The position numbers were made by a program, and so were the translations under genes. Source: Leucothrix mucor DSM 2157 (GTDB lineage Bacteria > Pseudomonadota > Gammaproteobacteria > Thiotrichales > Thiotrichaceae). Taken from it: 64,000 nt of DNA. A model generated the notes under the pieces. It was given only the letters and a program-made list of their open reading frames with translations. It searched no databases and was not told where the DNA came from. The DNA is taken from contig NZ_ATTE01000001.1 of the NCBI RefSeq assembly GCF_000419525.1, positions 3,058,501 through 3,122,500 on the forward strand, written 5' to 3'. This document shows positions 1-64,000 of the stretch, piece after piece (position 1 is the stretch's first letter; each line of letters opens with the position of its first letter).

Positions 1-1121
1 TGCTCGCTACACGGATGCATAAAACTAATAAAGCGCATCGCCAACAGGATGCCAAGTCGCGCCAATTAATTAATCAATTCATTAAAGTCAGTATGGCCAT
101 GCCTGACGGAATTGTGATCGTCGATGACAAGGGCAGAATTGAGTGGTTTAACGAAACAGCGATTCGCTTATTGGGCCTGCGAAAAGTGCAAGATCGTGGC
201 AGCCACATCATTAACTTAATCCGCGACCCTGCTTTTATTGCATTTATCGACAAAGATAATACCAGCGAAAGCCTGCGCATGGATTCCTCTGTCGACCCCG
301 ATGTGAAGCTTGATCTTCGACTCACCCGTTATAATGACAAGCGTCTATTAATCATTCAGGATTTCAGTGCTTTAGATCATATGGAACAAGTGCGCAAAGA
401 CTTTGTCGCCAATGTGTCCCATGAACTGCGCACACCACTGAGTGTGATTGCCGGCTATCTTGAAACCTTAAATGATGAAGAGGCCCCTGAGTTGGAGCCT
501 TACCAACCGATATTCTGGCAGATGAAAGATCAATCTGATCGCATGACGCGCTTGGTTGAAGACTTGCTCATTCTGTCAAATCTGGAAAGTAATCAAACCA
601 TTAGTAACCGCACGCCTGTCGATGTTCCGGGCATGTTAAAAGGCATCTGTGATGACGCCATTATTCTAAGCGGCTCAAAAAATCACGACATTCATTTAGA
701 AGTGAGCAGCGACAAATTCTTAAGCGGTAATCCGAGTGAGTTGCATGGCGTGTTTTCTAATCTGGTCTCCAATGCGGTTAATTACACTCCCGAGCTGGGT
801 GCGATTTATATTCGCTGGTATTCCAGTGGAGGCAAACTCATTATGGAAGTCAGCGATACCGGAATTGGTATTGAGCCGCAGCATATTAATCGCCTGACGG
901 AACGCTTTTACCGCGCCGATAAAGGCCGCTCACGGAGCGTTGGTGGCACTGGACTAGGTTTAGCCATCGCCAAACACGCACTGCAACGCCACGATGGTGT
1001 GTTGAAGATTAGCAGCGTACCCGGCCAAGGCAGCACCTTTAAATGTATTTTCCCTCCGGAGCGCGCACTGGATAATACTTTCAATTCATCCTCCGCTGAC
1101 TCTATACTGGAGGACGATTAA
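1..1121 (+). CDS. phoR: Phosphate regulon sensor histidine kinase PhoR (5' end outside window)
   Basis: Membrane-bound sensor kinase that controls PhoB in response to phosphate. The reading frame is open to the left edge of the window, so the N-terminal membrane segments of PhoR lie outside; the visible part matches roughly residue 85 to the end of the E. coli protein. Numbering from the Met at position 15, a PAS domain (about 20-120) carries PDGIVIVDDKGRIEWFN. The H-box FVANVSHELRTPLS follows, with the phospho-accepting His near residue 136. The ATPase domain shows the N-box NLVSNAVNYTPE, DTGIGI and GGTGLGLAIAKH. The match of LTERFYRADKGRSR to PhoR is close. phoB would be expected upstream. 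The Met at 15 is probably internal, not the start. Confidence 0.93.
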   Translation, partial: LATRMHKTNKAHRQQDAKSRQLINQFIKVSMAMPDGIVIVDDKGRIEWFNETAIRLLGLRKVQDRGSHIINLIRDPAFIAFIDKDNTSESLRMDSSVDPDVKLDLRLTRYNDKRLLIIQDFSALDHMEQVRKDFVANVSHELRTPLSVIAGYLETLNDEEAPELEPYQPIFWQMKDQSDRMTRLVEDLLILSNLESNQTISNRTPVDVPGMLKGICDDAIILSGSKNHDIHLEVSSDKFLSGNPSELHGVFSNLVSNAVNYTPELGAIYIRWYSSGGKLIMEVSDTGIGIEPQHINRLTERFYRADKGRSRSVGGTGLGLAIAKHALQRHDGVLKISSVPGQGSTFKCIFPPERALDNTFNSSSADSILEDD

Positions 1122-1141
1122 TACTATTTTGAGGCGCCCCA

Positions 1142-2308
1142 ATGATAGCCATTGCACCCGGTTCAGCTCTCCACCAAGACATGATTACCTGGCGTCATTG
1201 GCTACATCAGCACCCCGAACTGTGTTTTGAAGAGTTTAAAACCAGTGACTACATTGCCAGTGTGCTGGAGTCGCTGGAGATACCCATTCACCGCGGTTTA
1301 GGTGGCACCGGTATTGTTGCCACTATAACCGGCCAAGGCTCCGGCCCCAGTATTGGTTTGCGCGCCGATATCGACGCCCTCCCCGTCACTGAGCTCAATG
1401 ACATCCCCTACAAATCGCAACACCCCGGAAAAATGCACGCCTGCGGTCATGATGGCCACTCCACTATGCTGCTTGGCGCTGCCGCTTATCTTAAACAGAA
1501 CAACCAATTTAACGGAACCGTTCACTGCATTTTCCAGCCTGCTGAAGAAGGTGATGCGGGAGCACTCCAGATGATTGAGGAAGGGCTGTTTGATTTATTC
1601 CCCTGTCAGGAAATTTACGGCATGCACAACTGGCCGGGCTTAGAAGCGGGTCAATTTGCGGTACACGATAGTGCGGTGATGGCAGGCGTGGAAACGCTTA
1701 ATATCAGCATTCATGGCAAAGGTGGTCATGCTGCTATGCCACACAAAACTATTGATCCTGTGGTTATCAGTGCGCAAATCATTACGGCATTGCAGAGCAT
1801 TGTGTCGCGTAATATCGCACCAGTAGATTCGGCGGTAATCAGCATTACTCAAGTCAATGCAGGTCATGCGCATAATGTGATTCCGGATACCGTGAATATG
1901 GCTGGTACCATGCGCTACTTTGATCCCCTCACCCGCCCGCTGGTATTAGATCGAATTAAAACGCTGGTAGAAGGGATTAGTGCGAGCTATGGCGCAACTG
2001 GCGAACTCACGATTATTCCTGGCTATCCACCAGTGATTAACTCGCCTGAGCATGCGGCGTACAGTGCCAATGCAACCAGCGCAGTGGTTGGTGAAGACAA
2101 AGTACAACGCACTATGCCGCCAAGCATGGCCGCTGAAGATTTTGCCTTTATGTTGCAGGAATTACCCGGTGCTTATATTTGGATTGGCAATGGCGAAGGT
2201 GAGCAAGGTGGCTGCATGCTCCACAATGCACATTATGATTTTAATGATGATGTGGCTCCGCTTGGTGCAAGCTATTGGGTAAACTTAGTTCGGCAGCGAC
2301 TAACTTAA
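1142..2308 (+). CDS. M20 family amidohydrolase (hippurate / N-acyl-amino-acid hydrolase type)
   Basis: Probable cytoplasmic metal-dependent hydrolase that removes acyl groups from N-acylated amino acids. The 388-residue length is normal for the family. HACGHDGH at residues 99-106 supplies metal ligands, QPAEEGDAG holds the catalytic and ligand glutamates at 135-136, and GGHAAMPH (about 195) belongs to the inserted dimerisation domain. A late HNAHYDFNDD carries the final ligand His. The gene follows phoR after 20 bases in the same direction, and a GAGG lies ahead of the ATG. The exact acyl substrate cannot be read from sequence; hippurate, acetyl-amino acids or an indole-3-acetyl conjugate are all possible. 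Confidence 0.85.
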   Translation: MIAIAPGSALHQDMITWRHWLHQHPELCFEEFKTSDYIASVLESLEIPIHRGLGGTGIVATITGQGSGPSIGLRADIDALPVTELNDIPYKSQHPGKMHACGHDGHSTMLLGAAAYLKQNNQFNGTVHCIFQPAEEGDAGALQMIEEGLFDLFPCQEIYGMHNWPGLEAGQFAVHDSAVMAGVETLNISIHGKGGHAAMPHKTIDPVVISAQIITALQSIVSRNIAPVDSAVISITQVNAGHAHNVIPDTVNMAGTMRYFDPLTRPLVLDRIKTLVEGISASYGATGELTIIPGYPPVINSPEHAAYSANATSAVVGEDKVQRTMPPSMAAEDFAFMLQELPGAYIWIGNGEGEQGGCMLHNAHYDFNDDVAPLGASYWVNLVRQRLT

Positions 2309-2370
2309 GGCAGCCGAAAATTATTAAACATCATGGCTTGGCCAACCACGCGCCAAGCCTAACCATCCGC

Positions 2371-2423
2371 CAGTAAGCCAGTAAGCCAGTAAGCCAGTAA
2401 GCCAGTAAGCCAGTAAGCCAGTA
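2371..2423. repeat. 8-bp tandem repeat (CAGTAAGC), about 6.6 copies
   Basis: Six perfect head-to-tail copies of CAGTAAGC followed by a partial CAGTA fill most of the gap between two convergent genes. The last base directly abuts the stop codon of truC. No imperfection is seen between copies, which suggests recent expansion by slippage. Confidence 0.95.
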
Positions 2424-3158
2424 TTATTCGCTAGGTGCCTGCGCTGTGACTAACTCTAATTGTTCCAGCATTAGTTTAAAATCATCACTTAGCGGCGCTT
2501 CAATATCTAATGGCTTCCCCGTTACCGGATGCTTCAAACTCAAGCGCCCTGCGTGCAGCATCAAGCGCTGCAAATCAAACTGATCCCGCAAAAAACGGTT
2601 CTGTGTGCCATCGCCATGCGAGGTATCACCAACGATCGGATGGAAGATATGTTTCATATGCCGACGCAGCTGATGTTTACGTCCCGTCTGCGGGCTTAAG
2701 CTCACCAAGGAATAGCGCACGCTGTTATAACGCCCCACCGGAAACGGCAACTCAGTTCGCGCCAAGCACTCATAATGAGTCACTGCATCCTGCGCAGGCT
2801 TGTCAGGATCGACCTTAGCATCGGTCATTTTGTCCCATTGTGCTTGTAATGCATAATCAATAACCCCACTATCTTCTATATGACCACGCACAATTGCCTG
2901 ATACGTTTTGGCAACCTGCTTTGCCGTGAACTGCTCCGTCAACTGGCGGGCAACTTCGGATGACAAAGCAAACAACAACACACCAGAGGTAGGCTTATCA
3001 AGCCGATGCACCGGAAATACGTGTTGCCCAATTTGGTCTCGCGTGAGTTGAATCGCAAAGCGCGTCTCATGCTTATCAATCGGGCTTCGATGAACCAGCA
3101 AACCTGAAGGTTTATTGATCGCAACGACCGCGGTATCTTGGTAAAGTATTTCCAGCAT
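2424..3158 (-). CDS. truC: tRNA pseudouridine(65) synthase TruC
   Basis: Isomerises U65 in the acceptor/T-stem region of some tRNAs. Starting at the Met encoded at 3158, the protein aligns with E. coli TruC from its first residue (MLEILYQD, NKPSGLLVHRS). A start four codons further out is possible but unneeded. HRLDKPTSGVLLF carries the catalytic Asp at residue 54. QTGRKHQLRRHMKHIFHPIVGD and LQRLMLHA are typical of the RluA/TruC branch. Length is about 244 residues. The gene converges on the M20 amidohydrolase, and its stop codon touches an 8-bp tandem repeat. Confidence 0.9.
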   Translation of the reverse strand: MLEILYQDTAVVAINKPSGLLVHRSPIDKHETRFAIQLTRDQIGQHVFPVHRLDKPTSGVLLFALSSEVARQLTEQFTAKQVAKTYQAIVRGHIEDSGVIDYALQAQWDKMTDAKVDPDKPAQDAVTHYECLARTELPFPVGRYNSVRYSLVSLSPQTGRKHQLRRHMKHIFHPIVGDTSHGDGTQNRFLRDQFDLQRLMLHAGRLSLKHPVTGKPLDIEAPLSDDFKLMLEQLELVTAQAPSE

Positions 3159-3273
3159 AAACGTCAGCAACTATTTGTTTTTAATTCATAAAGATTTATT
3201 AATCAATTGGCAAACAATCAGTAACAATGTGCGTGACACAATCGCATGCAATTAATCAATGGAGGTTATAACG

Positions 3274-4707
3274 GTGAGCCAGATAATTAGGCCAGCAACC
3301 ATTAAAGCATTTTCCGCAATGCTTCTAACAGGTATTTTACTTGCCACATCCTATGCCGCGAAGGCAGATGGACTCCCTAATCTCGTCGATGTAATCGAGA
3401 AGAACCGTAATTCGGTCGTTAACATCGCCACAAAAGGCAGCTCAGACCCGACGGTAAACACTGGAAGCAACAGTCTGGATCTGGATAGCCTGCCACCGCA
3501 ACTGCGTGAGTTCTTTAAAGGCATGCCAGCGCCAAATGCTAAGCCAAAATCGCAGCCATTTCGTTCATTGGGCTCCGGCTTCATCATCTCATCCGATGGT
3601 TATGTTGTCACCAACGCCCATGTAATTGATGATGCAGAAAGCATTCGCGTGACCTTAAAAGATCGTCGCGAGTTAGATGCAAAAGTGATTGGTGTCGATG
3701 AAAACAGCGACATCGCATTGTTAAAAGTTGAAGCTAAAGATTTGCCAGTGGCGACCTTTGGTGATTCATCAAAATTGAAAGTTGGCCAGTGGGTTGTAGC
3801 GATTGGCGCACCATTTGGTTTAGAGCACAGTGCTTCGCAAGGTATTGTCAGCGCACTGGCTCGTAGCTTAAATGACGGCGTAAACAACACAACGTATGTG
3901 CCATTCATCCAAACGGACGTTGCGGTTAACCCTGGTAACTCAGGCGGCCCACTGTTCGATTTAGATGGCAATGTCGTTGGTGTGAACTCCATGATTTACA
4001 GCCGCAGTGGCGGTTACATGGGAATCTCATTCTCCATTCCAGCGAACACGGTTAAGAATGTAACCACACAGCTGAAGGAAAAAGGCTATGTAAGCCGCGG
4101 CAAACTGGGTGTATTGATTCAGGATGTTACTCAGGAGTTGGCAGATTCGTTCAACCTACCTGGCCCAACCGGCGCACTAGTTGCCCGTGTCGAGACGGAT
4201 AGTGCAGCGGATAAAGCGGGCCTAAAAACCGGTGATGTCATCGTGTCGTTTAACAGCGTACCAGTTTACACCTCTTCAGATTTACCACCATTGGTTGGTA
4301 ACACTGAAATCGGTAAACACGTACCAGTGACACTGATCCGTGCTGGTAAGGAAGTTAAGGTTGAAGTGGTCGTAGGCCAGTTAAAACCAACACCGGATGC
4401 GAAAGTGGCTAAAGCTGCTGCCGCTAAAGATGGGTTTGGCGTTGCCGTTGGCCCACTGGATGAAGAGCAGCGTAAAGCGACTCGTTCTGACAAAGGTGTG
4501 GTTGTAAATCAGGTAATCGGTGACAGCACTGCTGAGAAAGCCGGCATCCTAGTTAACGACATTATCGTATCGTTTAATAACAAAGAAGTGGCTACACCAG
4601 ATGAGCTTCGCCAAGCGATTAAAGATGCCCCTAAAGGCCGCTCAGTACCCGTGCTAGTCATTCGTGACAACTCTGCGCGTTACATTCCGGTGCACTTACC
4701 TGAGTAA
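3274..4707 (+). CDS. degQ: Periplasmic serine protease of the Deg/HtrA family (DegQ/MucD-like)
   Basis: Envelope quality-control protease and chaperone. I choose the GTG at 3274 because GGAGG (3261-3265) sits 8 bases ahead of it; an ATG at 3259 overlaps that site and would leave no Shine-Dalgarno sequence. A signal peptide ends near AKADG. The protease domain shows the triad as His116 (VVTNAHVID), Asp146 (ENSDIALLKVE) and Ser223 (NPGNSGGPLFD), followed by two PDZ domains (about 270-370 and 385-475). The length of 477 residues fits the family. The gene is monocistronic with a strong terminator after it. DegP, DegQ and MucD cannot be separated with certainty from sequence alone. Confidence 0.88.
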   Translation: MSQIIRPATIKAFSAMLLTGILLATSYAAKADGLPNLVDVIEKNRNSVVNIATKGSSDPTVNTGSNSLDLDSLPPQLREFFKGMPAPNAKPKSQPFRSLGSGFIISSDGYVVTNAHVIDDAESIRVTLKDRRELDAKVIGVDENSDIALLKVEAKDLPVATFGDSSKLKVGQWVVAIGAPFGLEHSASQGIVSALARSLNDGVNNTTYVPFIQTDVAVNPGNSGGPLFDLDGNVVGVNSMIYSRSGGYMGISFSIPANTVKNVTTQLKEKGYVSRGKLGVLIQDVTQELADSFNLPGPTGALVARVETDSAADKAGLKTGDVIVSFNSVPVYTSSDLPPLVGNTEIGKHVPVTLIRAGKEVKVEVVVGQLKPTPDAKVAKAAAAKDGFGVAVGPLDEEQRKATRSDKGVVVNQVIGDSTAEKAGILVNDIIVSFNNKEVATPDELRQAIKDAPKGRSVPVLVIRDNSARYIPVHLPE

Positions 4708-4742
4708 CACGCAACAACAAGCTTCATAGGTAGTACCCTTTT

Positions 4743-4768
4743 GCGCCCTGTTTCAGGGCGCTTTTTTT
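4743..4768 (+). terminator. Rho-independent terminator after degQ
   Basis: GCGCCCTG and CAGGGCGC form an 8-bp stem with a three-base TTT loop, followed by seven T. It ends the deg transcript. Confidence 0.9.
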
Positions 4769-4796
4769 ATGCCTGCTATTTCGCTATCGGTTTAAC

Positions 4797-5366
4797 TTAC
4801 AGCTCGATGGTGCCTTGCCTGGATTGCTCAACATCTTCATCGTCGTCATCTGAAGAAACACGCTGCATTGGACCGTGATCATGAATTTTATTGATCTTGT
4901 ATTGCAGATAGTAAGTGGTAAACAAAAACAGTAATAAGCCGTTTACCCAAACCGCATCACCCGGTACCGCACCCGTCAAACGGTTTAATTGACGGCGAAA
5001 ATTAAATAGCCATACTAACGCCATCACAAACGATAACAGCCCCAAAATGCCTTGTGCACCAGAGGTTGAAGTCGCCAGCCCAGTTTCCGGCATCATCAAT
5101 TGAATCGAGGACATTACAAAACCGATCACACCCAGAATCACGGTAGAGTTGACCAACCATTCCGGCATTCTGAGCGAGGCGGGTATACAGCGGTTTAACA
5201 TTTGATTGCGGGTATAAATCCAGTAATACACAAACAATCCCATGGTAAGAATACCGATACCAACAAATAACATGGTTGGGAAACGTGGGAAGTTCTGGAT
5301 AAAATTAGGGTCCTGCTTCGGTCGTAAATCAGACTCTGGCGGGGTATACGGGTCGTGCTCCGACAT
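4797..5366 (-). CDS. DUF4234-like integral membrane protein
   Basis: A 189-residue protein of unknown function. The N-terminus has the proline-rich DPYTPPESDL motif often seen at the start of small bacterial membrane proteins of this type. About four hydrophobic segments follow (near 30-50, 70-92, 105-120 and 138-155), with YYWIYTRNQMLNR after the first; this resembles DUF4234 proteins. The tail is acidic (SSDDDDEDVEQS). AAGGA lies ahead of the ATG. It is divergent from the M50 peptidase gene, with a perfect palindrome in the gap. The family assignment is tentative. Confidence 0.6.
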   Translation of the reverse strand: MSEHDPYTPPESDLRPKQDPNFIQNFPRFPTMLFVGIGILTMGLFVYYWIYTRNQMLNRCIPASLRMPEWLVNSTVILGVIGFVMSSIQLMMPETGLATSTSGAQGILGLLSFVMALVWLFNFRRQLNRLTGAVPGDAVWVNGLLLFLFTTYYLQYKINKIHDHGPMQRVSSDDDDEDVEQSRQGTIEL

Positions 5367-5429
5367 TGTTTTTCCTTGTATGAAAAAAGGGATTCATGCC
5401 CCTGAAAATAAGGCGTTAGTGTACCAGTA

Positions 5430-5443
5430 GACCCTGCAGGGTC
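5430..5443. promoter_or_regulatory. Perfect 14-bp palindrome between divergent membrane-protein genes
   Basis: GACCCTGCAGGGTC is self-complementary over 14 bases and lies between the starts at 5366 (minus) and 5483 (plus). Its position suits an operator acting on both genes; that role is inferred. Confidence 0.45.
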
Positions 5444-5482
5444 AATGCTGGACTAGTTAACTTAAGCTTTGGATAATGGTAT

Positions 5483-6127
5483 ATGTATATTGACCAAAAA
5501 GACAAAACACCCAGCTCTCGCGCTGAGAAAATATTCATCCTAATCCTAAGCGGGCTGTTCCTGTTTATGATGTGCATGGAAATGATCAGCGACTACGAGC
5601 CTCGCAAGCTATCCATGCTGCTATTCATCCTATTCTGGGTGCCTTTATTATTCCTGCATGAGTTTGGACACGCATTAATGGCAAAGTTCTGTGGCTGGGA
5701 AGTTAAACGCACGGTAATTGGCTTTGGTAGCGTGATGCACACCACTCGCTTATTTGGCGCGCCAATGGAAATTCGCATGGTGCCGCTGGAAGGGTTTGTC
5801 AGTATTGCACCGCTGAATATGAGCTGGGTACGCGTAAAACATGCGCTGATTTATTTTGCAGGCCCTGGCATTGAGCTGCTGGTGTTTTTTGCGATCATGG
5901 TTTTTTTAGGCACTGATCAGATTTTTGCACACCATGATAATTATGCGCAGATAGCCTTGCAGAGTCTGGCTTTTGCAGCTTTAGCAGGTGCCATTATCAA
6001 TTTGATTCCGATTGGTATTCAAACGGAATCTGGCAACTCCCCAAATGACGGTTTAGGTATTTTGCTGTGTTTGACCAGTAGTAAATTAGATTATGAGCTC
6101 TGGATTCAGGAGAACCAAAAATCCTAA
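5483..6127 (+). CDS. M50 family (site-2-protease-like) membrane metalloprotease
   Basis: A 214-residue membrane protein with the zinc site LLFLHEFGHALMAKF (HExxH) in an early membrane helix. A later NLIPIG...NDG stretch corresponds to the NxxP...DG ligand motif of site-2 proteases. It has no PDZ domain, so it is a minimal stand-alone member and not RseP. Four to five membrane spans are likely. The substrate is unknown. It diverges from a DUF4234-like gene. The family call is reliable, the biological role is not known. Confidence 0.75.
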   Translation: MYIDQKDKTPSSRAEKIFILILSGLFLFMMCMEMISDYEPRKLSMLLFILFWVPLLFLHEFGHALMAKFCGWEVKRTVIGFGSVMHTTRLFGAPMEIRMVPLEGFVSIAPLNMSWVRVKHALIYFAGPGIELLVFFAIMVFLGTDQIFAHHDNYAQIALQSLAFAALAGAIINLIPIGIQTESGNSPNDGLGILLCLTSSKLDYELWIQENQKS

Positions 6128-6147
6128 GCTCAGAATCAATAGCCCGC

Positions 6148-7356
6148 TTAGCGCCCTTCCGCCTCTGATAGCAAATAAGAGGTTAAGTAGAGCGCAAAGG
6201 AAGCCGCACAGTTCACATGAGTGGATGGCACTGCATTGCAGTCTTCCAGCGTGACATCCGCCGCGCCATTGGCTTGCATACTCGTCAATGCATTTACTGC
6301 ATTTTGATACGGTACGATGTCATCGTTTTGTCCGTGGAATAAGCGCACTGGTGCGTGCGGAGTCCAGTCATACACATTATTGTCTTCCAAGCGATACTTC
6401 AGCGTTAACTCACCAGCCAATCCGGCATACTCACTTAAGAAAGCCGGGTCAAATAACTCATCCTTAGCCCGTGGCAACACGCTATTCACCGCAGCACTGC
6501 TGTAATCACCGTTATAGCGGCTGTCCAGCACCCGATCGTAAGGCGATTGAATGGCGCGCAAGGTGAGATTTTCCAAGTCATACCATGTGTCATAGGCATG
6601 TACCACAAAGCTAAAATAAGCGGGCTGACTTAGCGTCGACTGATTAAGCAAAACCTCATCCGTCATGCCACGCACATCATAAGGCCCTGCCCCAGCGATA
6701 CTGGCAGTCACCGTAAACTCATCGGCATATAACGTTTGCATGCGTTGATGCGCGGCAATCGTGGCATAGCCACCTTCGGAGTAACCGGCTAAGAATAGCT
6801 GCTGATTTAATTCAACGGATTGGGCTTGCAGGTAAGAGCGCGCAGCCCGCAATAAATCAATCACGCTGTTAGCACTGGGAATTGCCTGAATATAAGGATG
6901 AGTCAGTGATTTAGACTCGCCGTAGCCAATATAGTCCGTCGCCACCACCACAAAGCCAGCCGATGCAGCCAGCAACGGGCTCGTGTCAAATGAGGGATTA
7001 TTACTGGGTACCGCACTATCCAGAAAAATTGTACCGTGCTGGTAACTCAGCATTGGGCTTGCTGTAGTTTTGCCTTGCGGAATCGCTACAATCCCCGAAG
7101 CATTCACCCGATCCCCGTTTTCCAGTGTGGTTTTGTACACTAGCTTAACCACTTTAACGTCGTAATTACGCCCGGAAATCACGGAAAACAGCGTTAAAAA
7201 GGTGTTTTCAGAAACTTTGTATTCATTGAGCACAGAGCTACGAAGTAAGGCTCCCGGTTCGGTATCACCATCAGAGTTGCTACTGCTACCACCGCAAGCA
7301 CTCAGCAATAGCATCGTTGTTAAAATAAGAATTAAACGCATGGGGGATATCATCAT
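6148..7356 (-). CDS. Lipoprotein alpha/beta hydrolase (secretory lipase/esterase-like)
   Basis: A 402-residue protein with a lipoprotein signal peptide: the lipobox LLSAC is followed by GGSSSNSDGD, so it is probably anchored in the outer membrane. AGYSEGGYAT carries the nucleophile Ser of an alpha/beta hydrolase. LFHGQNDDIVPYQNA near the C-terminus supplies the Asp, and a late STHVNC could supply the His. SYQHGT upstream resembles the oxyanion region of secretory lipase-like proteins. The start is uncertain: in-frame ATGs lie at 7356, 7353 and 7341 with no clear Shine-Dalgarno site. The substrate (lipid, polyester or short ester) is unknown. Confidence 0.7.
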   Translation of the reverse strand: MMISPMRLILILTTMLLLSACGGSSSNSDGDTEPGALLRSSVLNEYKVSENTFLTLFSVISGRNYDVKVVKLVYKTTLENGDRVNASGIVAIPQGKTTASPMLSYQHGTIFLDSAVPSNNPSFDTSPLLAASAGFVVVATDYIGYGESKSLTHPYIQAIPSANSVIDLLRAARSYLQAQSVELNQQLFLAGYSEGGYATIAAHQRMQTLYADEFTVTASIAGAGPYDVRGMTDEVLLNQSTLSQPAYFSFVVHAYDTWYDLENLTLRAIQSPYDRVLDSRYNGDYSSAAVNSVLPRAKDELFDPAFLSEYAGLAGELTLKYRLEDNNVYDWTPHAPVRLFHGQNDDIVPYQNAVNALTSMQANGAADVTLEDCNAVPSTHVNCAASFALYLTSYLLSEAEGR

Positions 7357-7499
7357 CGACTTATAGTGTGCGCCATCATAACAGAATTTCAGCCAATCGA
7401 CCCTAGCGTCCTCTACCGAATATGACCCTACGGATACTGTCAGAGCGGCTTAGCGTGTATTATACAGCGTTCAGAAATAACCAACTATTCGGATCGCAG

Positions 7500-8927
7500 A
7501 TGGCAAATACCACCTTATTCTGGCATGACTACGAAACCTGGGGCATTAACCCGCGCAAAGACCGCGCATCCCAGTTTGCAGGCATTCGCACCACTCTGGA
7601 ATTAGAGGTCATTGGCGAGCCCGTGATGATTTACTGCCAGCCTTGCGTCGACTTCCTACCGCACCCTGAAGCCCTACTGGTCACTGGCATCACACCGCAA
7701 AAAGCGGCAGCTGAAGGTTTGAATGAAGCAGAGTTTTTTACCCAGATCAATGAAGAGCTTAGCAAGCCCGGCACCTGTGGCGTGGGTTACAACAGCCTGC
7801 GCTTTGATGATGAAGTCAGCCGCTTTGGTTTTTACCGCAATTTTATCGACCCCTACGCCCGTGAATGGCAAAACGGTAATAGTCGTTGGGACTTGCTGGA
7901 TTTAGTGCGCATGACGCATGCTCTGCGCCCTGAAGGCATTGAATGGCCTGAACGTGAGCCCGGTATTACCAGTTTCCGCCTTGAATTATTGACGGCTGCC
8001 AATAACATTCAGCATGAAGGCGCTCACGATGCCTTAGTTGATGTACGCGCTACCATTGCCATGGCTAAGCTAATTCGCGAGAAGCAGCCACGGCTTTACG
8101 AGTACTACTTTGCGCTGCGCCAAAAGAGCAAAGCGGCAGAGTTATTGAATGTGCAAAAGCAGGCAACCGTGCTGCACATTTCTGGAATGATTCCGGCAGA
8201 GCTAGGGTGTATTTCCCCGATCGTACCGCTGATGCAGCATCCGGTAAATAGCAATGAAATGGTCTGCTTTGATCTACGCCAGGACCCGCAGCAATTATTA
8301 AATGCTAGTGTCGATGAAATTGCCAAAAGCTTATATACACCCAATGCAGAACGCGAAGATGACACCCCACGCATTGCGCTAAAAGGCGTACACATCAATA
8401 AATCCCCTGCCTTGGCACCGCTTAAAACACTAAGCCCTGAAATGACTGAAAAATGGCAGATTGACTGGGAAGTGATTGAGCAGCACAAACAAACCCTGCT
8501 GGCAGATAGTGGCTTACTGGATAAACTGAAAGAGCTCTACAGCCGCTCACCAGAGCGCGAGCCAATTGATGCTGATTCTGCCTTGTACAACGGCTTTATC
8601 AATTCTGGCGACCGCAAGCTGTGTAATCTGGTCACCAGCTTATCGCCCGACCGCTTAGCTGGCGAGACAATTGCATTTTCCGATCCACGATTGAAAACCT
8701 TGTTATTCCGTTATCGCGCCCGCAACTGGCCGGATAGCCTGAGCCAGCAAGAGCAATGGCAGTGGCAGGAGTTCTGTCGTGCCCGCCTGTGGGATGGGGA
8801 GTTTGGTTGTGACTTTACGGCGAGTGATTTTCAGGAAGCCATGCAAGGCATTGCGCAGCGTGATTTGAGTGATGATCAGAAAGCCAATCTTCAACAACTT
8901 GTGGATTGGGTTCAGCAGTACGGTTAA
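7500..8927 (+). CDS. sbcB: Exodeoxyribonuclease I SbcB
   Basis: Degrades single-stranded DNA 3' to 5' in recombination and mismatch repair. Starting at the ATG at 7500 gives 475 residues, the same length as E. coli SbcB, and begins MANTTLFWHDYETWG. The longer frame from 7422 adds an unconserved leader. The DEDDh nuclease fold shows the first Asp and Glu in HDYETWG, then GYNSLRFDDEV, and HDALVDVRATIAMAK with the His/Asp pair. SFRLELLTAAN and the C-terminal LLFRYRARNWPDSL match the family. It stands alone between divergent and convergent neighbours. Confidence 0.95.
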   Translation: MANTTLFWHDYETWGINPRKDRASQFAGIRTTLELEVIGEPVMIYCQPCVDFLPHPEALLVTGITPQKAAAEGLNEAEFFTQINEELSKPGTCGVGYNSLRFDDEVSRFGFYRNFIDPYAREWQNGNSRWDLLDLVRMTHALRPEGIEWPEREPGITSFRLELLTAANNIQHEGAHDALVDVRATIAMAKLIREKQPRLYEYYFALRQKSKAAELLNVQKQATVLHISGMIPAELGCISPIVPLMQHPVNSNEMVCFDLRQDPQQLLNASVDEIAKSLYTPNAEREDDTPRIALKGVHINKSPALAPLKTLSPEMTEKWQIDWEVIEQHKQTLLADSGLLDKLKELYSRSPEREPIDADSALYNGFINSGDRKLCNLVTSLSPDRLAGETIAFSDPRLKTLLFRYRARNWPDSLSQQEQWQWQEFCRARLWDGEFGCDFTASDFQEAMQGIAQRDLSDDQKANLQQLVDWVQQYG

Positions 8928-8940
8928 ATCAGTATAAAAA

Positions 8941-8969
8941 AAGCGGGTTAATCTAAGACTAACCCGCTT
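8941..8969. terminator. Bidirectional terminator between sbcB and the YebE-like gene
   Basis: AAGCGGGTTA and TAACCCGCTT form a perfect 10-bp stem with a 9-base loop. A-rich sequence lies before it and T-rich sequence after it, so it can end transcripts from both convergent genes. Confidence 0.85.
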
Positions 8970-9027
8970 TTATCAAGCTTTCATGCTTAACTACACGTCA
9001 CACCGCTTTGCTTATTCCAGTCAGGAA

Positions 9028-9735
9028 CTAAGCATCCAGCGCACCAGCTTTGGCTTTCTCAAGCTCAACTAATAACGCATCCGGTAACTCTAAAGCAGCA
9101 GCCAACGCATCCAAGTAAGCGCGCTCCATTTCGTTCTGCTTATTGATCACCATTGAGGAGACCAAATAGATCTCAGCACTGGTTTCAGGGCTGTCAGACA
9201 TCGCTGCCAACTCATCCAGATTCAATGGCGAGGCAATTTCCTTTTGTACAAAGGATGCCACATCACCGCTTAAATTCAGCTTATGCATTTGCTCAGTGAT
9301 GCTAGTGATTTCATCCTGATCAATATGACCATCTGCCTTAGCGGCTTCAATCATCGCTTTAAGCAAAATCAAGCTGCGTTTTTCAGCTGCATCAGACTCC
9401 AGCATGCCCACTGGCACGGGGTCAGGCTCGTTATTTGCCGACTCCACATTATTTTTGTCAGACCAATTTTGATACGCTTTCCAGGCAATGCCACCCACAG
9501 CAGCCAAGCTTCCCAGTTTTAATGCGGAACCGGTCACACGGCGACCTGCGCCAGTGCCCAGTAATAAGGCCAACACGCCCGCAGCAACTGCACCGGTTTT
9601 CATTCCGGAAATGGTTGAATCACGCTTTTCGCCGGGCTCAGCAATATCAAGCTTCTGCTCAATCGCCGCCTGACCTTTCGCAGCCATCTGGCGTCCGGTT
9701 TGCAGTAGTTCTTCAAGTACTGATTTTGCGTCCAT
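9028..9735 (-). CDS. DUF533 / TerB-like inner-membrane protein (YebE-like)
   Basis: A 235-residue protein. Residues about 45-85 are a glycine/alanine-rich hydrophobic segment (GVLALLLGTGAGRRV, GSLAAVGGIAWKAYQNW). A TerB-like helical domain follows, with LLKAMIEAAKADGHIDQDE, which resembles the Asp-rich helix of the TerB superfamily. Length and layout match E. coli YebE (DUF533). Function is unknown; yebE in E. coli is reported as envelope-stress responsive. It lies 62 bases downstream of hda on the same strand. Confidence 0.75.
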   Translation of the reverse strand: MDAKSVLEELLQTGRQMAAKGQAAIEQKLDIAEPGEKRDSTISGMKTGAVAAGVLALLLGTGAGRRVTGSALKLGSLAAVGGIAWKAYQNWSDKNNVESANNEPDPVPVGMLESDAAEKRSLILLKAMIEAAKADGHIDQDEITSITEQMHKLNLSGDVASFVQKEIASPLNLDELAAMSDSPETSAEIYLVSSMVINKQNEMERAYLDALAAALELPDALLVELEKAKAGALDA

Positions 9736-9797
9736 ACGAGTTACCTATTTGCGTTAAAAGCAGAAAGCCTGCCCTTTAATTAATAAGGTTAAACCAG

Positions 9798-10493
9798 CTA
9801 TGAATCAAGTACCTGCTTTAAAAAGGGTACTGTTATTTTCGAATGCTTGCGTAGGCTTTCCTGATCTAACACGTTCAAAATAGTGAGTAGCGAGCCGATA
9901 TCTCGCGGGTAATGGCGCTCCAGGTAGCTCAGTACCCGATCGCTTAACTCAATCCCGCGCTGTGCTGCACGCTGCTGAAGTACCTGGCGCTTCTCATCAT
10001 CGGTCAGTGCATACAACACATGCGTTTCACCCCAGATCAGGCGCGAGGCCAAGTCCGGCAACTGACACTCAAGATAGCGAGGATTCTGCGTGGCACTTAA
10101 GATCAAACGCTGCTGGGAGGTTCGGGACTGATTAATCAGATTAAACAAAGCCTCTTCCCAATCGCGATTACCCAGCACCTGATCAATATCATCGATCACG
10201 ATCATGTGCATGGCTTCAAGGCCGATGGTCGCCGCAACGCCATAAGTCGCCAAGGATTTCATCGGTAAATAGGAGACTCGCTGCCCACGCTCCGAGGCGT
10301 GATAGCAACACGCTTGTAATAGATGGGATTTTCCACTGTGCATTTCACCCCATACAAATAGCTGGGATGATTGGCTGGTTTCTGAGAATGTTTTTAACAG
10401 AGCAAACACATCCTCATTCGCCGGTGTGGAGAAAAAGGAGTCGAAACTCAAGCTGTCACGCGATGTGACATTTAGCACCATTTGTTGTGACAT
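9798..10493 (-). CDS. hda: DnaA regulatory inactivator Hda
   Basis: AAA+ protein that, with the DNA-loaded beta clamp, stimulates ATP hydrolysis by DnaA and prevents re-initiation. The 231-residue protein has the DnaA-like Walker A (GEMHSGKSHLLQA) and Walker B (MIVIDDIDQV), a sensor region (LILSATQNPRYL) and DLASRLIWGE. It lacks the DNA-binding domain of DnaA. The N-terminus QMVLNV probably acts as a divergent clamp-binding motif (QLSLPL in E. coli). Its start overlaps the stop of the upstream permease gene by one base, so they are cotranscribed. Confidence 0.9.
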   Translation of the reverse strand: MSQQMVLNVTSRDSLSFDSFFSTPANEDVFALLKTFSETSQSSQLFVWGEMHSGKSHLLQACCYHASERGQRVSYLPMKSLATYGVAATIGLEAMHMIVIDDIDQVLGNRDWEEALFNLINQSRTSQQRLILSATQNPRYLECQLPDLASRLIWGETHVLYALTDDEKRQVLQQRAAQRGIELSDRVLSYLERHYPRDIGSLLTILNVLDQESLRKHSKITVPFLKQVLDS

Positions 10494-11542
10494 CAGATTC
10501 GGTATATTTGGCTTTCGAGATAGGAGTCATGCGCATGTCGTAACAACACCGCAAGAACTGCGAAGACTGGCAATGCCAGCAGGATTCCGAAAAATCCAAA
10601 CAACTGACCGCCAGCTAATACGGCGAAAATGACCGCCACCGGATGCAGCCCAATACGATCACCGACCAGCAATGGCGTTAAAAACATTCCCTCGATCACC
10701 TGCGCCACTCCGAATACCACAAAGACCCAGAATACCATCATAAAGCTTTGGGTTTCTACTAATGCAGCAACACTCGCAATCGCAATACCAACAAACAATC
10801 CCATGTAGGGAATGAAGCTAATAATGCCCGCGATCATGCCAATCAGCAGTGCAAAATCAACACCGATAATCGCCAATCCAATGCTGTAAATAGTGCCTAA
10901 ACCCATCATCACCAGCATCTGGCCACGCAAAAAAGCACCCAACATTTCATCGGACTCTTTAGCCAGCATGGCAATTTTAGGCTCGATATTACGTGGTAGC
11001 AGTTCGCGGACATAAGCAACCAATCGGTCCCAGTCGCGCAGCAGGTAGAACGTGATGACCGGAATCAGCATCATATTGATCAGCCAGCCCATCACCACTA
11101 AGCCAGACTTAGAAACAGTGCCAACCAAACCTTTAATGAAGCCACCGGCAACATCCCACTCTTTGGAGAGCGTAGCACCCAAGCTTTCTTTATCAATCTG
11201 TGGCAGATCAATACCGAAGGCAGCCAGCTGCGGTGACAAGGTCTCACGCAGCCAGATTAGATAATCAGGTACTTTAACAATGAAGTTAGTGATTTGCCCC
11301 TGCATCAGAGAAGCCAAGAACACAAAGAATGGCAACAGAACCAAGAACACCACCGCAAACACAATGGCTACGGAGGTGGTCCGGGAGAGCTTATAGGTTT
11401 CCAGCCGATCCACTAAGGGATCGCCCAAATATGCCAGCAAAGCACCAACCACAAATGGCAATAAGATCGGCGATAACAGATAAATCAGAAAGCCGCCGAC
11501 CAGCAGCATTGCCAGCCAAAACCATTGTGTACTTGCTGTCAT
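10493..11542 (-). CDS. AI-2E family transporter (PerM-like permease)
   Basis: A 349-residue polytopic inner-membrane protein of the AI-2E transporter/PerM family. The first two helices include WFWLAMLLVGGFLIYLLSP and PFVVGALLAYLGDPLVDRLE, a typical opening for the family. The C-terminal half has PYMGLFVGI and the conserved LLVGDRIGLHPVAVIFAVL. Substrates differ among members (autoinducer-2 export, ion exchange) and cannot be predicted. The perM-hda pairing is common in Gammaproteobacteria and is seen here as a one-base overlap. Confidence 0.85.
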   Translation of the reverse strand: MTASTQWFWLAMLLVGGFLIYLLSPILLPFVVGALLAYLGDPLVDRLETYKLSRTTSVAIVFAVVFLVLLPFFVFLASLMQGQITNFIVKVPDYLIWLRETLSPQLAAFGIDLPQIDKESLGATLSKEWDVAGGFIKGLVGTVSKSGLVVMGWLINMMLIPVITFYLLRDWDRLVAYVRELLPRNIEPKIAMLAKESDEMLGAFLRGQMLVMMGLGTIYSIGLAIIGVDFALLIGMIAGIISFIPYMGLFVGIAIASVAALVETQSFMMVFWVFVVFGVAQVIEGMFLTPLLVGDRIGLHPVAVIFAVLAGGQLFGFFGILLALPVFAVLAVLLRHAHDSYLESQIYRI

Positions 11543-11560
11543 AAACTCAACATCCTGTTA

Positions 11561-12364
<804 letters not shown>

Positions 12365-13522
12365 TTACTTCTCTCCCTCAAACCAACCTTTTACATTATC
12401 AAAGAATGATTTGGTTTTATCACCCCAGCCGTGCATTTCCGGGCTGTGCTTTTCTTTGCCATCTGACAAACTTTGCTCCAGCTCTTCCAGCATGCGCTTT
12501 TGATCTTTAGTCAGATTCACCGGTGTTTCTACCTGAATCTTACAGAACAGATCGCCTTCAAACGCATCGCGGACTGATTTCACGCCTTTGCCACGCATCC
12601 GGAATACTTTTCCAGACTGTGATCCTGCCGGAATCTTCAGACTAACTTTACCATTCAGCGTTGGCACTTCAACTTCACCGCCCAGTGCGGTCGTTGTAAA
12701 GCGAACGGGAATGGTGCAATGCAGATCGCTGCCATCACGTCTGAAGATAGAGTGTTGCTTAAGCTCCATCTGAACATACAAGTCACCGGATGGGCCGCCG
12801 TTCATGCCAGCTTCGCCTTCGCCCGACAAACGAATACGGTCGCCAGTATCCACACCCATTGGAATCTTAACTTCCAGCGTCTTGTGTTCTTCTGTACGTC
12901 CTTGTCCGTGACAACTTGGGCAAGGGTCTTTAATTTCTTTTCCTGAACCATGACAACTTGGGCAAGTCTGCTGTACCGCAAAGAAACCTTGCTGAATACG
13001 GACCTGGCCTTGGCCATGACAGGTTGAGCAGGTTTGTGGTGTAGTGCCCGATTTAGCACCGGTTCCGCCACAAGGCTTACAGTTTTGCATGGTTGGAATG
13101 CGAATATCGACTGTGGTACCAAATACAGCCTGTTCCAGTGTCAAATCCAAGTTGTACTGCAAGTCGTTACCGCGATATGCACGGTTCGGATTATGACCAC
13201 CACGGCCACCGCCAAAGATCTCATCAAAGATATCGCCAAAGCCGCCACCGCCGCCACCGAAGCCGCCGCCAAATCCACCACGACCACCCGCAGAGCCATC
13301 CACACCCGCATGACCAAACTGGTCATAAGCCGCGCGCTTTTGGGGCTCACTCAATATTTCATAAGCTTCTTTAATGTTCTTAAATTTGGCTTCTGCTTCA
13401 GCATCACCGGGGTTACGGTCAGGATGGTGTTTCATCGCCATGCGCTTAAACGCTTTTTTTAATTCACTTTCACTAGCGTTTTTGCTGACGCCAAGCGTTT
13501 CGTAATAGTCCTGTTTTGCCAT
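12365..13522 (-). CDS. dnaJ: Chaperone protein DnaJ (Hsp40)
   Basis: Co-chaperone that delivers substrates to DnaK and stimulates its ATPase. The J-domain (1-70) contains the HPD signature in [15 protein letters not shown] Gly/Phe-rich linker follows ([19 protein letters not shown]). Then come four CxxCxGxG zinc repeats ([32 protein letters not shown]) and the C-terminal substrate domains. At 385 residues it is a type I DnaJ of standard length. It lies 107 bases downstream of dnaK, with a strong hairpin in that gap. Confidence 0.97.
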
Positions 13523-13573
13523 ACTGTTAACCTGAATTTTGCTACGTAAATTGTGATTCGCTAAAAACTAAAG

Positions 13574-13604
13574 CAGGCGTGCAGAGTATTGCCCTGCACG
13601 CCTG
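13574..13604 (-). terminator. dnaK-dnaJ intercistronic hairpin (partial terminator or processing site)
   Basis: CAGGCGTGCAG and CTGCACGCCTG form a perfect 11-bp stem with a 9-base loop. On the minus strand it is followed by GCTTTAGTTTTTAG, an interrupted T-rich run. It probably lowers dnaJ expression relative to dnaK or protects the dnaK transcript end; the role is inferred. Confidence 0.65.
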
Positions 13605-13629
13605 AGTGTCTTACCAGCTTGTGTGTTGC

Positions 13630-15549
<1,920 letters not shown>

Positions 15550-15586
15550 TCTGTTTCTCCAAAGAAAACTTTTTAACTTGAGAAAT

Positions 15587-15614
15587 AAATGCGGTTCATT
15601 TCTCTTAATTCAAG
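15587..15614 (-). promoter_or_regulatory. Sigma-32-like heat-shock promoter of dnaK
   Basis: On the minus strand CTTGAA (15609-15614) and CCGCATTT (15587-15594) are separated by 14 bases. The -35 matches the heat-shock consensus exactly and the -10 differs from CCCCATTT at one base. It lies about 40 bases ahead of the dnaK start. Confidence 0.75.
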
Positions 15615-15657
15615 TAATGTTTTTATCTAAACACCAATTATTTCTAATTAGTGGCTA

Positions 15658-16263
15658 TTAATTTTTAACAACCATGACCATTGCAGGACGAATCAGGCGA
15701 CCATTGATGGTGTAACCCTTCTGCATAACGGCCATAACGGTGTTGTTTTCCATGTCAGGGTTTGGCTGCATCGCCATTGCCTGATGTAGCTCCGGATTAA
15801 ACTTTTCACCCATCGGATTAACCGATTCGATGTTAAATTTATCCATTACTGATTCGAACTGTTTCAGTGTCAGGTTCATCCCTTCACGAATTTGCTCGAT
15901 ACTGCCCTCTGCAGACATTCCCATTTCCATACTGTCGGCAACTGGCAGTAAAGCTTCTACGAATTTCTGCGAGGCAAACTTGTGCGCATCTTCAACTTGC
16001 TTGTCGGTACGCTTACGTTGGTTATCCATTTCAGCTTGCAGACGTACCAGCGTTTGCCAGCTATCATCAGCTTTCTTCTCTGCTGCCTCTAACTGCTCAC
16101 GCAACTGCGCGATAATTTCATCGCTGGACATTTCTGCTTCATTGCCGTCCACCGTTACCTCTTCTGTTGCCGCCGCATTTGTCTCGACGGTTTCTGCAGA
16201 CATAATCTCGACGTCTGCAGCAGGGGCTTCTTGGTTTTCCGGTTTTTGATCAGATGTACTCAT
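15658..16263 (-). CDS. grpE: Nucleotide exchange factor GrpE
   Basis: Releases ADP from DnaK. The first 60 or so residues are acidic and low-complexity. A long coiled coil follows (LREQLEAAEKKADDSWQTLVRLQAEMDN), then RKRTDKQVEDAHKFA and the beta-domain with NPELHQAMA and GYTINGRLIRPAMVMV at the end. Length is 201 residues (E. coli 197). It is the first gene of the grpE-dnaK-dnaJ-dapB run. Upstream, where hrcA would often sit, there is instead the terminator of a TonB-dependent receptor gene. Confidence 0.95.
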   Translation of the reverse strand: MSTSDQKPENQEAPAADVEIMSAETVETNAAATEEVTVDGNEAEMSSDEIIAQLREQLEAAEKKADDSWQTLVRLQAEMDNQRKRTDKQVEDAHKFASQKFVEALLPVADSMEMGMSAEGSIEQIREGMNLTLKQFESVMDKFNIESVNPMGEKFNPELHQAMAMQPNPDMENNTVMAVMQKGYTINGRLIRPAMVMVVKN

Positions 16264-16292
16264 TGGCTCCGCTCTCTAGATAGTGTTTGACG

Positions 16293-16324
16293 CTTATAAT
16301 TTGGGTTGTCCCTTCGTTTTCAAG
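16293..16324 (-). promoter_or_regulatory. Overlapping sigma-32-like and sigma-70-like promoter of grpE
   Basis: On the minus strand CTTGAA (16319-16324) is followed after 13 bases by CCCAAATT (16298-16305), a partial heat-shock -10. The same stretch reads TTGAAA, an 18-base spacer and TATAAG (16293-16298), a plausible sigma-70 promoter. Either or both may drive the operon. Confidence 0.55.
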
Positions 16325-16343
16325 CTAAAAGGCGAAAAAACAT

Positions 16344-16370
16344 AAAAAAACCCTGCACAAGGCAGGGTTT
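16344..16370 (-). terminator. Terminator of the TonB-dependent receptor gene
   Basis: AAACCCTGC and GCAGGGTTT form a 9-bp stem with a five-base loop, followed on the minus strand by a run of seven T. It separates the iron-uptake receptor gene from the grpE promoter. Confidence 0.88.
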
Positions 16371-16415
16371 CAAGTAATCGATCATACTATTCTAAGCATC
16401 ATGCTTAATTTGGGA

Positions 16416-18518
16416 TCAAAAGCGATAAGATGCAGTCAACTTGATATTACGACCTGGCTCAAAGTCTTGCAGGTACAAATCGCCAAAACGTGGGTGATAA
16501 CTGAGCCCGGTTCTGGATGATTGTGAAGCATAGTATTCATCAAATAAGTTATCAACTCCCAGGGTTAAATCTAAGCCCTTAACCCGACTTGGCTTCCAGT
16601 TCGCTGAGACATTATGAACAGTAAAGCCATCTTTTTTGTTATTCGCTGTCGCACCATCAAGATCGGTACCCCCCGATAAACTGGCGACATTCATCACATC
16701 CCAATGTAGCGACAGATTCTTACTTGGAATTTTATAGCCAACATTTAATGCAACAGTATTCCCCTGCGAGCGGTCTAGACGTGCACCATCCAGCGTATCT
16801 TTATAATCATCAAATGCATCCAACTCACTTTCTGCTTTAGAGTAGCTTAATAATGTTGTCAGATTACCTTTGTCATAACCAAGATATGCCTCAAAACCAT
16901 TAATCGTCATATCGCCGACATTATCTTTCCAGTAGTCACCATCGTCATTGAGCGCATAGTCATAGATATACTTATCAAGCTTGGTTTGGAACAGCGTTGC
17001 ACCGGCTGCAAAGCGATCAGCACCGAACATTGATTTTTCAAACGCGACTGACAGCTCGGTATTGGTACCGGTTTCCGCCTGAATATTCTGATTTTCAGTT
17101 TCATAAAGACCCGCTCCGGTAAAGACTTCGCCAATTTCAGGGCCTTTAAACAGCTGGGTTTGACCTAACTTGAGCTGCAGACTATCCGTTGCCTGATACT
17201 CCAACGCCAAGGCGCCCGTGGTTTTACTAAACGTATTGTCAGTCACGCTGGAGTCAATTTTATAGTGGTTGTAGCGAATGCCTGGCGTAATCGCTAACTT
17301 GTCGGTGAATTGATAACGGTCCTGAAGGAATAAGGCCGTATTGGTTGCACTCTCGCTTGATTGCTCTGAAGCACCTGAGGTGTATGCTGCATCGAAATCC
17401 GTATCGTAATTAACAACCTCGGTGCCATAAGTCAGGGTGTGTTTACCCAGCTCCACATCGCCCGATAAGTTAAGACCCGTGTTGATAGCCTCTCCAGTTA
17501 CGATACCTGCAGAGCTTGCAAAAGCCTCATTGCTTGCCCAGCCGGTTTCATCACGTTTTAACTTGCTCTCGTTTCTGAACGCGGTTGCTTTTAAAGTCGC
17601 ATTGTCAGACAAAATACCTTCGTAATTAAATGTCAGCGTGTCACGCGTGAACTCTGTTGGCCACAATAGCGGGACGCCTAAGCTATTGGTAATCGCCAAA
17701 TCAGTCGCCACGCCCATATCCGGACGATAGGTGTAATCCCCTTCATCCTTATAACTTTCATAGCCGAGCTCAAAACGGTGGTTATCGCCCACATCGTAGC
17801 CAAACTTGAGTAAGGTATCGCTGAGGTCACCTTTTAAGCCGCTCACTTCTCCGTTAGTACCCTCAACCGTATTGCCATCGAAATCTTTAATCTCGCCACC
17901 GCCGACTTCGTAGTTATCCCGCTTCACCTGATTGTGATACATCAACACATCCAGAGAATCCGTTAACTGGCCATAAAGCGTTAGCGAGGCATTCTCGCCA
18001 GAATTATCGCCACCGGATAGCTTTACATTACCGCCAAAGCGCTTGTCGCCCGTTAATAGCTGCTTGGCCTGTTTTGTTTTAAAACTAACGCCACCGCCTA
18101 AGCCGCCATCGACCACCGAGTTCGTTCCGACCTTTACATCGACCTCTTCCAGAATATCAGCGTTGATCTGCAAGTTGCCCATATGGTGATACATATAAGT
18201 ATTTTGGTTGGCGCCATCAATGCTAATGCGCAAATCCTTGTCATCCATACTGCGAATCGTAATACGCTGATTTAAGGAATGAGCGCCGCCAACGTCAACT
18301 CCGGGAATTGGCCGCAATAAATCACTAATATGCTCAGCCTGCTTTACGGCAATCGTTTCATCATCCAATTTCACTGATGAGGATTTAATTTCAGTCCCCC
18401 AGACCTCAACCGCACCTAAGGTGGTCACTGGCTCTTCAGCACTGACCGCTACCACCGTTGACACGCTGCTTACTATCAAGGTTACGTTGAGTAACACACG
18501 TTTTCTATCGACACTCAT
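16416..18518 (-). CDS. TonB-dependent outer-membrane siderophore receptor
   Basis: Outer-membrane receptor that would import a ferric siderophore using TonB energy. I choose the ATG at 18518 because GGAG sits 6 bases ahead of it; the outer ATG at 18530 overlaps that site. After a signal peptide ending near AVSAEE comes the plug domain: the TonB-box region is followed by ISDLLRPIPGVDVGGAHSLN and ITIRSMDDKDLRISIDGANQ. The 22-strand barrel ends in an aromatic residue (ITASYRF-like end, KLTASYRF). Length is about 700 residues. Fur-like and AraC-type elements lie in the divergent region. Catecholate or hydroxamate specificity cannot be read, but the ABC genes nearby resemble catecholate systems. 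Confidence 0.88.
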   Translation of the reverse strand: MSVDRKRVLLNVTLIVSSVSTVVAVSAEEPVTTLGAVEVWGTEIKSSSVKLDDETIAVKQAEHISDLLRPIPGVDVGGAHSLNQRITIRSMDDKDLRISIDGANQNTYMYHHMGNLQINADILEEVDVKVGTNSVVDGGLGGGVSFKTKQAKQLLTGDKRFGGNVKLSGGDNSGENASLTLYGQLTDSLDVLMYHNQVKRDNYEVGGGEIKDFDGNTVEGTNGEVSGLKGDLSDTLLKFGYDVGDNHRFELGYESYKDEGDYTYRPDMGVATDLAITNSLGVPLLWPTEFTRDTLTFNYEGILSDNATLKATAFRNESKLKRDETGWASNEAFASSAGIVTGEAINTGLNLSGDVELGKHTLTYGTEVVNYDTDFDAAYTSGASEQSSESATNTALFLQDRYQFTDKLAITPGIRYNHYKIDSSVTDNTFSKTTGALALEYQATDSLQLKLGQTQLFKGPEIGEVFTGAGLYETENQNIQAETGTNTELSVAFEKSMFGADRFAAGATLFQTKLDKYIYDYALNDDGDYWKDNVGDMTINGFEAYLGYDKGNLTTLLSYSKAESELDAFDDYKDTLDGARLDRSQGNTVALNVGYKIPSKNLSLHWDVMNVASLSGGTDLDGATANNKKDGFTVHNVSANWKPSRVKGLDLTLGVDNLFDEYYASQSSRTGLSYHPRFGDLYLQDFEPGRNIKLTASYRF

Positions 18519-18543
18519 ACATCTCTCCATCGGAACTCTACTT

Positions 18544-18562
18544 GCAAGTGATTATCATTATT
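18544..18562. promoter_or_regulatory. Fur-box-like site upstream of the TonB-dependent receptor
   Basis: The 19 bases GCAAGTGATTATCATTATT match the Fur consensus GATAATGATAATCATTATC at about 14 of 19 positions, with 11 of 13 in the right part. The site lies between the receptor gene and the divergent AraC-type regulator, so it could repress both under iron-replete conditions. Confidence 0.65.
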
Positions 18563-18663
18563 ATTTATGATAGAGGAGTCGCAGCAGCAAAATGCTCATA
18601 AAGCCTATGCAGAATCGTCAAATGATTGTGTGAAATCGCTATATTTTTCCGGTTACCTTAAAG

Positions 18664-19665
18664 ATGACTAAATTTAAAACAGCCCCACCGACTGACTTAG
18701 AAAGCCTGCGACGAATTCATGCTGACTTTGGCCAACAACGCTCAGGCAAGCACTTAAGCAATGGGCCTCACCCCCTGATCCAAGGTCACTTTGCTTATCA
18801 AAATACCCACGAGGGTTTAGCCATCCACTATGGCGAACTGACCGAGCTCAATACCGCGTCGATTGCCAATGAGCTACCCGCTGGCCTAAGCATTAACCTG
18901 ATGTTTGAGGGTGAAATCCAATTTGCATTGGCAGACCAGCAATACACGCTGGGGATGAATCACCCTGACTTTGAATGCTCTCTGTTTGTCTTAACGCAGC
19001 CAGAAATACTAACGCGCCACTTTCAGCAAGGCATGACCATTAAAAAGCTGAATATCTTTGTCGAGCTATCTTGGCTAAAAAAGCGTTGCTGCACGCCTTC
19101 CCAAGTCGCACAGCTTAATCAACTATTTAACAGCCACGCGCAGCTCAATCGTTTACAAACCTCACCGGATATTCTGGCGGTTGCCTCCGAGCTAATCCAA
19201 GCCGAGAAGCAACAACACTCAGGCTATCACTTGATCGTCGAGTCTAAGGCGGTACAACTGTTGTCCCTGTGCTTAAGTCAACTACCCGAGGTCGCGCCAC
19301 CCTCAAACAAAGAAGCATCAAGTTTAGCTAACGGCCATGACCTTGGTTGGCAAATCAGCAAAATCATTGCCCAAGAGCCAGCCGGTCAAGCAACCTCACT
19401 TCAGGCCATTGCTGATCAATTAAACTTAAGCATCAGCACCTTACAGCGTCGATTTAAAGCAAGCGCGGGCATGACAGTAATTGAATACACTCGCCGCGAG
19501 CGCTTGGAGAAAGCTAAAAAAGCACTGATTTATGATGGCTTAAGTATTGGTGAAGTGGCGTATCTGTCTGGCTATCAGCACCCATCAAATTTTATTTCCG
19601 CATTCACCAAACAATATTCCATCTCACCCTCACGCTATAAGAAAACCTATGCGCCGGAGGGTTAG
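18664..19665 (+). CDS. AraC family transcriptional regulator (PchR-like)
   Basis: A 333-residue regulator probably activating the adjacent receptor and importer genes when the siderophore is present. The N-terminal two-thirds is a ligand/cofactor domain with GLSINLMFEGEIQF, like the PchR/YbtA-type siderophore regulators. The C-terminal domain (about 235-330) has the two helix-turn-helix units: LQAIADQLNLSISTLQRRFK and IGEVAYLSGYQHPSNFISAF, followed by SISPSRYKK. It diverges from the receptor gene across a Fur-box-like site. The ligand is not known. Confidence 0.85.
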   Translation: MTKFKTAPPTDLESLRRIHADFGQQRSGKHLSNGPHPLIQGHFAYQNTHEGLAIHYGELTELNTASIANELPAGLSINLMFEGEIQFALADQQYTLGMNHPDFECSLFVLTQPEILTRHFQQGMTIKKLNIFVELSWLKKRCCTPSQVAQLNQLFNSHAQLNRLQTSPDILAVASELIQAEKQQHSGYHLIVESKAVQLLSLCLSQLPEVAPPSNKEASSLANGHDLGWQISKIIAQEPAGQATSLQAIADQLNLSISTLQRRFKASAGMTVIEYTRRERLEKAKKALIYDGLSIGEVAYLSGYQHPSNFISAFTKQYSISPSRYKKTYAPEG

Positions 19666-19687
19666 CGCTAGCGACCGACATAACGAG

Positions 19688-19975
19688 TTACTCATCACTC
19701 CAGACCACTTCGGTTTTCATCAGCTCACCAAACTTAATAATGTGCAGGCCCACCACCGACTTGACGACTTCCAGCGCCTCTACACTCTTTGCACTGCATT
19801 CAAAATTCATTTCAGAGCCAGCAGCTGACATTTGGCAAAGCCCCATTTCAAAGCGTACCTGCACCTTGTCTTCATCAAAATCAACAGGGACTTTGCGCGC
19901 AAAATGCTTGCCTAATGAGTTGATATAGCGCTGTGATTTTTCAGCATAAACCTGCGTTTTTGATCGGTATTCCAT
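19688..19975 (-). CDS. DUF2218 domain protein
   Basis: A small (about 95-residue) cytoplasmic protein with features of DUF2218: an N-terminal Tyr/Ser-rich segment (YAEKSQRYINSLGKHFARK), VDFDEDKVQVRF, an aspartate/alanine core and a C-terminal LHIIKFGE...WSD. DUF2218 genes are frequently found beside siderophore-uptake loci; the function is unknown. I start at the ATG at 19975 with GGAGG about 11 bases ahead; ATG 19993 or TTG 19999 would add 6-8 residues. It is embedded in the iron cassette, opposite in direction to its neighbours. Confidence 0.7.
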   Translation of the reverse strand: MEYRSKTQVYAEKSQRYINSLGKHFARKVPVDFDEDKVQVRFEMGLCQMSAAGSEMNFECSAKSVEALEVVKSVVGLHIIKFGELMKTEVVWSDE

Positions 19976-20058
19976 AGTCTTAGTGACCTCCATTCTCAAT
20001 TGTTTCCACCAGTGCGAATAATGCGTCTAGCTCAATTTCGATATTTTATTTAACAAAT

Positions 20059-20077
20059 GCTAATGCGAATTACTCTT
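20059..20077. promoter_or_regulatory. Weak Fur-box-like site ahead of the siderophore ABC operon
   Basis: GCTAATGCGAATTACTCTT matches the 19-base Fur consensus at about 12 positions. It lies about 110 bases ahead of the binding-protein gene, within the divergent gap to the DUF2218 gene. The match is marginal, and the context is the main support. Confidence 0.4.
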
Positions 20078-20184
20078 GTTTTTATTAGCGACAACAGTCT
20101 ACACTATGTCAATCTTTTGATTCAAATGAAGCTTTTCCCGACCCAGATTACGTTTTAATTTCCCCGCATTATTGGAACCGATTT

Positions 20185-21096
20185 ATGACACTTCAACGCT
20201 CCCTGAAGGCAAGTACACTCGCTATGCTATTGCTCTGTAGTCCCGTAATGGCTGAAACAATAACGATTGAAACCGCTCGCGGCCCTGCAACTGTCGATGC
20301 CAAACCAGAAACCATTGCCGTGTTTGATATCCCTGCAGTCGACACCCTAAACGCGCTGGGCATCACGGTTAACGGCACGGTTGATGAAGTCTTTGTTGAT
20401 TACCTAGATGAAGTGAGCCAATCGGCAAAGGTGACCGGAAGCTTATTTGAGCCGGATTACAAGGCCCTGTCCATGATGAAGCCAGACCTGATTATTGTTG
20501 GTGGTCGCTCTTCAACAACCTTAGATAAAGTGTCCAAAGTCGCACCAGCCGTTGATATGACCATCACCGGTGACGCTCTAATGGAGCAATCCCGTCAACG
20601 AATCAATACTTACGGAGAGTTGTTTGGCAAGCAAGATAAAGCAAAGGAACTAGTGAGCGAATTGGATGACGCGCTGGCACAAGCAAAAGCTGCCGCCAAA
20701 GGAAAAGGCAATGGGCTGATATTAATGACCAATGGCCCCAAAGTCTCAGCCTTCGGCACAGGCTCACGGTTTGGATGGATCTACTCTGCCCTAGATCTGA
20801 AAGCCGCAACCAGCGACATCAGCATTGCGAACCATGGTGATGCCGTTTCCTTTGAATTTGTACTCAAAGTCGATCCGGACTGGATACTAGTAATTGACCG
20901 CAGCTCGGCGATCGGTGCTAAAGATGAAAGCCCGACTCAAACATTGGACAATGAAATTATTCATCAAACCAAAGCATGGAAAAATAATCAGCTGGTTTAT
21001 CTGAATAGCGCTGATATCTACATTGCCAGTGGCGGCATTCAGTCCCAGTTACGGACTCTGGCATTGTTAAGTAAGGCATTTAACGCTGCTCAGTAA
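20185..21096 (+). CDS. Siderophore ABC transporter, periplasmic binding protein
   Basis: Captures the ferric siderophore in the periplasm and hands it to the membrane permease. A signal peptide ends at VMA|ETITIE. The class III binding-protein fold is seen as PETIAVFDIPAVDTLNALGI, then EPDYKALSMMKPDLIIVGGR, and a second lobe with DPDWILVIDRSSAI. Sequence style resembles the VctP/FatB/YclQ/CeuE group that binds catecholate or mixed siderophores. Length is 303 residues. It opens a four-gene operon with the permeases and ATPase (gap to the next gene 15 bases). Confidence 0.87.
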   Translation: MTLQRSLKASTLAMLLLCSPVMAETITIETARGPATVDAKPETIAVFDIPAVDTLNALGITVNGTVDEVFVDYLDEVSQSAKVTGSLFEPDYKALSMMKPDLIIVGGRSSTTLDKVSKVAPAVDMTITGDALMEQSRQRINTYGELFGKQDKAKELVSELDDALAQAKAAAKGKGNGLILMTNGPKVSAFGTGSRFGWIYSALDLKAATSDISIANHGDAVSFEFVLKVDPDWILVIDRSSAIGAKDESPTQTLDNEIIHQTKAWKNNQLVYLNSADIYIASGGIQSQLRTLALLSKAFNAAQ

Positions 21097-21111
21097 GCGA
21101 TAGGAACTCCA

Positions 21112-22089
21112 ATGTCAGCCTCCTTAAAGTCCACTGCGTACTGGCCTATTGCAGGCCTTGCGCTGCTGTCTTGCACTGTCATCAGCCTGTTTATTGGCGC
21201 GATTGAGCTTAGCCCAGCCAGCTTATTGAGCAACCCTGAATCCTTATGGCTGATGGCGGCCAGCCGCTTGCCTCGCACCCTTGCAGTGCTACTCACGGGT
21301 ACCTCGCTGGCCATTGCTGGTCAGGTTATGCAAGTGCTGGTGCAAAACCGCTTTGTAGAGCCAACCACTGCGGGCAGTGGTCAGTCCGCTATTTTAGGTA
21401 TTGTACTGGTCACCTTGTGGCTGCCCAGCAGCTCAATCATGATGAAGATGGGTTTATCGAGCCTCGCTGCTTTACTGGGAACCGGGTTGTTTCTGTTATT
21501 GGTGCGTAAGCTTCCGGTACGTGACACCTACCTCGTTCCATTGGTAGGCATTATCTACGGCGGTGTGATTGGTGCTATTGCAATGTGGCTCGCCTGGCAG
21601 GCCGACTTATTGCAATTAGTCGACATTTGGCTAACGGGTGAATTTTCAGGAATCATTCGTGGACGCTATGACTTTTTATGGATTGCTGGCGCGCTGGCTA
21701 TCTTTTCTTATTATCTGGCCGACCAGTTTACCATCGCCAGCTTAGGCAAAGATCAGGCACGCAACCTCGGCTTGAATTACAACACGGTACTCGGGTTGGG
21801 CTTATTGGTGGTCTCGGTAGTGACAGCAGTCACCGTTGTAACGGTTGGCATCATTCCATTTATAGGCCTGATTGTGCCCAATATTGTCAGCCGCTGGCGA
21901 GGAGATAATTTACGTAAATCATTACCGATGGTGGCTTATCTTGGAGCCATGCTAACGCTGCTATGTGATGTGGTGGGCCGTTTGGTGATCTATCCTTATG
22001 AAATCCCCGTCGGGTCAATATTTGGAGTCGTCGGCGCGTTTATTACCTTGTGGCTGCTCTATAGCAGCCCGTCAGCGCAGAGAGCCTAG
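21112..22089 (+). CDS. Siderophore ABC transporter, permease 1 (FecCD family)
   Basis: One of two inner-membrane permease subunits. The 325-residue protein has eight or nine hydrophobic helices. Typical FecCD motifs are RLPRTLAVLLTGTSLAIAGQ, QNRFVEPTTAGSGQSA, and GIIPFIGLIVPNIVSRWRGD near the C-terminus, the last being the coupling region for the ATPase. Similar in style to FatD/YclN/VctD. Followed after one base by the second permease gene. Confidence 0.9.
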   Translation: MSASLKSTAYWPIAGLALLSCTVISLFIGAIELSPASLLSNPESLWLMAASRLPRTLAVLLTGTSLAIAGQVMQVLVQNRFVEPTTAGSGQSAILGIVLVTLWLPSSSIMMKMGLSSLAALLGTGLFLLLVRKLPVRDTYLVPLVGIIYGGVIGAIAMWLAWQADLLQLVDIWLTGEFSGIIRGRYDFLWIAGALAIFSYYLADQFTIASLGKDQARNLGLNYNTVLGLGLLVVSVVTAVTVVTVGIIPFIGLIVPNIVSRWRGDNLRKSLPMVAYLGAMLTLLCDVVGRLVIYPYEIPVGSIFGVVGAFITLWLLYSSPSAQRA

Positions 22090-22090
22090 C

Positions 22091-23062
22091 ATGAGTGAGC
22101 AATACACACGGGCTCGCCACTCCAAATCCTACACGGTTGTTTGGCTGACGCTTATCTCAGTCCTTGTTTGCCTGATTTACCTGTTTCAGGGCGCTGAGGG
22201 CAATAAGCAGTTTATTATCACATTTCGGCTGCCAACGTTAATTGGGCTAGTCATTACTGCCGCAGCGATTGGCGTATCCACCATATTATTCCAGACACTC
22301 AGTAGTAATCGCATACTCACCCCGTCACTCATGGGCTTCGACTCGCTCTATGTCTTGCTGCAAACCAGCGTTGTGTTCTTGTTTAGTGCGCTGGATTATG
22401 TATCGCTACCCACCTACTGGAAGTTTTTCGGTGAATTGATCTTGATGACTCTGCTATCGGTTGCGTTGTTCAGTACCCTGCTGACGCGCCTGCAAGCGGA
22501 CTTCTCCCGCATGATTTTAACCGGCATTATCTTTGGTATTTTATTCAGGTCGCTGTCTGGCTTTATGGGACGCGTCATGTCGCCCAATGATTACGCAGTA
22601 GTACAAAGTGCCAGCTATGCCCGCTTTAGCAATATCGATGAATCGCTGTTGGTCTACGCGGCAGCCATTGTGCTGCTAGCACTACTCCTCATTGCCAGCA
22701 TTCATCGCAAACTGGATGTGATGGCATTAGGACGAGATATTTCGATCGGCTTGGGCGTTAATCATCGCAACTGTGCATTTCAGGTGCTCACCCTAATCGC
22801 CCTACTTGTAGCCACGGCAACTGCGCTGGTTGGCCCTGTTGTGTTTCTGGGCTTACTCATTAGTAGTTTGGTCTACCGGCTTACGCCTAACCAGAGCCAT
22901 GCCAACTTATTACCGCTTAGCATTGTATTCGGTGTGCTGGTAGTGGTTGGCGGCCAGCTATTGCTAGAGCGCTTACTCAATTTACAAGTGACCATTAGTA
23001 TCGTAATTGAGCTAATTGGCGGACTGGTTTTTATTTATCTTATTCTGAGGCGTCAACGGTGA
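22091..23062 (+). CDS. Siderophore ABC transporter, permease 2 (FecCD family)
   Basis: Partner permease of the preceding gene. I start at the ATG at 22091 (MSEQYTRARHSKSY), one base after the previous stop; the longer frame from 21998 lies inside the upstream gene and is not conserved-looking. Helices include FRLPTLIGLVITAAAIGVST, and SNRILTPSLMGFDSLYVL replaces the usual NPLADP-like motif, as in FatC/YclO/VctG. The C-terminal GPVVFLGLLISSLVYRLT is the ATPase-contact region. Length is 323 residues. It overlaps the ATPase gene by four bases. Confidence 0.88.
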   Translation: MSEQYTRARHSKSYTVVWLTLISVLVCLIYLFQGAEGNKQFIITFRLPTLIGLVITAAAIGVSTILFQTLSSNRILTPSLMGFDSLYVLLQTSVVFLFSALDYVSLPTYWKFFGELILMTLLSVALFSTLLTRLQADFSRMILTGIIFGILFRSLSGFMGRVMSPNDYAVVQSASYARFSNIDESLLVYAAAIVLLALLLIASIHRKLDVMALGRDISIGLGVNHRNCAFQVLTLIALLVATATALVGPVVFLGLLISSLVYRLTPNQSHANLLPLSIVFGVLVVVGGQLLLERLLNLQVTISIVIELIGGLVFIYLILRRQR

Positions 23063-23811
23063 TTAAGACGGTAGATCTGGAGCTCAAGCTCGGTGGCAGC
23101 ACCATTCTAAACAAAGTATCGATTGAAATACCTAAGCAGCAAATAACAGCACTCATTGGCCCAAATGGCGCGGGTAAATCAACCCTGCTTCACACCATTT
23201 CACGCCTGCAAAAAGCAGATTCGGGAACGGTATTGCTAGACGATCGCCCGATCACAGAGTATGAAGACAGAGAGCTTGCGCGTGACATGTCAATTTTACG
23301 GCAGGAAAGTGTCATCGGCTCACGCTTACAAGTGCGGGAATTAATTGCGTTTGGGCGATACCCGCATAACAAAGGTCGGCATACAGAAAAGGACGATATT
23401 CTGGTCGATAAAGCGTTAGCGGCCTTTGACCTTGATACATTAGCCGGACGGTTTCTCGATACGCTATCCGGAGGCCAGAGACAAAGGGCTTTATTGGCCA
23501 TGAATTTTGCTCAGGATGCAAAGACCGTATTGCTCGATGAGCCATTAAATAATCTGGATTTAAGCCACGCTCGCCGCTTAATGCACCTAATTCAGGAACC
23601 TGACAATCAAAGCCGGACTTTTGTATTGGTATTGCATGATTTGAACTATGCCGCCCGCTACGCCGATCATATTATCGCCATGAAACAAGGAACGGTATTT
23701 GCAGCAGGTAGTACCGCTGACATTTTTGACTCTACCCTGCTTTCCGATCTTTATGAAACTCAGATCAATATTGTAGATGTTCAAGGGCGACCCATGGCGT
23801 TAACTTACTAG
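23059..23811 (+). CDS. Siderophore ABC transporter, ATP-binding protein
   Basis: Energises the importer. The 250-residue protein has Walker A GPNGAGKST at about 34-42, a Q-loop (LRQESVIGSRLQVRELIAFG), the signature LSGGQRQRALLAMN, and Walker B TVLLDEPLNNLD followed by the switch His in VLHDLNYAARYADH. It begins with GTG overlapping the stop of permease 2 (GTGA). Its own stop lies one base from the stop of the convergent hrcA, with no terminator between them. Resembles VctC/YclP/CeuD. Confidence 0.92.
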   Translation: MIKTVDLELKLGGSTILNKVSIEIPKQQITALIGPNGAGKSTLLHTISRLQKADSGTVLLDDRPITEYEDRELARDMSILRQESVIGSRLQVRELIAFGRYPHNKGRHTEKDDILVDKALAAFDLDTLAGRFLDTLSGGQRQRALLAMNFAQDAKTVLLDEPLNNLDLSHARRLMHLIQEPDNQSRTFVLVLHDLNYAARYADHIIAMKQGTVFAAGSTADIFDSTLLSDLYETQINIVDVQGRPMALTY

Positions 23812-23812
23812 C

Positions 23813-24874
23813 TCACGCCATTTTTGACCGAAGCGCTGCGGTTAATAAACGCGAGGTAATATCAACCACCGGAATAATACGCTCGTATTGCATGCGCTTA
23901 GGGCCAATCACGCCCAGCACTCCGATATGCTTATCATCGATACTGTAAGGCGCAGTCACCAGACTACAATCATTAAACACCGCACGACCGGATTCACGCC
24001 CGATAAATATCTGCACACCATTCGCTTGAATACAGCTATCTAGCAAAGTGAGCACTTCACGCTTTTCATTAAAGGCATTAAAGATTTGACGCAAGGTGCC
24101 GATATCTGACAGATCTTCGTAATCCATCAGCTTGGTTTTGCCGACAATCAAGCAACCTTCGTCTTCTACACTGCCATCCGGCACCGCTTCAAAGGCTTTT
24201 TCACCTAATTCAATCGCTGATTGCATCATCAAATTCAAGGCTTCACGATCGTTTTTCATCGCTTCGATTAAGTGCTGGCGAGCCGCTTGTAAGTCCAAAC
24301 CATTTAAATGCTGATTCAGATAATTACCCACCTGCTGCAATTCGCCGGGCTGATATTCGCGATCGGTATGAATAATGCGATTTTGTATTTCGTTGTCGCT
24401 CATCACCAAGACCACCAGCACTTGGTCTTTAGATAAATACAGAAATTCGATATGCCGCAACTCAAGCGCTTTGGCTTGCGGGAAGGTCACCACACCAGCC
24501 AGCTGAGTCACATTGGAGAGCAAACTGGACGCTGTTTTAATTAACTGACTTTGGGAGTGCGTATCGCTAAAACGCCCTTGAAAGGCTTGTAGATCCTGCT
24601 CATCAAGCGTTTGAATATTGACTAATGAATCGACAAATAAACGATAGCCCTGCGCGGTTGGAACACGACCTGCAGAAGTATGTGGCGCATGAATGTAGCC
24701 AAGATCTTCCAAATTGGCCATGACATTACGCACCGTGGCCGGGCTTATTTTCAGACCGCTACGCTTGGCCAGTGTCGAAGATCCAATAGGCTCGCCGTCG
24801 ATAATATAGGCCTCAATCAACACTTTAAGCAGCTGTAGCGCCCGTTCATTCAGTTTGCTTTTATTCGTTGCCAT
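23813..24874 (-). CDS. hrcA: Heat-inducible transcription repressor HrcA
   Basis: Represses chaperone genes by binding CIRCE elements and needs GroEL for activity. The N-terminal winged helix contains ALQLLKVLIEAYIIDGEPIGS and ISPATVRNVMANLEDLGYI, then HTSAGRVPTAQGYRLFVD, the hallmark of HrcA. The C-terminal domain has IGRESG, LVTAPY and GVLGVIGPKRMQYERIIPVV. Length is 353 residues. It diverges from nadK. It is on the same strand as grpE-dnaK-dnaJ but 7.5 kb upstream of grpE, separated by the iron-uptake genes. No CIRCE sequence was found by eye in the window. Confidence 0.95.
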   Translation of the reverse strand: MATNKSKLNERALQLLKVLIEAYIIDGEPIGSSTLAKRSGLKISPATVRNVMANLEDLGYIHAPHTSAGRVPTAQGYRLFVDSLVNIQTLDEQDLQAFQGRFSDTHSQSQLIKTASSLLSNVTQLAGVVTFPQAKALELRHIEFLYLSKDQVLVVLVMSDNEIQNRIIHTDREYQPGELQQVGNYLNQHLNGLDLQAARQHLIEAMKNDREALNLMMQSAIELGEKAFEAVPDGSVEDEGCLIVGKTKLMDYEDLSDIGTLRQIFNAFNEKREVLTLLDSCIQANGVQIFIGRESGRAVFNDCSLVTAPYSIDDKHIGVLGVIGPKRMQYERIIPVVDITSRLLTAALRSKMA

Positions 24875-24914
24875 TAAGGTTTCGGATTCTGTTAGTTATA
24901 CATATATTACTGTT

Positions 24915-24943
24915 ATATGGGGACGAATTGGAATGCTTGCAAT
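24915..24943 (-). promoter_or_regulatory. Possible sigma-32-like promoter of hrcA
   Basis: On the minus strand CCCCATAT (24915-24922) matches the heat-shock -10 exactly. About 15 bases upstream lies ATTGCA, matching CTTGAA at four of six positions. The -35 is weak, so this is a candidate only. Confidence 0.4.
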
Positions 24944-25016
24944 ATAGAATTAGCCCTCTTGCATTTAGCAGCAAGGTTTGCCACTCTAATGAACCTGATC
25001 AGAGCTGGAAAATCGT

Positions 25017-25889
25017 ATGCGCTCCTTTAACCGAATCGGCCTATTCTCCAAACAGGAAGACCCCCGAATAGCCGACACTCTGGTTCAACTTCACACCTTC
25101 CTGACTACACAAGACTTCACTGTACTGACGACCCACACCGTAGCGAGTTTTGTAGGTACTTCACCCTCTTTTACTGACCAAGAGTTGGCTAGCCAGATTG
25201 ATATGGCAATTGTGGTCGGTGGTGACGGAACATTGCTGCAAGTTGGGCGCTTACTAGCCACTGAAGATATTCCTATTATCGGCATTAATCTTGGCCGCCT
25301 AGGGTTTCTGGTTGATATCTCACCGGAGAAATTAGACGAGCAACTGCATGCCATGCTGGAAGGTCATTACACGGTTGAGCCGCGCACATTATTGCAAACC
25401 GAAGTCTACCGCGGCGACACCCTGCTCGGCAGCCGTAATGCACTGAACGATGTGGCACTGCATGTACGCAATGATGTGCGAATGATCGAGTTTGATACCC
25501 AAATCGATGGCCACTTTGTGAATACTCAACGTGCCGATGGCATGGTGATTTCCACGCCAACGGGCTCCACGGCTTACTCATTATCAGCCGGTGGCCCTAT
25601 TCTGCATCCTGGGTTAAACGCCGTTGTGCTTGTGCCAATTTGCCCGCACACACTCAGTCATCGCCCAATTGTTGTTCACTCTGATAGTGTGATTGAAATT
25701 CTGTTGTGTGAGTCTCGCAATGTGGATTCACGTATCTCTTTTGATGGTCAGTCTAATCTGGATTTATTGGCCGGAGACCGGATTGTTATTCGCCAGCATC
25801 CTCATAAACTGCGCCTGATTCATCCTGAGAATTATGATTATTATCAGATTCTACGGACTAAACTCGGCTGGAGCACCACCCCTCCCTAA
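25017..25889 (+). CDS. nadK: NAD kinase
   Basis: Phosphorylates NAD to NADP. The 290-residue protein has the family motif VVGGDGTLLQVGRLL at about 64-78, followed by INLGRLGFLVDI. NTQRADGMVISTPTGSTAYSLSAGGPI is the conserved NAD-binding core, and HPENYDYYQILRTKLGW matches the C-terminus of E. coli NadK. It diverges from hrcA and precedes recN, the usual order in many Gammaproteobacteria. Confidence 0.97.
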   Translation: MRSFNRIGLFSKQEDPRIADTLVQLHTFLTTQDFTVLTTHTVASFVGTSPSFTDQELASQIDMAIVVGGDGTLLQVGRLLATEDIPIIGINLGRLGFLVDISPEKLDEQLHAMLEGHYTVEPRTLLQTEVYRGDTLLGSRNALNDVALHVRNDVRMIEFDTQIDGHFVNTQRADGMVISTPTGSTAYSLSAGGPILHPGLNAVVLVPICPHTLSHRPIVVHSDSVIEILLCESRNVDSRISFDGQSNLDLLAGDRIVIRQHPHKLRLIHPENYDYYQILRTKLGWSTTPP

Positions 25890-25909
25890 TTTGCCCATTC
25901 GCCTTATCT

Positions 25910-25928
25910 GGCTTTGCTAGGCAAAGCC
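25910..25928. repeat. Inverted repeat between nadK and recN
   Basis: GGCTTTGC and GCAAAGCC form a perfect 8-bp inverted repeat with a 3-base spacer TAG. No T-run follows, so it is not a typical terminator; it could be an operator or a transcript hairpin. Confidence 0.55.
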
Positions 25929-25976
25929 TCGATTCGCTGGCACAATGAGCCCTCATTTACTCCCTGCACCCTATTT

Positions 25977-27656
25977 ATGTTAAGCCATATTTTTCTGCGC
26001 GACTTTGCCATTATCGAAACGCTGGACCTAGAGCTGGAGCCCGGCATGACCGCGCTAACCGGCGAAACTGGCGCTGGTAAATCAATTCTGATTGATGCTA
26101 TTGGACTGGTATTGGGCGACCGCGCGGATAGCGGCGTGGTACGCCATGGTGCAGAGAAAACTGAAATCACCCTGAGCATTGATGTCTCTGATACCCCATC
26201 GGCTATGCAGTGGCTAAAAGATCAGGATTTGGATCAGGATGAACAGTGTATTTTACGGCGGGTAATTACCAGTAGTGGCAAATCTCGCGCCTGGATAAAC
26301 GGCACGCCAACCAACCTCACCATGCTGCGTCAACTTGGCGAGCAAGTGGTGGATATCCACGGCCAGCATGAACATCAGTCGCTGATGAAAAAAGAAATGC
26401 AGCGGCAGTTGCTGGATGATTACGGCAGCCATGCCAAGCAACTGCAAACGCTGGATAAACATTACAGCGAGTGGAAACAGCTGAATGACAAACTAAGACA
26501 GCTGACCGATCAGAGCAGCGACCATCAAGCACAAATTGATTTGCTCAGCTTTCAAACCCAAGAGCTGGAAACGCTGGAGTTGGTTGAAGGTGAGTATGCT
26601 CAATTGGATGAAGAGCACTCACGCCTCTCGAATGCTGGCGAGTTATTGCAAACCGCAGCCGGTGGTATTGAGCAGCTTTATGATGCCGATGAGAACTCGG
26701 TTTACTCTATTCTTAGTCATCTAATTACCGACCTATCTGATCAGGAGCGATTGGATAGCGCGCTCACAGAACCGCTGGCATTACTGACCGAAGCCCGTAT
26801 TCAAATTGAAGAAGCGACGGGTTTATTACGTAATTATCAGGACAGTTTAGAGCTTGACCCACAGCGCTTGGATTGGGTTGAAAAGCGCATTTCTGATTTG
26901 CTGCAAATGGCGCGTAAGCACAATGTCACACCAGAAGAGTTACCTGAGAAATTTAATAGTCTGAGCACGCGACTTGCTGAATTGGATGGCGGCGATTATG
27001 ACTTGGATGCTTTGCAGGCTAAATTAGATAAGGCACGTGAACAATATTTAGAGACGGCTGAAAAACTTCATAAAGCGCGCCAAAAAGCAGCAAAGCAACT
27101 AGGACAAGGCGTTTCTACAGCCATGCAACAACTAGGGATGGGCGGTGGCGTATTTGAAATTCGCTGCGATTATGATGCAGAAAGTAAATTCACTACACAT
27201 GGCTTGGATGATATTGAGTTTCAGGTCAGCGCCAATCCCGGACAACCACTGAAAGCACTGATTAAAGTGGCTTCAGGTGGTGAGCTCTCACGAATTTCGC
27301 TGGCTATTCAAATGATTGCCGCACAAAAAGTGACATTGCCCGCATTGATTTTTGATGAGGTTGATACCGGTATTGGTGGTGGTACTGCAGAGGTGGTTGG
27401 TCAGCAATTGCGCAAACTAGGCTCTAGCCGACAAGTGCTATGTGTGACGCATTTACCGCAAGTGGCATCCCAAGCTCATCAGCATTACAAAGTAACTAAG
27501 ATTAAAGGCAAGACGAGTACCAGCACTGGCATGTTGGATTTGCAGGCGGATGAACGTGTTGAAGAAATTGCCCGTATGATGGGTGGTATTGAAATTACAG
27601 AGTCGACTCGCGCATTAGCCAGGGAAATGCTGCAAACGGGTGAGCAGTCAGATTAA
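25977..27656 (+). CDS. recN: DNA repair protein RecN
   Basis: SMC-like ATPase for double-strand-break repair. I start at the ATG at 25977, giving MLSHIFLRDFAIIETLDLEL, which aligns with the E. coli start; the frame from 25914 adds 21 unconserved residues. Walker A is GETGAGKSILIDAIG. A long coiled-coil middle region (about 150-380) is followed by the signature region KVASGGELSRISLAIQMI, the Walker B LIFDEVDTGIGGGTAEVVG and CVTHLPQVASQAHQHYKV. Length is 559 residues (E. coli 553). Confidence 0.96.
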   Translation: MLSHIFLRDFAIIETLDLELEPGMTALTGETGAGKSILIDAIGLVLGDRADSGVVRHGAEKTEITLSIDVSDTPSAMQWLKDQDLDQDEQCILRRVITSSGKSRAWINGTPTNLTMLRQLGEQVVDIHGQHEHQSLMKKEMQRQLLDDYGSHAKQLQTLDKHYSEWKQLNDKLRQLTDQSSDHQAQIDLLSFQTQELETLELVEGEYAQLDEEHSRLSNAGELLQTAAGGIEQLYDADENSVYSILSHLITDLSDQERLDSALTEPLALLTEARIQIEEATGLLRNYQDSLELDPQRLDWVEKRISDLLQMARKHNVTPEELPEKFNSLSTRLAELDGGDYDLDALQAKLDKAREQYLETAEKLHKARQKAAKQLGQGVSTAMQQLGMGGGVFEIRCDYDAESKFTTHGLDDIEFQVSANPGQPLKALIKVASGGELSRISLAIQMIAAQKVTLPALIFDEVDTGIGGGTAEVVGQQLRKLGSSRQVLCVTHLPQVASQAHQHYKVTKIKGKTSTSTGMLDLQADERVEEIARMMGGIEITESTRALAREMLQTGEQSD

Positions 27657-27680
27657 ATACTTATTAAGCTTAATGGGCAA

Positions 27681-28892
27681 TTAGTCGGTTACCGCAAGAT
27701 TAAAGGTTGGCCTGCTACTCGCTGGGGCAGGCGCTTCCTGATATAACACAACAACTTTTGGTGGTGAGTTACTTGTCGCCTCGTCGCGATCTAAATAATC
27801 AGGAATACCATCGTTATCTGAGTCGGCCGTTGCGCCTTCCAGCTTAGTTAGTCGGCTATCGCCATCATCGTTAGCGTCCTGATAATTCGGTACACCATCA
27901 TTATCGGTGTCGTCATTTAACGGCGAGCCATCTCCATCCACATCTTCCAGACGAGTTAAAATACCGTCATTGTCATCGTCGTTATCTAAACGGTCGATAA
28001 TGCCATCGCGGTCGCTGTCTTGCGGGTGATTTTTATCCTGCCCTATTTCTGCAATATCTGGAATGCCATCTTGGTCAGTATCGTCACTGAAGACTTGTTT
28101 GGTCTTGGTGGCTAATTTGGCGTTGGCGTTGGCGTTGGCGTTGGCGTTGGCGTTGGCGTTGGCGTTGGCGTTGGCGTTGGCGTTGGCGTTGGATTTTGGC
28201 TTTGCTGCGAGAACGGTGCTAGTGCTTTCTAAGAAATCAGCAATACCATTTTGATCAAGGTCGGCCAGAGTCACATTATCATCAATGCCATCCCCATTCG
28301 TATCCTCACCACCGGTGGCATCCGCATCAAACTTATCATCTACTCGGTCGTTATCCTGATCAACTAAGCTTAAGCCCGCTTCGTCATGATCGAGAATGCC
28401 ATCATTATCAGAGTCTTTATCGAGGTAGTTAGCCAAGCCGTCTTTATCAGCATCGCTGGTCCCTTCGATGATAGAAGGAATGCCGTCGCCATCATCATCT
28501 TCATCCAGTAGGTCCAATCGGCCATCACCGTCAGTATCAAGCGGAACGTTATAATTACTCCCGACTTCCAGACCATCTTTTATCCCATCGCCATCAGTGT
28601 CGCTAAGCATTAGCTCAGAGCCAAAGCGCACCTCAAGTTCATCAGGTAAACCATCGCCATCGGTATCCGTTAAGTCGGTAATAGCAACAGGCTGTGGAAG
28701 CTTTTGTTTAGCTAACTGTGCTATGGACTCTGTCATTGCAGGGACTTTCTCAGCAAAGGCTGGAATCACATAAAAGCCTAACAGAAACAGCAATACCGAA
28801 GCCGCTGAAAAGGTCAGTAAATGGGCAAAGAATCGAATTAGCTGATGTATCCAGCGAGGAAGCAGTAAAGCAAATGAGTGATAATTTTTCAC
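27681..28892 (-). CDS. Exported Asp-rich (thrombospondin type-3-like) calcium-binding repeat protein
   Basis: A 403-residue protein with an N-terminal hydrophobic segment (FFAHLLTFSAASVLLFLLGF) ending in IPAFA|EK, a likely signal peptide. Residues about 75-225 and 270-380 hold many DxDxDGxxD units such as DTDGDGLPDELE, DTDGDGIKDGLE and DDDNDGILTRLED, like thrombospondin type-3 calcium-binding repeats. The two blocks are joined by an (Asn-Ala) linker of about 12 units from a perfect 6-bp microsatellite. The C-terminus is proline-rich and carries no recognised sorting signal. It may be a calcium-stabilised surface or periplasmic protein; the partner is unknown. It converges on recN. Confidence 0.8.
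   Translation of the reverse strand: MKNYHSFALLLPRWIHQLIRFFAHLLTFSAASVLLFLLGFYVIPAFAEKVPAMTESIAQLAKQKLPQPVAITDLTDTDGDGLPDELEVRFGSELMLSDTDGDGIKDGLEVGSNYNVPLDTDGDGRLDLLDEDDDGDGIPSIIEGTSDADKDGLANYLDKDSDNDGILDHDEAGLSLVDQDNDRVDDKFDADATGGEDTNGDGIDDNVTLADLDQNGIADFLESTSTVLAAKPKSNANANANANANANANANANANANAKLATKTKQVFSDDTDQDGIPDIAEIGQDKNHPQDSDRDGIIDRLDNDDDNDGILTRLEDVDGDGSPLNDDTDNDGVPNYQDANDDGDSRLTKLEGATADSDNDGIPDYLDRDEATSNSPPKVVVLYQEAPAPASSRPTFNLAVTD
28117..28192. repeat. Hexanucleotide microsatellite (TTGGCG)12 inside the Asp-rich repeat gene
   Basis: Twelve perfect copies of TTGGCG plus TTGG. Read on the minus strand it encodes alternating Asn and Ala. The unit is two codons long, so slippage changes the linker length without shifting the frame. 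Confidence 0.97.
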
Positions 28893-29040
28893 GTCGCACC
28901 TATGTAGCAGCTTGGCATTTAGTACCTTCGCGCTGCTTTAATTTTTATTATTGTTCAATAATATGACATAACGAGGTGTTTTAAACAAGCTGAAAGGCCA
29001 TTGGTCAGACAATCGGTACGTTTTATCTATTTAGCTTGCG

Positions 29041-30189
29041 TTACAGCAAACTGGTGCCCATCGCGAATAAGCGGCTGTATTCCTTAATCGCAAAGCGGTC
29101 AGTCATACCAGCGACATAGTCAGCAACGACTCGGGCATAATCGGTGGTTCCGCCTTTTAGCTGTGCCGCTTTGGCATAAGCCTGATGCTCTGGCGGCAAT
29201 AAGCGCACATCATCAATAAAGGCAGTAAACAGCGCTTCAATAATCTGCTGCGCCTTGCGGGTCATGCGATAAACCTGATGATGAAAGTATAAATTTTCTC
29301 TCAGGAATTTTTTCATTAAGCGACTTTGGTTAAACATGTCATCACTAAAGCGAATTAATGGAGCAGCTTGCGCCCTCACTTCATCAATATGTTTTACGCC
29401 TGCATCTTCGATTAAACCACGGCTTGTGTTTACCAGATCAACTACTTGCTCACCAATCATGCGGCGAATTGTTTCGTGCACACTGCGATTATCATCCAAA
29501 TCTGGATACTTCCACTTCACCTGATCATAGTGCAAGGCGAACATATCGGTCTCGCGCAGCTGCTCAATTGTCAGCAAGCCAGAGCGAATACCATCATCAA
29601 TATCATGATTATTATAAGCAATCTGATCGGAAATATTGGTAAGCTGCGCCTCAAGGCTCGCCTGAGTTTTATCCAAAAATCGCTGTGCGACCGGCCCTAA
29701 TTCTTGCGCGTTTTTTAAAGCACAGTGCTTGAGAATGCCTTCGCGGGTTTCAAAGGTGAGATTTAAGCCCTGAAATTCGGCGTATTTTATTTCTAAGTGA
29801 TCAACCACACGCAGTGACTGTAAATTATGTTCGAAGCCGCCATAGGGTTTCATACAGGCATTTAGTGCATCTTGTCCGGCATGCCCAAATGGGGTGTGGC
29901 CTAAGTCATGCGCCAAGGAAATGGCTTCGGTCAGGTCTTCATTGAGTGCCAGCGTTCGTGCTATCGAGCGGGCAATTTGAGCGACTTCCATGGAATGCGT
30001 CAGACGGGTTCGGTATAAATCGCCTTCATGATTGACGAAAACCTGAGTTTTATACTCTAAGCGTCGAAAGCCAGTGGAATGGATAATACGGTCGCGGTCG
30101 CGCTGATATTCAGTGCGAAACGTCGGAGATGGCTCATCGTGCTGCCGCCCTCGGCTACTCTCAGGCGATGCCGCATAATCCGCAATCAT
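29041..30189 (-). CDS. Deoxyguanosinetriphosphate triphosphohydrolase-like protein (HD domain)
   Basis: Hydrolyses dNTPs, probably dGTP, to nucleoside and triphosphate. The 382-residue protein belongs to the shorter Dgt-like type. An N-terminal [28 protein letters not shown] precedes the HD domain: [18 protein letters not shown] supplies the first His, and [20 protein letters not shown] the central HD pair. It is encoded directly after aroB with a four-base overlap (ATGA), so translation is probably coupled. The substrate range of this subgroup is not certain. Confidence 0.9.
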
Positions 30190-31259
30190 ACCCGCTCCAG
30201 AACCGCGTCAAGTGCTTGTGGATCGTAATCATTACTAGTAACGGCTTCGCCAATTTTGCGTAGCAATATCAGGTTCATGACACCATCTTGCACTTTCTTA
30301 TCACGCTTCATATGTTTCATAAACGCTTGAGGTGATACTTCAGCTGGAGGCTCAACAGGCAACTTAGCTAGCACAAATAAGGATTTAACCAACTCAACAT
30401 CGGCTTCAGATAACCACCCCATTTTCTGCGATAGCTCAGCAGCCATCACTGTGCCAGCAGCAACCGCTTCACCATGTAACCAATTGCCATAACCCATTTC
30501 AGTTTCAATGGCATGACCAAAGGTGTGGCCAAGGTTTAATAGAGCACGTTGCCCAGTTTCACGTTCATCCGCTGCGACTAAATCCGCTTTATGCTGACAG
30601 GACTGGTAAATAGCATAAGCTAGGGCTTCAGGATCACGCGCCATTAGTTTGGTCATATTTTCTTGCAACCAAACAAGGAACTCCGGATCGCGAATCAAAC
30701 CGTACTTAATGACTTCCGCCAAGCCAGCACTCAACTCGCGATCTGATAAGGTACTTAGGGTTTCAGTATCGATGATTACACATTGGGGCTGGTAAAACGC
30801 ACCAATCATGTTTTTACCCATCGCGTGATTAACGCCAGTCTTTCCACCAACGGATGAATCAACCATGGACAGCAAGGTCGTAGGTACTTGAATAAAGTTA
30901 ATGCCTCGCTGGTAACTCGCGGCAGCAAACCCGCCCATGTCACCAACGACACCGCCACCTAAGGCTAGTAAGGTCGTCCGTCTGTCACAATGATTTTCCA
31001 GCATGCCGGTGAAAATCTGATTTAAGACTTCCAGCGTTTTAAAATTCTCACCATCAGGCAGCGCTACATCGGAGTTCTTATATGCAGTCAGGTTTTCCTG
31101 CACTGTTTTCAGATACAACGGCGCGACCGTTTCATTAGAAACAACGATCGTACTATTACCATGAATAAATGGCGTGAAAAGTTCTGGCCGCTTTAACAAG
31201 CCTGTGCCGATATAAATCGGATAACTGCGATCACCTAACTCAACGGTTAATGTTTGCAT
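30186..31259 (-). CDS. aroB: 3-dehydroquinate synthase AroB
   Basis: Second step of the shikimate pathway: converts DAHP to 3-dehydroquinate using NAD and a divalent metal. The 357-residue protein has [49 protein letters not shown] and the metal-ligand stretch [12 protein letters not shown]. The start overlaps the end of aroK by about 20 bases, and the end overlaps the dgt-like gene by four, forming an aroK-aroB-dgt run. Confidence 0.97.
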
Positions 31260-31776
31260 TACGCCTTTCCCTTCTTAATGCTTTCTCAATACGATGCATG
31301 ACAACACTGACTTTCTCATGCCCGGTACGAATCACGATATCCGCAGTATCCAAATAAGCAGGTTCCCGTACAGCCAACAAATCACGCAATGTTTGCAGTG
31401 GGTTTTCTGTCTGCATCAACGGACGTGCTTTATCATGCTTAATCCTTGAATACAGCTTTTCCGCAGAGGCCCTCAAATACACCACACAACCACTGTTCTT
31501 AATGATTTCACGGTTTTCAGGACGGATCAAACTACCACCACCGGTAGCGATCACACAGCCTTGATAGGTGCTTAGCTCCTGCAAAACCTGAGTTTCACGC
31601 TCGCGAAATCCATCCTCACCTTCTATATCGAAAATGGTCGCTATCGGAACTCCGGTACGCTCTACAATTAAACGGTCAGAATCATAAAAATCCACTCTCA
31701 GGCGGCGCGCCAATTGCCGGCCTACTGTTGACTTTCCAGCCCCCATTAGGCCAACCAAAAATATTTTTTGCTTCAC
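31240..31776 (-). CDS. aroK: Shikimate kinase AroK
   Basis: Phosphorylates shikimate. The 178-residue protein has the P-loop [15 protein letters not shown] (about 9-23), [13 protein letters not shown] with substrate-binding Asp, [13 protein letters not shown], and [15 protein letters not shown] terminator for pilQ lies between pilQ and aroK, so aroK likely has its own promoter in that 138-base gap. The order pilQ-aroK-aroB is common in Gammaproteobacteria. Confidence 0.96.
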
Positions 31777-31860
31777 TGGCTACTGTGCCACTCTTTTCCA
31801 TTTTGACGGTCTATATTCTAAACGCTCTGACCATTGATTGCATTGCAATTTTCCGGACAT

Positions 31861-31885
31861 AAAAAAAGGAGCTCGAAAGCTCCTT
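31861..31885 (-). terminator. Terminator after pilQ
   Basis: AAGGAGCT and AGCTCCTT form an 8-bp stem with a CGAA loop; on the minus strand a T7 run follows. It separates the pil operon from aroK. Confidence 0.87.
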
Positions 31886-31914
31886 AATTTATCCCTCAAA
31901 TCCAAGCGTAAAAC

Positions 31915-34071
31915 TTAGTTCATGATTTTCGGTGTTACAAAAATCAACAACTCACGCTTTTCATTACTTTTAACATTATTCTGGAACAGCTTACCGAGGT
32001 AAGGCAACTCACTGAGCACCGGCACTTTAGTCGAATCATGGGCATTAATCTCTTCATGCACACCACCCAATACGACTGTCTGACCATTGTCGACCAACAC
32101 CTGAGTGTTCACTTCACGTGTATTGATACTTGGCACACCAGAGTACAGTGACCCAACGGTATCTTGGTTAACCTTTAGATCCATGATGACATGCTCATCG
32201 GGTGTTACCTGTGGTGTTACTTCTAAGCTTAGTACCGCTTTCTTAAACGATACACTGGTTGCACCACTAGAGCTTGCTTCCAAATACGGTATCTCAACAC
32301 CTTGCTCGATGGTCGCTTTCTTCTTATCAGCCGTTACTACACGTGGCGTTGACACGATGTCACCTTTATTCTCAGCCTGTAGCGCTGAAAGCTCCAAATC
32401 AAGCAGGTAATCTTTTGCTAACAAAGAAAAACCAAAGGCACCAGCGGCACCCGTAACAGGCAGGTTCACATTCAAGCGATCACTAATACCTGGCAAACCC
32501 ACGGATACACCATCAGCCACATCACTTAAGATACTGCTGGTTGACTCTAGTGAACCAGAGGTCGTTCCCGTTCCTGAACTACCCACTGAAGACAGCTTAG
32601 TTACACCAAAGCGTGCGCCTAGCTCCTTACTGAAAGTGTCACTGGCAATAACGATTCGCGTTTCAACTGAGACCTGCCTAACTGGAACGTCTAAACTCTT
32701 CACCATATTGCGAATTTGATCAACACGGCTAACGGTATCTTGTACTAGCAATGTATTTGTTCGGCTATCCACTGAGACATTACCGCGATCAGACAACATG
32801 GAATTGTTCTTTCCATTTGTTTGGTTATTAACAAGGCTCATCATCTCGTCAGCCTTAGCAAAGTTAACCGCGATGTACTCAGTTACCAATGGCTCTAATG
32901 CTTTCTTACGCTGTAAAGCCTGAAGCTCTTGTTGTTCTTTGGCTTGCAGCTCAACCGCTGGTGCAACCCAAATTACATTACCATTACTGCGCATAGCTAA
33001 GCCTTTGGACTCAAGCACAATATCCAATGCCTGATCCCAAGGAACAGACTTCAGGCGCAAGGTGATATTGCCCTTCACACTGTCGCTAACCACAATATTC
33101 TTATCGGTAAAGTCTGCTAGCAGCTGTAATACAGAACGGACTTCAATATCCTGGAAGTTTAGTGAGAGAGGTTTACCTTTATACGTTTTCTGTTTTGGCT
33201 TGAGTGGATCAACTGGCTTCACTACACGCTTTATGCGCTTCATTGTAATTTTATACTGATTGCCATCACGAGAAATTTCATGTTCGAAGGCAGTATTAGC
33301 CACTAACTTAATTAATGCATCGGCACCTTTACGTTCAATATCAACAAACGAGACAGGCGTTGCGAAATCCATTACATTCAATCGCTTACGTGGCTCTTTA
33401 GTCGCCACATCACGCACAGTTACAACCACCAAATTACCATTTTTGACCGCACTCACCTTCGTTGCAGAGCTTGGCAGCTTGATAATCGCCATGCCGTTTC
33501 CACTCGCATCACGTCTGAAATCAATCGGCGCTAAATGGCTAACCCGCTTGGCGACAGTACGCTTCGGTACAGAGGCTGCGGGCCTCGGGATGTAATTACT
33601 GGCTTGCGCCTGGTGTGAGATCGCACGCTGCTGAACAGCCGGACCTTGAGTATTCATGGCACGCACTGGCTGCGCAGGCACACCTGCCCGGCTAAAGGTC
33701 ACCAGAACCTGAGAGCCTTGAATTTTAGTCTGAAACTCCGCCTTTTGTGTTAACCCGACCATCACCCGCAGCTTACCGCTACCGGTTGCCGTTCTAACGC
33801 TATTAACATAGGGAGAGCGAATCAATTGCTTGCGAACACCTAGTGCCGATTCAGCATCAGCAAAATCAAGTACAATCATTCCAGAAGAAGCCACAGGGAA
33901 TGTAGTCGGCGCTCTAACCGCAGAGTCAAAGAAAAGCCTTAGCTGGGTACTACCGTTTCCCTGACTAACTGCATCTACTTTCTGGAGTCGCGCGGCCGCG
34001 AAGCCGTCAGCAGATGCAAGCAACCCCAAAGGCAGGGCGATGGCAGTCATCAGTCGCGTTATTGTTTTCAT
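31915..34071 (-). CDS. pilQ: Type IV pilus secretin PilQ
   Basis: Outer-membrane secretin through which the type IV pilus passes. The 718-residue protein has a signal peptide (cleavage near DGFAA), two AMIN-type beta domains (about 30-290), and a secretin/TonB short domain (LSLNFQDIEVRSVLQLLADFT at about 300). N0/N1 domains and the secretin core follow, with VPVRQVSVETRIVIASD, RVVTADKKKATIEQGVEIPY, TVVLGGVHEE and the terminal VPVLSELPYLGKLFQNN. It is the last gene of the pilMNOPQ operon, transcribed right to left. Confidence 0.96.
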   Translation of the reverse strand: MKTITRLMTAIALPLGLLASADGFAAARLQKVDAVSQGNGSTQLRLFFDSAVRAPTTFPVASSGMIVLDFADAESALGVRKQLIRSPYVNSVRTATGSGKLRVMVGLTQKAEFQTKIQGSQVLVTFSRAGVPAQPVRAMNTQGPAVQQRAISHQAQASNYIPRPAASVPKRTVAKRVSHLAPIDFRRDASGNGMAIIKLPSSATKVSAVKNGNLVVVTVRDVATKEPRKRLNVMDFATPVSFVDIERKGADALIKLVANTAFEHEISRDGNQYKITMKRIKRVVKPVDPLKPKQKTYKGKPLSLNFQDIEVRSVLQLLADFTDKNIVVSDSVKGNITLRLKSVPWDQALDIVLESKGLAMRSNGNVIWVAPAVELQAKEQQELQALQRKKALEPLVTEYIAVNFAKADEMMSLVNNQTNGKNNSMLSDRGNVSVDSRTNTLLVQDTVSRVDQIRNMVKSLDVPVRQVSVETRIVIASDTFSKELGARFGVTKLSSVGSSGTGTTSGSLESTSSILSDVADGVSVGLPGISDRLNVNLPVTGAAGAFGFSLLAKDYLLDLELSALQAENKGDIVSTPRVVTADKKKATIEQGVEIPYLEASSSGATSVSFKKAVLSLEVTPQVTPDEHVIMDLKVNQDTVGSLYSGVPSINTREVNTQVLVDNGQTVVLGGVHEEINAHDSTKVPVLSELPYLGKLFQNNVKSNEKRELLIFVTPKIMN

Positions 34072-34145
34072 GTTCAGACCTATTTATTATTATTCATTTT
34101 AGTCACAGGCACACCATTGGTTCAGGCGGCAATCGTGAGTGTCGC

Positions 34146-34679
34146 TTATTGCTCCAACAGCAGCTTGTTATCCTGCTCTTTATATCCGCCCAATCCATTG
34201 GTTACAATTTCAGACAAGTCTAGTTTCGCCTCGGACACCGAGACAATCTTGCCGTAGTTTTGCCCAACATAATTTCCCTGCCTGACGCTTTGAACTCCAC
34301 CATCTGGAATCTTAATTAACGCCCATAGCTTATTATCTTTCTGCACGGTACCCACCATCTTTAAACTGTCTAGCGGGAAGCCTTCCAGGAATTCTTTCAC
34401 TCGCGTGGTATCCACTTCAATACCCGAGTCTACGACCGGCACTTCATTTGGCTCCAACATGGAGACATCAAACGGGTCCTTTTCATTCTCCGGATACACA
34501 TAACGTAAATATGGCTTTACTTCCGGAATCGGAGAAATGGGTCGTGCAGGCTTGGCTCTGTGTGATTCAAAATACACGTCTAAGTCTGACGTATCCTGAA
34601 TACAACCAGACAAAAGCACACTGGCCGCACAGCAGCAGATGGGTAACAATACCTTACGAGGCAACATTTTAGTGTTCAT
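34146..34679 (-). CDS. pilP: Type IV pilus lipoprotein PilP
   Basis: Inner-membrane lipoprotein that links PilNO to the PilQ secretin. The 177-residue protein has a lipobox VLLSGC. A short disordered segment with proline-rich RPISPIPEVKPY follows, then the family motif DPFDVS. The C-terminal beta domain contains SLKMVGTVQKDNKLWALIK and VRQGNYVGQNYGKIVSV. The start overlaps the stop of pilO by one base. Confidence 0.93.
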   Translation of the reverse strand: MNTKMLPRKVLLPICCCAASVLLSGCIQDTSDLDVYFESHRAKPARPISPIPEVKPYLRYVYPENEKDPFDVSMLEPNEVPVVDSGIEVDTTRVKEFLEGFPLDSLKMVGTVQKDNKLWALIKIPDGGVQSVRQGNYVGQNYGKIVSVSEAKLDLSEIVTNGLGGYKEQDNKLLLEQ

Positions 34680-35305
34680 TAGCTATTACCTTCATCATTT
34701 TCATCAAGATAGCGATAGGTTGTAATCATCGCTTCCATCGTCAATCGGAAGGATGCATTCTTCTTCTTTTTATCGTCCTTCACCTTTTCAGGTGACAGTC
34801 GAATGTCAGAAATGGTTACAATTCGCGGCAAACCAGAGATATCGCTCACAAACGCAGCCAACTGGTTATAAGTTCCATTCGCTTTGAGCACAATTGGCTT
34901 TTCCGCATAGAACTCTTTTTGCCCTTCAGGCTTCGGTTGGAATAACTCGATTTCCAATCCGTTAGACAAACCCTTCTCCGAGATATCCAAGATAAGTCCC
35001 GGGATTTCAGTCCCACTTGGCAGCTGCTTCATCAGCGAGCCAAATGATACTTGCATCTCTTTTAACTGAGCCCGAAAAGCAGGCAGCTGATTCGCTCGTG
35101 CCTGTTTCGTTTCATAAGTCTGCTTGAGTGTTGACTCTTGCGCCTGTCGACTATCTAACTCACTCATCTTATCAATGATGATTAGCTTGTAGCCCATAAA
35201 TACTACCAGGCTGCAAACTGCAAAAATCGCAATGATTTTAACTGGGAGAGACACATTAGCCGGATCATCGATCAGACTATTTAATTCCTGTAAATCAATG
35301 GCCAT
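34679..35305 (-). CDS. pilO: Type IV pilus inner-membrane protein PilO
   Basis: Forms the PilN-PilO inner-membrane complex that aligns the secretin with the motor. The 208-residue protein has one membrane helix (about 25-45, IIAIFAVCSLVVFMGYKLII), a coiled coil to about 100, and a ferredoxin-like C-terminal domain. PSGTEIPGLILDISEKGLSNG and FYAEKPIVLKANGTY are typical of the family. It overlaps pilN by one base and pilP by one base. Confidence 0.93.
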   Translation of the reverse strand: MAIDLQELNSLIDDPANVSLPVKIIAIFAVCSLVVFMGYKLIIIDKMSELDSRQAQESTLKQTYETKQARANQLPAFRAQLKEMQVSFGSLMKQLPSGTEIPGLILDISEKGLSNGLEIELFQPKPEGQKEFYAEKPIVLKANGTYNQLAAFVSDISGLPRIVTISDIRLSPEKVKDDKKKKNASFRLTMEAMITTYRYLDENDEGNS

Positions 35306-35874
35306 TATTGAATCTCCTCATCGCTGCCGGATTTCAATAACTGAGTAACGCTAAGGCTAAAGTTTCTCAATTTATCCGTTTCTTTTCGGGTATCGATCGA
35401 AATGATATTCAATGCTGAAGAACTCAGCCAAGGGGACATATCCAAGCGATTCATGTAGCTGGAAACGCGTGCATTAGACTCTGCCTTCCCTTCCAGTTTA
35501 ATTTTGTTTTCTTTCTGCTCAAGATTGGTTAGGTACAAGCCCTTAGGAAGCGATTTCACCATCTCATCAAACAAGTGAACAATGCCAGGACGAGTAGACT
35601 GCAAGCCTTCGATAATCGTAATGCGGTCTAACAATGCCTTACGCGTTACATCCAGCTTCTTAATCTTAGCGATCGTTTCATCCAGCTTCTTAATCTCAGT
35701 GGTCAAATACTGATTACGCGTTTCCTGCTTAGTAATCTGATCCTGATAAAAACTGTAACCGGCAAATACCGTCAATGCTGAAACAGCCACCGCACCAACT
35801 ACCGTCATTACGAATTGTTTTTGGCTATCTTTGCGAGCCTGTTCGCGCCAAGGTAATAAATTTAATCCTGCCAT
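35305..35874 (-). CDS. pilN: Type IV pilus inner-membrane protein PilN
   Basis: Partner of PilO. The N-terminal INLLPWR-type motif (AGLNLLPWREQARK), which binds PilM in the cytoplasm, is followed by a membrane helix at about 25-42. A coiled coil and a ferredoxin-like domain (LFDEMVKSLPKGLYLTNLEQ, KAESNARVSSYMNRLD) follow. The 189-residue size fits. It overlaps pilM and pilO by one base each, so the operon is translationally coupled. Confidence 0.94.
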   Translation of the reverse strand: MAGLNLLPWREQARKDSQKQFVMTVVGAVAVSALTVFAGYSFYQDQITKQETRNQYLTTEIKKLDETIAKIKKLDVTRKALLDRITIIEGLQSTRPGIVHLFDEMVKSLPKGLYLTNLEQKENKIKLEGKAESNARVSSYMNRLDMSPWLSSSALNIISIDTRKETDKLRNFSLSVTQLLKSGSDEEIQ

Positions 35875-36923
35875 TAGATAATTCCTCGCAGAGCCAGTCC
35901 GGTTGATACAAGCATCGCGGGGATATCACTGGTAAAACGAGCCGGATTAACTCGTGAATTCAACACCACATTCGAAAATGGGTTAGCCAGTGTAGTCGGT
36001 ACACCAGTTGCATCCTGAATCTGCTCATCAATACCTGGAATACTCGCACAACCGCCCGATAGCAGAATCTTATCGACATTCCCAGTCTGGGTAGAGGCAT
36101 GATAAAACTGCAAAAATCGTTGAACCTGACGAACCATGTTTTCTCGGAATGGATCAAGTACTTCAGGAATATAGCCTTCCGGTAAGTTACCGTTTTTCTT
36201 AGCGAGTCCAGCCTCAGAGTAAGGCAAGCCATAGCGCTGCATGATTTCTTCGGTCAGCTGCTTACCACCAAATGCTTGCTCTCGGGCAAAGACAACACGC
36301 CCTTTTTCAAAGACGTTAACACCGGTCATGGATGAGCCAAAATCGACCAAAGCAACGGTGTCGTGCTTAATGACATCATCAACCAAGGTACTAAATAGTA
36401 GTTCGATCGCGTGCGACTCAAGATCAACCACATCGACCGTTAGGCCAGCCATTTCTGCCGCAGCCAAACGAATTTCAACATTCTCAGTTCGGGTTGCAGC
36501 CAGAAGTACATCGACCATTTCAGGTGACTGCGCCGAAGGGCCAAGCACCTCAAAGTCAAAGTTAACTTCTTCCATTGGATAAGGAATGTACTGCTCAGCT
36601 TCCAACGTTACCTGAGCTTCCATTTCAGAAGCAGGTATAGATGCCGGCATTGCGATTACTTTATTAATGGCCATCGACGATGGAATACCCAACGCACAGT
36701 GTCGGGTTTTAGTACGACTTTGCTTCAGTACACGTTTGATTGCTTCACCAACCGGATCCGCCTCGACGATGTCTCGCTCGTACGCGGCACCTTCAGGTAA
36801 GGACGCTACGCCGTAACTCTCAACGCGGTAGGTGCCGTTCTTATGGGAGAGCTCAATCAGCTTGACTGCCGAGGAACTGATATCAATTCCGAGGAGCCCG
36901 CCTTTTTTATTGAAAGAAAACAC
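35874..36923 (-). CDS. pilM: Type IV pilus assembly protein PilM
   Basis: Cytoplasmic actin-like ATP-binding protein of the pilus platform. The 349-residue protein opens with GGLLGIDISSSAVKLIELS, the phosphate-1 loop of the actin fold. It contains ALVDFGSSMTGVNVFEKGRV and LLSGGCASIPGIDEQI (adenosine-binding). It is first in the pilMNOPQ operon, divergent from the PBP1a gene across 192 bases. Confidence 0.95.
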   Translation of the reverse strand: MFSFNKKGGLLGIDISSSAVKLIELSHKNGTYRVESYGVASLPEGAAYERDIVEADPVGEAIKRVLKQSRTKTRHCALGIPSSMAINKVIAMPASIPASEMEAQVTLEAEQYIPYPMEEVNFDFEVLGPSAQSPEMVDVLLAATRTENVEIRLAAAEMAGLTVDVVDLESHAIELLFSTLVDDVIKHDTVALVDFGSSMTGVNVFEKGRVVFAREQAFGGKQLTEEIMQRYGLPYSEAGLAKKNGNLPEGYIPEVLDPFRENMVRQVQRFLQFYHASTQTGNVDKILLSGGCASIPGIDEQIQDATGVPTTLANPFSNVVLNSRVNPARFTSDIPAMLVSTGLALRGII

Positions 36924-37115
36924 AGATTAGGTACCGCCATCTTATTTTTATTGTTATATGTTCACGACCAATGGCCAGAACTTTAGATTTGTCACTCAAT
37001 GGTAGCGATAAGCATCAAAATAGTCTACCCTCAACCATCCGAATTAACGACTCTCTAGACAGACGGTTCCGGCGCTACAAGGACGAGTAACCCGCTGTTA
37101 ATACACGATTAAGAC

Positions 37116-39863
37116 ATGTCTAATATTATAAAAATTCTCTTCAGAAGCTTGTTTGCACCGGCGATTCTGCTATTTTCTCTGGGCGTGATTTTAGTCGCCG
37201 CAGCCTATTTTTTCTATGAGCCGAACTTACCCAGAGCGGCCCAACTACGCAACACCCAACTGCAGCTTCCAATACAGGTTTATAGTGCAGAAAACCAACT
37301 AATTGCTGAGTTTGGTCAGTTCCGCAGACGCCCTGTAACCATCGACGAAATCCCTAAAGACATGATCAATGCCTTTGTTGCGATTGAAGATGCGCGCTAC
37401 TGGAACCATGTCGGCGTCGACTTTAAAGGTATTATCCGTGCTGCGGTGACAACCCTGCGAAATCGAGCGGTTTCACAAGGTGCCAGTACGATTACCATGC
37501 AGCTGGCGCGCAACTTATTCCTAACCTCAGAAAAAACAGCCGATCGTAAGATTCGAGAGCTATTTCTTGCGCTTAAAATCGAAAAAGAGTTCACCAAAGA
37601 AGAAATTTTGGAACTTTACCTGAACAAAATCTTCTTGGGTAACCGTGCTTATGGTGTCGGCTCTGCTGCGGAAGTGTACTACGGCAAAAAACTTCAGGAC
37701 CTGTCACTTGCTCAAATGGCGATGATCGCAGGTTTACCTAAAGCCCCTTCCCGCTACAATCCCATCAGCCAACCTAAGCGCGCTAAAATTCGCCGCGACT
37801 ACATTTTGCAGCGAATGATGGAGCAGGGGTACATTACTCAGGTTCAGTACCAAGAAGCCTTGAGTGAGGATGTGTCGGCTAAGGTTTATCAGGTCGAATC
37901 TGAAACCTATGCGCCGTATATGGCGGAAATGGCCCGTGCCGAAGCGCTTGAGCGTTACGGCGTGGAGAACATGTACACGCTTGGCTTGAAAATCTACACC
38001 ACGCTGGACAGTAACCAGCAAGATATCGCCTTAAAAATCCTACGCAAACACCTTATTGACTACAGTCGTCGTCATGGGTATCGCGGCCCGATTGAAACAC
38101 TGAATCTTGCAGACTACCCCGATGAAGCCTCCCGCGAAAAGAAGCTGGAGAATTACAATAACTATCAAGTGATTGAGCCTGCAATCGTTACCACTGTTAA
38201 TGACGAAAAAGCAGAGCTTCAACGCCGAGGTAGCTCTACACTAATTTCCTTAGGCCTAAAGCAGGTCAAATGGGCAAGGACTTATAAAAGCGAAAATAGC
38301 CGTGGCCCAAGCGTCAAAAAAGTAACCGATGTATTAAAACAAGGTGATGTCGTTTGGCTCGGGAAAAACGATAAGGACGAATGGGAGCTAAGTCAGCTAC
38401 CTAAAGTAACCGGAGCAATCACAGTAGTTAACCCGAAAGATGGCGCAATTGAAGCCATGGTTGGCGGCTTTGATTTCACTTACAGCAAGTTTAACCGCGC
38501 GATACAAGCTCAGCGTCAACCAGGCTCCAGCTTTAAACCTTTTGTTTATAGCGCAGCATTGGCAACAGGTGACTATTCTCCAGGCAGTGTTATAAAGGAT
38601 GAAGAAATCGTAATTCCTGGCAGCAGTTGGTCTCCACAGAACTATGATAAAAAATACCACGGCCCAACAGCGTTGCGAGAAGGCTTAAGAAAGTCGCGCA
38701 ATATTATCTCCATCAAACTGCTTCAACAGATTGGTGTCGAGACAGCATCTAACTACGCTAGACGCTTTGGTTTTAACGAGGCCGCACTACCACAAGACTT
38801 AACTTTGGCGCTGGGTACCGGCTCAGTTGCTCCTCTTGATATTGCTACGGCCTATGCCAGCTTTGCGAATGGCGGCTTTAAAGTTAATAACTACTACATC
38901 CGGAAAATTCTTGATAAAGATAACCGGGTACTATTTGAAACCAAACCTGATACAGTTTGTACGCAATGTCCCAGCCCGGGCCTAACTGAGCTTGAAGCAC
39001 CAAATATGCCAACCAGTATTAATGGAAATCCGGTTGCCAAGCGTATTATCGAACCTTATGTCGAGTATCAAATCACCAGCATGCTGCGTGATGTGGCGAC
39101 CTCAGGAACAGCCGCAAAAGCGACTCGCATTTTAAAACGTAGAGATTTGGCCGGAAAAACTGGAACCACCAATGATCAACGCGATGCTTGGTTCAGTGGC
39201 TTTACGCCCAGCAAAGTAACGACAGTCTGGGTAGGTTTTGACGACCTTGCACCACTAGGTCGCTACGAAACGGCGACGCAGGCGGCTCTACCACTGTGGA
39301 TAGACTTCATGAAGGAAGCACTAGCCGATATTCCCGAAGCTAAGTGGCCACCCGCCCCAAAAGGCATGGTCAATTATACTTTGGATGCTCGCAATGGCCT
39401 ACCTCCTTCAGAGCTCACTACCAAAACACTGACTGAGCTGGTTATCCCTTCTCAAATCCCATCAGAAGAAGAAATTTTGGCGTACCGGGAAATGCACCCC
39501 GAAGAATTTATGGTGGCTGAGGAAGACTTAGCCCAACAGCGCCAGAATGAACGCCTTGAGCGTGAGTACCAGCAAAAAGTGGACAACTACAATCGTCGGG
39601 TTGCGGCGCGTCAGCAGGAAGTAGAACGTTTACGCTCAGTCGGTAGCACCTTTGTTCCGCCAGAGCTTGGACCGCCACCGGAAGTACCACTGGAGCTTAT
39701 TCAAGCCCAAGAGCGCGCAGCTATCCGCGCTAAACAAGGCGGTAACTCAGGGGTAATGACGCAGGCACCATTAACTGTAGAAGGACTACCACCACCAGAC
39801 CAGCAAACTGAAGAAGACAAGCAGCTGCTGGAAATGATTAGGCAGTTCAATAACTTGAACTAA
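37116..39863 (+). CDS. mrcA: Bifunctional penicillin-binding protein 1A
   Basis: Polymerises and cross-links peptidoglycan at the inner membrane. A cytoplasmic tip and membrane helix (about 10-33) precede the glycosyltransferase domain: the catalytic Glu is in AIEDARYWNHVGVD at about 90, with GASTITMQLARN and YLNKIFLGNRAYG. The transpeptidase domain has PGSSFKPF (Ser near 470), SRN in RKSRNIIS, and GKTGTTND at about 682. An OB-like insertion lies between. The C-terminus (about 800-915) is Gln/Glu/Pro-rich and likely coiled. Length is 915 residues (E. coli 850). Confidence 0.96.
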   Translation: MSNIIKILFRSLFAPAILLFSLGVILVAAAYFFYEPNLPRAAQLRNTQLQLPIQVYSAENQLIAEFGQFRRRPVTIDEIPKDMINAFVAIEDARYWNHVGVDFKGIIRAAVTTLRNRAVSQGASTITMQLARNLFLTSEKTADRKIRELFLALKIEKEFTKEEILELYLNKIFLGNRAYGVGSAAEVYYGKKLQDLSLAQMAMIAGLPKAPSRYNPISQPKRAKIRRDYILQRMMEQGYITQVQYQEALSEDVSAKVYQVESETYAPYMAEMARAEALERYGVENMYTLGLKIYTTLDSNQQDIALKILRKHLIDYSRRHGYRGPIETLNLADYPDEASREKKLENYNNYQVIEPAIVTTVNDEKAELQRRGSSTLISLGLKQVKWARTYKSENSRGPSVKKVTDVLKQGDVVWLGKNDKDEWELSQLPKVTGAITVVNPKDGAIEAMVGGFDFTYSKFNRAIQAQRQPGSSFKPFVYSAALATGDYSPGSVIKDEEIVIPGSSWSPQNYDKKYHGPTALREGLRKSRNIISIKLLQQIGVETASNYARRFGFNEAALPQDLTLALGTGSVAPLDIATAYASFANGGFKVNNYYIRKILDKDNRVLFETKPDTVCTQCPSPGLTELEAPNMPTSINGNPVAKRIIEPYVEYQITSMLRDVATSGTAAKATRILKRRDLAGKTGTTNDQRDAWFSGFTPSKVTTVWVGFDDLAPLGRYETATQAALPLWIDFMKEALADIPEAKWPPAPKGMVNYTLDARNGLPPSELTTKTLTELVIPSQIPSEEEILAYREMHPEEFMVAEEDLAQQRQNERLEREYQQKVDNYNRRVAARQQEVERLRSVGSTFVPPELGPPPEVPLELIQAQERAAIRAKQGGNSGVMTQAPLTVEGLPPPDQQTEEDKQLLEMIRQFNNLN

Positions 39864-39869
39864 ACAAAA

Positions 39870-39899
39870 AAGCCCCTGATAAATGATTATCAGGGGCTT
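39870..39899. terminator. Bidirectional terminator between mrcA and hemE
   Basis: AAGCCCCTGATAA and TTATCAGGGGCTT form a perfect 13-bp stem with a four-base loop. An A-run lies before it and a T-run after it, so it serves both convergent genes. Confidence 0.93.
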
Positions 39900-39930
39900 T
39901 TTTTATGAAACGTCTAATTAAGCTGTTGAA

Positions 39931-40998
39931 TCAGGCTTTGCGACCAAATTCATGAACACTATCCACTAAGACCTTCAGGTGATCTGGGTTCACATGCTGA
40001 TGAATACCATGACCTAAGTTGAATACATGGCCTGTTGGCTTATCACCAAAATCAGCCAGCACGCGTTTCACTTCTGTTTGAATGGTCTCTGCGTCAGCAT
40101 ACAGTACCGAAGGATCCATATTTCCTTGCAGCGCAACTTGATCACCGACACTAGCAACGACTTCGTTCAAATCGGTCGTCCAATCCACCCCAATTCCATC
40201 ACAGCCAGTCGCAACAATATCTTTCGCCCAGCGCGCACCATTTTTGGTGAACAAAGTCACTGGTACACGGCGCCCTTCAGATTCGCGCTGCAGACCATCA
40301 ACGATCTTTGCCATATAGCGCAAAGAGAATTCACGATAAACATGCGGACTTAGCGCCCCGCCCCAAGTATCAAATACCATAACAGACTGTGCGCCTGCTG
40401 CGATTTGCGCATTCAGGTAAGAAATCACGCTATCAGCCAGCTTATCTAATAATAAGTGTAGCGTCTTAGGGTCGCTATACAGCATTCCTTTAACTTTTGA
40501 GAAGTCTTTACTGGTGCCGCCTTCAACCATATAAGTCGCCAACGTCCAAGGACTACCCGAGAATCCAATCAACGGCACTCGACCATCTAAGGCTTTACGA
40601 ATGGTGCGCACAGCATCCGTCACATAACTTAGCTCAAGCTCAGGATCTGGTACACCAATAGCCGCCACATCTGCTGCAGTGCGAACTGGTCTCTCAAAGC
40701 GAGGACCTTCACCTTCGGCAAAGTATAGACCTAAGCCCATCGCATCTGGAATCGTCAGAATGTCAGAGAACAGAATAGCCGCGTCTAAATCAAAACGCTC
40801 TAATGGCTGCAAAGTGACTTCACAGGCCAACTCTGGATTTGTACATAAATCCATAAAGCTGCCCGCTTGTTTACGCAACTCACGGTATTCTGGCAGATAG
40901 CGTCCAGCCTGACGCATAATCCAGACAGGAGTGGTATCGACGGGCTCTTGAAGCAAGGCACGCAAGTAACGATCGTTTTTTAATTCAGCGACAGACAT
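39931..40998 (-). CDS. hemE: Uroporphyrinogen decarboxylase HemE
   Basis: Decarboxylates uroporphyrinogen III to coproporphyrinogen III in heme synthesis. The 355-residue protein has the signature [17 protein letters not shown] near residue 27, [17 protein letters not shown] with the catalytic Asp, [17 protein letters not shown] and [14 protein letters not shown]. It converges on mrcA. A promoter-like TATAAT lies upstream on its strand (complement of 41046-41051). Confidence 0.97.
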
Positions 40999-41047
40999 AA
41001 GGGATGACCTTGAAGGAAGACTTCGTAAACGGCAGGATTAATTACAT

Positions 41048-41177
41048 TATAATCAATCAGCCTTCTGGCAGGAAGTATGCGAACGCATAGTGGTCGCTGC
41101 AATTGTCAAAGTGCATAACACTAAAACTAGCAAGCGCCAACAAGTGGCGCCTGATTACGCATACTGGATGCGTTTTT
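41048..41177 (+). ncRNA. Possible small structured RNA in the hemE-rpsU gap
   Basis: On the plus strand a TATAAT (41048-41053) is followed by three hairpins: TATGC/GCATA near 41076, GCGCCA/TGGCGC at about 41135-41151, and ACGCAT/ATGCGT (41157-41173) ending in T5. The last resembles an intrinsic terminator. There is no good -35. The same hairpins could instead end the rpsU transcript on the minus strand, which is followed by TTGCTAGTTTTAG. Low confidence. Confidence 0.22.
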
Positions 41178-41178
41178 A

Positions 41179-41210
41179 CCGCAGGCCTGCACTAGCGTCA
41201 GGCACTGCGG
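41179..41210 (-). other. Stem-loop downstream of rpsU
   Basis: CCGCAG...CTGCGG with an inner GCCTG...CAGGC forms a long imperfect stem-loop 13 bases past the rpsU stop. No T-run follows it, so it may stabilise the transcript and not terminate it. Confidence 0.5.
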
Positions 41211-41222
41211 AGAAACTGTAAA

Positions 41223-41438
41223 TCAGAACAGACGGATACGACGGTTCAATTCACGCTTCAAATTCTTGATGTTACGCTTTACTGCAGCAGCTTTTTCACG
41301 CTTGCGTACTGATGTTGGCTTTTCATAGAACTCGCGACTTCTTACTTCTGCAACAACACCTGCTTTTTCACAAGTACGCTTAAAACGGCGCAGTGCAACT
41401 TCAAAAGGCTCGTTTTCTCTGATCTTAACGTTTGGCAT
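41223..41438 (-). CDS. rpsU: 30S ribosomal protein S21
   Basis: Small ribosomal protein required for initiation on the 30S subunit. The 71-residue sequence has [20 protein letters not shown], and [16 protein letters not shown], and ends in a basic RRIRLF, as in other gammaproteobacterial S21 proteins. Here it is a single gene and not followed by dnaG-rpoD. A good sigma-70 promoter lies ahead of it. Confidence 0.97.
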
Positions 41439-41482
41439 AAAATTCGACTTCTCAATAGAAAGTATTTACTAGGTAGCCGAGC

Positions 41483-41510
41483 ATTATACCCCGAGTTCTG
41501 ACAATTGCAA
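41483..41510 (-). promoter_or_regulatory. Sigma-70 promoter of rpsU
   Basis: On the minus strand TTGCAA (41505-41510) and a perfect TATAAT (41483-41488) are separated by 16 bases. They lie about 50 bases ahead of the rpsU start. Confidence 0.7.
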
Positions 41511-41573
41511 AAGTTGTAACGCGATTTATTTGGCGAATTGCATTAAAATCATCACTATTACCAGAAAATAACC

Positions 41574-41601
41574 TTGCTGCACCGTTCAGCTACGCTAGAA
41601 T
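41574..41601 (+). promoter_or_regulatory. Sigma-70 promoter of bamE
   Basis: TTGCTG (41574-41579), a 16-base spacer and TAGAAT (41596-41601) lie about 50 bases ahead of the bamE start. Confidence 0.55.
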
Positions 41602-41653
41602 GTGGCCATAAACAATAACCCGACCAAGACAACTAAAATGGATTACCATTAAT

Positions 41654-41956
41654 ATGCCGTCTATGAAAAATATTCTCCTCATCTGCCTGATCGCAGGTTT
41701 CAGCGCCGCTTGTACGTATAAACCGACCATTCTTCAAGGCAATGCACTAGAGCAAGATACTATTTCTCAAATAAAGCCCGGCATGCCAAGAGCAGAAGTG
41801 ATCAGTATTTTAGGCTCACCGCTGATGCAGGATGATTTCACGACGAATCGCTGGGATTATCTGTACTACTCAATTGAGCGCGACCAACGCAGCCAACAAA
41901 AAAATCTGTCTATCTATTTCAGTGATGGGATTGTGAGCAAGGTCAGTCAGGAATAA
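41654..41956 (+). CDS. bamE: Outer-membrane assembly lipoprotein BamE (SmpA)
   Basis: Accessory lipoprotein of the BAM complex that inserts beta-barrel proteins. A lipoprotein signal peptide with lipobox FSAAC precedes the mature part. The family signature YKPTILQGNALEQDTISQIKPGM is followed by VISILGSPLMQDDF and RWDYLYYSI. The length of 100 residues is usual. Starts at 41654 or 41663 are both possible; no clear Shine-Dalgarno decides it. The family often sits beside fur or smpB-related genes; here a coiled-coil membrane protein follows. Confidence 0.9.
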   Translation: MPSMKNILLICLIAGFSAACTYKPTILQGNALEQDTISQIKPGMPRAEVISILGSPLMQDDFTTNRWDYLYYSIERDQRSQQKNLSIYFSDGIVSKVSQE

Positions 41957-42016
41957 AATCAGCATTTAGTACCTTCGGATCACCGCTCTGCCAGGGATGG
42001 CGGATCACTAGCTATG

Positions 42017-42032
42017 TACCCTGTTAAGGGTA
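42017..42032. repeat. Short inverted repeat upstream of the coiled-coil membrane protein gene
   Basis: TACCCT and AGGGTA pair around a GTTA loop about 33 bases ahead of the next start. Nearby, CGGATCAC occurs twice as a direct repeat (about 41977 and 42001). Function unknown. Confidence 0.4.
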
Positions 42033-42064
42033 TGAGCTAAGCAGAATTGAAAAAGGACAGACTC

Positions 42065-42715
42065 GTGCGTAAAAATCCACTGTTATACAGCGACCACGCT
42101 GAACCCCAAGAAATCTTCGAAGCGACCCCTCTTCCCGAGGAGCCACGCTCTTTTTTCTTCTACATCATTATTCTTGCCAACTCTCTATTGGTGCTCTTTG
42201 TATTGGGAGTGATTTGGTTTCTCTTTTTGAAGTCTCCGGACTTGGAGCTTAAGTCACTAACCGACCGTTTCTTAGGAGGCTCTGAGCAACCCACTATGAT
42301 CATCGAGTCACCGAGTAACTCCGGCACTGAGACCAATGCTGCATCATCAAAGCAAGCTCAAGACGAAATTCAGCAAGCCAGATTAAAGCAGATGCGAGAG
42401 CAAGAGGAGCTAGCAGCAGAGCGTAACCGGCTTGAGCAGCTGCGACTGGAGCTTGAAGCCGAAAAACAACGAGCGGATTCACTGCAAGGTGCATTACCCG
42501 TCATAAGTAACAAAGCCGAAGAGGCCGTTGAAACCTCAACAATTACTATCACATCTGAGACAAAAGTAGAAAGTGCACCGGAACCCGAACCAACCATCGT
42601 TCCAAATGCTGCCAGAGAAATTCCACCAGTGCCAATTGATACTAATGATATGAAGTCTCAGATGGACATAATTATAGAACAACTCAATCAGGGGAATCCG
42701 GCAAAACAACAATAG
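42065..42715 (+). CDS. Single-pass membrane protein with a coiled-coil domain, unknown function
   Basis: I do not recognise this protein. From the GTG at 42065 (AAGGA 7 bases ahead) it has 216 residues; a TTG at 42047 would lack a Shine-Dalgarno site. A cytoplasmic N-terminus of about 30 residues is followed by one membrane helix (FFFYIIILANSLLVLFVLGVI). Then a predicted coiled coil of about 50 residues rich in Glu, Gln and Arg (EEELAAERNRLEQLRLEL-like), and an acidic, Pro-rich tail. Topology suggests a scaffold-like envelope protein. It lies between bamE and ssb, all in the same direction. Confidence 0.65.
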   Translation: MRKNPLLYSDHAEPQEIFEATPLPEEPRSFFFYIIILANSLLVLFVLGVIWFLFLKSPDLELKSLTDRFLGGSEQPTMIIESPSNSGTETNAASSKQAQDEIQQARLKQMREQEELAAERNRLEQLRLELEAEKQRADSLQGALPVISNKAEEAVETSTITITSETKVESAPEPEPTIVPNAAREIPPVPIDTNDMKSQMDIIIEQLNQGNPAKQQ

Positions 42716-42808
42716 GCACGGATACATTCCTCCCAAGCAGGAATCCATTCGTAGCAAACTAGCCCATTGAGTTCTGGATGGTGTTAACATATCGGGTTGA
42801 CGTTTTAA

Positions 42809-42824
42809 TCGAGTAAATACTCGA
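42809..42824. promoter_or_regulatory. Palindromic operator-like site upstream of ssb
   Basis: TCGAGTA and TACTCGA form a perfect 7-bp inverted repeat around AA. It lies just after TTGACG (42797-42802) and ahead of TATAAT (42843-42848), about 70 bases before the ssb start. The position suits a repressor, possibly LexA given the SOS link of ssb; that is inference. Confidence 0.45.
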
Positions 42825-42895
42825 ACTCTGAAGCGAAGACAGTATAATGTTCCGCTGAAAAACGAATAACGATACTCCAATACAAGGAATTAATA

Positions 42896-43381
42896 ATGGC
42901 CAAAGGCATTAATAAAGTCATCCTGGTAGGCAATCTGGGTACTGACCCAGAAGTCAAATACATGCCAAGTGGTGGTGCAGTCACTAACTTCAGTCTGGCC
43001 ACGACCGATAGCTGGAAAGATAAAACCTCTGGCGAGCGTGTCGACAAGACAGAATGGCATCGGGTAGTGTTCTTCAATCGTCTGGCTGAGATTGCGGGTG
43101 AATACCTGAAAAAGGGTTCACAAGTTTATATCGAAGGAAGCTTGAGAACTCGCAAATGGCAAGATCAAGGTGGACAAGATCGTTACACCACTGAGATTGT
43201 TGGCTCTGAGATGCAAATGCTGGGTAGCCGCAGTGGCGGCAATAGTGAATTTGATCAGTCTCAATCACGCCCTGCGCCACAGAAAAGCCGCCCTCAGCAG
43301 TCTGCGCCTCAAAACCAGTCACGCCAAGCGCCACCGCCAGCACAAAACTTTGATGATTTTGATGATGATATCCCGTTCTAA
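42896..43381 (+). CDS. ssb: Single-stranded DNA-binding protein SSB
   Basis: Coats single-stranded DNA during replication and repair. The 161-residue protein has the OB fold at 1-110 ([58 protein letters not shown]). A Gln/Pro/Ser-rich linker follows, then the conserved acidic tip DFDDDIPF that recruits partner proteins. AAGGA precedes the ATG. Confidence 0.97.
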
Positions 43382-43431
43382 ACAGCACTTGGGATACACC
43401 TGAAAGAATTAGTAGCCGTGTATACGCACCT

Positions 43432-43459
43432 GCAGAGCCTTTATATATAGGGGCTCTGC
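43432..43459 (+). terminator. Hairpin after ssb (possible terminator)
   Basis: GCAGAGCC and GGCTCTGC form an 8-bp stem with a 12-base AT-rich loop. The following bases GTTGTCGTTG are only partly T-rich, so termination efficiency is uncertain. Confidence 0.5.
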
Positions 43460-43508
43460 GTTGTCGTTGAATCATTCATGAATCGCAACACATTTAGGAT
43501 TTTACGCT

Positions 43509-43760
43509 ATGTCCCACAAATCCAATCCTGTTATTGCTAAAAAAGGGCCTTACGTTGTTGAGCTTGAAGCCGGCAAAACCTATTACTGGTGTTCTTGTGG
43601 TCGATCCGAGAAGCAACCATTTTGTGATGGCTCTCACGCTAATACTGATTTCACACCATTAAAGTTCACGGCCGAAGAAAGCAAGAAGTACGGGCTCTGT
43701 GGTTGTAAATATACAAAGCATGCACCTTTCTGCGACCGCGAGCACAGCAAGTTAGACTAA
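43509..43760 (+). CDS. CDGSH iron-sulfur domain protein
   Basis: A small 83-residue protein with two CDGSH-type [2Fe-2S] sites. The first is CSCGRSEKQPFCDGSH (about 39-54) and the second is CGCKYTKHAPFCDREH in a slightly altered form, where CDGSH is replaced by CDREH. No membrane segment is seen, so it is soluble. Proteins of this type carry labile clusters and are thought to act in iron or redox metabolism. It overlaps the convergent yhbY by 9 bases. Confidence 0.85.
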   Translation: MSHKSNPVIAKKGPYVVELEAGKTYYWCSCGRSEKQPFCDGSHANTDFTPLKFTAEESKKYGLCGCKYTKHAPFCDREHSKLD

Positions 43761-44045
43761 ATTGCGAAAAATTGATGGCTTGTCTTTGTTTTCACGATAA
43801 AACAATGCCACATTACCAATACGCTGGACCAGCATGGCTTTATGCTGCTCCGCCAATGATTGAATCAGCTCATCGCGCTGCTCCCGATCACCGAGATTAA
43901 TCTTTAGCTTAATTAGCTGATGATAATCCAGTGCGATTTCAATTTCGTTGTTAATACTCTCTTTCATACCGTGTTGCCCAACGGTAACGACCGGGCTTAA
44001 AGTATGACCGAAAGACTTGAGTTGTTTGATCTGTTTAGTATTCAT
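43752..44045 (-). CDS. yhbY: Ribosome-associated CRM-domain RNA-binding protein YhbY
   Basis: Small RNA-binding protein linked to 50S ribosome assembly. The CRM domain shows [34 protein letters not shown] and [11 protein letters not shown] start at the ATG at 44045 ([14 protein letters not shown]), 97 residues, matching E. coli YhbY; the frame reaching 44084 adds an unconserved leader. It diverges from rlmE with only 25 bases between the starts, so each promoter must overlap the other gene. Confidence 0.9.
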
Positions 44046-44070
44046 TTCCATCCCTGAATTGTATGACGTT

Positions 44071-44700
44071 ATGGCTAGAAGCAAAAGCAGTACTCGCTGG
44101 TTAAAAGAGCATTTTGATGATGAATTTGTAAAACTCTCCCAAAAAGAGGGATATCGCTCGCGTGCGGTCTACAAACTCAAAGAAATTCAGGAGAAGGATC
44201 GCCTGATACGCCCCGGCATGAAGGTGGTTGACCTTGGAGCAGCTCCAGGCGGTTGGAGCCAATATGCAGCCCAAATCATCGGGACTAATGGCCGAGTTGT
44301 CGCCAGCGATATCCTACCCATTGACCCGCTACCTTTTGTCGAGTTTATACAGGGTGATTTTACCGAACAGAGTATTCTCGATGAAATTCTGCTTTTGATG
44401 GGAAATGATAAAGCCGATGTTGTAATTTCAGATATGGCCCCCAACTTAAGTGGGAATGATGCAATTGATCAACCCGGCTCGGTTTACTTATGTGAGCTGG
44501 CTTTGGATATGGCAAGGCAGATTTTGGCACCAAATGGTTCCATGGTCGTTAAGCTGTTTCAGGGTGAAGGCTCTGATCAATACATACAGGATGTAAAACG
44601 TAGCTTCAAACAAGTGAAAATACGCAAACCCAAGGCATCACGAGCCAGAAGTCGTGAGGTCTACGTGGTTGCTTTGCAGTATTTTTCTACAACACACTAA
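44071..44700 (+). CDS. rlmE: 23S rRNA 2'-O-ribose U2552 methyltransferase RlmE
   Basis: Methylates the A-loop of 23S rRNA late in 50S assembly. I start at the ATG at 44071, giving 209 residues as in E. coli RrmJ/Fts[14 protein letters not shown] and [15 protein letters not shown] are followed by the SAM site [16 protein letters not shown]. The K-D-K-E catalytic tetrad appears as Lys in AVYKL, Asp in ISDMAPN, Lys in [10 protein letters not shown] and Glu in SREVYVVA. It heads the rlmE-ftsH-glmM run. Confidence 0.96.
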
Positions 44701-44780
44701 GTCTGAAGCAATTAACAGCAATCATGGTAGAATGATTGTTAACGAGATGCATAAAAGACGGCTGAATAGAGGATTCTTTC

Positions 44781-46721
44781 TTGAGCGAATTAAACAAAAA
44801 TATTCTGATGTGGGTGGTAATCGCCTTGGTTCTGGTTGGAGTTTTCAGTAAATTTCAAGAACCTACAACATCATCTGCTAACATTCCTTATTCGGCGTTC
44901 TTGGAGCGTGTCAATAATAAGGAGATCCGCAACGTTGAGATACGTGGTCAGTCTATTACTGGACAAACAAGTAATAGCGAGACGTTTTCGACTTATGCGC
45001 CGATCAATGACCCCAAAATGTATGATGAATTATTGCGTAATAACGTGCTGGTCAAAGTTGATCCGCCAGAAGGACGCAATATCCTTGTCGACATCCTGAT
45101 CAATACAATTCCATTCCTGATTATTGTCGGACTGTGGATTTACATTATGCGTCAGATGCAAGGCGGCGGCGGTAAAGGCGGCCCGATGTCATTTGGTAAG
45201 AGCAAGGCTCGCATGATGACTGAAGATCAGGTGAAAGTGACATTTGCTGATGTCGCTGGCTGTGAAGAAGCTAAAGACGAAGTATTCGAACTGGTTGAGT
45301 TCTTACGTGATCCGGGCAAATTCCAAAAGCTAGGTGGAAAAATTCCACGCGGTGTTCTACTTGCTGGCTCGCCAGGTACGGGTAAAACATTGCTGGCTAA
45401 AGCAATCGCTGGCGAAGCTAAAGTACCGTTTTTCAGTATTTCAGGTTCTGACTTTGTTGAAATGTTTGTCGGTGTGGGTGCTTCCCGTGTTCGCGACATG
45501 TTTGAGCAAGCTAAGAAACATGCGCCTTGCATTATCTTCATCGATGAGATCGACGCTGTTGGTCGTAAGCGCGGTGCAGGTGTTGGCGGCGGTCATGACG
45601 AGCGTGAGCAAACACTGAACCAGTTACTGGTCGAAATGGATGGTTTTGAAGGCACAGAAGGCGTAATCGTGATAGCTGCGACTAACCGCCCTGATGTACT
45701 TGACCCAGCTCTGTTGCGTCCTGGTCGTTTTGACCGTCAGGTTGTTGTACCTCTGCCAGATGTTCGTGGCCGTGAGCAAATCCTGAAAGTGCATATGCGT
45801 AAAGTGCCTATCGGCAACGATGTTAAGCCTGCTCTTTTGGCTCGAGGTACACCGGGGTTCTCTGGTGCTGACTTAGCTAACCTAGTTAACGAAGCCGCCT
45901 TGTTCGCAGCCCGTGTGAATAAGCGCACTGTGAACATGGAAGAGTTTGAGAAAGCGAAAGATAAAATCATGATGGGCGCAGAACGCAAGTCCATGGTGAT
46001 GAACGATAAAGAAAAACGTAACACTGCTTATCATGAAGCGGGACACGCGATTATCGGCTTGAAAGTGCCAGATCATGACCCTGTTTATAAGGTAACGATC
46101 ATTCCTCGTGGGCGCGCTCTTGGTGTAACAATGTTCCTTCCTGAGGAAGATCGCTACAGCCATAGCAAGCAGTCTCTGGAAAGTCAGATCTCTACTTTAT
46201 TCGGTGGCCGTCTTGCTGAAGAAATAATCTTCGGCAAAGAAAGTGTAACGACTGGTGCATCCAATGACATTGAGCGCGCAACTGAGATCGCTCGTAACAT
46301 GGTTACTAAATGGGGACTATCTGAGAAGCTAGGCCCGTTGGCTTACAGTGAAGAAGAAGGTGAGGTGTTCTTAGGACGCGCCACAACTTCACATAAGCAA
46401 ATGTCTGATGAAACAGCTAAGTCTATCGATCAGGAAGTTAGAACGTTTATTGATCGCAACTATGATCGTGCCGAGACTATTTTGCGCGAGAATATTGATG
46501 TATTGCATCTGATGGCTGAAGCACTGATTAAGTACGAGACCATTGATCGCGGTCAGATCGATGAAATCATGCAAGGCAAGAAGCCAACACCTCCAGCTGA
46601 TTGGAATGATGATGATCACTCCGGTAAAGATGATGGAGATAGTGGTGAGACTGCCACGTCAGAAGATCCAGAAGCTAAAGATGATGAGGTCGTGAACGCT
46701 AAGCCAGCGAGCTCTCACTAG
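44781..46721 (+). CDS. ftsH: ATP-dependent zinc metalloprotease FtsH
   Basis: Membrane-anchored AAA+ protease for membrane quality control and turnover of regulators such as sigma-32 and LpxC in E. coli. The start is a TTG with GAGG 8 bases ahead; no ATG fits the family N-terminus. Two membrane helices (about 7-25 and 108-128) flank a periplasmic domain. The AAA module has Walker [15 protein letters not shown] at about 195, Walker [16 protein letters not shown], and the SRH region. The zinc site HEAGH is at about 416 and a third ligand Asp later. The 646 residues end in an acidic tail. Confidence 0.98.
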
Positions 46722-46755
46722 GCACTAGTTAACAATCTAATTTTACGATCGTAGA

Positions 46756-46791
46756 GCGCGACAGGAGCAAACCTCCTCGTCGCGTTTTTTT
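46756..46791 (+). terminator. Terminator after ftsH
   Basis: GCGCGACAGGAG pairs with CTCCTCGTCGCG (one bulge) around a short loop and is followed by a T7 run. It separates ftsH from glmM. Confidence 0.88.
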
Positions 46792-46948
46792 ATGTGTGAT
46801 TATCGGGAAATATAGACCTTATATACTATTTACACTGATTATTAATTAGTTAATGGCTAACAATTGCCTATATAAGATAATTTTGATACAAACACCCTTA
46901 TATTTAGTAGATTATTTAGGCTAATAAAAATAAACAAAGGAATTTGTG

Positions 46949-48289
46949 ATGGAAAAGAAATACTTCGGTACTGATGGCATTCGCGGCGAGATCGGAACCT
47001 ACCCAATGACCCCCGACTTTGCACTTAAACTAGGATGGGCTGCCGGAAAAGTTCTGGCTACAAAAAAGAACCCACTGGTTGTTATCGGTAAAGATACCCG
47101 TATTTCTGGCTACATGCTTGAGTCTGCGCTTGAGGCAGGGTTAGTAGCCGCTGGTGTTAGCATTCGATTACTAGGGCCAATGCCAACCCCTGGCGTTGCT
47201 TATCTAACCAGAACCTTCCGTGCATCTGCAGGCATTGTTGTGAGTGCATCTCACAACCCTTATCAGGATAACGGTGTTAAGTTTTTCTCTTCAGCAGGCA
47301 TGAAGCTGGATGACGAAACCGAGCTGGCAATAGAGCGCTATTTAGAAGAAGACCTTGTTACCGTAAAGTCTGACAAACTAGGCAAAGTCGTACGTGTTGA
47401 TGATGCAGCAGGCCGCTACATTGAATTTTGTAAGCGTGCCTTGCCTAATGAAACATCATTAGAAGGTTTAAAGATAGTTGTCGACTGCGCAAATGGTGCA
47501 ACCTATCATGTTACGCCGCACGTATTATCAGAGCTTGGAGCGGAGATTATTACTGTAGCAAATTCACCTAACGGCTTGAACATTAATGAAGAGTGCGGTG
47601 CTACCTCACTCGATATGCTGTCCAAGCAAGTCCTATTACACAACGCCGACCTAGGCGTTGCGCTAGATGGTGATGGCGACCGCTTAATGCTGGTTGACCA
47701 CACGGGTGCAACGGTTGATGGTGATGAGATTCTAGCCATCATTGCTAAACACCGCCTGAGTACAGATAGTGCTGGCCAAGATATTGTTGGCACATTGATG
47801 AGTAACCTTGGCCTTGAGCACGCAGTCCAAGAGATGGGACTTAACTTCCACCGCGCCAATGTTGGCGACCGCTACGTTATCGAACAAATGATCAAAACCG
47901 GCGGTGTACTCGGTGGTGAGTCTTCTGGCCATATTATTGTTCGGGACCGCATCGAAACGGGTGATGGCACGATTGCAGCATTGCAAGTATTACAAGCTAT
48001 TGTAGAAAGTGGGCGTTCTTTGCACGACCTCAAGCAAGTCATGACCAAATACCCTCAAACATTGGTCAATGTTGAGTTAAGTGGTGTTATTGATATTGCG
48101 AATAACGCAGCTATCCAGAAAGCTGTCGCTAATGTCGAAGATCAGCTGGCTCATCGTGGACGAGTGCTATTACGCGCGTCTGGCACACAACCACTCATTC
48201 GAGTAATGGTAGAAGGCCAAGATGAGACCGAAACAACAATGCTGGCACATAGCATTGCAGAAGTGGTTAAGCAGCAATCTGGCGGCTGA
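46949..48289 (+). CDS. glmM: Phosphoglucosamine mutase GlmM
   Basis: Interconverts glucosamine-6-phosphate and glucosamine-1-phosphate for UDP-GlcNAc synthesis. I start at the ATG at 46949 (AAGGA 7 bases ahead) over the preceding GTG. The protein has [10 protein letters not shown], the phospho-Ser loop [15 protein letters not shown] (Ser near 102), metal site [13 protein letters not shown] and GGESSGHI. The C-terminal phosphate-binding loop reads [16 protein letters not shown]. coli has RKSGTEPLIRVM, so two usually conserved positions differ. folP, often between ftsH and glmM, is absent here. Confidence 0.95.
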
Positions 48290-48372
48290 TGCCCTAGCTC
48301 TGGAGCCTGCCTCTACCGGAAGGTTATCTTCCACTGCCGACAGATAGCTACACAATAAGTAAAGAGCCCAAT

Positions 48373-48407
48373 ATTACGCCTAAAGCAATTACCGCTTTAG
48401 GCGTAAT
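48373..48407 (-). repeat. 14-bp inverted repeat spanning the ccoI stop codon
   Basis: ATTACGCCTAAAGC and GCTTTAGGCGTAAT form a perfect 14-bp stem with a 7-base loop that contains most of the ccoI stop codon. No T-run follows, so it may act as a transcript-end stabiliser or an atypical terminator. Confidence 0.75.
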
Positions 48408-50896
48408 GCGTTTAACACCACTAACAATGAACTCAGCGACATTCCAATCGCAGCCATCCACGGTGCCAACAGGCCCAGTGTAGCCATTGGCATTGCCAGC
48501 AAGTTATACAAAATTGCCCAAGCAAAGTTTTCTCGGATGATAACTCGTGTTCGCTTTGCCATATGAATAGCCTGAGGAATCGACTTTAAGCTATCCGACA
48601 TTAACACCATATCGGCAGTGACTTGAGCTAATTGACTCCCCTCACCCATTGCAATCGACACATCTGCGGCAGCCAGTACCGGTGCATCATTCACACCATC
48701 ACCCACCATAATGACCAACTGCCCCGCATCCTGTTTGGACTTAAGGTAAGCAAGCTTCTGATCAGGTAACTGTTCCGCAATAACGGTATCAATACCTAAC
48801 TTTTTACCGACATGATCTGCAACAGACTGCTTATCACCACTCAGTAAAGTCACCTGCATTCCTGCAGTTTTAAGGGCAGCAACACATTCGACGGCATCAG
48901 CTCGCAGCTGATCTTGCAGCTCTAAAATAACCAGTAACTGCTGCTTATTAGCCATGTAAATTCGGGTATTGACTCCTGCAAAGCCCGCCTTCATTTCTAA
49001 ATCAGCAGACGTAACGCCATCTGCCAACCAAGGCTCTATAAATTCTTTCGTCCCGATACGATAGACAACACCGTCGAATACACCTTCAACACCTCGACCA
49101 GGAATATTTTTCTGATCTTTGCAGACCACTGCCTCTAGAGTACTAGCCGCAATAACAGCACGCGCAATAGGATGTTCAGAGGCACTTTCTAAACCTGCAG
49201 CCAGCGCCAACAATGCTTGCTCTGGAGAAAACTCCACCGCGACTTTTGATAACTCTCCCGAACTTTCAGAGCCACTAGCACTCCTAGACCAATCATCAGC
49301 AAACCACTGCCCAGATACCTGCAACTGACCTGTAGTCAATGTCCCCGTTTTATCAAATACAACATCTGTTGCTTTTGATAGTCCTTCCAATGCATGCCCA
49401 CGCGTTGTTAGCACACCCATCCTGGTGAGACTACTAGTGGCCGTAGTTAACGCAACAGGAGTCGCTAGCGACAAAGCACAAGGGCAAGTCACCACCAATA
49501 CCGCAATCGTCACCCAAAATGCACGATCAGGATCATAAAACCACCACGCCCCAAATACCAACGCAGCCGTAATCAAAATAACCAATACAAACCAAGCTGC
49601 AACCGAATCGGCTAAACGCGCCAGCTTAGGCTTTTCCATCTGAGCCCGATCAAGCAAGCGAATAATCGAGGAAAGCACCGTACTCTCACCAACCGCCTGC
49701 ACCTCAAGCACTAGCGGACTTTCAACATTCACCGTACCACCAGTCAGCGCATCGCCACTATGCTTTAACACTGGAACGCTTTCGCCACTCAATACCGCTT
49801 CATTCACCGTACTTTCGCCATCAGCCACTAACCCATCAGCCGGAACAGTCTCGCCTGGCCGGATCAATACCCGATCACCAAGCTGCAACTCAGAAACACT
49901 CACTACGCTCGTCGAGCCATCTGCAGCCAAGCGCGTGGCAACCGCTGGCAATAAGCGAACTAACTCATCTGCGACTTTACCCGCATGATGCCGAGCATTC
50001 ATTTCAAGAAAACGACCCAGCAACAGGAAAAAAGTAAACATGGTGACGGAGTCATAATAAACCTCACCCGCCCCAGTCACTGTAGCCCAAACGCTCGCTG
50101 AGTAAGCCGTAATCATGGCGATACTAACCGGCACATCCATCCCCAAGCGGAAGCGCTTTAATTCCCGCCATGCCGAACGAAAGAACACACTGGAGGCAAA
50201 TAACAATACTGGCGTAGTGATAAATAAACCAATCCAGCGCAATAAGTTACGCGCAGACTCACCCATATCGGCTTCGCCAATATACAAGGCGAGCGCAGTC
50301 ATCATCACCTGCATCATACCAATACCAGCAATGGCAATACGTCTTAGGGAATGTTTACGCTCTCGCTCGTTAATATTGTGCAAGCGATTGGCATCGAATG
50401 GGTGGGCTTGATAGCCGATACTGCGAATCTCAGCCAGTATTTTACTTAAGGGAAGTTGGCTTTTATCCCAGACCACATTAGCGCGATGTGTGGTGAGATT
50501 AACCCGAAGCTCCAAAACACCCGGAATCTTTTGCAAATGGTGTTCAATTAACCAGACACAAGCCGCACACACAACGCCTTCAATGATTAACGATGCCTCA
50601 CTGACAGAGTCGTCGGTATCGCGAACAAAGGATTGTTGAACGGTTTCATTATCAAATAAGGTGAGCTGTTGCAGCTCATCCGGCACTACCGAATCAGGTC
50701 TGGCAGAGCATTCAGTACGGTGGCGATAAAAATCATCTAAGCCATTATCAACAATAGCTTGTGCAACCGCCTGACAACCCAGACAGCACATTGCCTGAGG
50801 CTCATCATCTATTATAACTGAGAAAGTTGCACCATACAGCGGCAGACCACAGTGAAAGCACTCGCCTGCAGCCGGACGCCATATGCCTGAGTCCAT
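48389..50896 (-). CDS. ccoI: Copper-exporting P1B-type ATPase CcoI (FixI)
   Basis: Inner-membrane copper ATPase that supplies copper to the cbb3 oxidase. The 835-residue protein starts with a Cys-rich metal-binding segment (CFHCG at 13-17, CCLGC at 37-41) and an HMA domain with GVVCAACVWLIE at about 108-119. The membrane part has the copper motif CPC in VTCPCALSLATPVALTT. The catalytic Asp is in VFDKTGTLTTGQ, and MVGDGVNDAPVLAAADVSIAMG is the hinge. It overlaps the fixH-like gene by one base. ccoS, often next to ccoI, is not seen downstream in this window. Confidence 0.95.
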   Translation of the reverse strand: MDSGIWRPAAGECFHCGLPLYGATFSVIIDDEPQAMCCLGCQAVAQAIVDNGLDDFYRHRTECSARPDSVVPDELQQLTLFDNETVQQSFVRDTDDSVSEASLIIEGVVCAACVWLIEHHLQKIPGVLELRVNLTTHRANVVWDKSQLPLSKILAEIRSIGYQAHPFDANRLHNINERERKHSLRRIAIAGIGMMQVMMTALALYIGEADMGESARNLLRWIGLFITTPVLLFASSVFFRSAWRELKRFRLGMDVPVSIAMITAYSASVWATVTGAGEVYYDSVTMFTFFLLLGRFLEMNARHHAGKVADELVRLLPAVATRLAADGSTSVVSVSELQLGDRVLIRPGETVPADGLVADGESTVNEAVLSGESVPVLKHSGDALTGGTVNVESPLVLEVQAVGESTVLSSIIRLLDRAQMEKPKLARLADSVAAWFVLVILITAALVFGAWWFYDPDRAFWVTIAVLVVTCPCALSLATPVALTTATSSLTRMGVLTTRGHALEGLSKATDVVFDKTGTLTTGQLQVSGQWFADDWSRSASGSESSGELSKVAVEFSPEQALLALAAGLESASEHPIARAVIAASTLEAVVCKDQKNIPGRGVEGVFDGVVYRIGTKEFIEPWLADGVTSADLEMKAGFAGVNTRIYMANKQQLLVILELQDQLRADAVECVAALKTAGMQVTLLSGDKQSVADHVGKKLGIDTVIAEQLPDQKLAYLKSKQDAGQLVIMVGDGVNDAPVLAAADVSIAMGEGSQLAQVTADMVLMSDSLKSIPQAIHMAKRTRVIIRENFAWAILYNLLAMPMATLGLLAPWMAAIGMSLSSLLVVLNALRLKR

Positions 50897-51660
50897 TAAC
50901 TGCCGCTAGTCTCCGGATCAACGTCAATCTGACCTTTCACTTCATGGAAGTCTTCACCACGCTTGACGCTGACAACAACTGTCCAGCGGCCCGGCACATT
51001 CAACGCCGTTTCTGTACCATACACACCGGGTGACAACTCCTTCAATACGAACATCTGATCCTGCTTAGGGTCAGCCGTACTCAAATATTTAGCTTGCACC
51101 TCAGCTTCGGTAATACGCGCGCCGTCTTTGTCGGTTACCGTCACTTCAAAAGGCTTTACCTGATTGATGACTGGCGTTTCATCCCAGCCTCCGGCAATTT
51201 CCCAGCCGCGCTGCTTTTGTGCCTCAAGGCGCGCAAGATACTCATTATACTGATTCTCTTTCTGGCGGAAATCATGTGCAACAACACCTGGTGCATATTT
51301 CTGAGCGATGGCAATGATATTGGAGTCAACAATCGTCAACACCAAAAAGAAGCACACAATACTTGCAGGTGCCCAATGAAACCAACCCAGCTTTGAGCGA
51401 TCTTTCGAGCCATCCCGAATATAGGTCACGATACCTAATCCGTAAGCCGTCATACTGAAGAAGGCAAAATGGATGGCAAACACGTCAATCCCAGGCCAGT
51501 ACAAATAGGCTAGTGGAAAGTAAACTGCCCACACAATCAAAACAGTCAACACTGCTGATAGACGACCGCTCCACTTAAACCATAGATGGAATAAGAAGAA
51601 CAGCAAGAAGGCAGAGGCAATACCAGTGCCCATTGTGATCAGTATATTTACATTTTCCAT
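50896..51660 (-). CDS. FixH-like (CcoH) cbb3 assembly protein with enlarged membrane domain
   Basis: Assists cbb3 oxidase assembly. The C-terminal half matches FixH: after the last membrane helix (about 93-117) comes YAPGVVAHDFRQKENQYNEYLARLEAQK, similar to the FixH GVVxDDYYKKG signature, followed by a beta-rich periplasmic domain (FEVTVTDKDG, LSPGVYGTETALNVPGRWTV). The N-terminal 90 residues add about three further hydrophobic helices, unlike the single-helix FixH of many species. Length is 254 residues. It overlaps ccoI by one base and follows ccoG after 13 bases. Confidence 0.82.
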   Translation of the reverse strand: MENVNILITMGTGIASAFLLFFLFHLWFKWSGRLSAVLTVLIVWAVYFPLAYLYWPGIDVFAIHFAFFSMTAYGLGIVTYIRDGSKDRSKLGWFHWAPASIVCFFLVLTIVDSNIIAIAQKYAPGVVAHDFRQKENQYNEYLARLEAQKQRGWEIAGGWDETPVINQVKPFEVTVTDKDGARITEAEVQAKYLSTADPKQDQMFVLKELSPGVYGTETALNVPGRWTVVVSVKRGEDFHEVKGQIDVDPETSGS

Positions 51661-51673
51661 GACACGACTCTAC

Positions 51674-53092
51674 TCAAGGGGTAATGAATTGTGATTTTTG
51701 ATAAATCGGCTGCGTAAACTCGCCGCTCACAGGTGTTAGCTTAAACCGGATTGGACGTGACTTATCGCCCTGTACGGCAGCACTGGGTTGGCGTAAACGA
51801 ATAAACATACGCAAACCTTTACCTGGCTCCAGCTTAACGTGCTTTAAGTGCCCCATATCAACAATACCTTCCGGCAAGCCTTCAACCTCAAGGTTAAACA
51901 CCGCAGGCTTCAATGTCATATTATAGAACTTAAAACGGTAGCTGTTTTGCACCGAACCATCAGACAAAGTTACGTACAATGGGTTCCTTACTTGCGATAC
52001 ATCAACCGTTAGCTTGTCACTGGCAAGCACACTCCAAACCAGCACAGCCGCAGAGATTAATGTTGCCAAGCCATAACCAATTGTACGCACTCCAAAGCGA
52101 CTCGTCTTTTTCCCTTCCAAATCATTTTCAGAGGTAAAACGAACTAAGCCACGGGGCCAACCTTGCTTATCCATAATGGTGTCGCAGGCATCAACGCACA
52201 ATCCACAATGAATACAAGCGATCTGCAAGCCATCACGAATATCAATCCCCATTGGGCAGACCTGCACGCAATAACCGCAATCTACGCAATCACCCACGCC
52301 AGACGCCGTACGGTCTTCACGGGTTTTCATCCTTTTGACGGGCTTAGCACGACCCTTCTCACCCTCGCCACGGTTCATGTCATAAGAGACAACCGAGGTA
52401 TTCTTATCAAACATTGCAGTCTGAAAACGAGAATACGGACAAATGTGAACGCACACATTATCTTTGATGAAGCCTGCGGCCAAATAAGTGGTGGTGGTAA
52501 TGATTAGTGTCGTCAGGTACGCCGCAAATGGCGCTTGTCCAGTGAAGAACTCAACAATTAAAACACGCGCTTCCGCCCAGTACAGCGTAAAGGTAAAACC
52601 ACTCCAGAATGCCAGCAGCAACCAAAAGAAATGTGTCGAGCCAACTTTTAGAATCTTCTCCCGATCCCATGGCTGTTTCTTCAACCGTAGCCGTGTAACC
52701 CTCGTGCCTTGAATCTTTTGCTCAATCAGGCGAAACGCATCCGTCCAGATTGTCTGAAAGCAGAAAAAGCCACAGAAAATACGCCCTGCAACGGTCGTCA
52801 CAAAGAACAATAGCACCGCTGCCAGGAACAATAACGCTGCCAACGTCAGTATATCCTGCGGGTGAAACACCATATTAAACAGGTAGTATTTATGGTTCGC
52901 CAGATCAAACACAACTGCTTGATTGGGACCAATCTCACGTGACCATGGCATCCATGGCAGTAAGAAATAGACCAGATAGGCCAGAATAAGGATAACAGTT
53001 TTGATATTGCGGAAGCGTCCCTTGACGGAACGTGGCTCAATGATCTTCTGATATTCAACGAATTGCAAAGGTGCTTCGTTCATTTCAATCAC
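51674..53092 (-). CDS. ccoG: cbb3 oxidase accessory protein CcoG (RdxA/FixG)
   Basis: Membrane iron-sulfur protein of the cbb3 maturation system, proposed as a cupric reductase. The 472-residue protein has several membrane helices (about 30-220). Two 4Fe-4S sites follow: CVDCGYCVQVCPMGID and CIHCGLCVDACDTIM. An earlier CVHICPYSRFQTAMFDKN lies in the helical region. The C-terminus carries a FixG Ig-like periplasmic domain (QNSYRFKFYNMTLKPAVFNL). It lies 58 bases after ccoP. Confidence 0.95.
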   Translation of the reverse strand: MIEMNEAPLQFVEYQKIIEPRSVKGRFRNIKTVILILAYLVYFLLPWMPWSREIGPNQAVVFDLANHKYYLFNMVFHPQDILTLAALLFLAAVLLFFVTTVAGRIFCGFFCFQTIWTDAFRLIEQKIQGTRVTRLRLKKQPWDREKILKVGSTHFFWLLLAFWSGFTFTLYWAEARVLIVEFFTGQAPFAAYLTTLIITTTTYLAAGFIKDNVCVHICPYSRFQTAMFDKNTSVVSYDMNRGEGEKGRAKPVKRMKTREDRTASGVGDCVDCGYCVQVCPMGIDIRDGLQIACIHCGLCVDACDTIMDKQGWPRGLVRFTSENDLEGKKTSRFGVRTIGYGLATLISAAVLVWSVLASDKLTVDVSQVRNPLYVTLSDGSVQNSYRFKFYNMTLKPAVFNLEVEGLPEGIVDMGHLKHVKLEPGKGLRMFIRLRQPSAAVQGDKSRPIRFKLTPVSGEFTQPIYQKSQFITP

Positions 53093-53150
53093 CGCACGAC
53101 TTATCTACGGGGCAACGGCGTCACCCCGCAGTAAGTCTATTGTCTAGTTG

Positions 53151-54077
53151 TTACTGGCCGCCTGCTCGCTTGTTCAGCAGATAAGCGGTCAACACTTTGA
53201 TTTCAGTATCACTCAGACGAGAACTCCAAGCTGGCATCACACGGTTAACACCATTGTGAATAACCTGCTTAACTAATGCCAAACGCTCAGGGTAAGTCTC
53301 AGCAGCAGGTACATTGGCAATCGTCCAGATCTTGTCTGTCAAATTAGCCGAACCTTGAGATTTCATACCCGTTCCAGCTGGGGTATGGCAGTAGTAGCAA
53401 CCACCTTCCTGGCCTTGGAAAATCTTCTCACCTGCTGCGATTAACTCTGGCTCATCGCCATTGTCACCGGACATGCTTAACACATAGCTGGCAACCTGAG
53501 TTAACTGCTCTTCATTAAAGGTTTCTTCGTACGCTGGCATAAAGCCGTTACGACCAATCTTCAATGTTGTTTCAATATCGTGGGCGTCACCACCCCATAA
53601 CCAATCATCATCGATCAGGTTAGGATAAGCACCCACCACGCCGCCAGCACCACTTTGGTGGCAAGCCGCACAGTATTCACCAAATACACCGTTACCGTAA
53701 GACTCAACAAACGCTAGCTTGTCAGCATCTTCAGCAATATTTTCGTAGCTGCTGTTAGCGATAACTTCTAAGTAGCCTTTTTGCGCCATGGCGCTTTTGC
53801 CGGTCTGCATATCTTTGGCTAATAGCGCACGCGTGTTCCAGTGAGAAACAACCTCTTCACCTGCATCAGTCTGATAGGTAATCGTGTTGAAACCTTTGAG
53901 GAAGCTTCCAGCTACTGGCCAAGATGGATACATAATCCAATAGACTAGGGCAAACACCATCGTCGCGTAAAAAGTCCACAACCACCAACGAGGCAACGGA
54001 TTACTAAACTCCTGAATGTTCTCGTCCCAAACATGGCCCGTCGTTTTAGCGCCGGTAATGGGGTCTTTATCAATCAT
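53151..54077 (-). CDS. ccoP: cbb3-type cytochrome c oxidase diheme subunit CcoP
   Basis: Membrane-anchored diheme cytochrome that passes electrons to the CcoNO core. A membrane helix (WWLWTFYATMVFALVYWIMYP, about 31-51) precedes two c-type hemes: CAACHQSGAG and CYYCHTPAGT, each with a downstream Met ligand region. Length is 308 residues. Its start overlaps the stop of ccoQ by one base. Confidence 0.96.
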   Translation of the reverse strand: MIDKDPITGAKTTGHVWDENIQEFSNPLPRWWLWTFYATMVFALVYWIMYPSWPVAGSFLKGFNTITYQTDAGEEVVSHWNTRALLAKDMQTGKSAMAQKGYLEVIANSSYENIAEDADKLAFVESYGNGVFGEYCAACHQSGAGGVVGAYPNLIDDDWLWGGDAHDIETTLKIGRNGFMPAYEETFNEEQLTQVASYVLSMSGDNGDEPELIAAGEKIFQGQEGGCYYCHTPAGTGMKSQGSANLTDKIWTIANVPAAETYPERLALVKQVIHNGVNRVMPAWSSRLSDTEIKVLTAYLLNKRAGGQ

Positions 54078-54280
54078 TATCTACCACCTTTCTGGGCTGT
54101 ATCATTCTTGTCATCATCGAGAGGAATATTTTTATACGATTCCAATCGCTCACTCCGTTGCTTGCCGGTATACACATACAGCAGCATACCGATGAACAAT
54201 GGGAAGAAGATTACAACTGCAGCAACCTTGCTATTTCCCAGATCAGTAAACCACATAAATATCTCATTCATTCCGGCCAC
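54077..54280 (-). CDS. ccoQ: cbb3-type cytochrome oxidase subunit CcoQ
   Basis: Small membrane subunit (67 residues) thought to stabilise the oxidase. One hydrophobic helix (about 17-37: KVAAVVIFFPLFIGMLLYVYTG) is followed by a charged tail (RSERLESYKNIPLDDDK). Position between ccoO and ccoP supports the call; sequence conservation in the family is low. Confidence 0.85.
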   Translation of the reverse strand: MAGMNEIFMWFTDLGNSKVAAVVIFFPLFIGMLLYVYTGKQRSERLESYKNIPLDDDKNDTAQKGGR

Positions 54281-54295
54281 ACTCCATCACAATGA

Positions 54296-55054
54296 TTATC
54301 GGGTTTTAATAAACTCATGCTCATCGTGAGCCTTAAAGTCGATCATGGTGCCCAACACTTGCAAGTAAGCAACCAAGGCATCCATTTCCGTAATCCGCTC
54401 AGGAATACCATCACGATTAAAGTTTTGAGCATCATTAATCAGATTCTGATCTGCACGAGTGATGTCTAACTTATCCGCAACGGTCTGACCGAATTTCTTC
54501 ACGTTCGCATCGTATTCTTCTTTAGTCAGTGAGTAAGGAACACCCACCTTCTTCAGAGCAACCATACGCTCCTGAATATCAGAATAGTCCAGATCGTCTT
54601 CCAGCAACCAAGGGTAGTTAGGCATGATCGACTCAGGTACAACCGAACGAGGGCGAACCAAATGCTTTACATGCCATGCATCAGAGTACTTACCACCTAC
54701 GCGAGCCAGATCAGGACCAGTACGCTTTGAACCCCATTGGAACGGGTGATCGTACTGAGATTCTGCTGCTAGTGAATAGTGACCATAACGCAGCGCCTCA
54801 TCACGGAACGGACGAATCATTTGCGAGTGACAGTTGTAGCAACCTTCACGAGTATAAATATCCCGGCCACGTTGCTCCAAAGGCGAATAAGGTCTGACCG
54901 CTTGAGTACCATCCGCATTACGCACATCTTCGACCGTGTCGTTGATGTAAAATAATGGTGTGATTTCAACCAATCCACCGATACTGATCGCAATCAAAGT
55001 GAAGACAATCAGTACGCCGATATTCGTTTCAAAAATTTCGTGTTTCAGTTTCAT
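54296..55054 (-). CDS. ccoO: cbb3-type cytochrome c oxidase monoheme subunit CcoO
   Basis: Monoheme cytochrome c subunit next to CcoN. A membrane helix (about 14-34) precedes the heme motif [13 protein letters not shown] at about 75. [20 protein letters not shown] and SIMPNYPWL carry the axial Met. The C-terminus has [11 protein letters not shown]. Length is 252 residues. It lies 17 bases after ccoN and 15 before ccoQ. Confidence 0.96.
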
Positions 55055-55071
55055 GTTTATTCCAGCTTCCT

Positions 55072-56517
55072 TTATGCGTTAGCCGTTTGTCCGAGCGAAG
55101 TCGCAGACTCACGCTTTGCCAAACTAATGGTCATATAGATATTGAAAGCCATAATCAACATCCCGCTTACAAAGAACATTCCACCGATTGCACGAGCCAC
55201 TAACGGAGCATGCATAAAGGTTACGGTTGAAATAAAGGTATTGGCCAAGTTTCCGTATTCATCAAACTCGCGCAACATCATGCCCTGGCCGATACCAGAG
55301 GACCACATTGCCGTGATGTACAAAATGATACCCAGTGTCGCAATGAAGAAGTGAATTCTTACCAATTGCGTGCTGTATAGCTCTGTGTTCCAAAGCCTTG
55401 GGATCATGTGATAGAACGAACCAATAGTAATCAGAGCAACCCATCCCAACGCACCAGAATGTACGTGTCCTACCGTCCAGTCAGTGTAGTGAGAGAGTGC
55501 GTTAACTTCTTTCAGCGCCATCATCGGGCCTTCAAAAGTCGACATTCCGTAGAATGACAATGCAGTGATCATGAACATCATGATTGGGTCAGTACGTAAC
55601 TTATCCCATGCGCCAGATAGCGTCATAATACCGTTGATCATTCCACCCCAAGATGGCATCAACAACAGGATTGAGAAAACCGCTGCCAGTGATGAGGTCC
55701 AATCAGGAATCGCAGTCCAGTGTAGATGGTGAGTACCTACCCACATGTACATGAAGCCCAGCGCCCAGAAGTGAACGATCGATAAACGATACGAATAAAC
55801 CGGACGACCCGCCTGCTTCGGTACGAAGTAGTACATCATGCCTAGGAACGCTGCTGTCAGGAAAAATCCTACTGCGTTGTGCCCATACCACCACTGTGTC
55901 ATTGCATCCTGTGCTCCGGAGAACAGGCTGTAAGACTTAGTGCTAGTGAAGCTGACTGGCATCGCCAAGTTGTTGAAAATATGAAGAATTGCAGTCGCGA
56001 GAATAAACGCCATATAGAACCAGTTCGCGACATAAATGTGCGGTTGGTTACGACGCATAATCGTCATTGTGAAGACCAGGAAGTAAACCACCCAGACTGC
56101 CGCAATCATGATATCCACATACCACTCTGGCTCTGCGTATTCACGCGCCTGAGTGATACCCATGGTATAGCCGATACCGGCGATGATCAGAGCCAAATTC
56201 CATCCGTAGAACATGAAACTATGGGCTGATTTGCTACCTGCCAGTCGAACCTGACAAGTGCGTTGAACGACATAAAACGACGTTGCAAATAGTGCGTTAC
56301 CACCAAAGCCGAAAATTACACCACTGGTATGAACCGGACGCAGACGACCAAATGTGATCTGTGCGATATCGAAATTCAAAAACGGCCACGCAAGTTCTGA
56401 AGCGATCCAGACCCCGGTAGTCATCCCCAGTACACCCCAAATGATGGATGCAATTGCGAACTTTTTTACAATGTCATAGTTATATTGCTCAAGCGAGCCG
56501 GCAGTACTATGAGCCAT
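55072..56517 (-). CDS. ccoN: cbb3-type cytochrome c oxidase catalytic subunit CcoN
   Basis: Catalytic heme-copper subunit that reduces oxygen with high affinity. The 481-residue protein has about 12 membrane helices. Heme and copper-B ligands lie in [40 protein letters not shown] and [13 protein letters not shown], with [13 protein letters not shown] as the active-site helix. It is the first gene of the ccoNOQPGHI operon. An FNR-like half-matching site lies about 65 bases upstream. Confidence 0.97.
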
Positions 56518-56580
56518 GCTATTACCTCAATTTAATTAATCCGTAGCCGAATAAGTGCTAGATTCTTACACTCATAACAA

Positions 56581-56594
56581 TTGAACGTTTTCAG
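56581..56594 (-). promoter_or_regulatory. Weak FNR/ANR-like site upstream of ccoN
   Basis: On the minus strand CTGAAAACGTTCAA matches the FNR consensus TTGAT-N4-ATCAA at about 7 of 10 positions. cbb3 operons are commonly FNR-controlled, and the site lies about 64 bases ahead of the start, but the match is imperfect. Confidence 0.35.
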
Positions 56595-56729
56595 GGCGGC
56601 AAGAATACAACACTTCATCTATATCTGTCTTTAGGAACGCGGGATATACTTCCCTAATATCGCAAAAATTCATAGGAATGATGAAAAGCATTGAATTACT
56701 AAATGCTAACCCCGATGGCTTGCATTCTA

Positions 56730-57095
56730 TCAGCGGAACAATATCAGCAGCCAGACCAAGCCTGCATTGATCGAAATCAATAAAACGGCAGCTGATCCCA
56801 TATCTTTTGCACGCCCTGATAGTTCGTGCATTTCCCCACCAAATCGATCAACAACTGCTTCAATGGCCGAGTTTAACAACTCGACCACCAAAACCAGTAA
56901 CACACTGCCGATCAATAGAATCAACTCGATTGCATCTGAGGCAATCCACAGCGCCAAAGGGATAGCTAATAATAGTACAAAAACCTCTTGCCGAAACGCC
57001 TCTTCACCCTGGTAAGTGGCTTTTAATCCCTTCATGGAATATCCAAAGGCATTTACCAGACGTTTCAATCCTAGATTTTTACTATCAGCCATCAA
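56730..57095 (-). CDS. dgkA: Diacylglycerol kinase DgkA
   Basis: Small inner-membrane lipid kinase that recycles diacylglycerol to phosphatidic acid. The 121-residue protein has three membrane helices. It carries the family signature VVELLNSAIEAVVDRFGGEMHELSGRAKDMGSAAV with catalytic Glu and Asp residues. An N-terminal amphipathic stretch (RLVNAFGYSMKGLKATYQGE) is typical. It follows gcvP by 27 bases, so it is probably read as the last gene of the gcv transcript. Confidence 0.95.
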   Translation of the reverse strand: MMADSKNLGLKRLVNAFGYSMKGLKATYQGEEAFRQEVFVLLLAIPLALWIASDAIELILLIGSVLLVLVVELLNSAIEAVVDRFGGEMHELSGRAKDMGSAAVLLISINAGLVWLLILFR

Positions 57096-57122
57096 TTCAG
57101 CACTCTGTTTACGCTTAAAGAC

Positions 57123-60017
57123 TTATCGGTAAGCGTCGATTCCCGGGCAAGAACACACCAGATTACGATCGCCAAATACGTTATCAACGCGACCAACAGT
57201 AGGCCAGTATTTGCTGCAATGCAATACACCCTTAGGAAAAACAGCCAATTCTTGTGCGTATGGATGCTCCCAATTGCTGGTCAAATCTTTCAGCGTGTGC
57301 GGTGCATTCACTAGAGGATTATCATTAGCCGGCCACTCACCCGACTCTACCTGACTAATCTCTTGGCGAATGGCAATCATCGCATTACAGAAACGGTCGA
57401 TTTCCATTAATGACTCCGACTCAGTCGGTTCAATCATTAAAGTACCCGCCACCGGGAATGACATGGTTGGAGCATGGAAACCGTAATCGATTAAGCGCTT
57501 AGCAATATCTTCTTCCGAAATACCAGACGCAGCCTTCAAAGGACGTATATCGATTATACACTCATGTGCAACCCGACCTTGTGCTCCCTCAAACAAAACA
57601 GGGTAATGCGGTGCCAAGCGATGCTTGATGTAGTTCGCATTCAAAATCGCCAACTCAGTTGCACGTTTTAAACCCTGCGCTCCCATCTGTTTAATATAAA
57701 CCCAGGAAATTGGCAAGATGGCCGCACTACCATAAGGGGCAGCAGACACAGCACTATTCTCTGGCTGCTTACCATCGACTGAGCTTACAACGTGGCTGGA
57801 TAAGAAAGGTGCCAAATGCGCTTTTACACCAATCGGTCCCATACCCGGCCCACCACCACCGTGAGGAATACAGAATGTCTTATGCAAATTCAGATGCGAT
57901 ACATCAGAGCCAAACTTACCCGGTTTGCATAAACCAACTTGCGCGTTTAAGTTCGCGCCATCCATATAGACCTGACCGCCGTGCTTATGAGTGATTTCAC
58001 ACAACTCAACCACAGCTTCTTCAAATACACCATGGGTGGATGGGTAGGTAATCATCACCGATGACAGGTTTTCAGAATGCAGTTCCGCTTTCGCGCGGAA
58101 ATCATTCAAATCCACGTTACCATTTTTATCGCACTCAACAATCACCACTTTCAAGCTAGCCATTGCCGCTGAAGCAGGATTAGTCCCGTGCGCCGAGCTT
58201 GGAATCAAACACACATTACGATGTGCTTCGCCACGACTGGCATGATAACGGCTGATTGCCACCAAGCCTGCATACTCACCTTGCGCGCCAGAGTTAGGCT
58301 GCATGGAAATTGCATCGTAGCCAGTGACTTCCGCTAAGTAAGCATCCAGCTCCGCAATCATGGTGCGGTAGCCGACGGTTTGATCTTTCGGTGCAAACGG
58401 GTGGATATCGGCAAACTCAGGCCAAGTCACCGGCAGCATTTCACTGGTCGCATTCAACTTCATGGTGCAAGAGCCCAGAGGGATCATGCCATGCGTCAGT
58501 GAGAAATCTTTATTTTCAAGGCGCTTTAGGTAGCGCAGCATCTCTGTTTCAGAGTGATAAGAGTTAAATACCGCATGCGTCAGGTATTCACTTTCACGCT
58601 GATAAGCCGCTGGAATACCAGCTTCAGCTTGCTCCATGCACTGCTTGTCTAGCGCATCAATGGATAAACCATGGTTATCGCCCAATAAAACAGTCAGTAA
58701 TAATTCAATGTCTGCACGGGTTTTGCGCTCATCAAAGCTCACGCCCAGCTTGTCATCATCCAGCAAACGCAGGTTGATGCCTTGCGCTAAGGCTGCCTGA
58801 TAAACCGCATCGCGCTTGTCGCCCAGCACCAACGTTAAGGTATCAAACCACGTATCATTTAATAACGTGATACCCTTTTGCTGCAAGCCCAGTGCCACCA
58901 AGCTTGTCATGCGGTGAATGCGTCCAGCGATTTGCTTCAAACGCTCTGGCCCATGATAGACCGCATAAAAACTTGCCATATTTGCCAGCAACGCCTGCGC
59001 TGTACAAATATTGGAGGTCGCTTTATCGCGGCGAATATGTTGCTCGCGAGTTTGCAATGCCATACGTAACGCGGTGTCGCCCTTACTATCGACCGATACA
59101 CCGATCAAGCGACCCGGCATGGTGCGTTTGAATTTATCGCGAACCGCAAAGAATGCCGCATGTGGACCACCAAAGCCCATCGGTACACCAAAGCGCTGCG
59201 CAGAACCCAGCACCACATCCGCACCCATTTCACCCGGTGCTTTTAATACCAGCAAGCTCATTAAATCAGCTGCCACACACACTAGAGCATTTTGCTCATG
59301 CGCCTGCGTGATTAGGGGCTCAATATCAACCACCGCACCTGTCGTATTTGGATATTGCAGCAATACTCCGAACACTTCGTGATTGGCTAATTCTGTTGCC
59401 GCATCACCAATAATTAGCTCATAGCCAAAGTATTGTGCACGGGTTTTAAGTACATCTAAGGTTTGCGGATGCACTTGCTTATCCGCAAAAAATGCATTGC
59501 TTTTAATACGGTTAGAACGCTTACACAGTGCCATTGCTTCAGCAGCAGCCGTGGCCTCATCCAACAAAGAAGCATTGGAAATGTCCATGGCCGTTAAATC
59601 CATCACCATTTGCTGGTAGTTCAGTAGGGCTTCCAAACGGCCTTGCGAAATCTCCGGCTGGTAAGGCGTATACGCCGTGTACCAACCCGGATTTTCCAAC
59701 ACATTACGTAAAATAACCGGTGGCACGATCGTGTCGTAATACCCCATACCAATGTATGAAGTATTGACTTGGTTCTGATCTGCCAAACCGCGCAGATAGC
59801 CTAAAGCTTCCTGCTCGGTACACGCCGGTTCCAGCGCCAATGGCTCTTTCAGCAAAATTTGTTTTGGCACAGTCTGGCCGACCAGCTCATCCAACGAGCT
59901 TGCGCCAACGGCATCAAGCATCGTTTGCACATCGGTGTCGTTCGGACCAATGTGGCGAGAAACGAAGTCATCGGACTGCTCAAGTGTTTGCAGAGAATAC
60001 TGGGCTGAATTATTCAT
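57123..60017 (-). CDS. gcvP: Glycine dehydrogenase (decarboxylating), P protein
   Basis: PLP enzyme that decarboxylates glycine and loads the aminomethyl group on GcvH. The 964-residue form is the fused type seen in E. coli, with two homologous halves. [17 protein letters not shown] begins the N-terminal half. The PLP-binding Lys is in the [19 protein letters not shown] stretch near residue 711. GAQGEYAGL and [11 protein letters not shown] are cofactor contacts. It follows gcvH after 34 bases. Confidence 0.98.
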
Positions 60018-60051
60018 AAATTACCTTTGTGTCGGGTTTAAACTGACTGAC

Positions 60052-60438
60052 TTAAGCATCAAGCGAAGCAAGATATGCATCCGCATCCATCAGATCGTCT
60101 AATTGCTCTGGCGATGACAGCTTCACACGGAACATCCAACCACCTTCAAACGGTGCCGTGTTCACTAGCTCAGGCTCACCATCCAAATCGCCATTGATCG
60201 CAACTACTTCACCAGAAACTGGCGCGTAAACATCAGATGCTGCTTTTACAGACTCAACCACGGCGCACTGCTCGCCTGCAGTCAGCTCAGCGCCTTCTTC
60301 TGGCAGCTCAACAAATACTAAATCACCCAGTAATTCTTGTGCGTGATCAGTAATACCGACAGTCACAGTGCCATCATCATTGCTTTTAACCCATTCGTGG
60401 GAAGCGGCATATTTCAGATCAGTTGGAAGGTTGCTCAT
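60052..60438 (-). CDS. gcvH: Glycine cleavage system H protein
   Basis: Lipoyl-carrier protein of the glycine cleavage system. The 128-residue protein has the lipoylation motif [18 protein letters not shown] with the modified Lys at 65. [20 protein letters not shown] is the typical N-terminal part. It lies 63 bases downstream of gcvT and 34 bases upstream of gcvP. Confidence 0.98.
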
Positions 60439-60501
60439 TGTGTATCTCCATAGGATAGTTGGTAGCGGATGCCACCAGTCAAAAGGGGTTATTATATAAG
60501 C

Positions 60502-61584
60502 TTAGAGCTGGGATTGCCCATGTCGAACGAATACTGGCTTCACGACTTGAGCCGCCAAGCGCTTACCACGAATTTCAACTTCGCAAGTATCGCTAATGCC
60601 AACAGGCACACGAGCCAAGGCAACCGATTTGCCTAAGGTTGGCGAGAAGGTACCACTAGTGATTTCACCCTCACCGGCTACGCAATGCACTTTTTGATGA
60701 CCACGAAGCACCCCTTTTTCCAGCAATACCAGTCCGACCAGTTTTTGCTGAACACCTGCTTCACGCTCTGCTTGAATCGCATCACGGCCAATAAAGTTAC
60801 GATCTGCTGGCTCCCATGCAATCGTCCAGCCCATGCCGGAGATCAATGGTGACGTGCTGTCATCCATATCGGAACCATATAAGTTCATACCCGCTTCTAA
60901 ACGCAAGGTATCACGCGCCCCTAAACCAATCGGCGCTACGCCAGCGGCCAACAACTGATCCCAGAATGAGCCAATCTGCTCATTAGGCACCATGATTTCA
61001 TAGCCATCTTCACCGGTATAACCCGTGCGTGCCACAAAGTAGTCACCCGCTTCAGCCGCATAAAATGCACCTAGAGCAGAAACCGCTTCAAGGCTTGATT
61101 CAGGCAATAAGGACTGAACAGTTTTGATCGCATCCGGGCCTTGAACAGCCAACATAGATAAGTCATCGCGAATGGTAATAGTGACATCGAACGCGCCACT
61201 TTGCTGATTTAGCCAAGCAAGGTCTTTATCACGCGTACCGGCATTCACGACTACGCGGTAAAACTCGTCATTGAGGTAATAAACAATCAGGTCATCAATC
61301 ACGCCACCTTCAGGATTCAGCATGGCGCTGTACAGGGCTTTTCCGGAAGTTTTGAGTTTGGCAACGTCATTGGCTAGCAGGTAACGGAGAAATGCTTGAG
61401 ATTGAGCACCAGTGATATCAACAACCACCATGTGCGAGACATCAAACATACCCGCTGCAGTTCTGACTTGATTATGCTCCTGAACTTGCGAGCCGTAGTG
61501 AATCGGCATTTCCCATCCAGCAAAATCAACAATCTTTGCGCCAGCTTGTAAGTGGTGATCGTATAGTGCAGTACGCTGTGTCAT
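60502..61584 (-). CDS. gcvT: Aminomethyltransferase GcvT (T protein)
   Basis: Transfers the one-carbon unit to tetrahydrofolate. I start at the ATG at 61584, giving 360 residues that begin [20 protein letters not shown]. The frame continues open upstream to 61737, but that part is the riboswitch aptamer and terminator, so it is not coding. [42 protein letters not shown] and [10 protein letters not shown] are family motifs. First gene of gcvT-gcvH-gcvP-(dgkA). Confidence 0.97.
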
Positions 61585-61600
61585 CGGTATCAGTCTCCAT

Positions 61601-61638
61601 AAAAAAGGGGCGGCAGATGTTTTATCATCTGCCGCCCC
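61601..61638 (-). terminator. Riboswitch expression-platform terminator of the gcv operon
   Basis: GGGGCGGCAGATG and CATCTGCCGCCCC form a perfect 13-bp stem with a six-base loop, followed on the minus strand by T6. It sits between the second aptamer and the gcvT start, so it must be relieved for the operon to be read. Confidence 0.92.
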
Positions 61639-61822
61639 TCTGTCCTGATACCTGAGATATTCCCTGCGCTGACAGCACAGGTTAAGCCCTTCGGTAGAAG
61701 CGGTTACCGCTTCACTCTCCAGAGTTAGCACATCCAACAGTCTTTTATGCCTGAGCGTTTCCGGGCGGAATTGCGTCTTCGGCGGCCGTACACACTAGGT
61801 GACGACGCTCTCCTGTATCGTG
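61637..61822 (-). ncRNA. Tandem glycine riboswitch
   Basis: Cis-acting RNA ahead of gcvT. Read on the minus strand, aptamer 1 (about 61727-61820) shows GGAGAGCG, GCCGAAGACGCAA and GGAAACGCTCAGGC, followed by the linker GACTGTTGGA. Aptamer 2 (about 61637-61724) shows TCTGGAGAGTG, ACCGAAGGGCTTAA and ATCTCAGGTATCAGGACAGAG. These are the conserved cores of the glycine class. The riboswitch is followed at once by an intrinsic terminator, so glycine probably allows read-through and turns on its own breakdown. Confidence 0.93.
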
Positions 61823-61837
61823 TAATGCTAAAATCCG

Positions 61838-61866
61838 AGTATACCTAAGCCCTCAAATAATTTAAA
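61838..61866 (-). promoter_or_regulatory. Sigma-70 promoter of the gcv riboswitch transcript
   Basis: On the minus strand TTTAAA (61861-61866), a 17-base spacer and TATACT (61838-61843) place transcription start near 61831, about 10 bases ahead of aptamer 1. Confidence 0.6.
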
Positions 61867-61879
61867 GCGAATTGCTCTG

Positions 61880-62644
61880 TTACTGGTTAAAAACGGTCTT
61901 TGGCGCATCAGCATCCAACATGGCTGCTAAACGATCTGCAGGCATATAACCTGGAATTAGCTGACCTGTTTCAGTCAATAATGCAGGGGTTCCGTTTACA
62001 CCTAAACGCTGGCCTAACTCGTAAGCATCTTTGACAGGGTTAGCACAGGTTTTGTTTTCAACTGGCTGACGGGCTTTTGACTTAGTCATCGCTGCCTGCT
62101 GGTCATCTGCACACCACACGCTAACGATTTTATCGTAAGACGGTGAGTTCAAACCGGCACGTGGAAACGCCAAGTACTCAACAGTGATGCCCTTGTCATT
62201 AATCTGCTCGATTTCACGATGCAATTTAGCGCAGTAGCCGCAATCAATATCGGTGAATACGCGCAATACGTGCTTCTCATCCTTCGCTTTAAAGACAACC
62301 GGCTTACCCGTAAACTCATCCATCATCTTTTTACGAACATCACGCTGAGCCAGCTCAGACATGTTTTGACGGGTTTGCAGGTCTAACAAGTCGCCACTAA
62401 TAAAGTACTTCGCATCGGAACTCAGGTAAACGATTTCTGTACCGTACATGACCTGATACAGGCCCGGAATCTGACTTTCGCCAACTGAATCTGGCGGTGA
62501 TTTAAACGTCTTAATCAGCACTTCATTCAGCTTTTGTGCCACCGCATCTGAATCAACTGCTTTAGTCGTCGACTCAGCCGCAAAACTTATTCCCGCAACC
62601 AGACAAAAACTGATTGTCAGTGCCAATTGTTTTAAATTAATCAT
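61880..62644 (-). CDS. dsbC: Thiol:disulfide isomerase DsbC
   Basis: Periplasmic isomerase that corrects wrong disulfides. The 254-residue protein has a signal peptide (ISFAAES). An N-terminal dimerisation domain with IPGLYQVMYGTEIVYLSSDAKYFISGDLLDL is followed by a thioredoxin domain. The active site is CGYC at 135-138, and the cis-Pro loop is NGTPALLTETG. A second Cys pair (VWCADD, KTCANP) forms the structural disulfide. It lies downstream of xerD, the common order. Confidence 0.95.
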   Translation of the reverse strand: MINLKQLALTISFCLVAGISFAAESTTKAVDSDAVAQKLNEVLIKTFKSPPDSVGESQIPGLYQVMYGTEIVYLSSDAKYFISGDLLDLQTRQNMSELAQRDVRKKMMDEFTGKPVVFKAKDEKHVLRVFTDIDCGYCAKLHREIEQINDKGITVEYLAFPRAGLNSPSYDKIVSVWCADDQQAAMTKSKARQPVENKTCANPVKDAYELGQRLGVNGTPALLTETGQLIPGYMPADRLAAMLDADAPKTVFNQ

Positions 62645-62741
62645 TGTTAGTTTTAATACCCTGTTTTTTTAAATACGTTAATCAGAATACGCTGTCAGCA
62701 GGCTGAATGGATACATTAAAACCATTACCGTCATTTAATAG

Positions 62742-63638
62742 TCAGCCGCGGGGGTGGTGCAGCTGATGAACTTCCTGCAGACGCGCTTGTGCGATGTGCG
62801 TGTAAATCTGAGTGGTTGACAGGTCGCTATGGCCTAACAACATTTGTAAGACTCTTAAATCAGCCCCATGGTTCAATAAATGTGTCGCAAAAGCGTGCCG
62901 CAAGGTATGTGGTGACAGCGTTTGTTCAATACCGGCCAGTACGGCATAGCGCTTAATTAGGTACCAAAATGCCTGACGACTCATCCCTGCACCGCGCCGA
63001 GTCACAAAGACATCATTGCAAACGCCATGACCTCGCATCAGCTCCGGACGTGACACACTGAAGTATTCATTCACCCAATCAACCGCCACATCACCCAAAG
63101 GCACCAATCGCTCTTTACTGCCTTTACCAATCACTCTGACGACACCCATTTGCAAATTAATCTGCGATAAGCTTAGCGTCACTAATTCGGATACTCGTAA
63201 ACCAGTGGCGTATAGCAATTCAAGCATAGCCCGATCTCGCAGCCCTAACATGTCTTCGATATCGGGCGCCTCCAGCAGCAGATCGATCTGAGTCTCTGAC
63301 AGCGAACCGGGCAAACTGCGACCAATGCGCGGCGCATCAATTAGTGAAGTAGGGTCTTCGCTGACCGTGCCTTGGCGCACTTGGTAACGATAAAATCGCC
63401 GCAAACTGGATAACACACGCGCCATACTGCTGCTCTTAGCCCCCGCTTTACCGCGAAAAGCCAGATACTGCTGCACATTCACACTATCGGCTTCAGTCAA
63501 CGTGAGCTTGGGCTCTTTTTCCAGCCACTCTCCCCACGCTTTAAGATCACGTCCATAAGCCGCGAGCGTGTTTTGACTGAGGCCGCGCTCCGACCACAGT
63601 GCATCCAAGAAGCTTTCAATTCGCTGCTGAGTATCCAA
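62742..63638 (-). CDS. xerD: Site-specific tyrosine recombinase XerD
   Basis: Works with XerC at dif to resolve chromosome dimers. The 298-residue protein has an N-terminal SAM-like DNA-binding domain (IESFLDALWSERGLSQNTLAAYGRDL). The catalytic residues lie in ATGLRVSELVTLSL (Arg), GKGSKERLVPLG (Lys), PHTLRHAFATHLLNHGADLR (His-x-x-Arg), LGHSDLSTTQIYTHI (His and the nucleophile Tyr). ALLxNHGADLR-type motifs favour XerD over XerC, as does the neighbouring dsbC. Confidence 0.94.
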   Translation of the reverse strand: MDTQQRIESFLDALWSERGLSQNTLAAYGRDLKAWGEWLEKEPKLTLTEADSVNVQQYLAFRGKAGAKSSSMARVLSSLRRFYRYQVRQGTVSEDPTSLIDAPRIGRSLPGSLSETQIDLLLEAPDIEDMLGLRDRAMLELLYATGLRVSELVTLSLSQINLQMGVVRVIGKGSKERLVPLGDVAVDWVNEYFSVSRPELMRGHGVCNDVFVTRRGAGMSRQAFWYLIKRYAVLAGIEQTLSPHTLRHAFATHLLNHGADLRVLQMLLGHSDLSTTQIYTHIAQARLQEVHQLHHPRG

Positions 63639-63666
63639 GTGCTGCTTACCTCAAGCCCTTGGGCTG

Positions 63667-64000
63667 TTATAAATCGTCACTAGTCAGAATAGCGTCATCC
63701 GCCGGACTTGAACGCACGATTTTGCCGTTAAAGTCGCCGCCGCCATAGAAATCAACCGTTTTAATACTTGGGAATACTTCAGCAAAGGTGATTTGTATAC
63801 TTTTCAAAGAGTCTAAACAGTCATACACATACGTTAGCTCAAAGTCGCTATGACCATCAGCATCACCCACCTTGTGCGAGCCATCTTCTTCATCGGCATG
63901 CTCATGATCGTCATCTTCGTGCTTATGATAGGTCAACATATCTGATTCCATATGTGAGCTATTTGGCACACAAACGCCCGCCGGAGAGACCTTAAATAAA
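63667..64000 (-). CDS. ZrgA/DUF2796-like zinc-binding protein (5' end outside window)
   Basis: C-terminal part of a probable periplasmic zinc-uptake protein. The reading frame is open to the right edge of the window. The visible part has a His/Asp/Glu-rich metal-binding stretch (YHKHEDDDHEHADEEDG, KVGDADGHSDFE) and then the conserved fold YVYDCLDSLKSIQITFAEVFPSIKTVDF, typical of DUF2796 (ZrgA). The signal peptide and most of the N-terminus lie outside. It precedes xerD on the same strand by 28 bases. Confidence 0.75.
   Translation of the reverse strand, partial: LFKVSPAGVCVPNSSHMESDMLTYHKHEDDDHEHADEEDGSHKVGDADGHSDFELTYVYDCLDSLKSIQITFAEVFPSIKTVDFYGGGDFNGKIVRSSPADDAILTSDDL

Follow-up and report, generated by a model that had tools for sequence, protein, structure and literature searches.

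The window analysed here is a stretch of 64,000 nucleotides from the genome of Leucothrix mucor DSM 2157, and on its minus strand, at 27681..28892, lies a 403-amino-acid open reading frame with a GTG start, a hydrophobic N terminus and two blocks of Asp-rich TSP3-like motifs. The hydrophobic N-terminal stretch (28752..28844, minus strand), which was recognised by eye and has similar counterparts in some orthologues, is a probable signal peptide or anchor, and from its sequence the protein is probably exported. The Pfam model for bacterial TSP3 (TSP3_bac, PF18884) gives 23.6 bits (E 4.6e-5) against a gathering cut-off of 25, and the NCBIfam equivalogs BamM, CglD, MtsC and MtsD give 35.8, 28.7, 15.6 and 21.2 bits against cut-offs of 315, 400, 350 and 800. 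Because the Pfam score is just below its cut-off and the four NCBIfam scores are far below theirs, we go no further than to name the protein TSP3-like. It shares repeated Asp-rich DxDxDG motifs with the bacterial TSP3 proteins (PF18884), MtsC, MtsD, CglD and BamM, but scores beneath every cut-off of these families; the motifs probably make it a calcium-binding-like protein. The two blocks are joined by a linker of 48 residues (28083..28226, minus strand, delimited by anchor patterns), which is probably disordered or flexible. A single-sequence AlphaFold2 prediction of the whole protein has a mean pLDDT of 50.9 and a pTM of 0.22.

Half of this linker, 24 of its 48 residues, is encoded by a tandem repeat at 28117..28192. 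Tandem Repeats Finder reports a period of 6, 12.7 copies of the unit TTGGCG and 100% matches, and direct reading of the same positions gives 12 full units plus four bases without interruption. On the coding strand, the minus strand, the unit reads AACGCC and is translated as 12 consecutive Asn-Ala pairs, residues 235-258 of the open reading frame. An earlier sequence-only reading had described an uninterrupted repeat of a two-codon unit that keeps the frame and sits in the linker separating the Asp-rich blocks, and in each of these points it was right. Such an array is far from what chance would produce: when the sampled genome was simulated three times with an order-5 Markov model, no array of at least 24 bp with at least 3.5 copies appeared, and four further simulations contained none of at least four copies at periods 4-9. 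Long simple sequence repeats (LSSRs) are defined by a unit of 1-11 nucleotides and a run longer than the genome would be expected to hold, and the window array is a run of this kind; it also follows the tendency, which is not a strict rule, that coding repeats have units that are multiples of three, its unit being six bases long and in frame. The linker repeat is thus of a known kind, a long simple sequence repeat.

To place the array in its family we searched 39 genomes, including that of L. mucor itself, for relatives of the window protein and obtained matches in 27. Loci from 13 relatives were translated, and the nine with two Asp-rich blocks were used to compare linkers, while four others (L016, L018, L023 and L024) were left out on account of a different C-terminal half. 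Within the short flanks fetched for the nine, recN was present in eight and dgt in four, each relative having at least one of the two; since recN and/or dgt also lie alongside the window gene, we take the nine to be syntenic orthologues. Their linkers measure about 35, 43, 63, 64, 65, 89, 90, 96 and 124 residues, with an error of up to a residue or two in lengths that derive from anchor patterns, and consist of ordinary Lys/Ala/Pro/Ser/Gln-rich sequence. A hexamer array was absent from all nine, so that, as far as nine relatives go, the array is specific to the lineage of the window. Since it is also perfect, it is probably recent, as had been proposed from its lack of interruptions. The comparison with relatives suggested at the time, for a degenerate form of the repeat, could be made, although what the nine relatives show is not a degenerate repeat but no such repeat at all.

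The same DNA word recurs in the genome in unrelated proteins. In the 5.19 Mb of L. mucor there are three long perfect TTGGCG arrays, of 12.7, 11.3 and 7.5 copies, and when four exact copies of the hexamer were sought in the 39 genomes only this genome and G030, which belongs to another family, were positive. The 11.3-copy array is read in the Asn-Ala frame close to the N terminus of an FG-GAP/UnbV_ASPIC protein, whose counterparts in the congeners G001 and G003 have a shorter N-terminal stretch and lack the repeat. The 7.5-copy array (45 bp, in stretch L010) is read in the Thr-Pro frame of a GDSL-lipase-like protein with a lipobox-like start, judged by eye, and the one close version of that protein, in G003, has an irregular Thr/Pro/Ser-rich stretch in its place. 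In both proteins the array follows an N-terminal hydrophobic stretch, again judged by eye. Because one of these arrays from the targeted search is in the Thr-Pro frame, it is the DNA word that recurs and not the peptide. In the same stretch, at L010 2972-3765, two adjoining short open reading frames resemble pieces of what we take to be one RtcB-like protein, apparently split. All three arrays are on the same strand, and a bias of strand or replication was considered; they lie on two replication arms, however, and the shared strand looks like coincidence (over 79 stretches the cumulative GC skew is lowest near 3.84-3.90 Mb and highest along a plateau at about 1.66-1.92 Mb).

Beyond this genome, a scan of named genomes of other bacteria found at least 118 stretches with at least six perfect AACGCC copies. 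Among the matches listed, 82 arrays at 80 loci, 66 are on the AACGCC strand (45 Thr-Pro, 17 Asn-Ala and 4 Gln-Arg) and 16 on the other, where frames were assigned by a longest-frame rule that can miscall in GC-rich DNA and 13 of the 82 arrays are near the end of a locus. These counts and frames indicate that bacteria often generate the AACGCC unit and translate it in different frames. No relative of the window protein was noticed in the frames around these arrays. The longest array among the matches listed is on a contig of Halomonas litopenaei (L071 1196-1855), with 110 perfect copies giving about 220 residues of Asn-Ala within an open frame of 2009 residues.

A census of perfect runs with periods up to 12 was made over 1,655,500 readable bases, comprising the window plus 80 stretches, each of 20 kb, with 79 set at intervals on the large contig and one taken from the small contig; imperfect or longer-period arrays fall outside its count. 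Seventeen rows for the L. mucor genome reduce to 13 arrays once two unreadable runs and two sub-arrays of the compound site in L256 are removed. These 13 have periods of 4-9, carry 6.9-20 perfect copies and are built from 12 different units, only ACCAGC occurring twice; by period there are one tetramer, four hexamers, one heptamer, five octamers and two nonamers, the compound site being counted once. That site (L256 30-156) consists of three related octamers that change along its length, and it is the sole clearly compound long short-unit array in the sample. The twelve simple arrays span 55-114 bp whatever their unit and the compound site 119 bp, for a mean of 82 bp with the compound site taken at 119. 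Tandem Repeats Finder returned 100% matches for all the simple arrays except the one in L194, which it extended by four bases at 98%; outside the 13 it found, in the same sample, arrays such as those in L189 (period 15, 9.9 copies, 96%) and L191 (period 18, 9.2 copies, 77%). The class of ten or more copies counted eight arrays against seven listed, the extra one being presumably the tetramer array recounted at period 8. Extrapolated to the whole genome, the census gives about 41 long perfect arrays.

Intermediate lengths are scarce. Leaving aside the sub-arrays of the compound site, the sample holds two perfect arrays of 3-4 copies (at least 20 bp), after which perfect arrays resume only at 6.9 copies. 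Tandem Repeats Finder lists a few imperfect short-unit arrays, for example that in L267 (period 9, 4.7 copies, 87%). In the draft genome of a genus mate, G006, 720,000 readable bases yielded no perfect array of at least six copies at a period of four or more, its five rows being four unreadable runs and one four-copy array. If the rate were equal in the two genomes, the probability that all 13 arrays would fall in the L. mucor sample is about 0.009, a figure to be read with the draft state of G006 and the uneven placement of its stretches in mind. In the assembly of another congener, G002, a gap of 62 N lies within the hexamer array of dnaX (L311 1289-1443), a sign that draft assemblies undercount such arrays.

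Genes were called with two versions of a simple codon-usage caller, which place 84% of the sampled bases in genes, and convergent gaps make up 13.7-14.7% of the intergenic bases. Convergent gaps hold eight of the 13 arrays and a gap between co-directional genes one; three are coding, and one, at the end of a stretch, has no assignment. At least eight of nine in convergent gaps has a probability of 1-2e-6, or 7.5e-6 for at least eight of ten, if either the array in L213 or the stretch-end array is counted against the pattern; three coding arrays among the 12 assigned has a probability of about 1e-5. The simpler caller missed the open reading frame around the array in L213, which left that array intergenic between divergent genes, whereas the long-ORF caller and a Pfam NERD match place it within a gene. 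The three coding arrays of the census are all in-frame hexamers: one in the window protein, one in the NERD-domain protein of L213 and one in DnaX before its tau C-terminal domain. The split by period among coding arrays (P 0.07-0.09) is weak when taken alone. Seven arrays have a period of 4, 7 or 8; six of them are outside called genes, one of the six overlapping a gene by its final four bases, and the seventh is without assignment. At L266 8210-8321 an octamer present in 14 copies in a convergent gap abuts a stop codon, and at L254 7341-7454 a heptamer of 16.3 copies, also in a convergent gap, ends about 30 bp from one; the heptamer covers two 71-residue open reading frames on opposite strands, both rejected by the caller. 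Five coding arrays are known in all, three of which (in the window, L009 and L010) are in proteins that are probably exported, judging from their sequences, so there may be a bias of coding arrays towards surface proteins, on a count of five arrays only.

Two sites allow a view of how such arrays change between species. In L. mucor the DnaX linker contains (ACCAGC)16.2, read as (TGGTGC)16.2 at L228 7673-7769, which encodes a long Pro-Ala run before the tau C-terminal domain. The DnaX linkers of congeners hold the same unit at 4.5 copies in G003, at 4.5 copies in G006 and, in G002, at 7.3 copies, then the assembly gap, then 8.2 copies, and in all four genomes the array precedes a WDEYDQM motif. 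In G003 dnaX carries a second array further on, of another hexamer in 11.8 copies. No hexamer array of at least three copies was found in the other 15 of the 19 dnaX loci, for two of which (G005 and G001) the matches cover only part of the gene. The second site, at 2369..2423 and without assigned strand, is a perfect octamer array between convergent genes, (GCCAGTAA)6.9, identified by Tandem Repeats Finder and the gene calls; it follows directly on the stop codon of a pseudouridine-synthase-like gene, and its other neighbour is amidohydrolase-like. G003 and G006, the two relatives seen to keep this pair of genes, lack the (GCCAGTAA) array. The copy numbers in DnaX and the absence at the octamer site imply that arrays come, go or change length on a species time scale. 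For the heptamer site of L254, the gene next to the array is matched within the genus only in G002, by a relative of 41% identity.

The reading that we prefer, and to which we give a probability of roughly three in four, is that the array in the window is a recent, lineage-specific slippage expansion in a linker, one of about 40 arrays that survive where they are cheap in a genome that is prone to slippage. Slipped-strand synthesis is a source of repeat arrays, and in this genome arrays of 4-9-bp units would form unusually readily by such replication slippage. Selective tolerance would then act as a filter, arrays surviving downstream of genes and above all in convergent gaps, which would be tolerant because neither flanking gene has its promoter or start site there; six-base units would be tolerated within linkers as well, because they leave the frame intact. 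Because the repeat adds Asn-Ala residues, its copy number would set the length of the linker, more copies giving a longer, uncharged and probably flexible one, with 24 residues added in the present case. Among possible repair defects behind the slippage, loss of mutS, recJ, the exonuclease I C-terminal domain or xseA is no explanation, since all four were found in the genome. What speaks against plain slippage is that arrays of 4-6 copies, which it predicts in larger numbers, are nearly absent. The missing intermediates would reflect either runaway expansion past a threshold or an origin in bursts.

Other explanations can be set against slippage and tolerance. The boldest holds that an active process makes perfect arrays of about 55-115 bp from arbitrary words of 4-9 bases, nearly at once and without stable intermediates, with a preference for convergent 3' ends that lies either in mutation or in tolerance, the hexamer linkers being coding by-catch; we regard it as improbable.

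A more limited form, in which each array arose in one event such as templated or rolling synthesis at a break instead of by gradual slippage, appears distinctly unlikely to us. It would account for the jump from fewer than 4 to at least 6.9 copies, with 13 arrays on the far side of that gap, and for the narrow 55-114 bp of the simple arrays irrespective of unit. Fast slippage beyond a threshold length would leave the same gap, however, and lengths outside the narrow range do occur, as in the 4.5-copy ACCAGC versions in two congeners, the mere 45 bp of the array in L010 and a few imperfect short-unit arrays, that in L267 among them.

About as doubtful is the proposal of the sequence-only reading that the array is a means of tuning the reach of an exported calcium-binding protein, kept as an evolvable adjuster of linker length. 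The unit is in frame, the array is perfect, placed in a linker and missing from the nine orthologues, and the two further TTGGCG arrays, in the FG-GAP/UnbV_ASPIC and GDSL-lipase-like proteins, also come after a hydrophobic N-terminal stretch. The orthologues, however, reach linkers of 35-124 residues without any microsatellite, so the family alters linker length by other means, and the 48 residues of the window protein are ordinary in that range. The claim is weakened further by the similar hexamer arrays in DnaX and the NERD-domain protein and by the census as a whole, in which 8 of 13 arrays are in convergent gaps and 3 of 13 coding, nine of the 12 assigned being non-coding; it is left unsupported.

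Phase variation is a far weaker candidate. Long perfect arrays are typical of contingency loci, in which changes in copy number switch a gene on or off, and the window array is long and perfect; elsewhere in the genome (CAAT)20, at L239 12748-12827, stands about 140 bp upstream of an rtcB-like open reading frame, with a TTGGCAC-N5-TTGCA in between that we take to be sigma-54-promoter-like. A contingency locus shifts a frame or alters a promoter, however, and judged on its frame the window array is not one, its two-codon unit being unable to shift the reading. All but one of the arrays with a period of 4, 7 or 8 (six of seven) are outside called genes, and eight of the nine assigned intergenic arrays are between convergent genes and away from promoters. 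A role as a switch is highly improbable for the window array. An assembly artefact is scarcely credible: repeats are known to mislead assemblers, but nothing specific points to an artefact here, the open reading frame is open on both sides of the array and aligns to syntenic orthologues, and 13 arrays of 12 units with different flanks occur in a genome of two contigs.

Set beside what has been described, the arrays of L. mucor are partly familiar. In the summary that PMC4679880 gives of Mrazek et al. 2007, prokaryotic LSSRs of the 5-11-nt class occur far over chance and many to a genome, those with units that are multiples of three are likely to be coding, and in most genomes heptamers outnumber every other class. 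A unit of six, a length far beyond chance and many arrays per genome are common ground with that summary, while our sample departs from it in that heptamers are one of 13, eight of the nine assigned intergenic arrays are convergent and no unit dominates. The TAACTGA direct repeats of marine Beggiatoaceae (PMC4679880) are likewise short direct repeats with many sets per genome. The GGGAATC-type heptamers of Xanthomonas and Nostoc are described in PMC4692102 as enriched outside coding sequence and frequently close to stop codons, with one G-rich unit, a preference for four copies and a place mostly between aligned, co-directional genes; the short units, non-coding position and nearness to stops recur in our arrays, which differ in having many units, 7-20 copies and a mostly convergent placement. 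According to PMC12699852, the average bacterial genome shows no enrichment in short tandem repeats. Among the literature matches listed for the TTGGCG unit, TSP3 linkers, dnaX repeats and repeats between convergent genes, no title or opening of an abstract reported this locus or a bias of many different units towards convergent gaps.

Taken alone, the repeat in the linker is nothing uncommon, and its worth lies in the entry that it gives to a genome in which array birth, a limit on length and selective tolerance can be weighed against one another; it is also a warning against inferring adaptive tuning from a single in-frame repeat. The interesting parts are the strong bias towards convergent gaps, the scarcity of intermediate lengths and the many unrelated units. 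If these were confirmed genome-wide, the question of why some bacteria carry long simple repeats would become testable by mutation accumulation in one organism.
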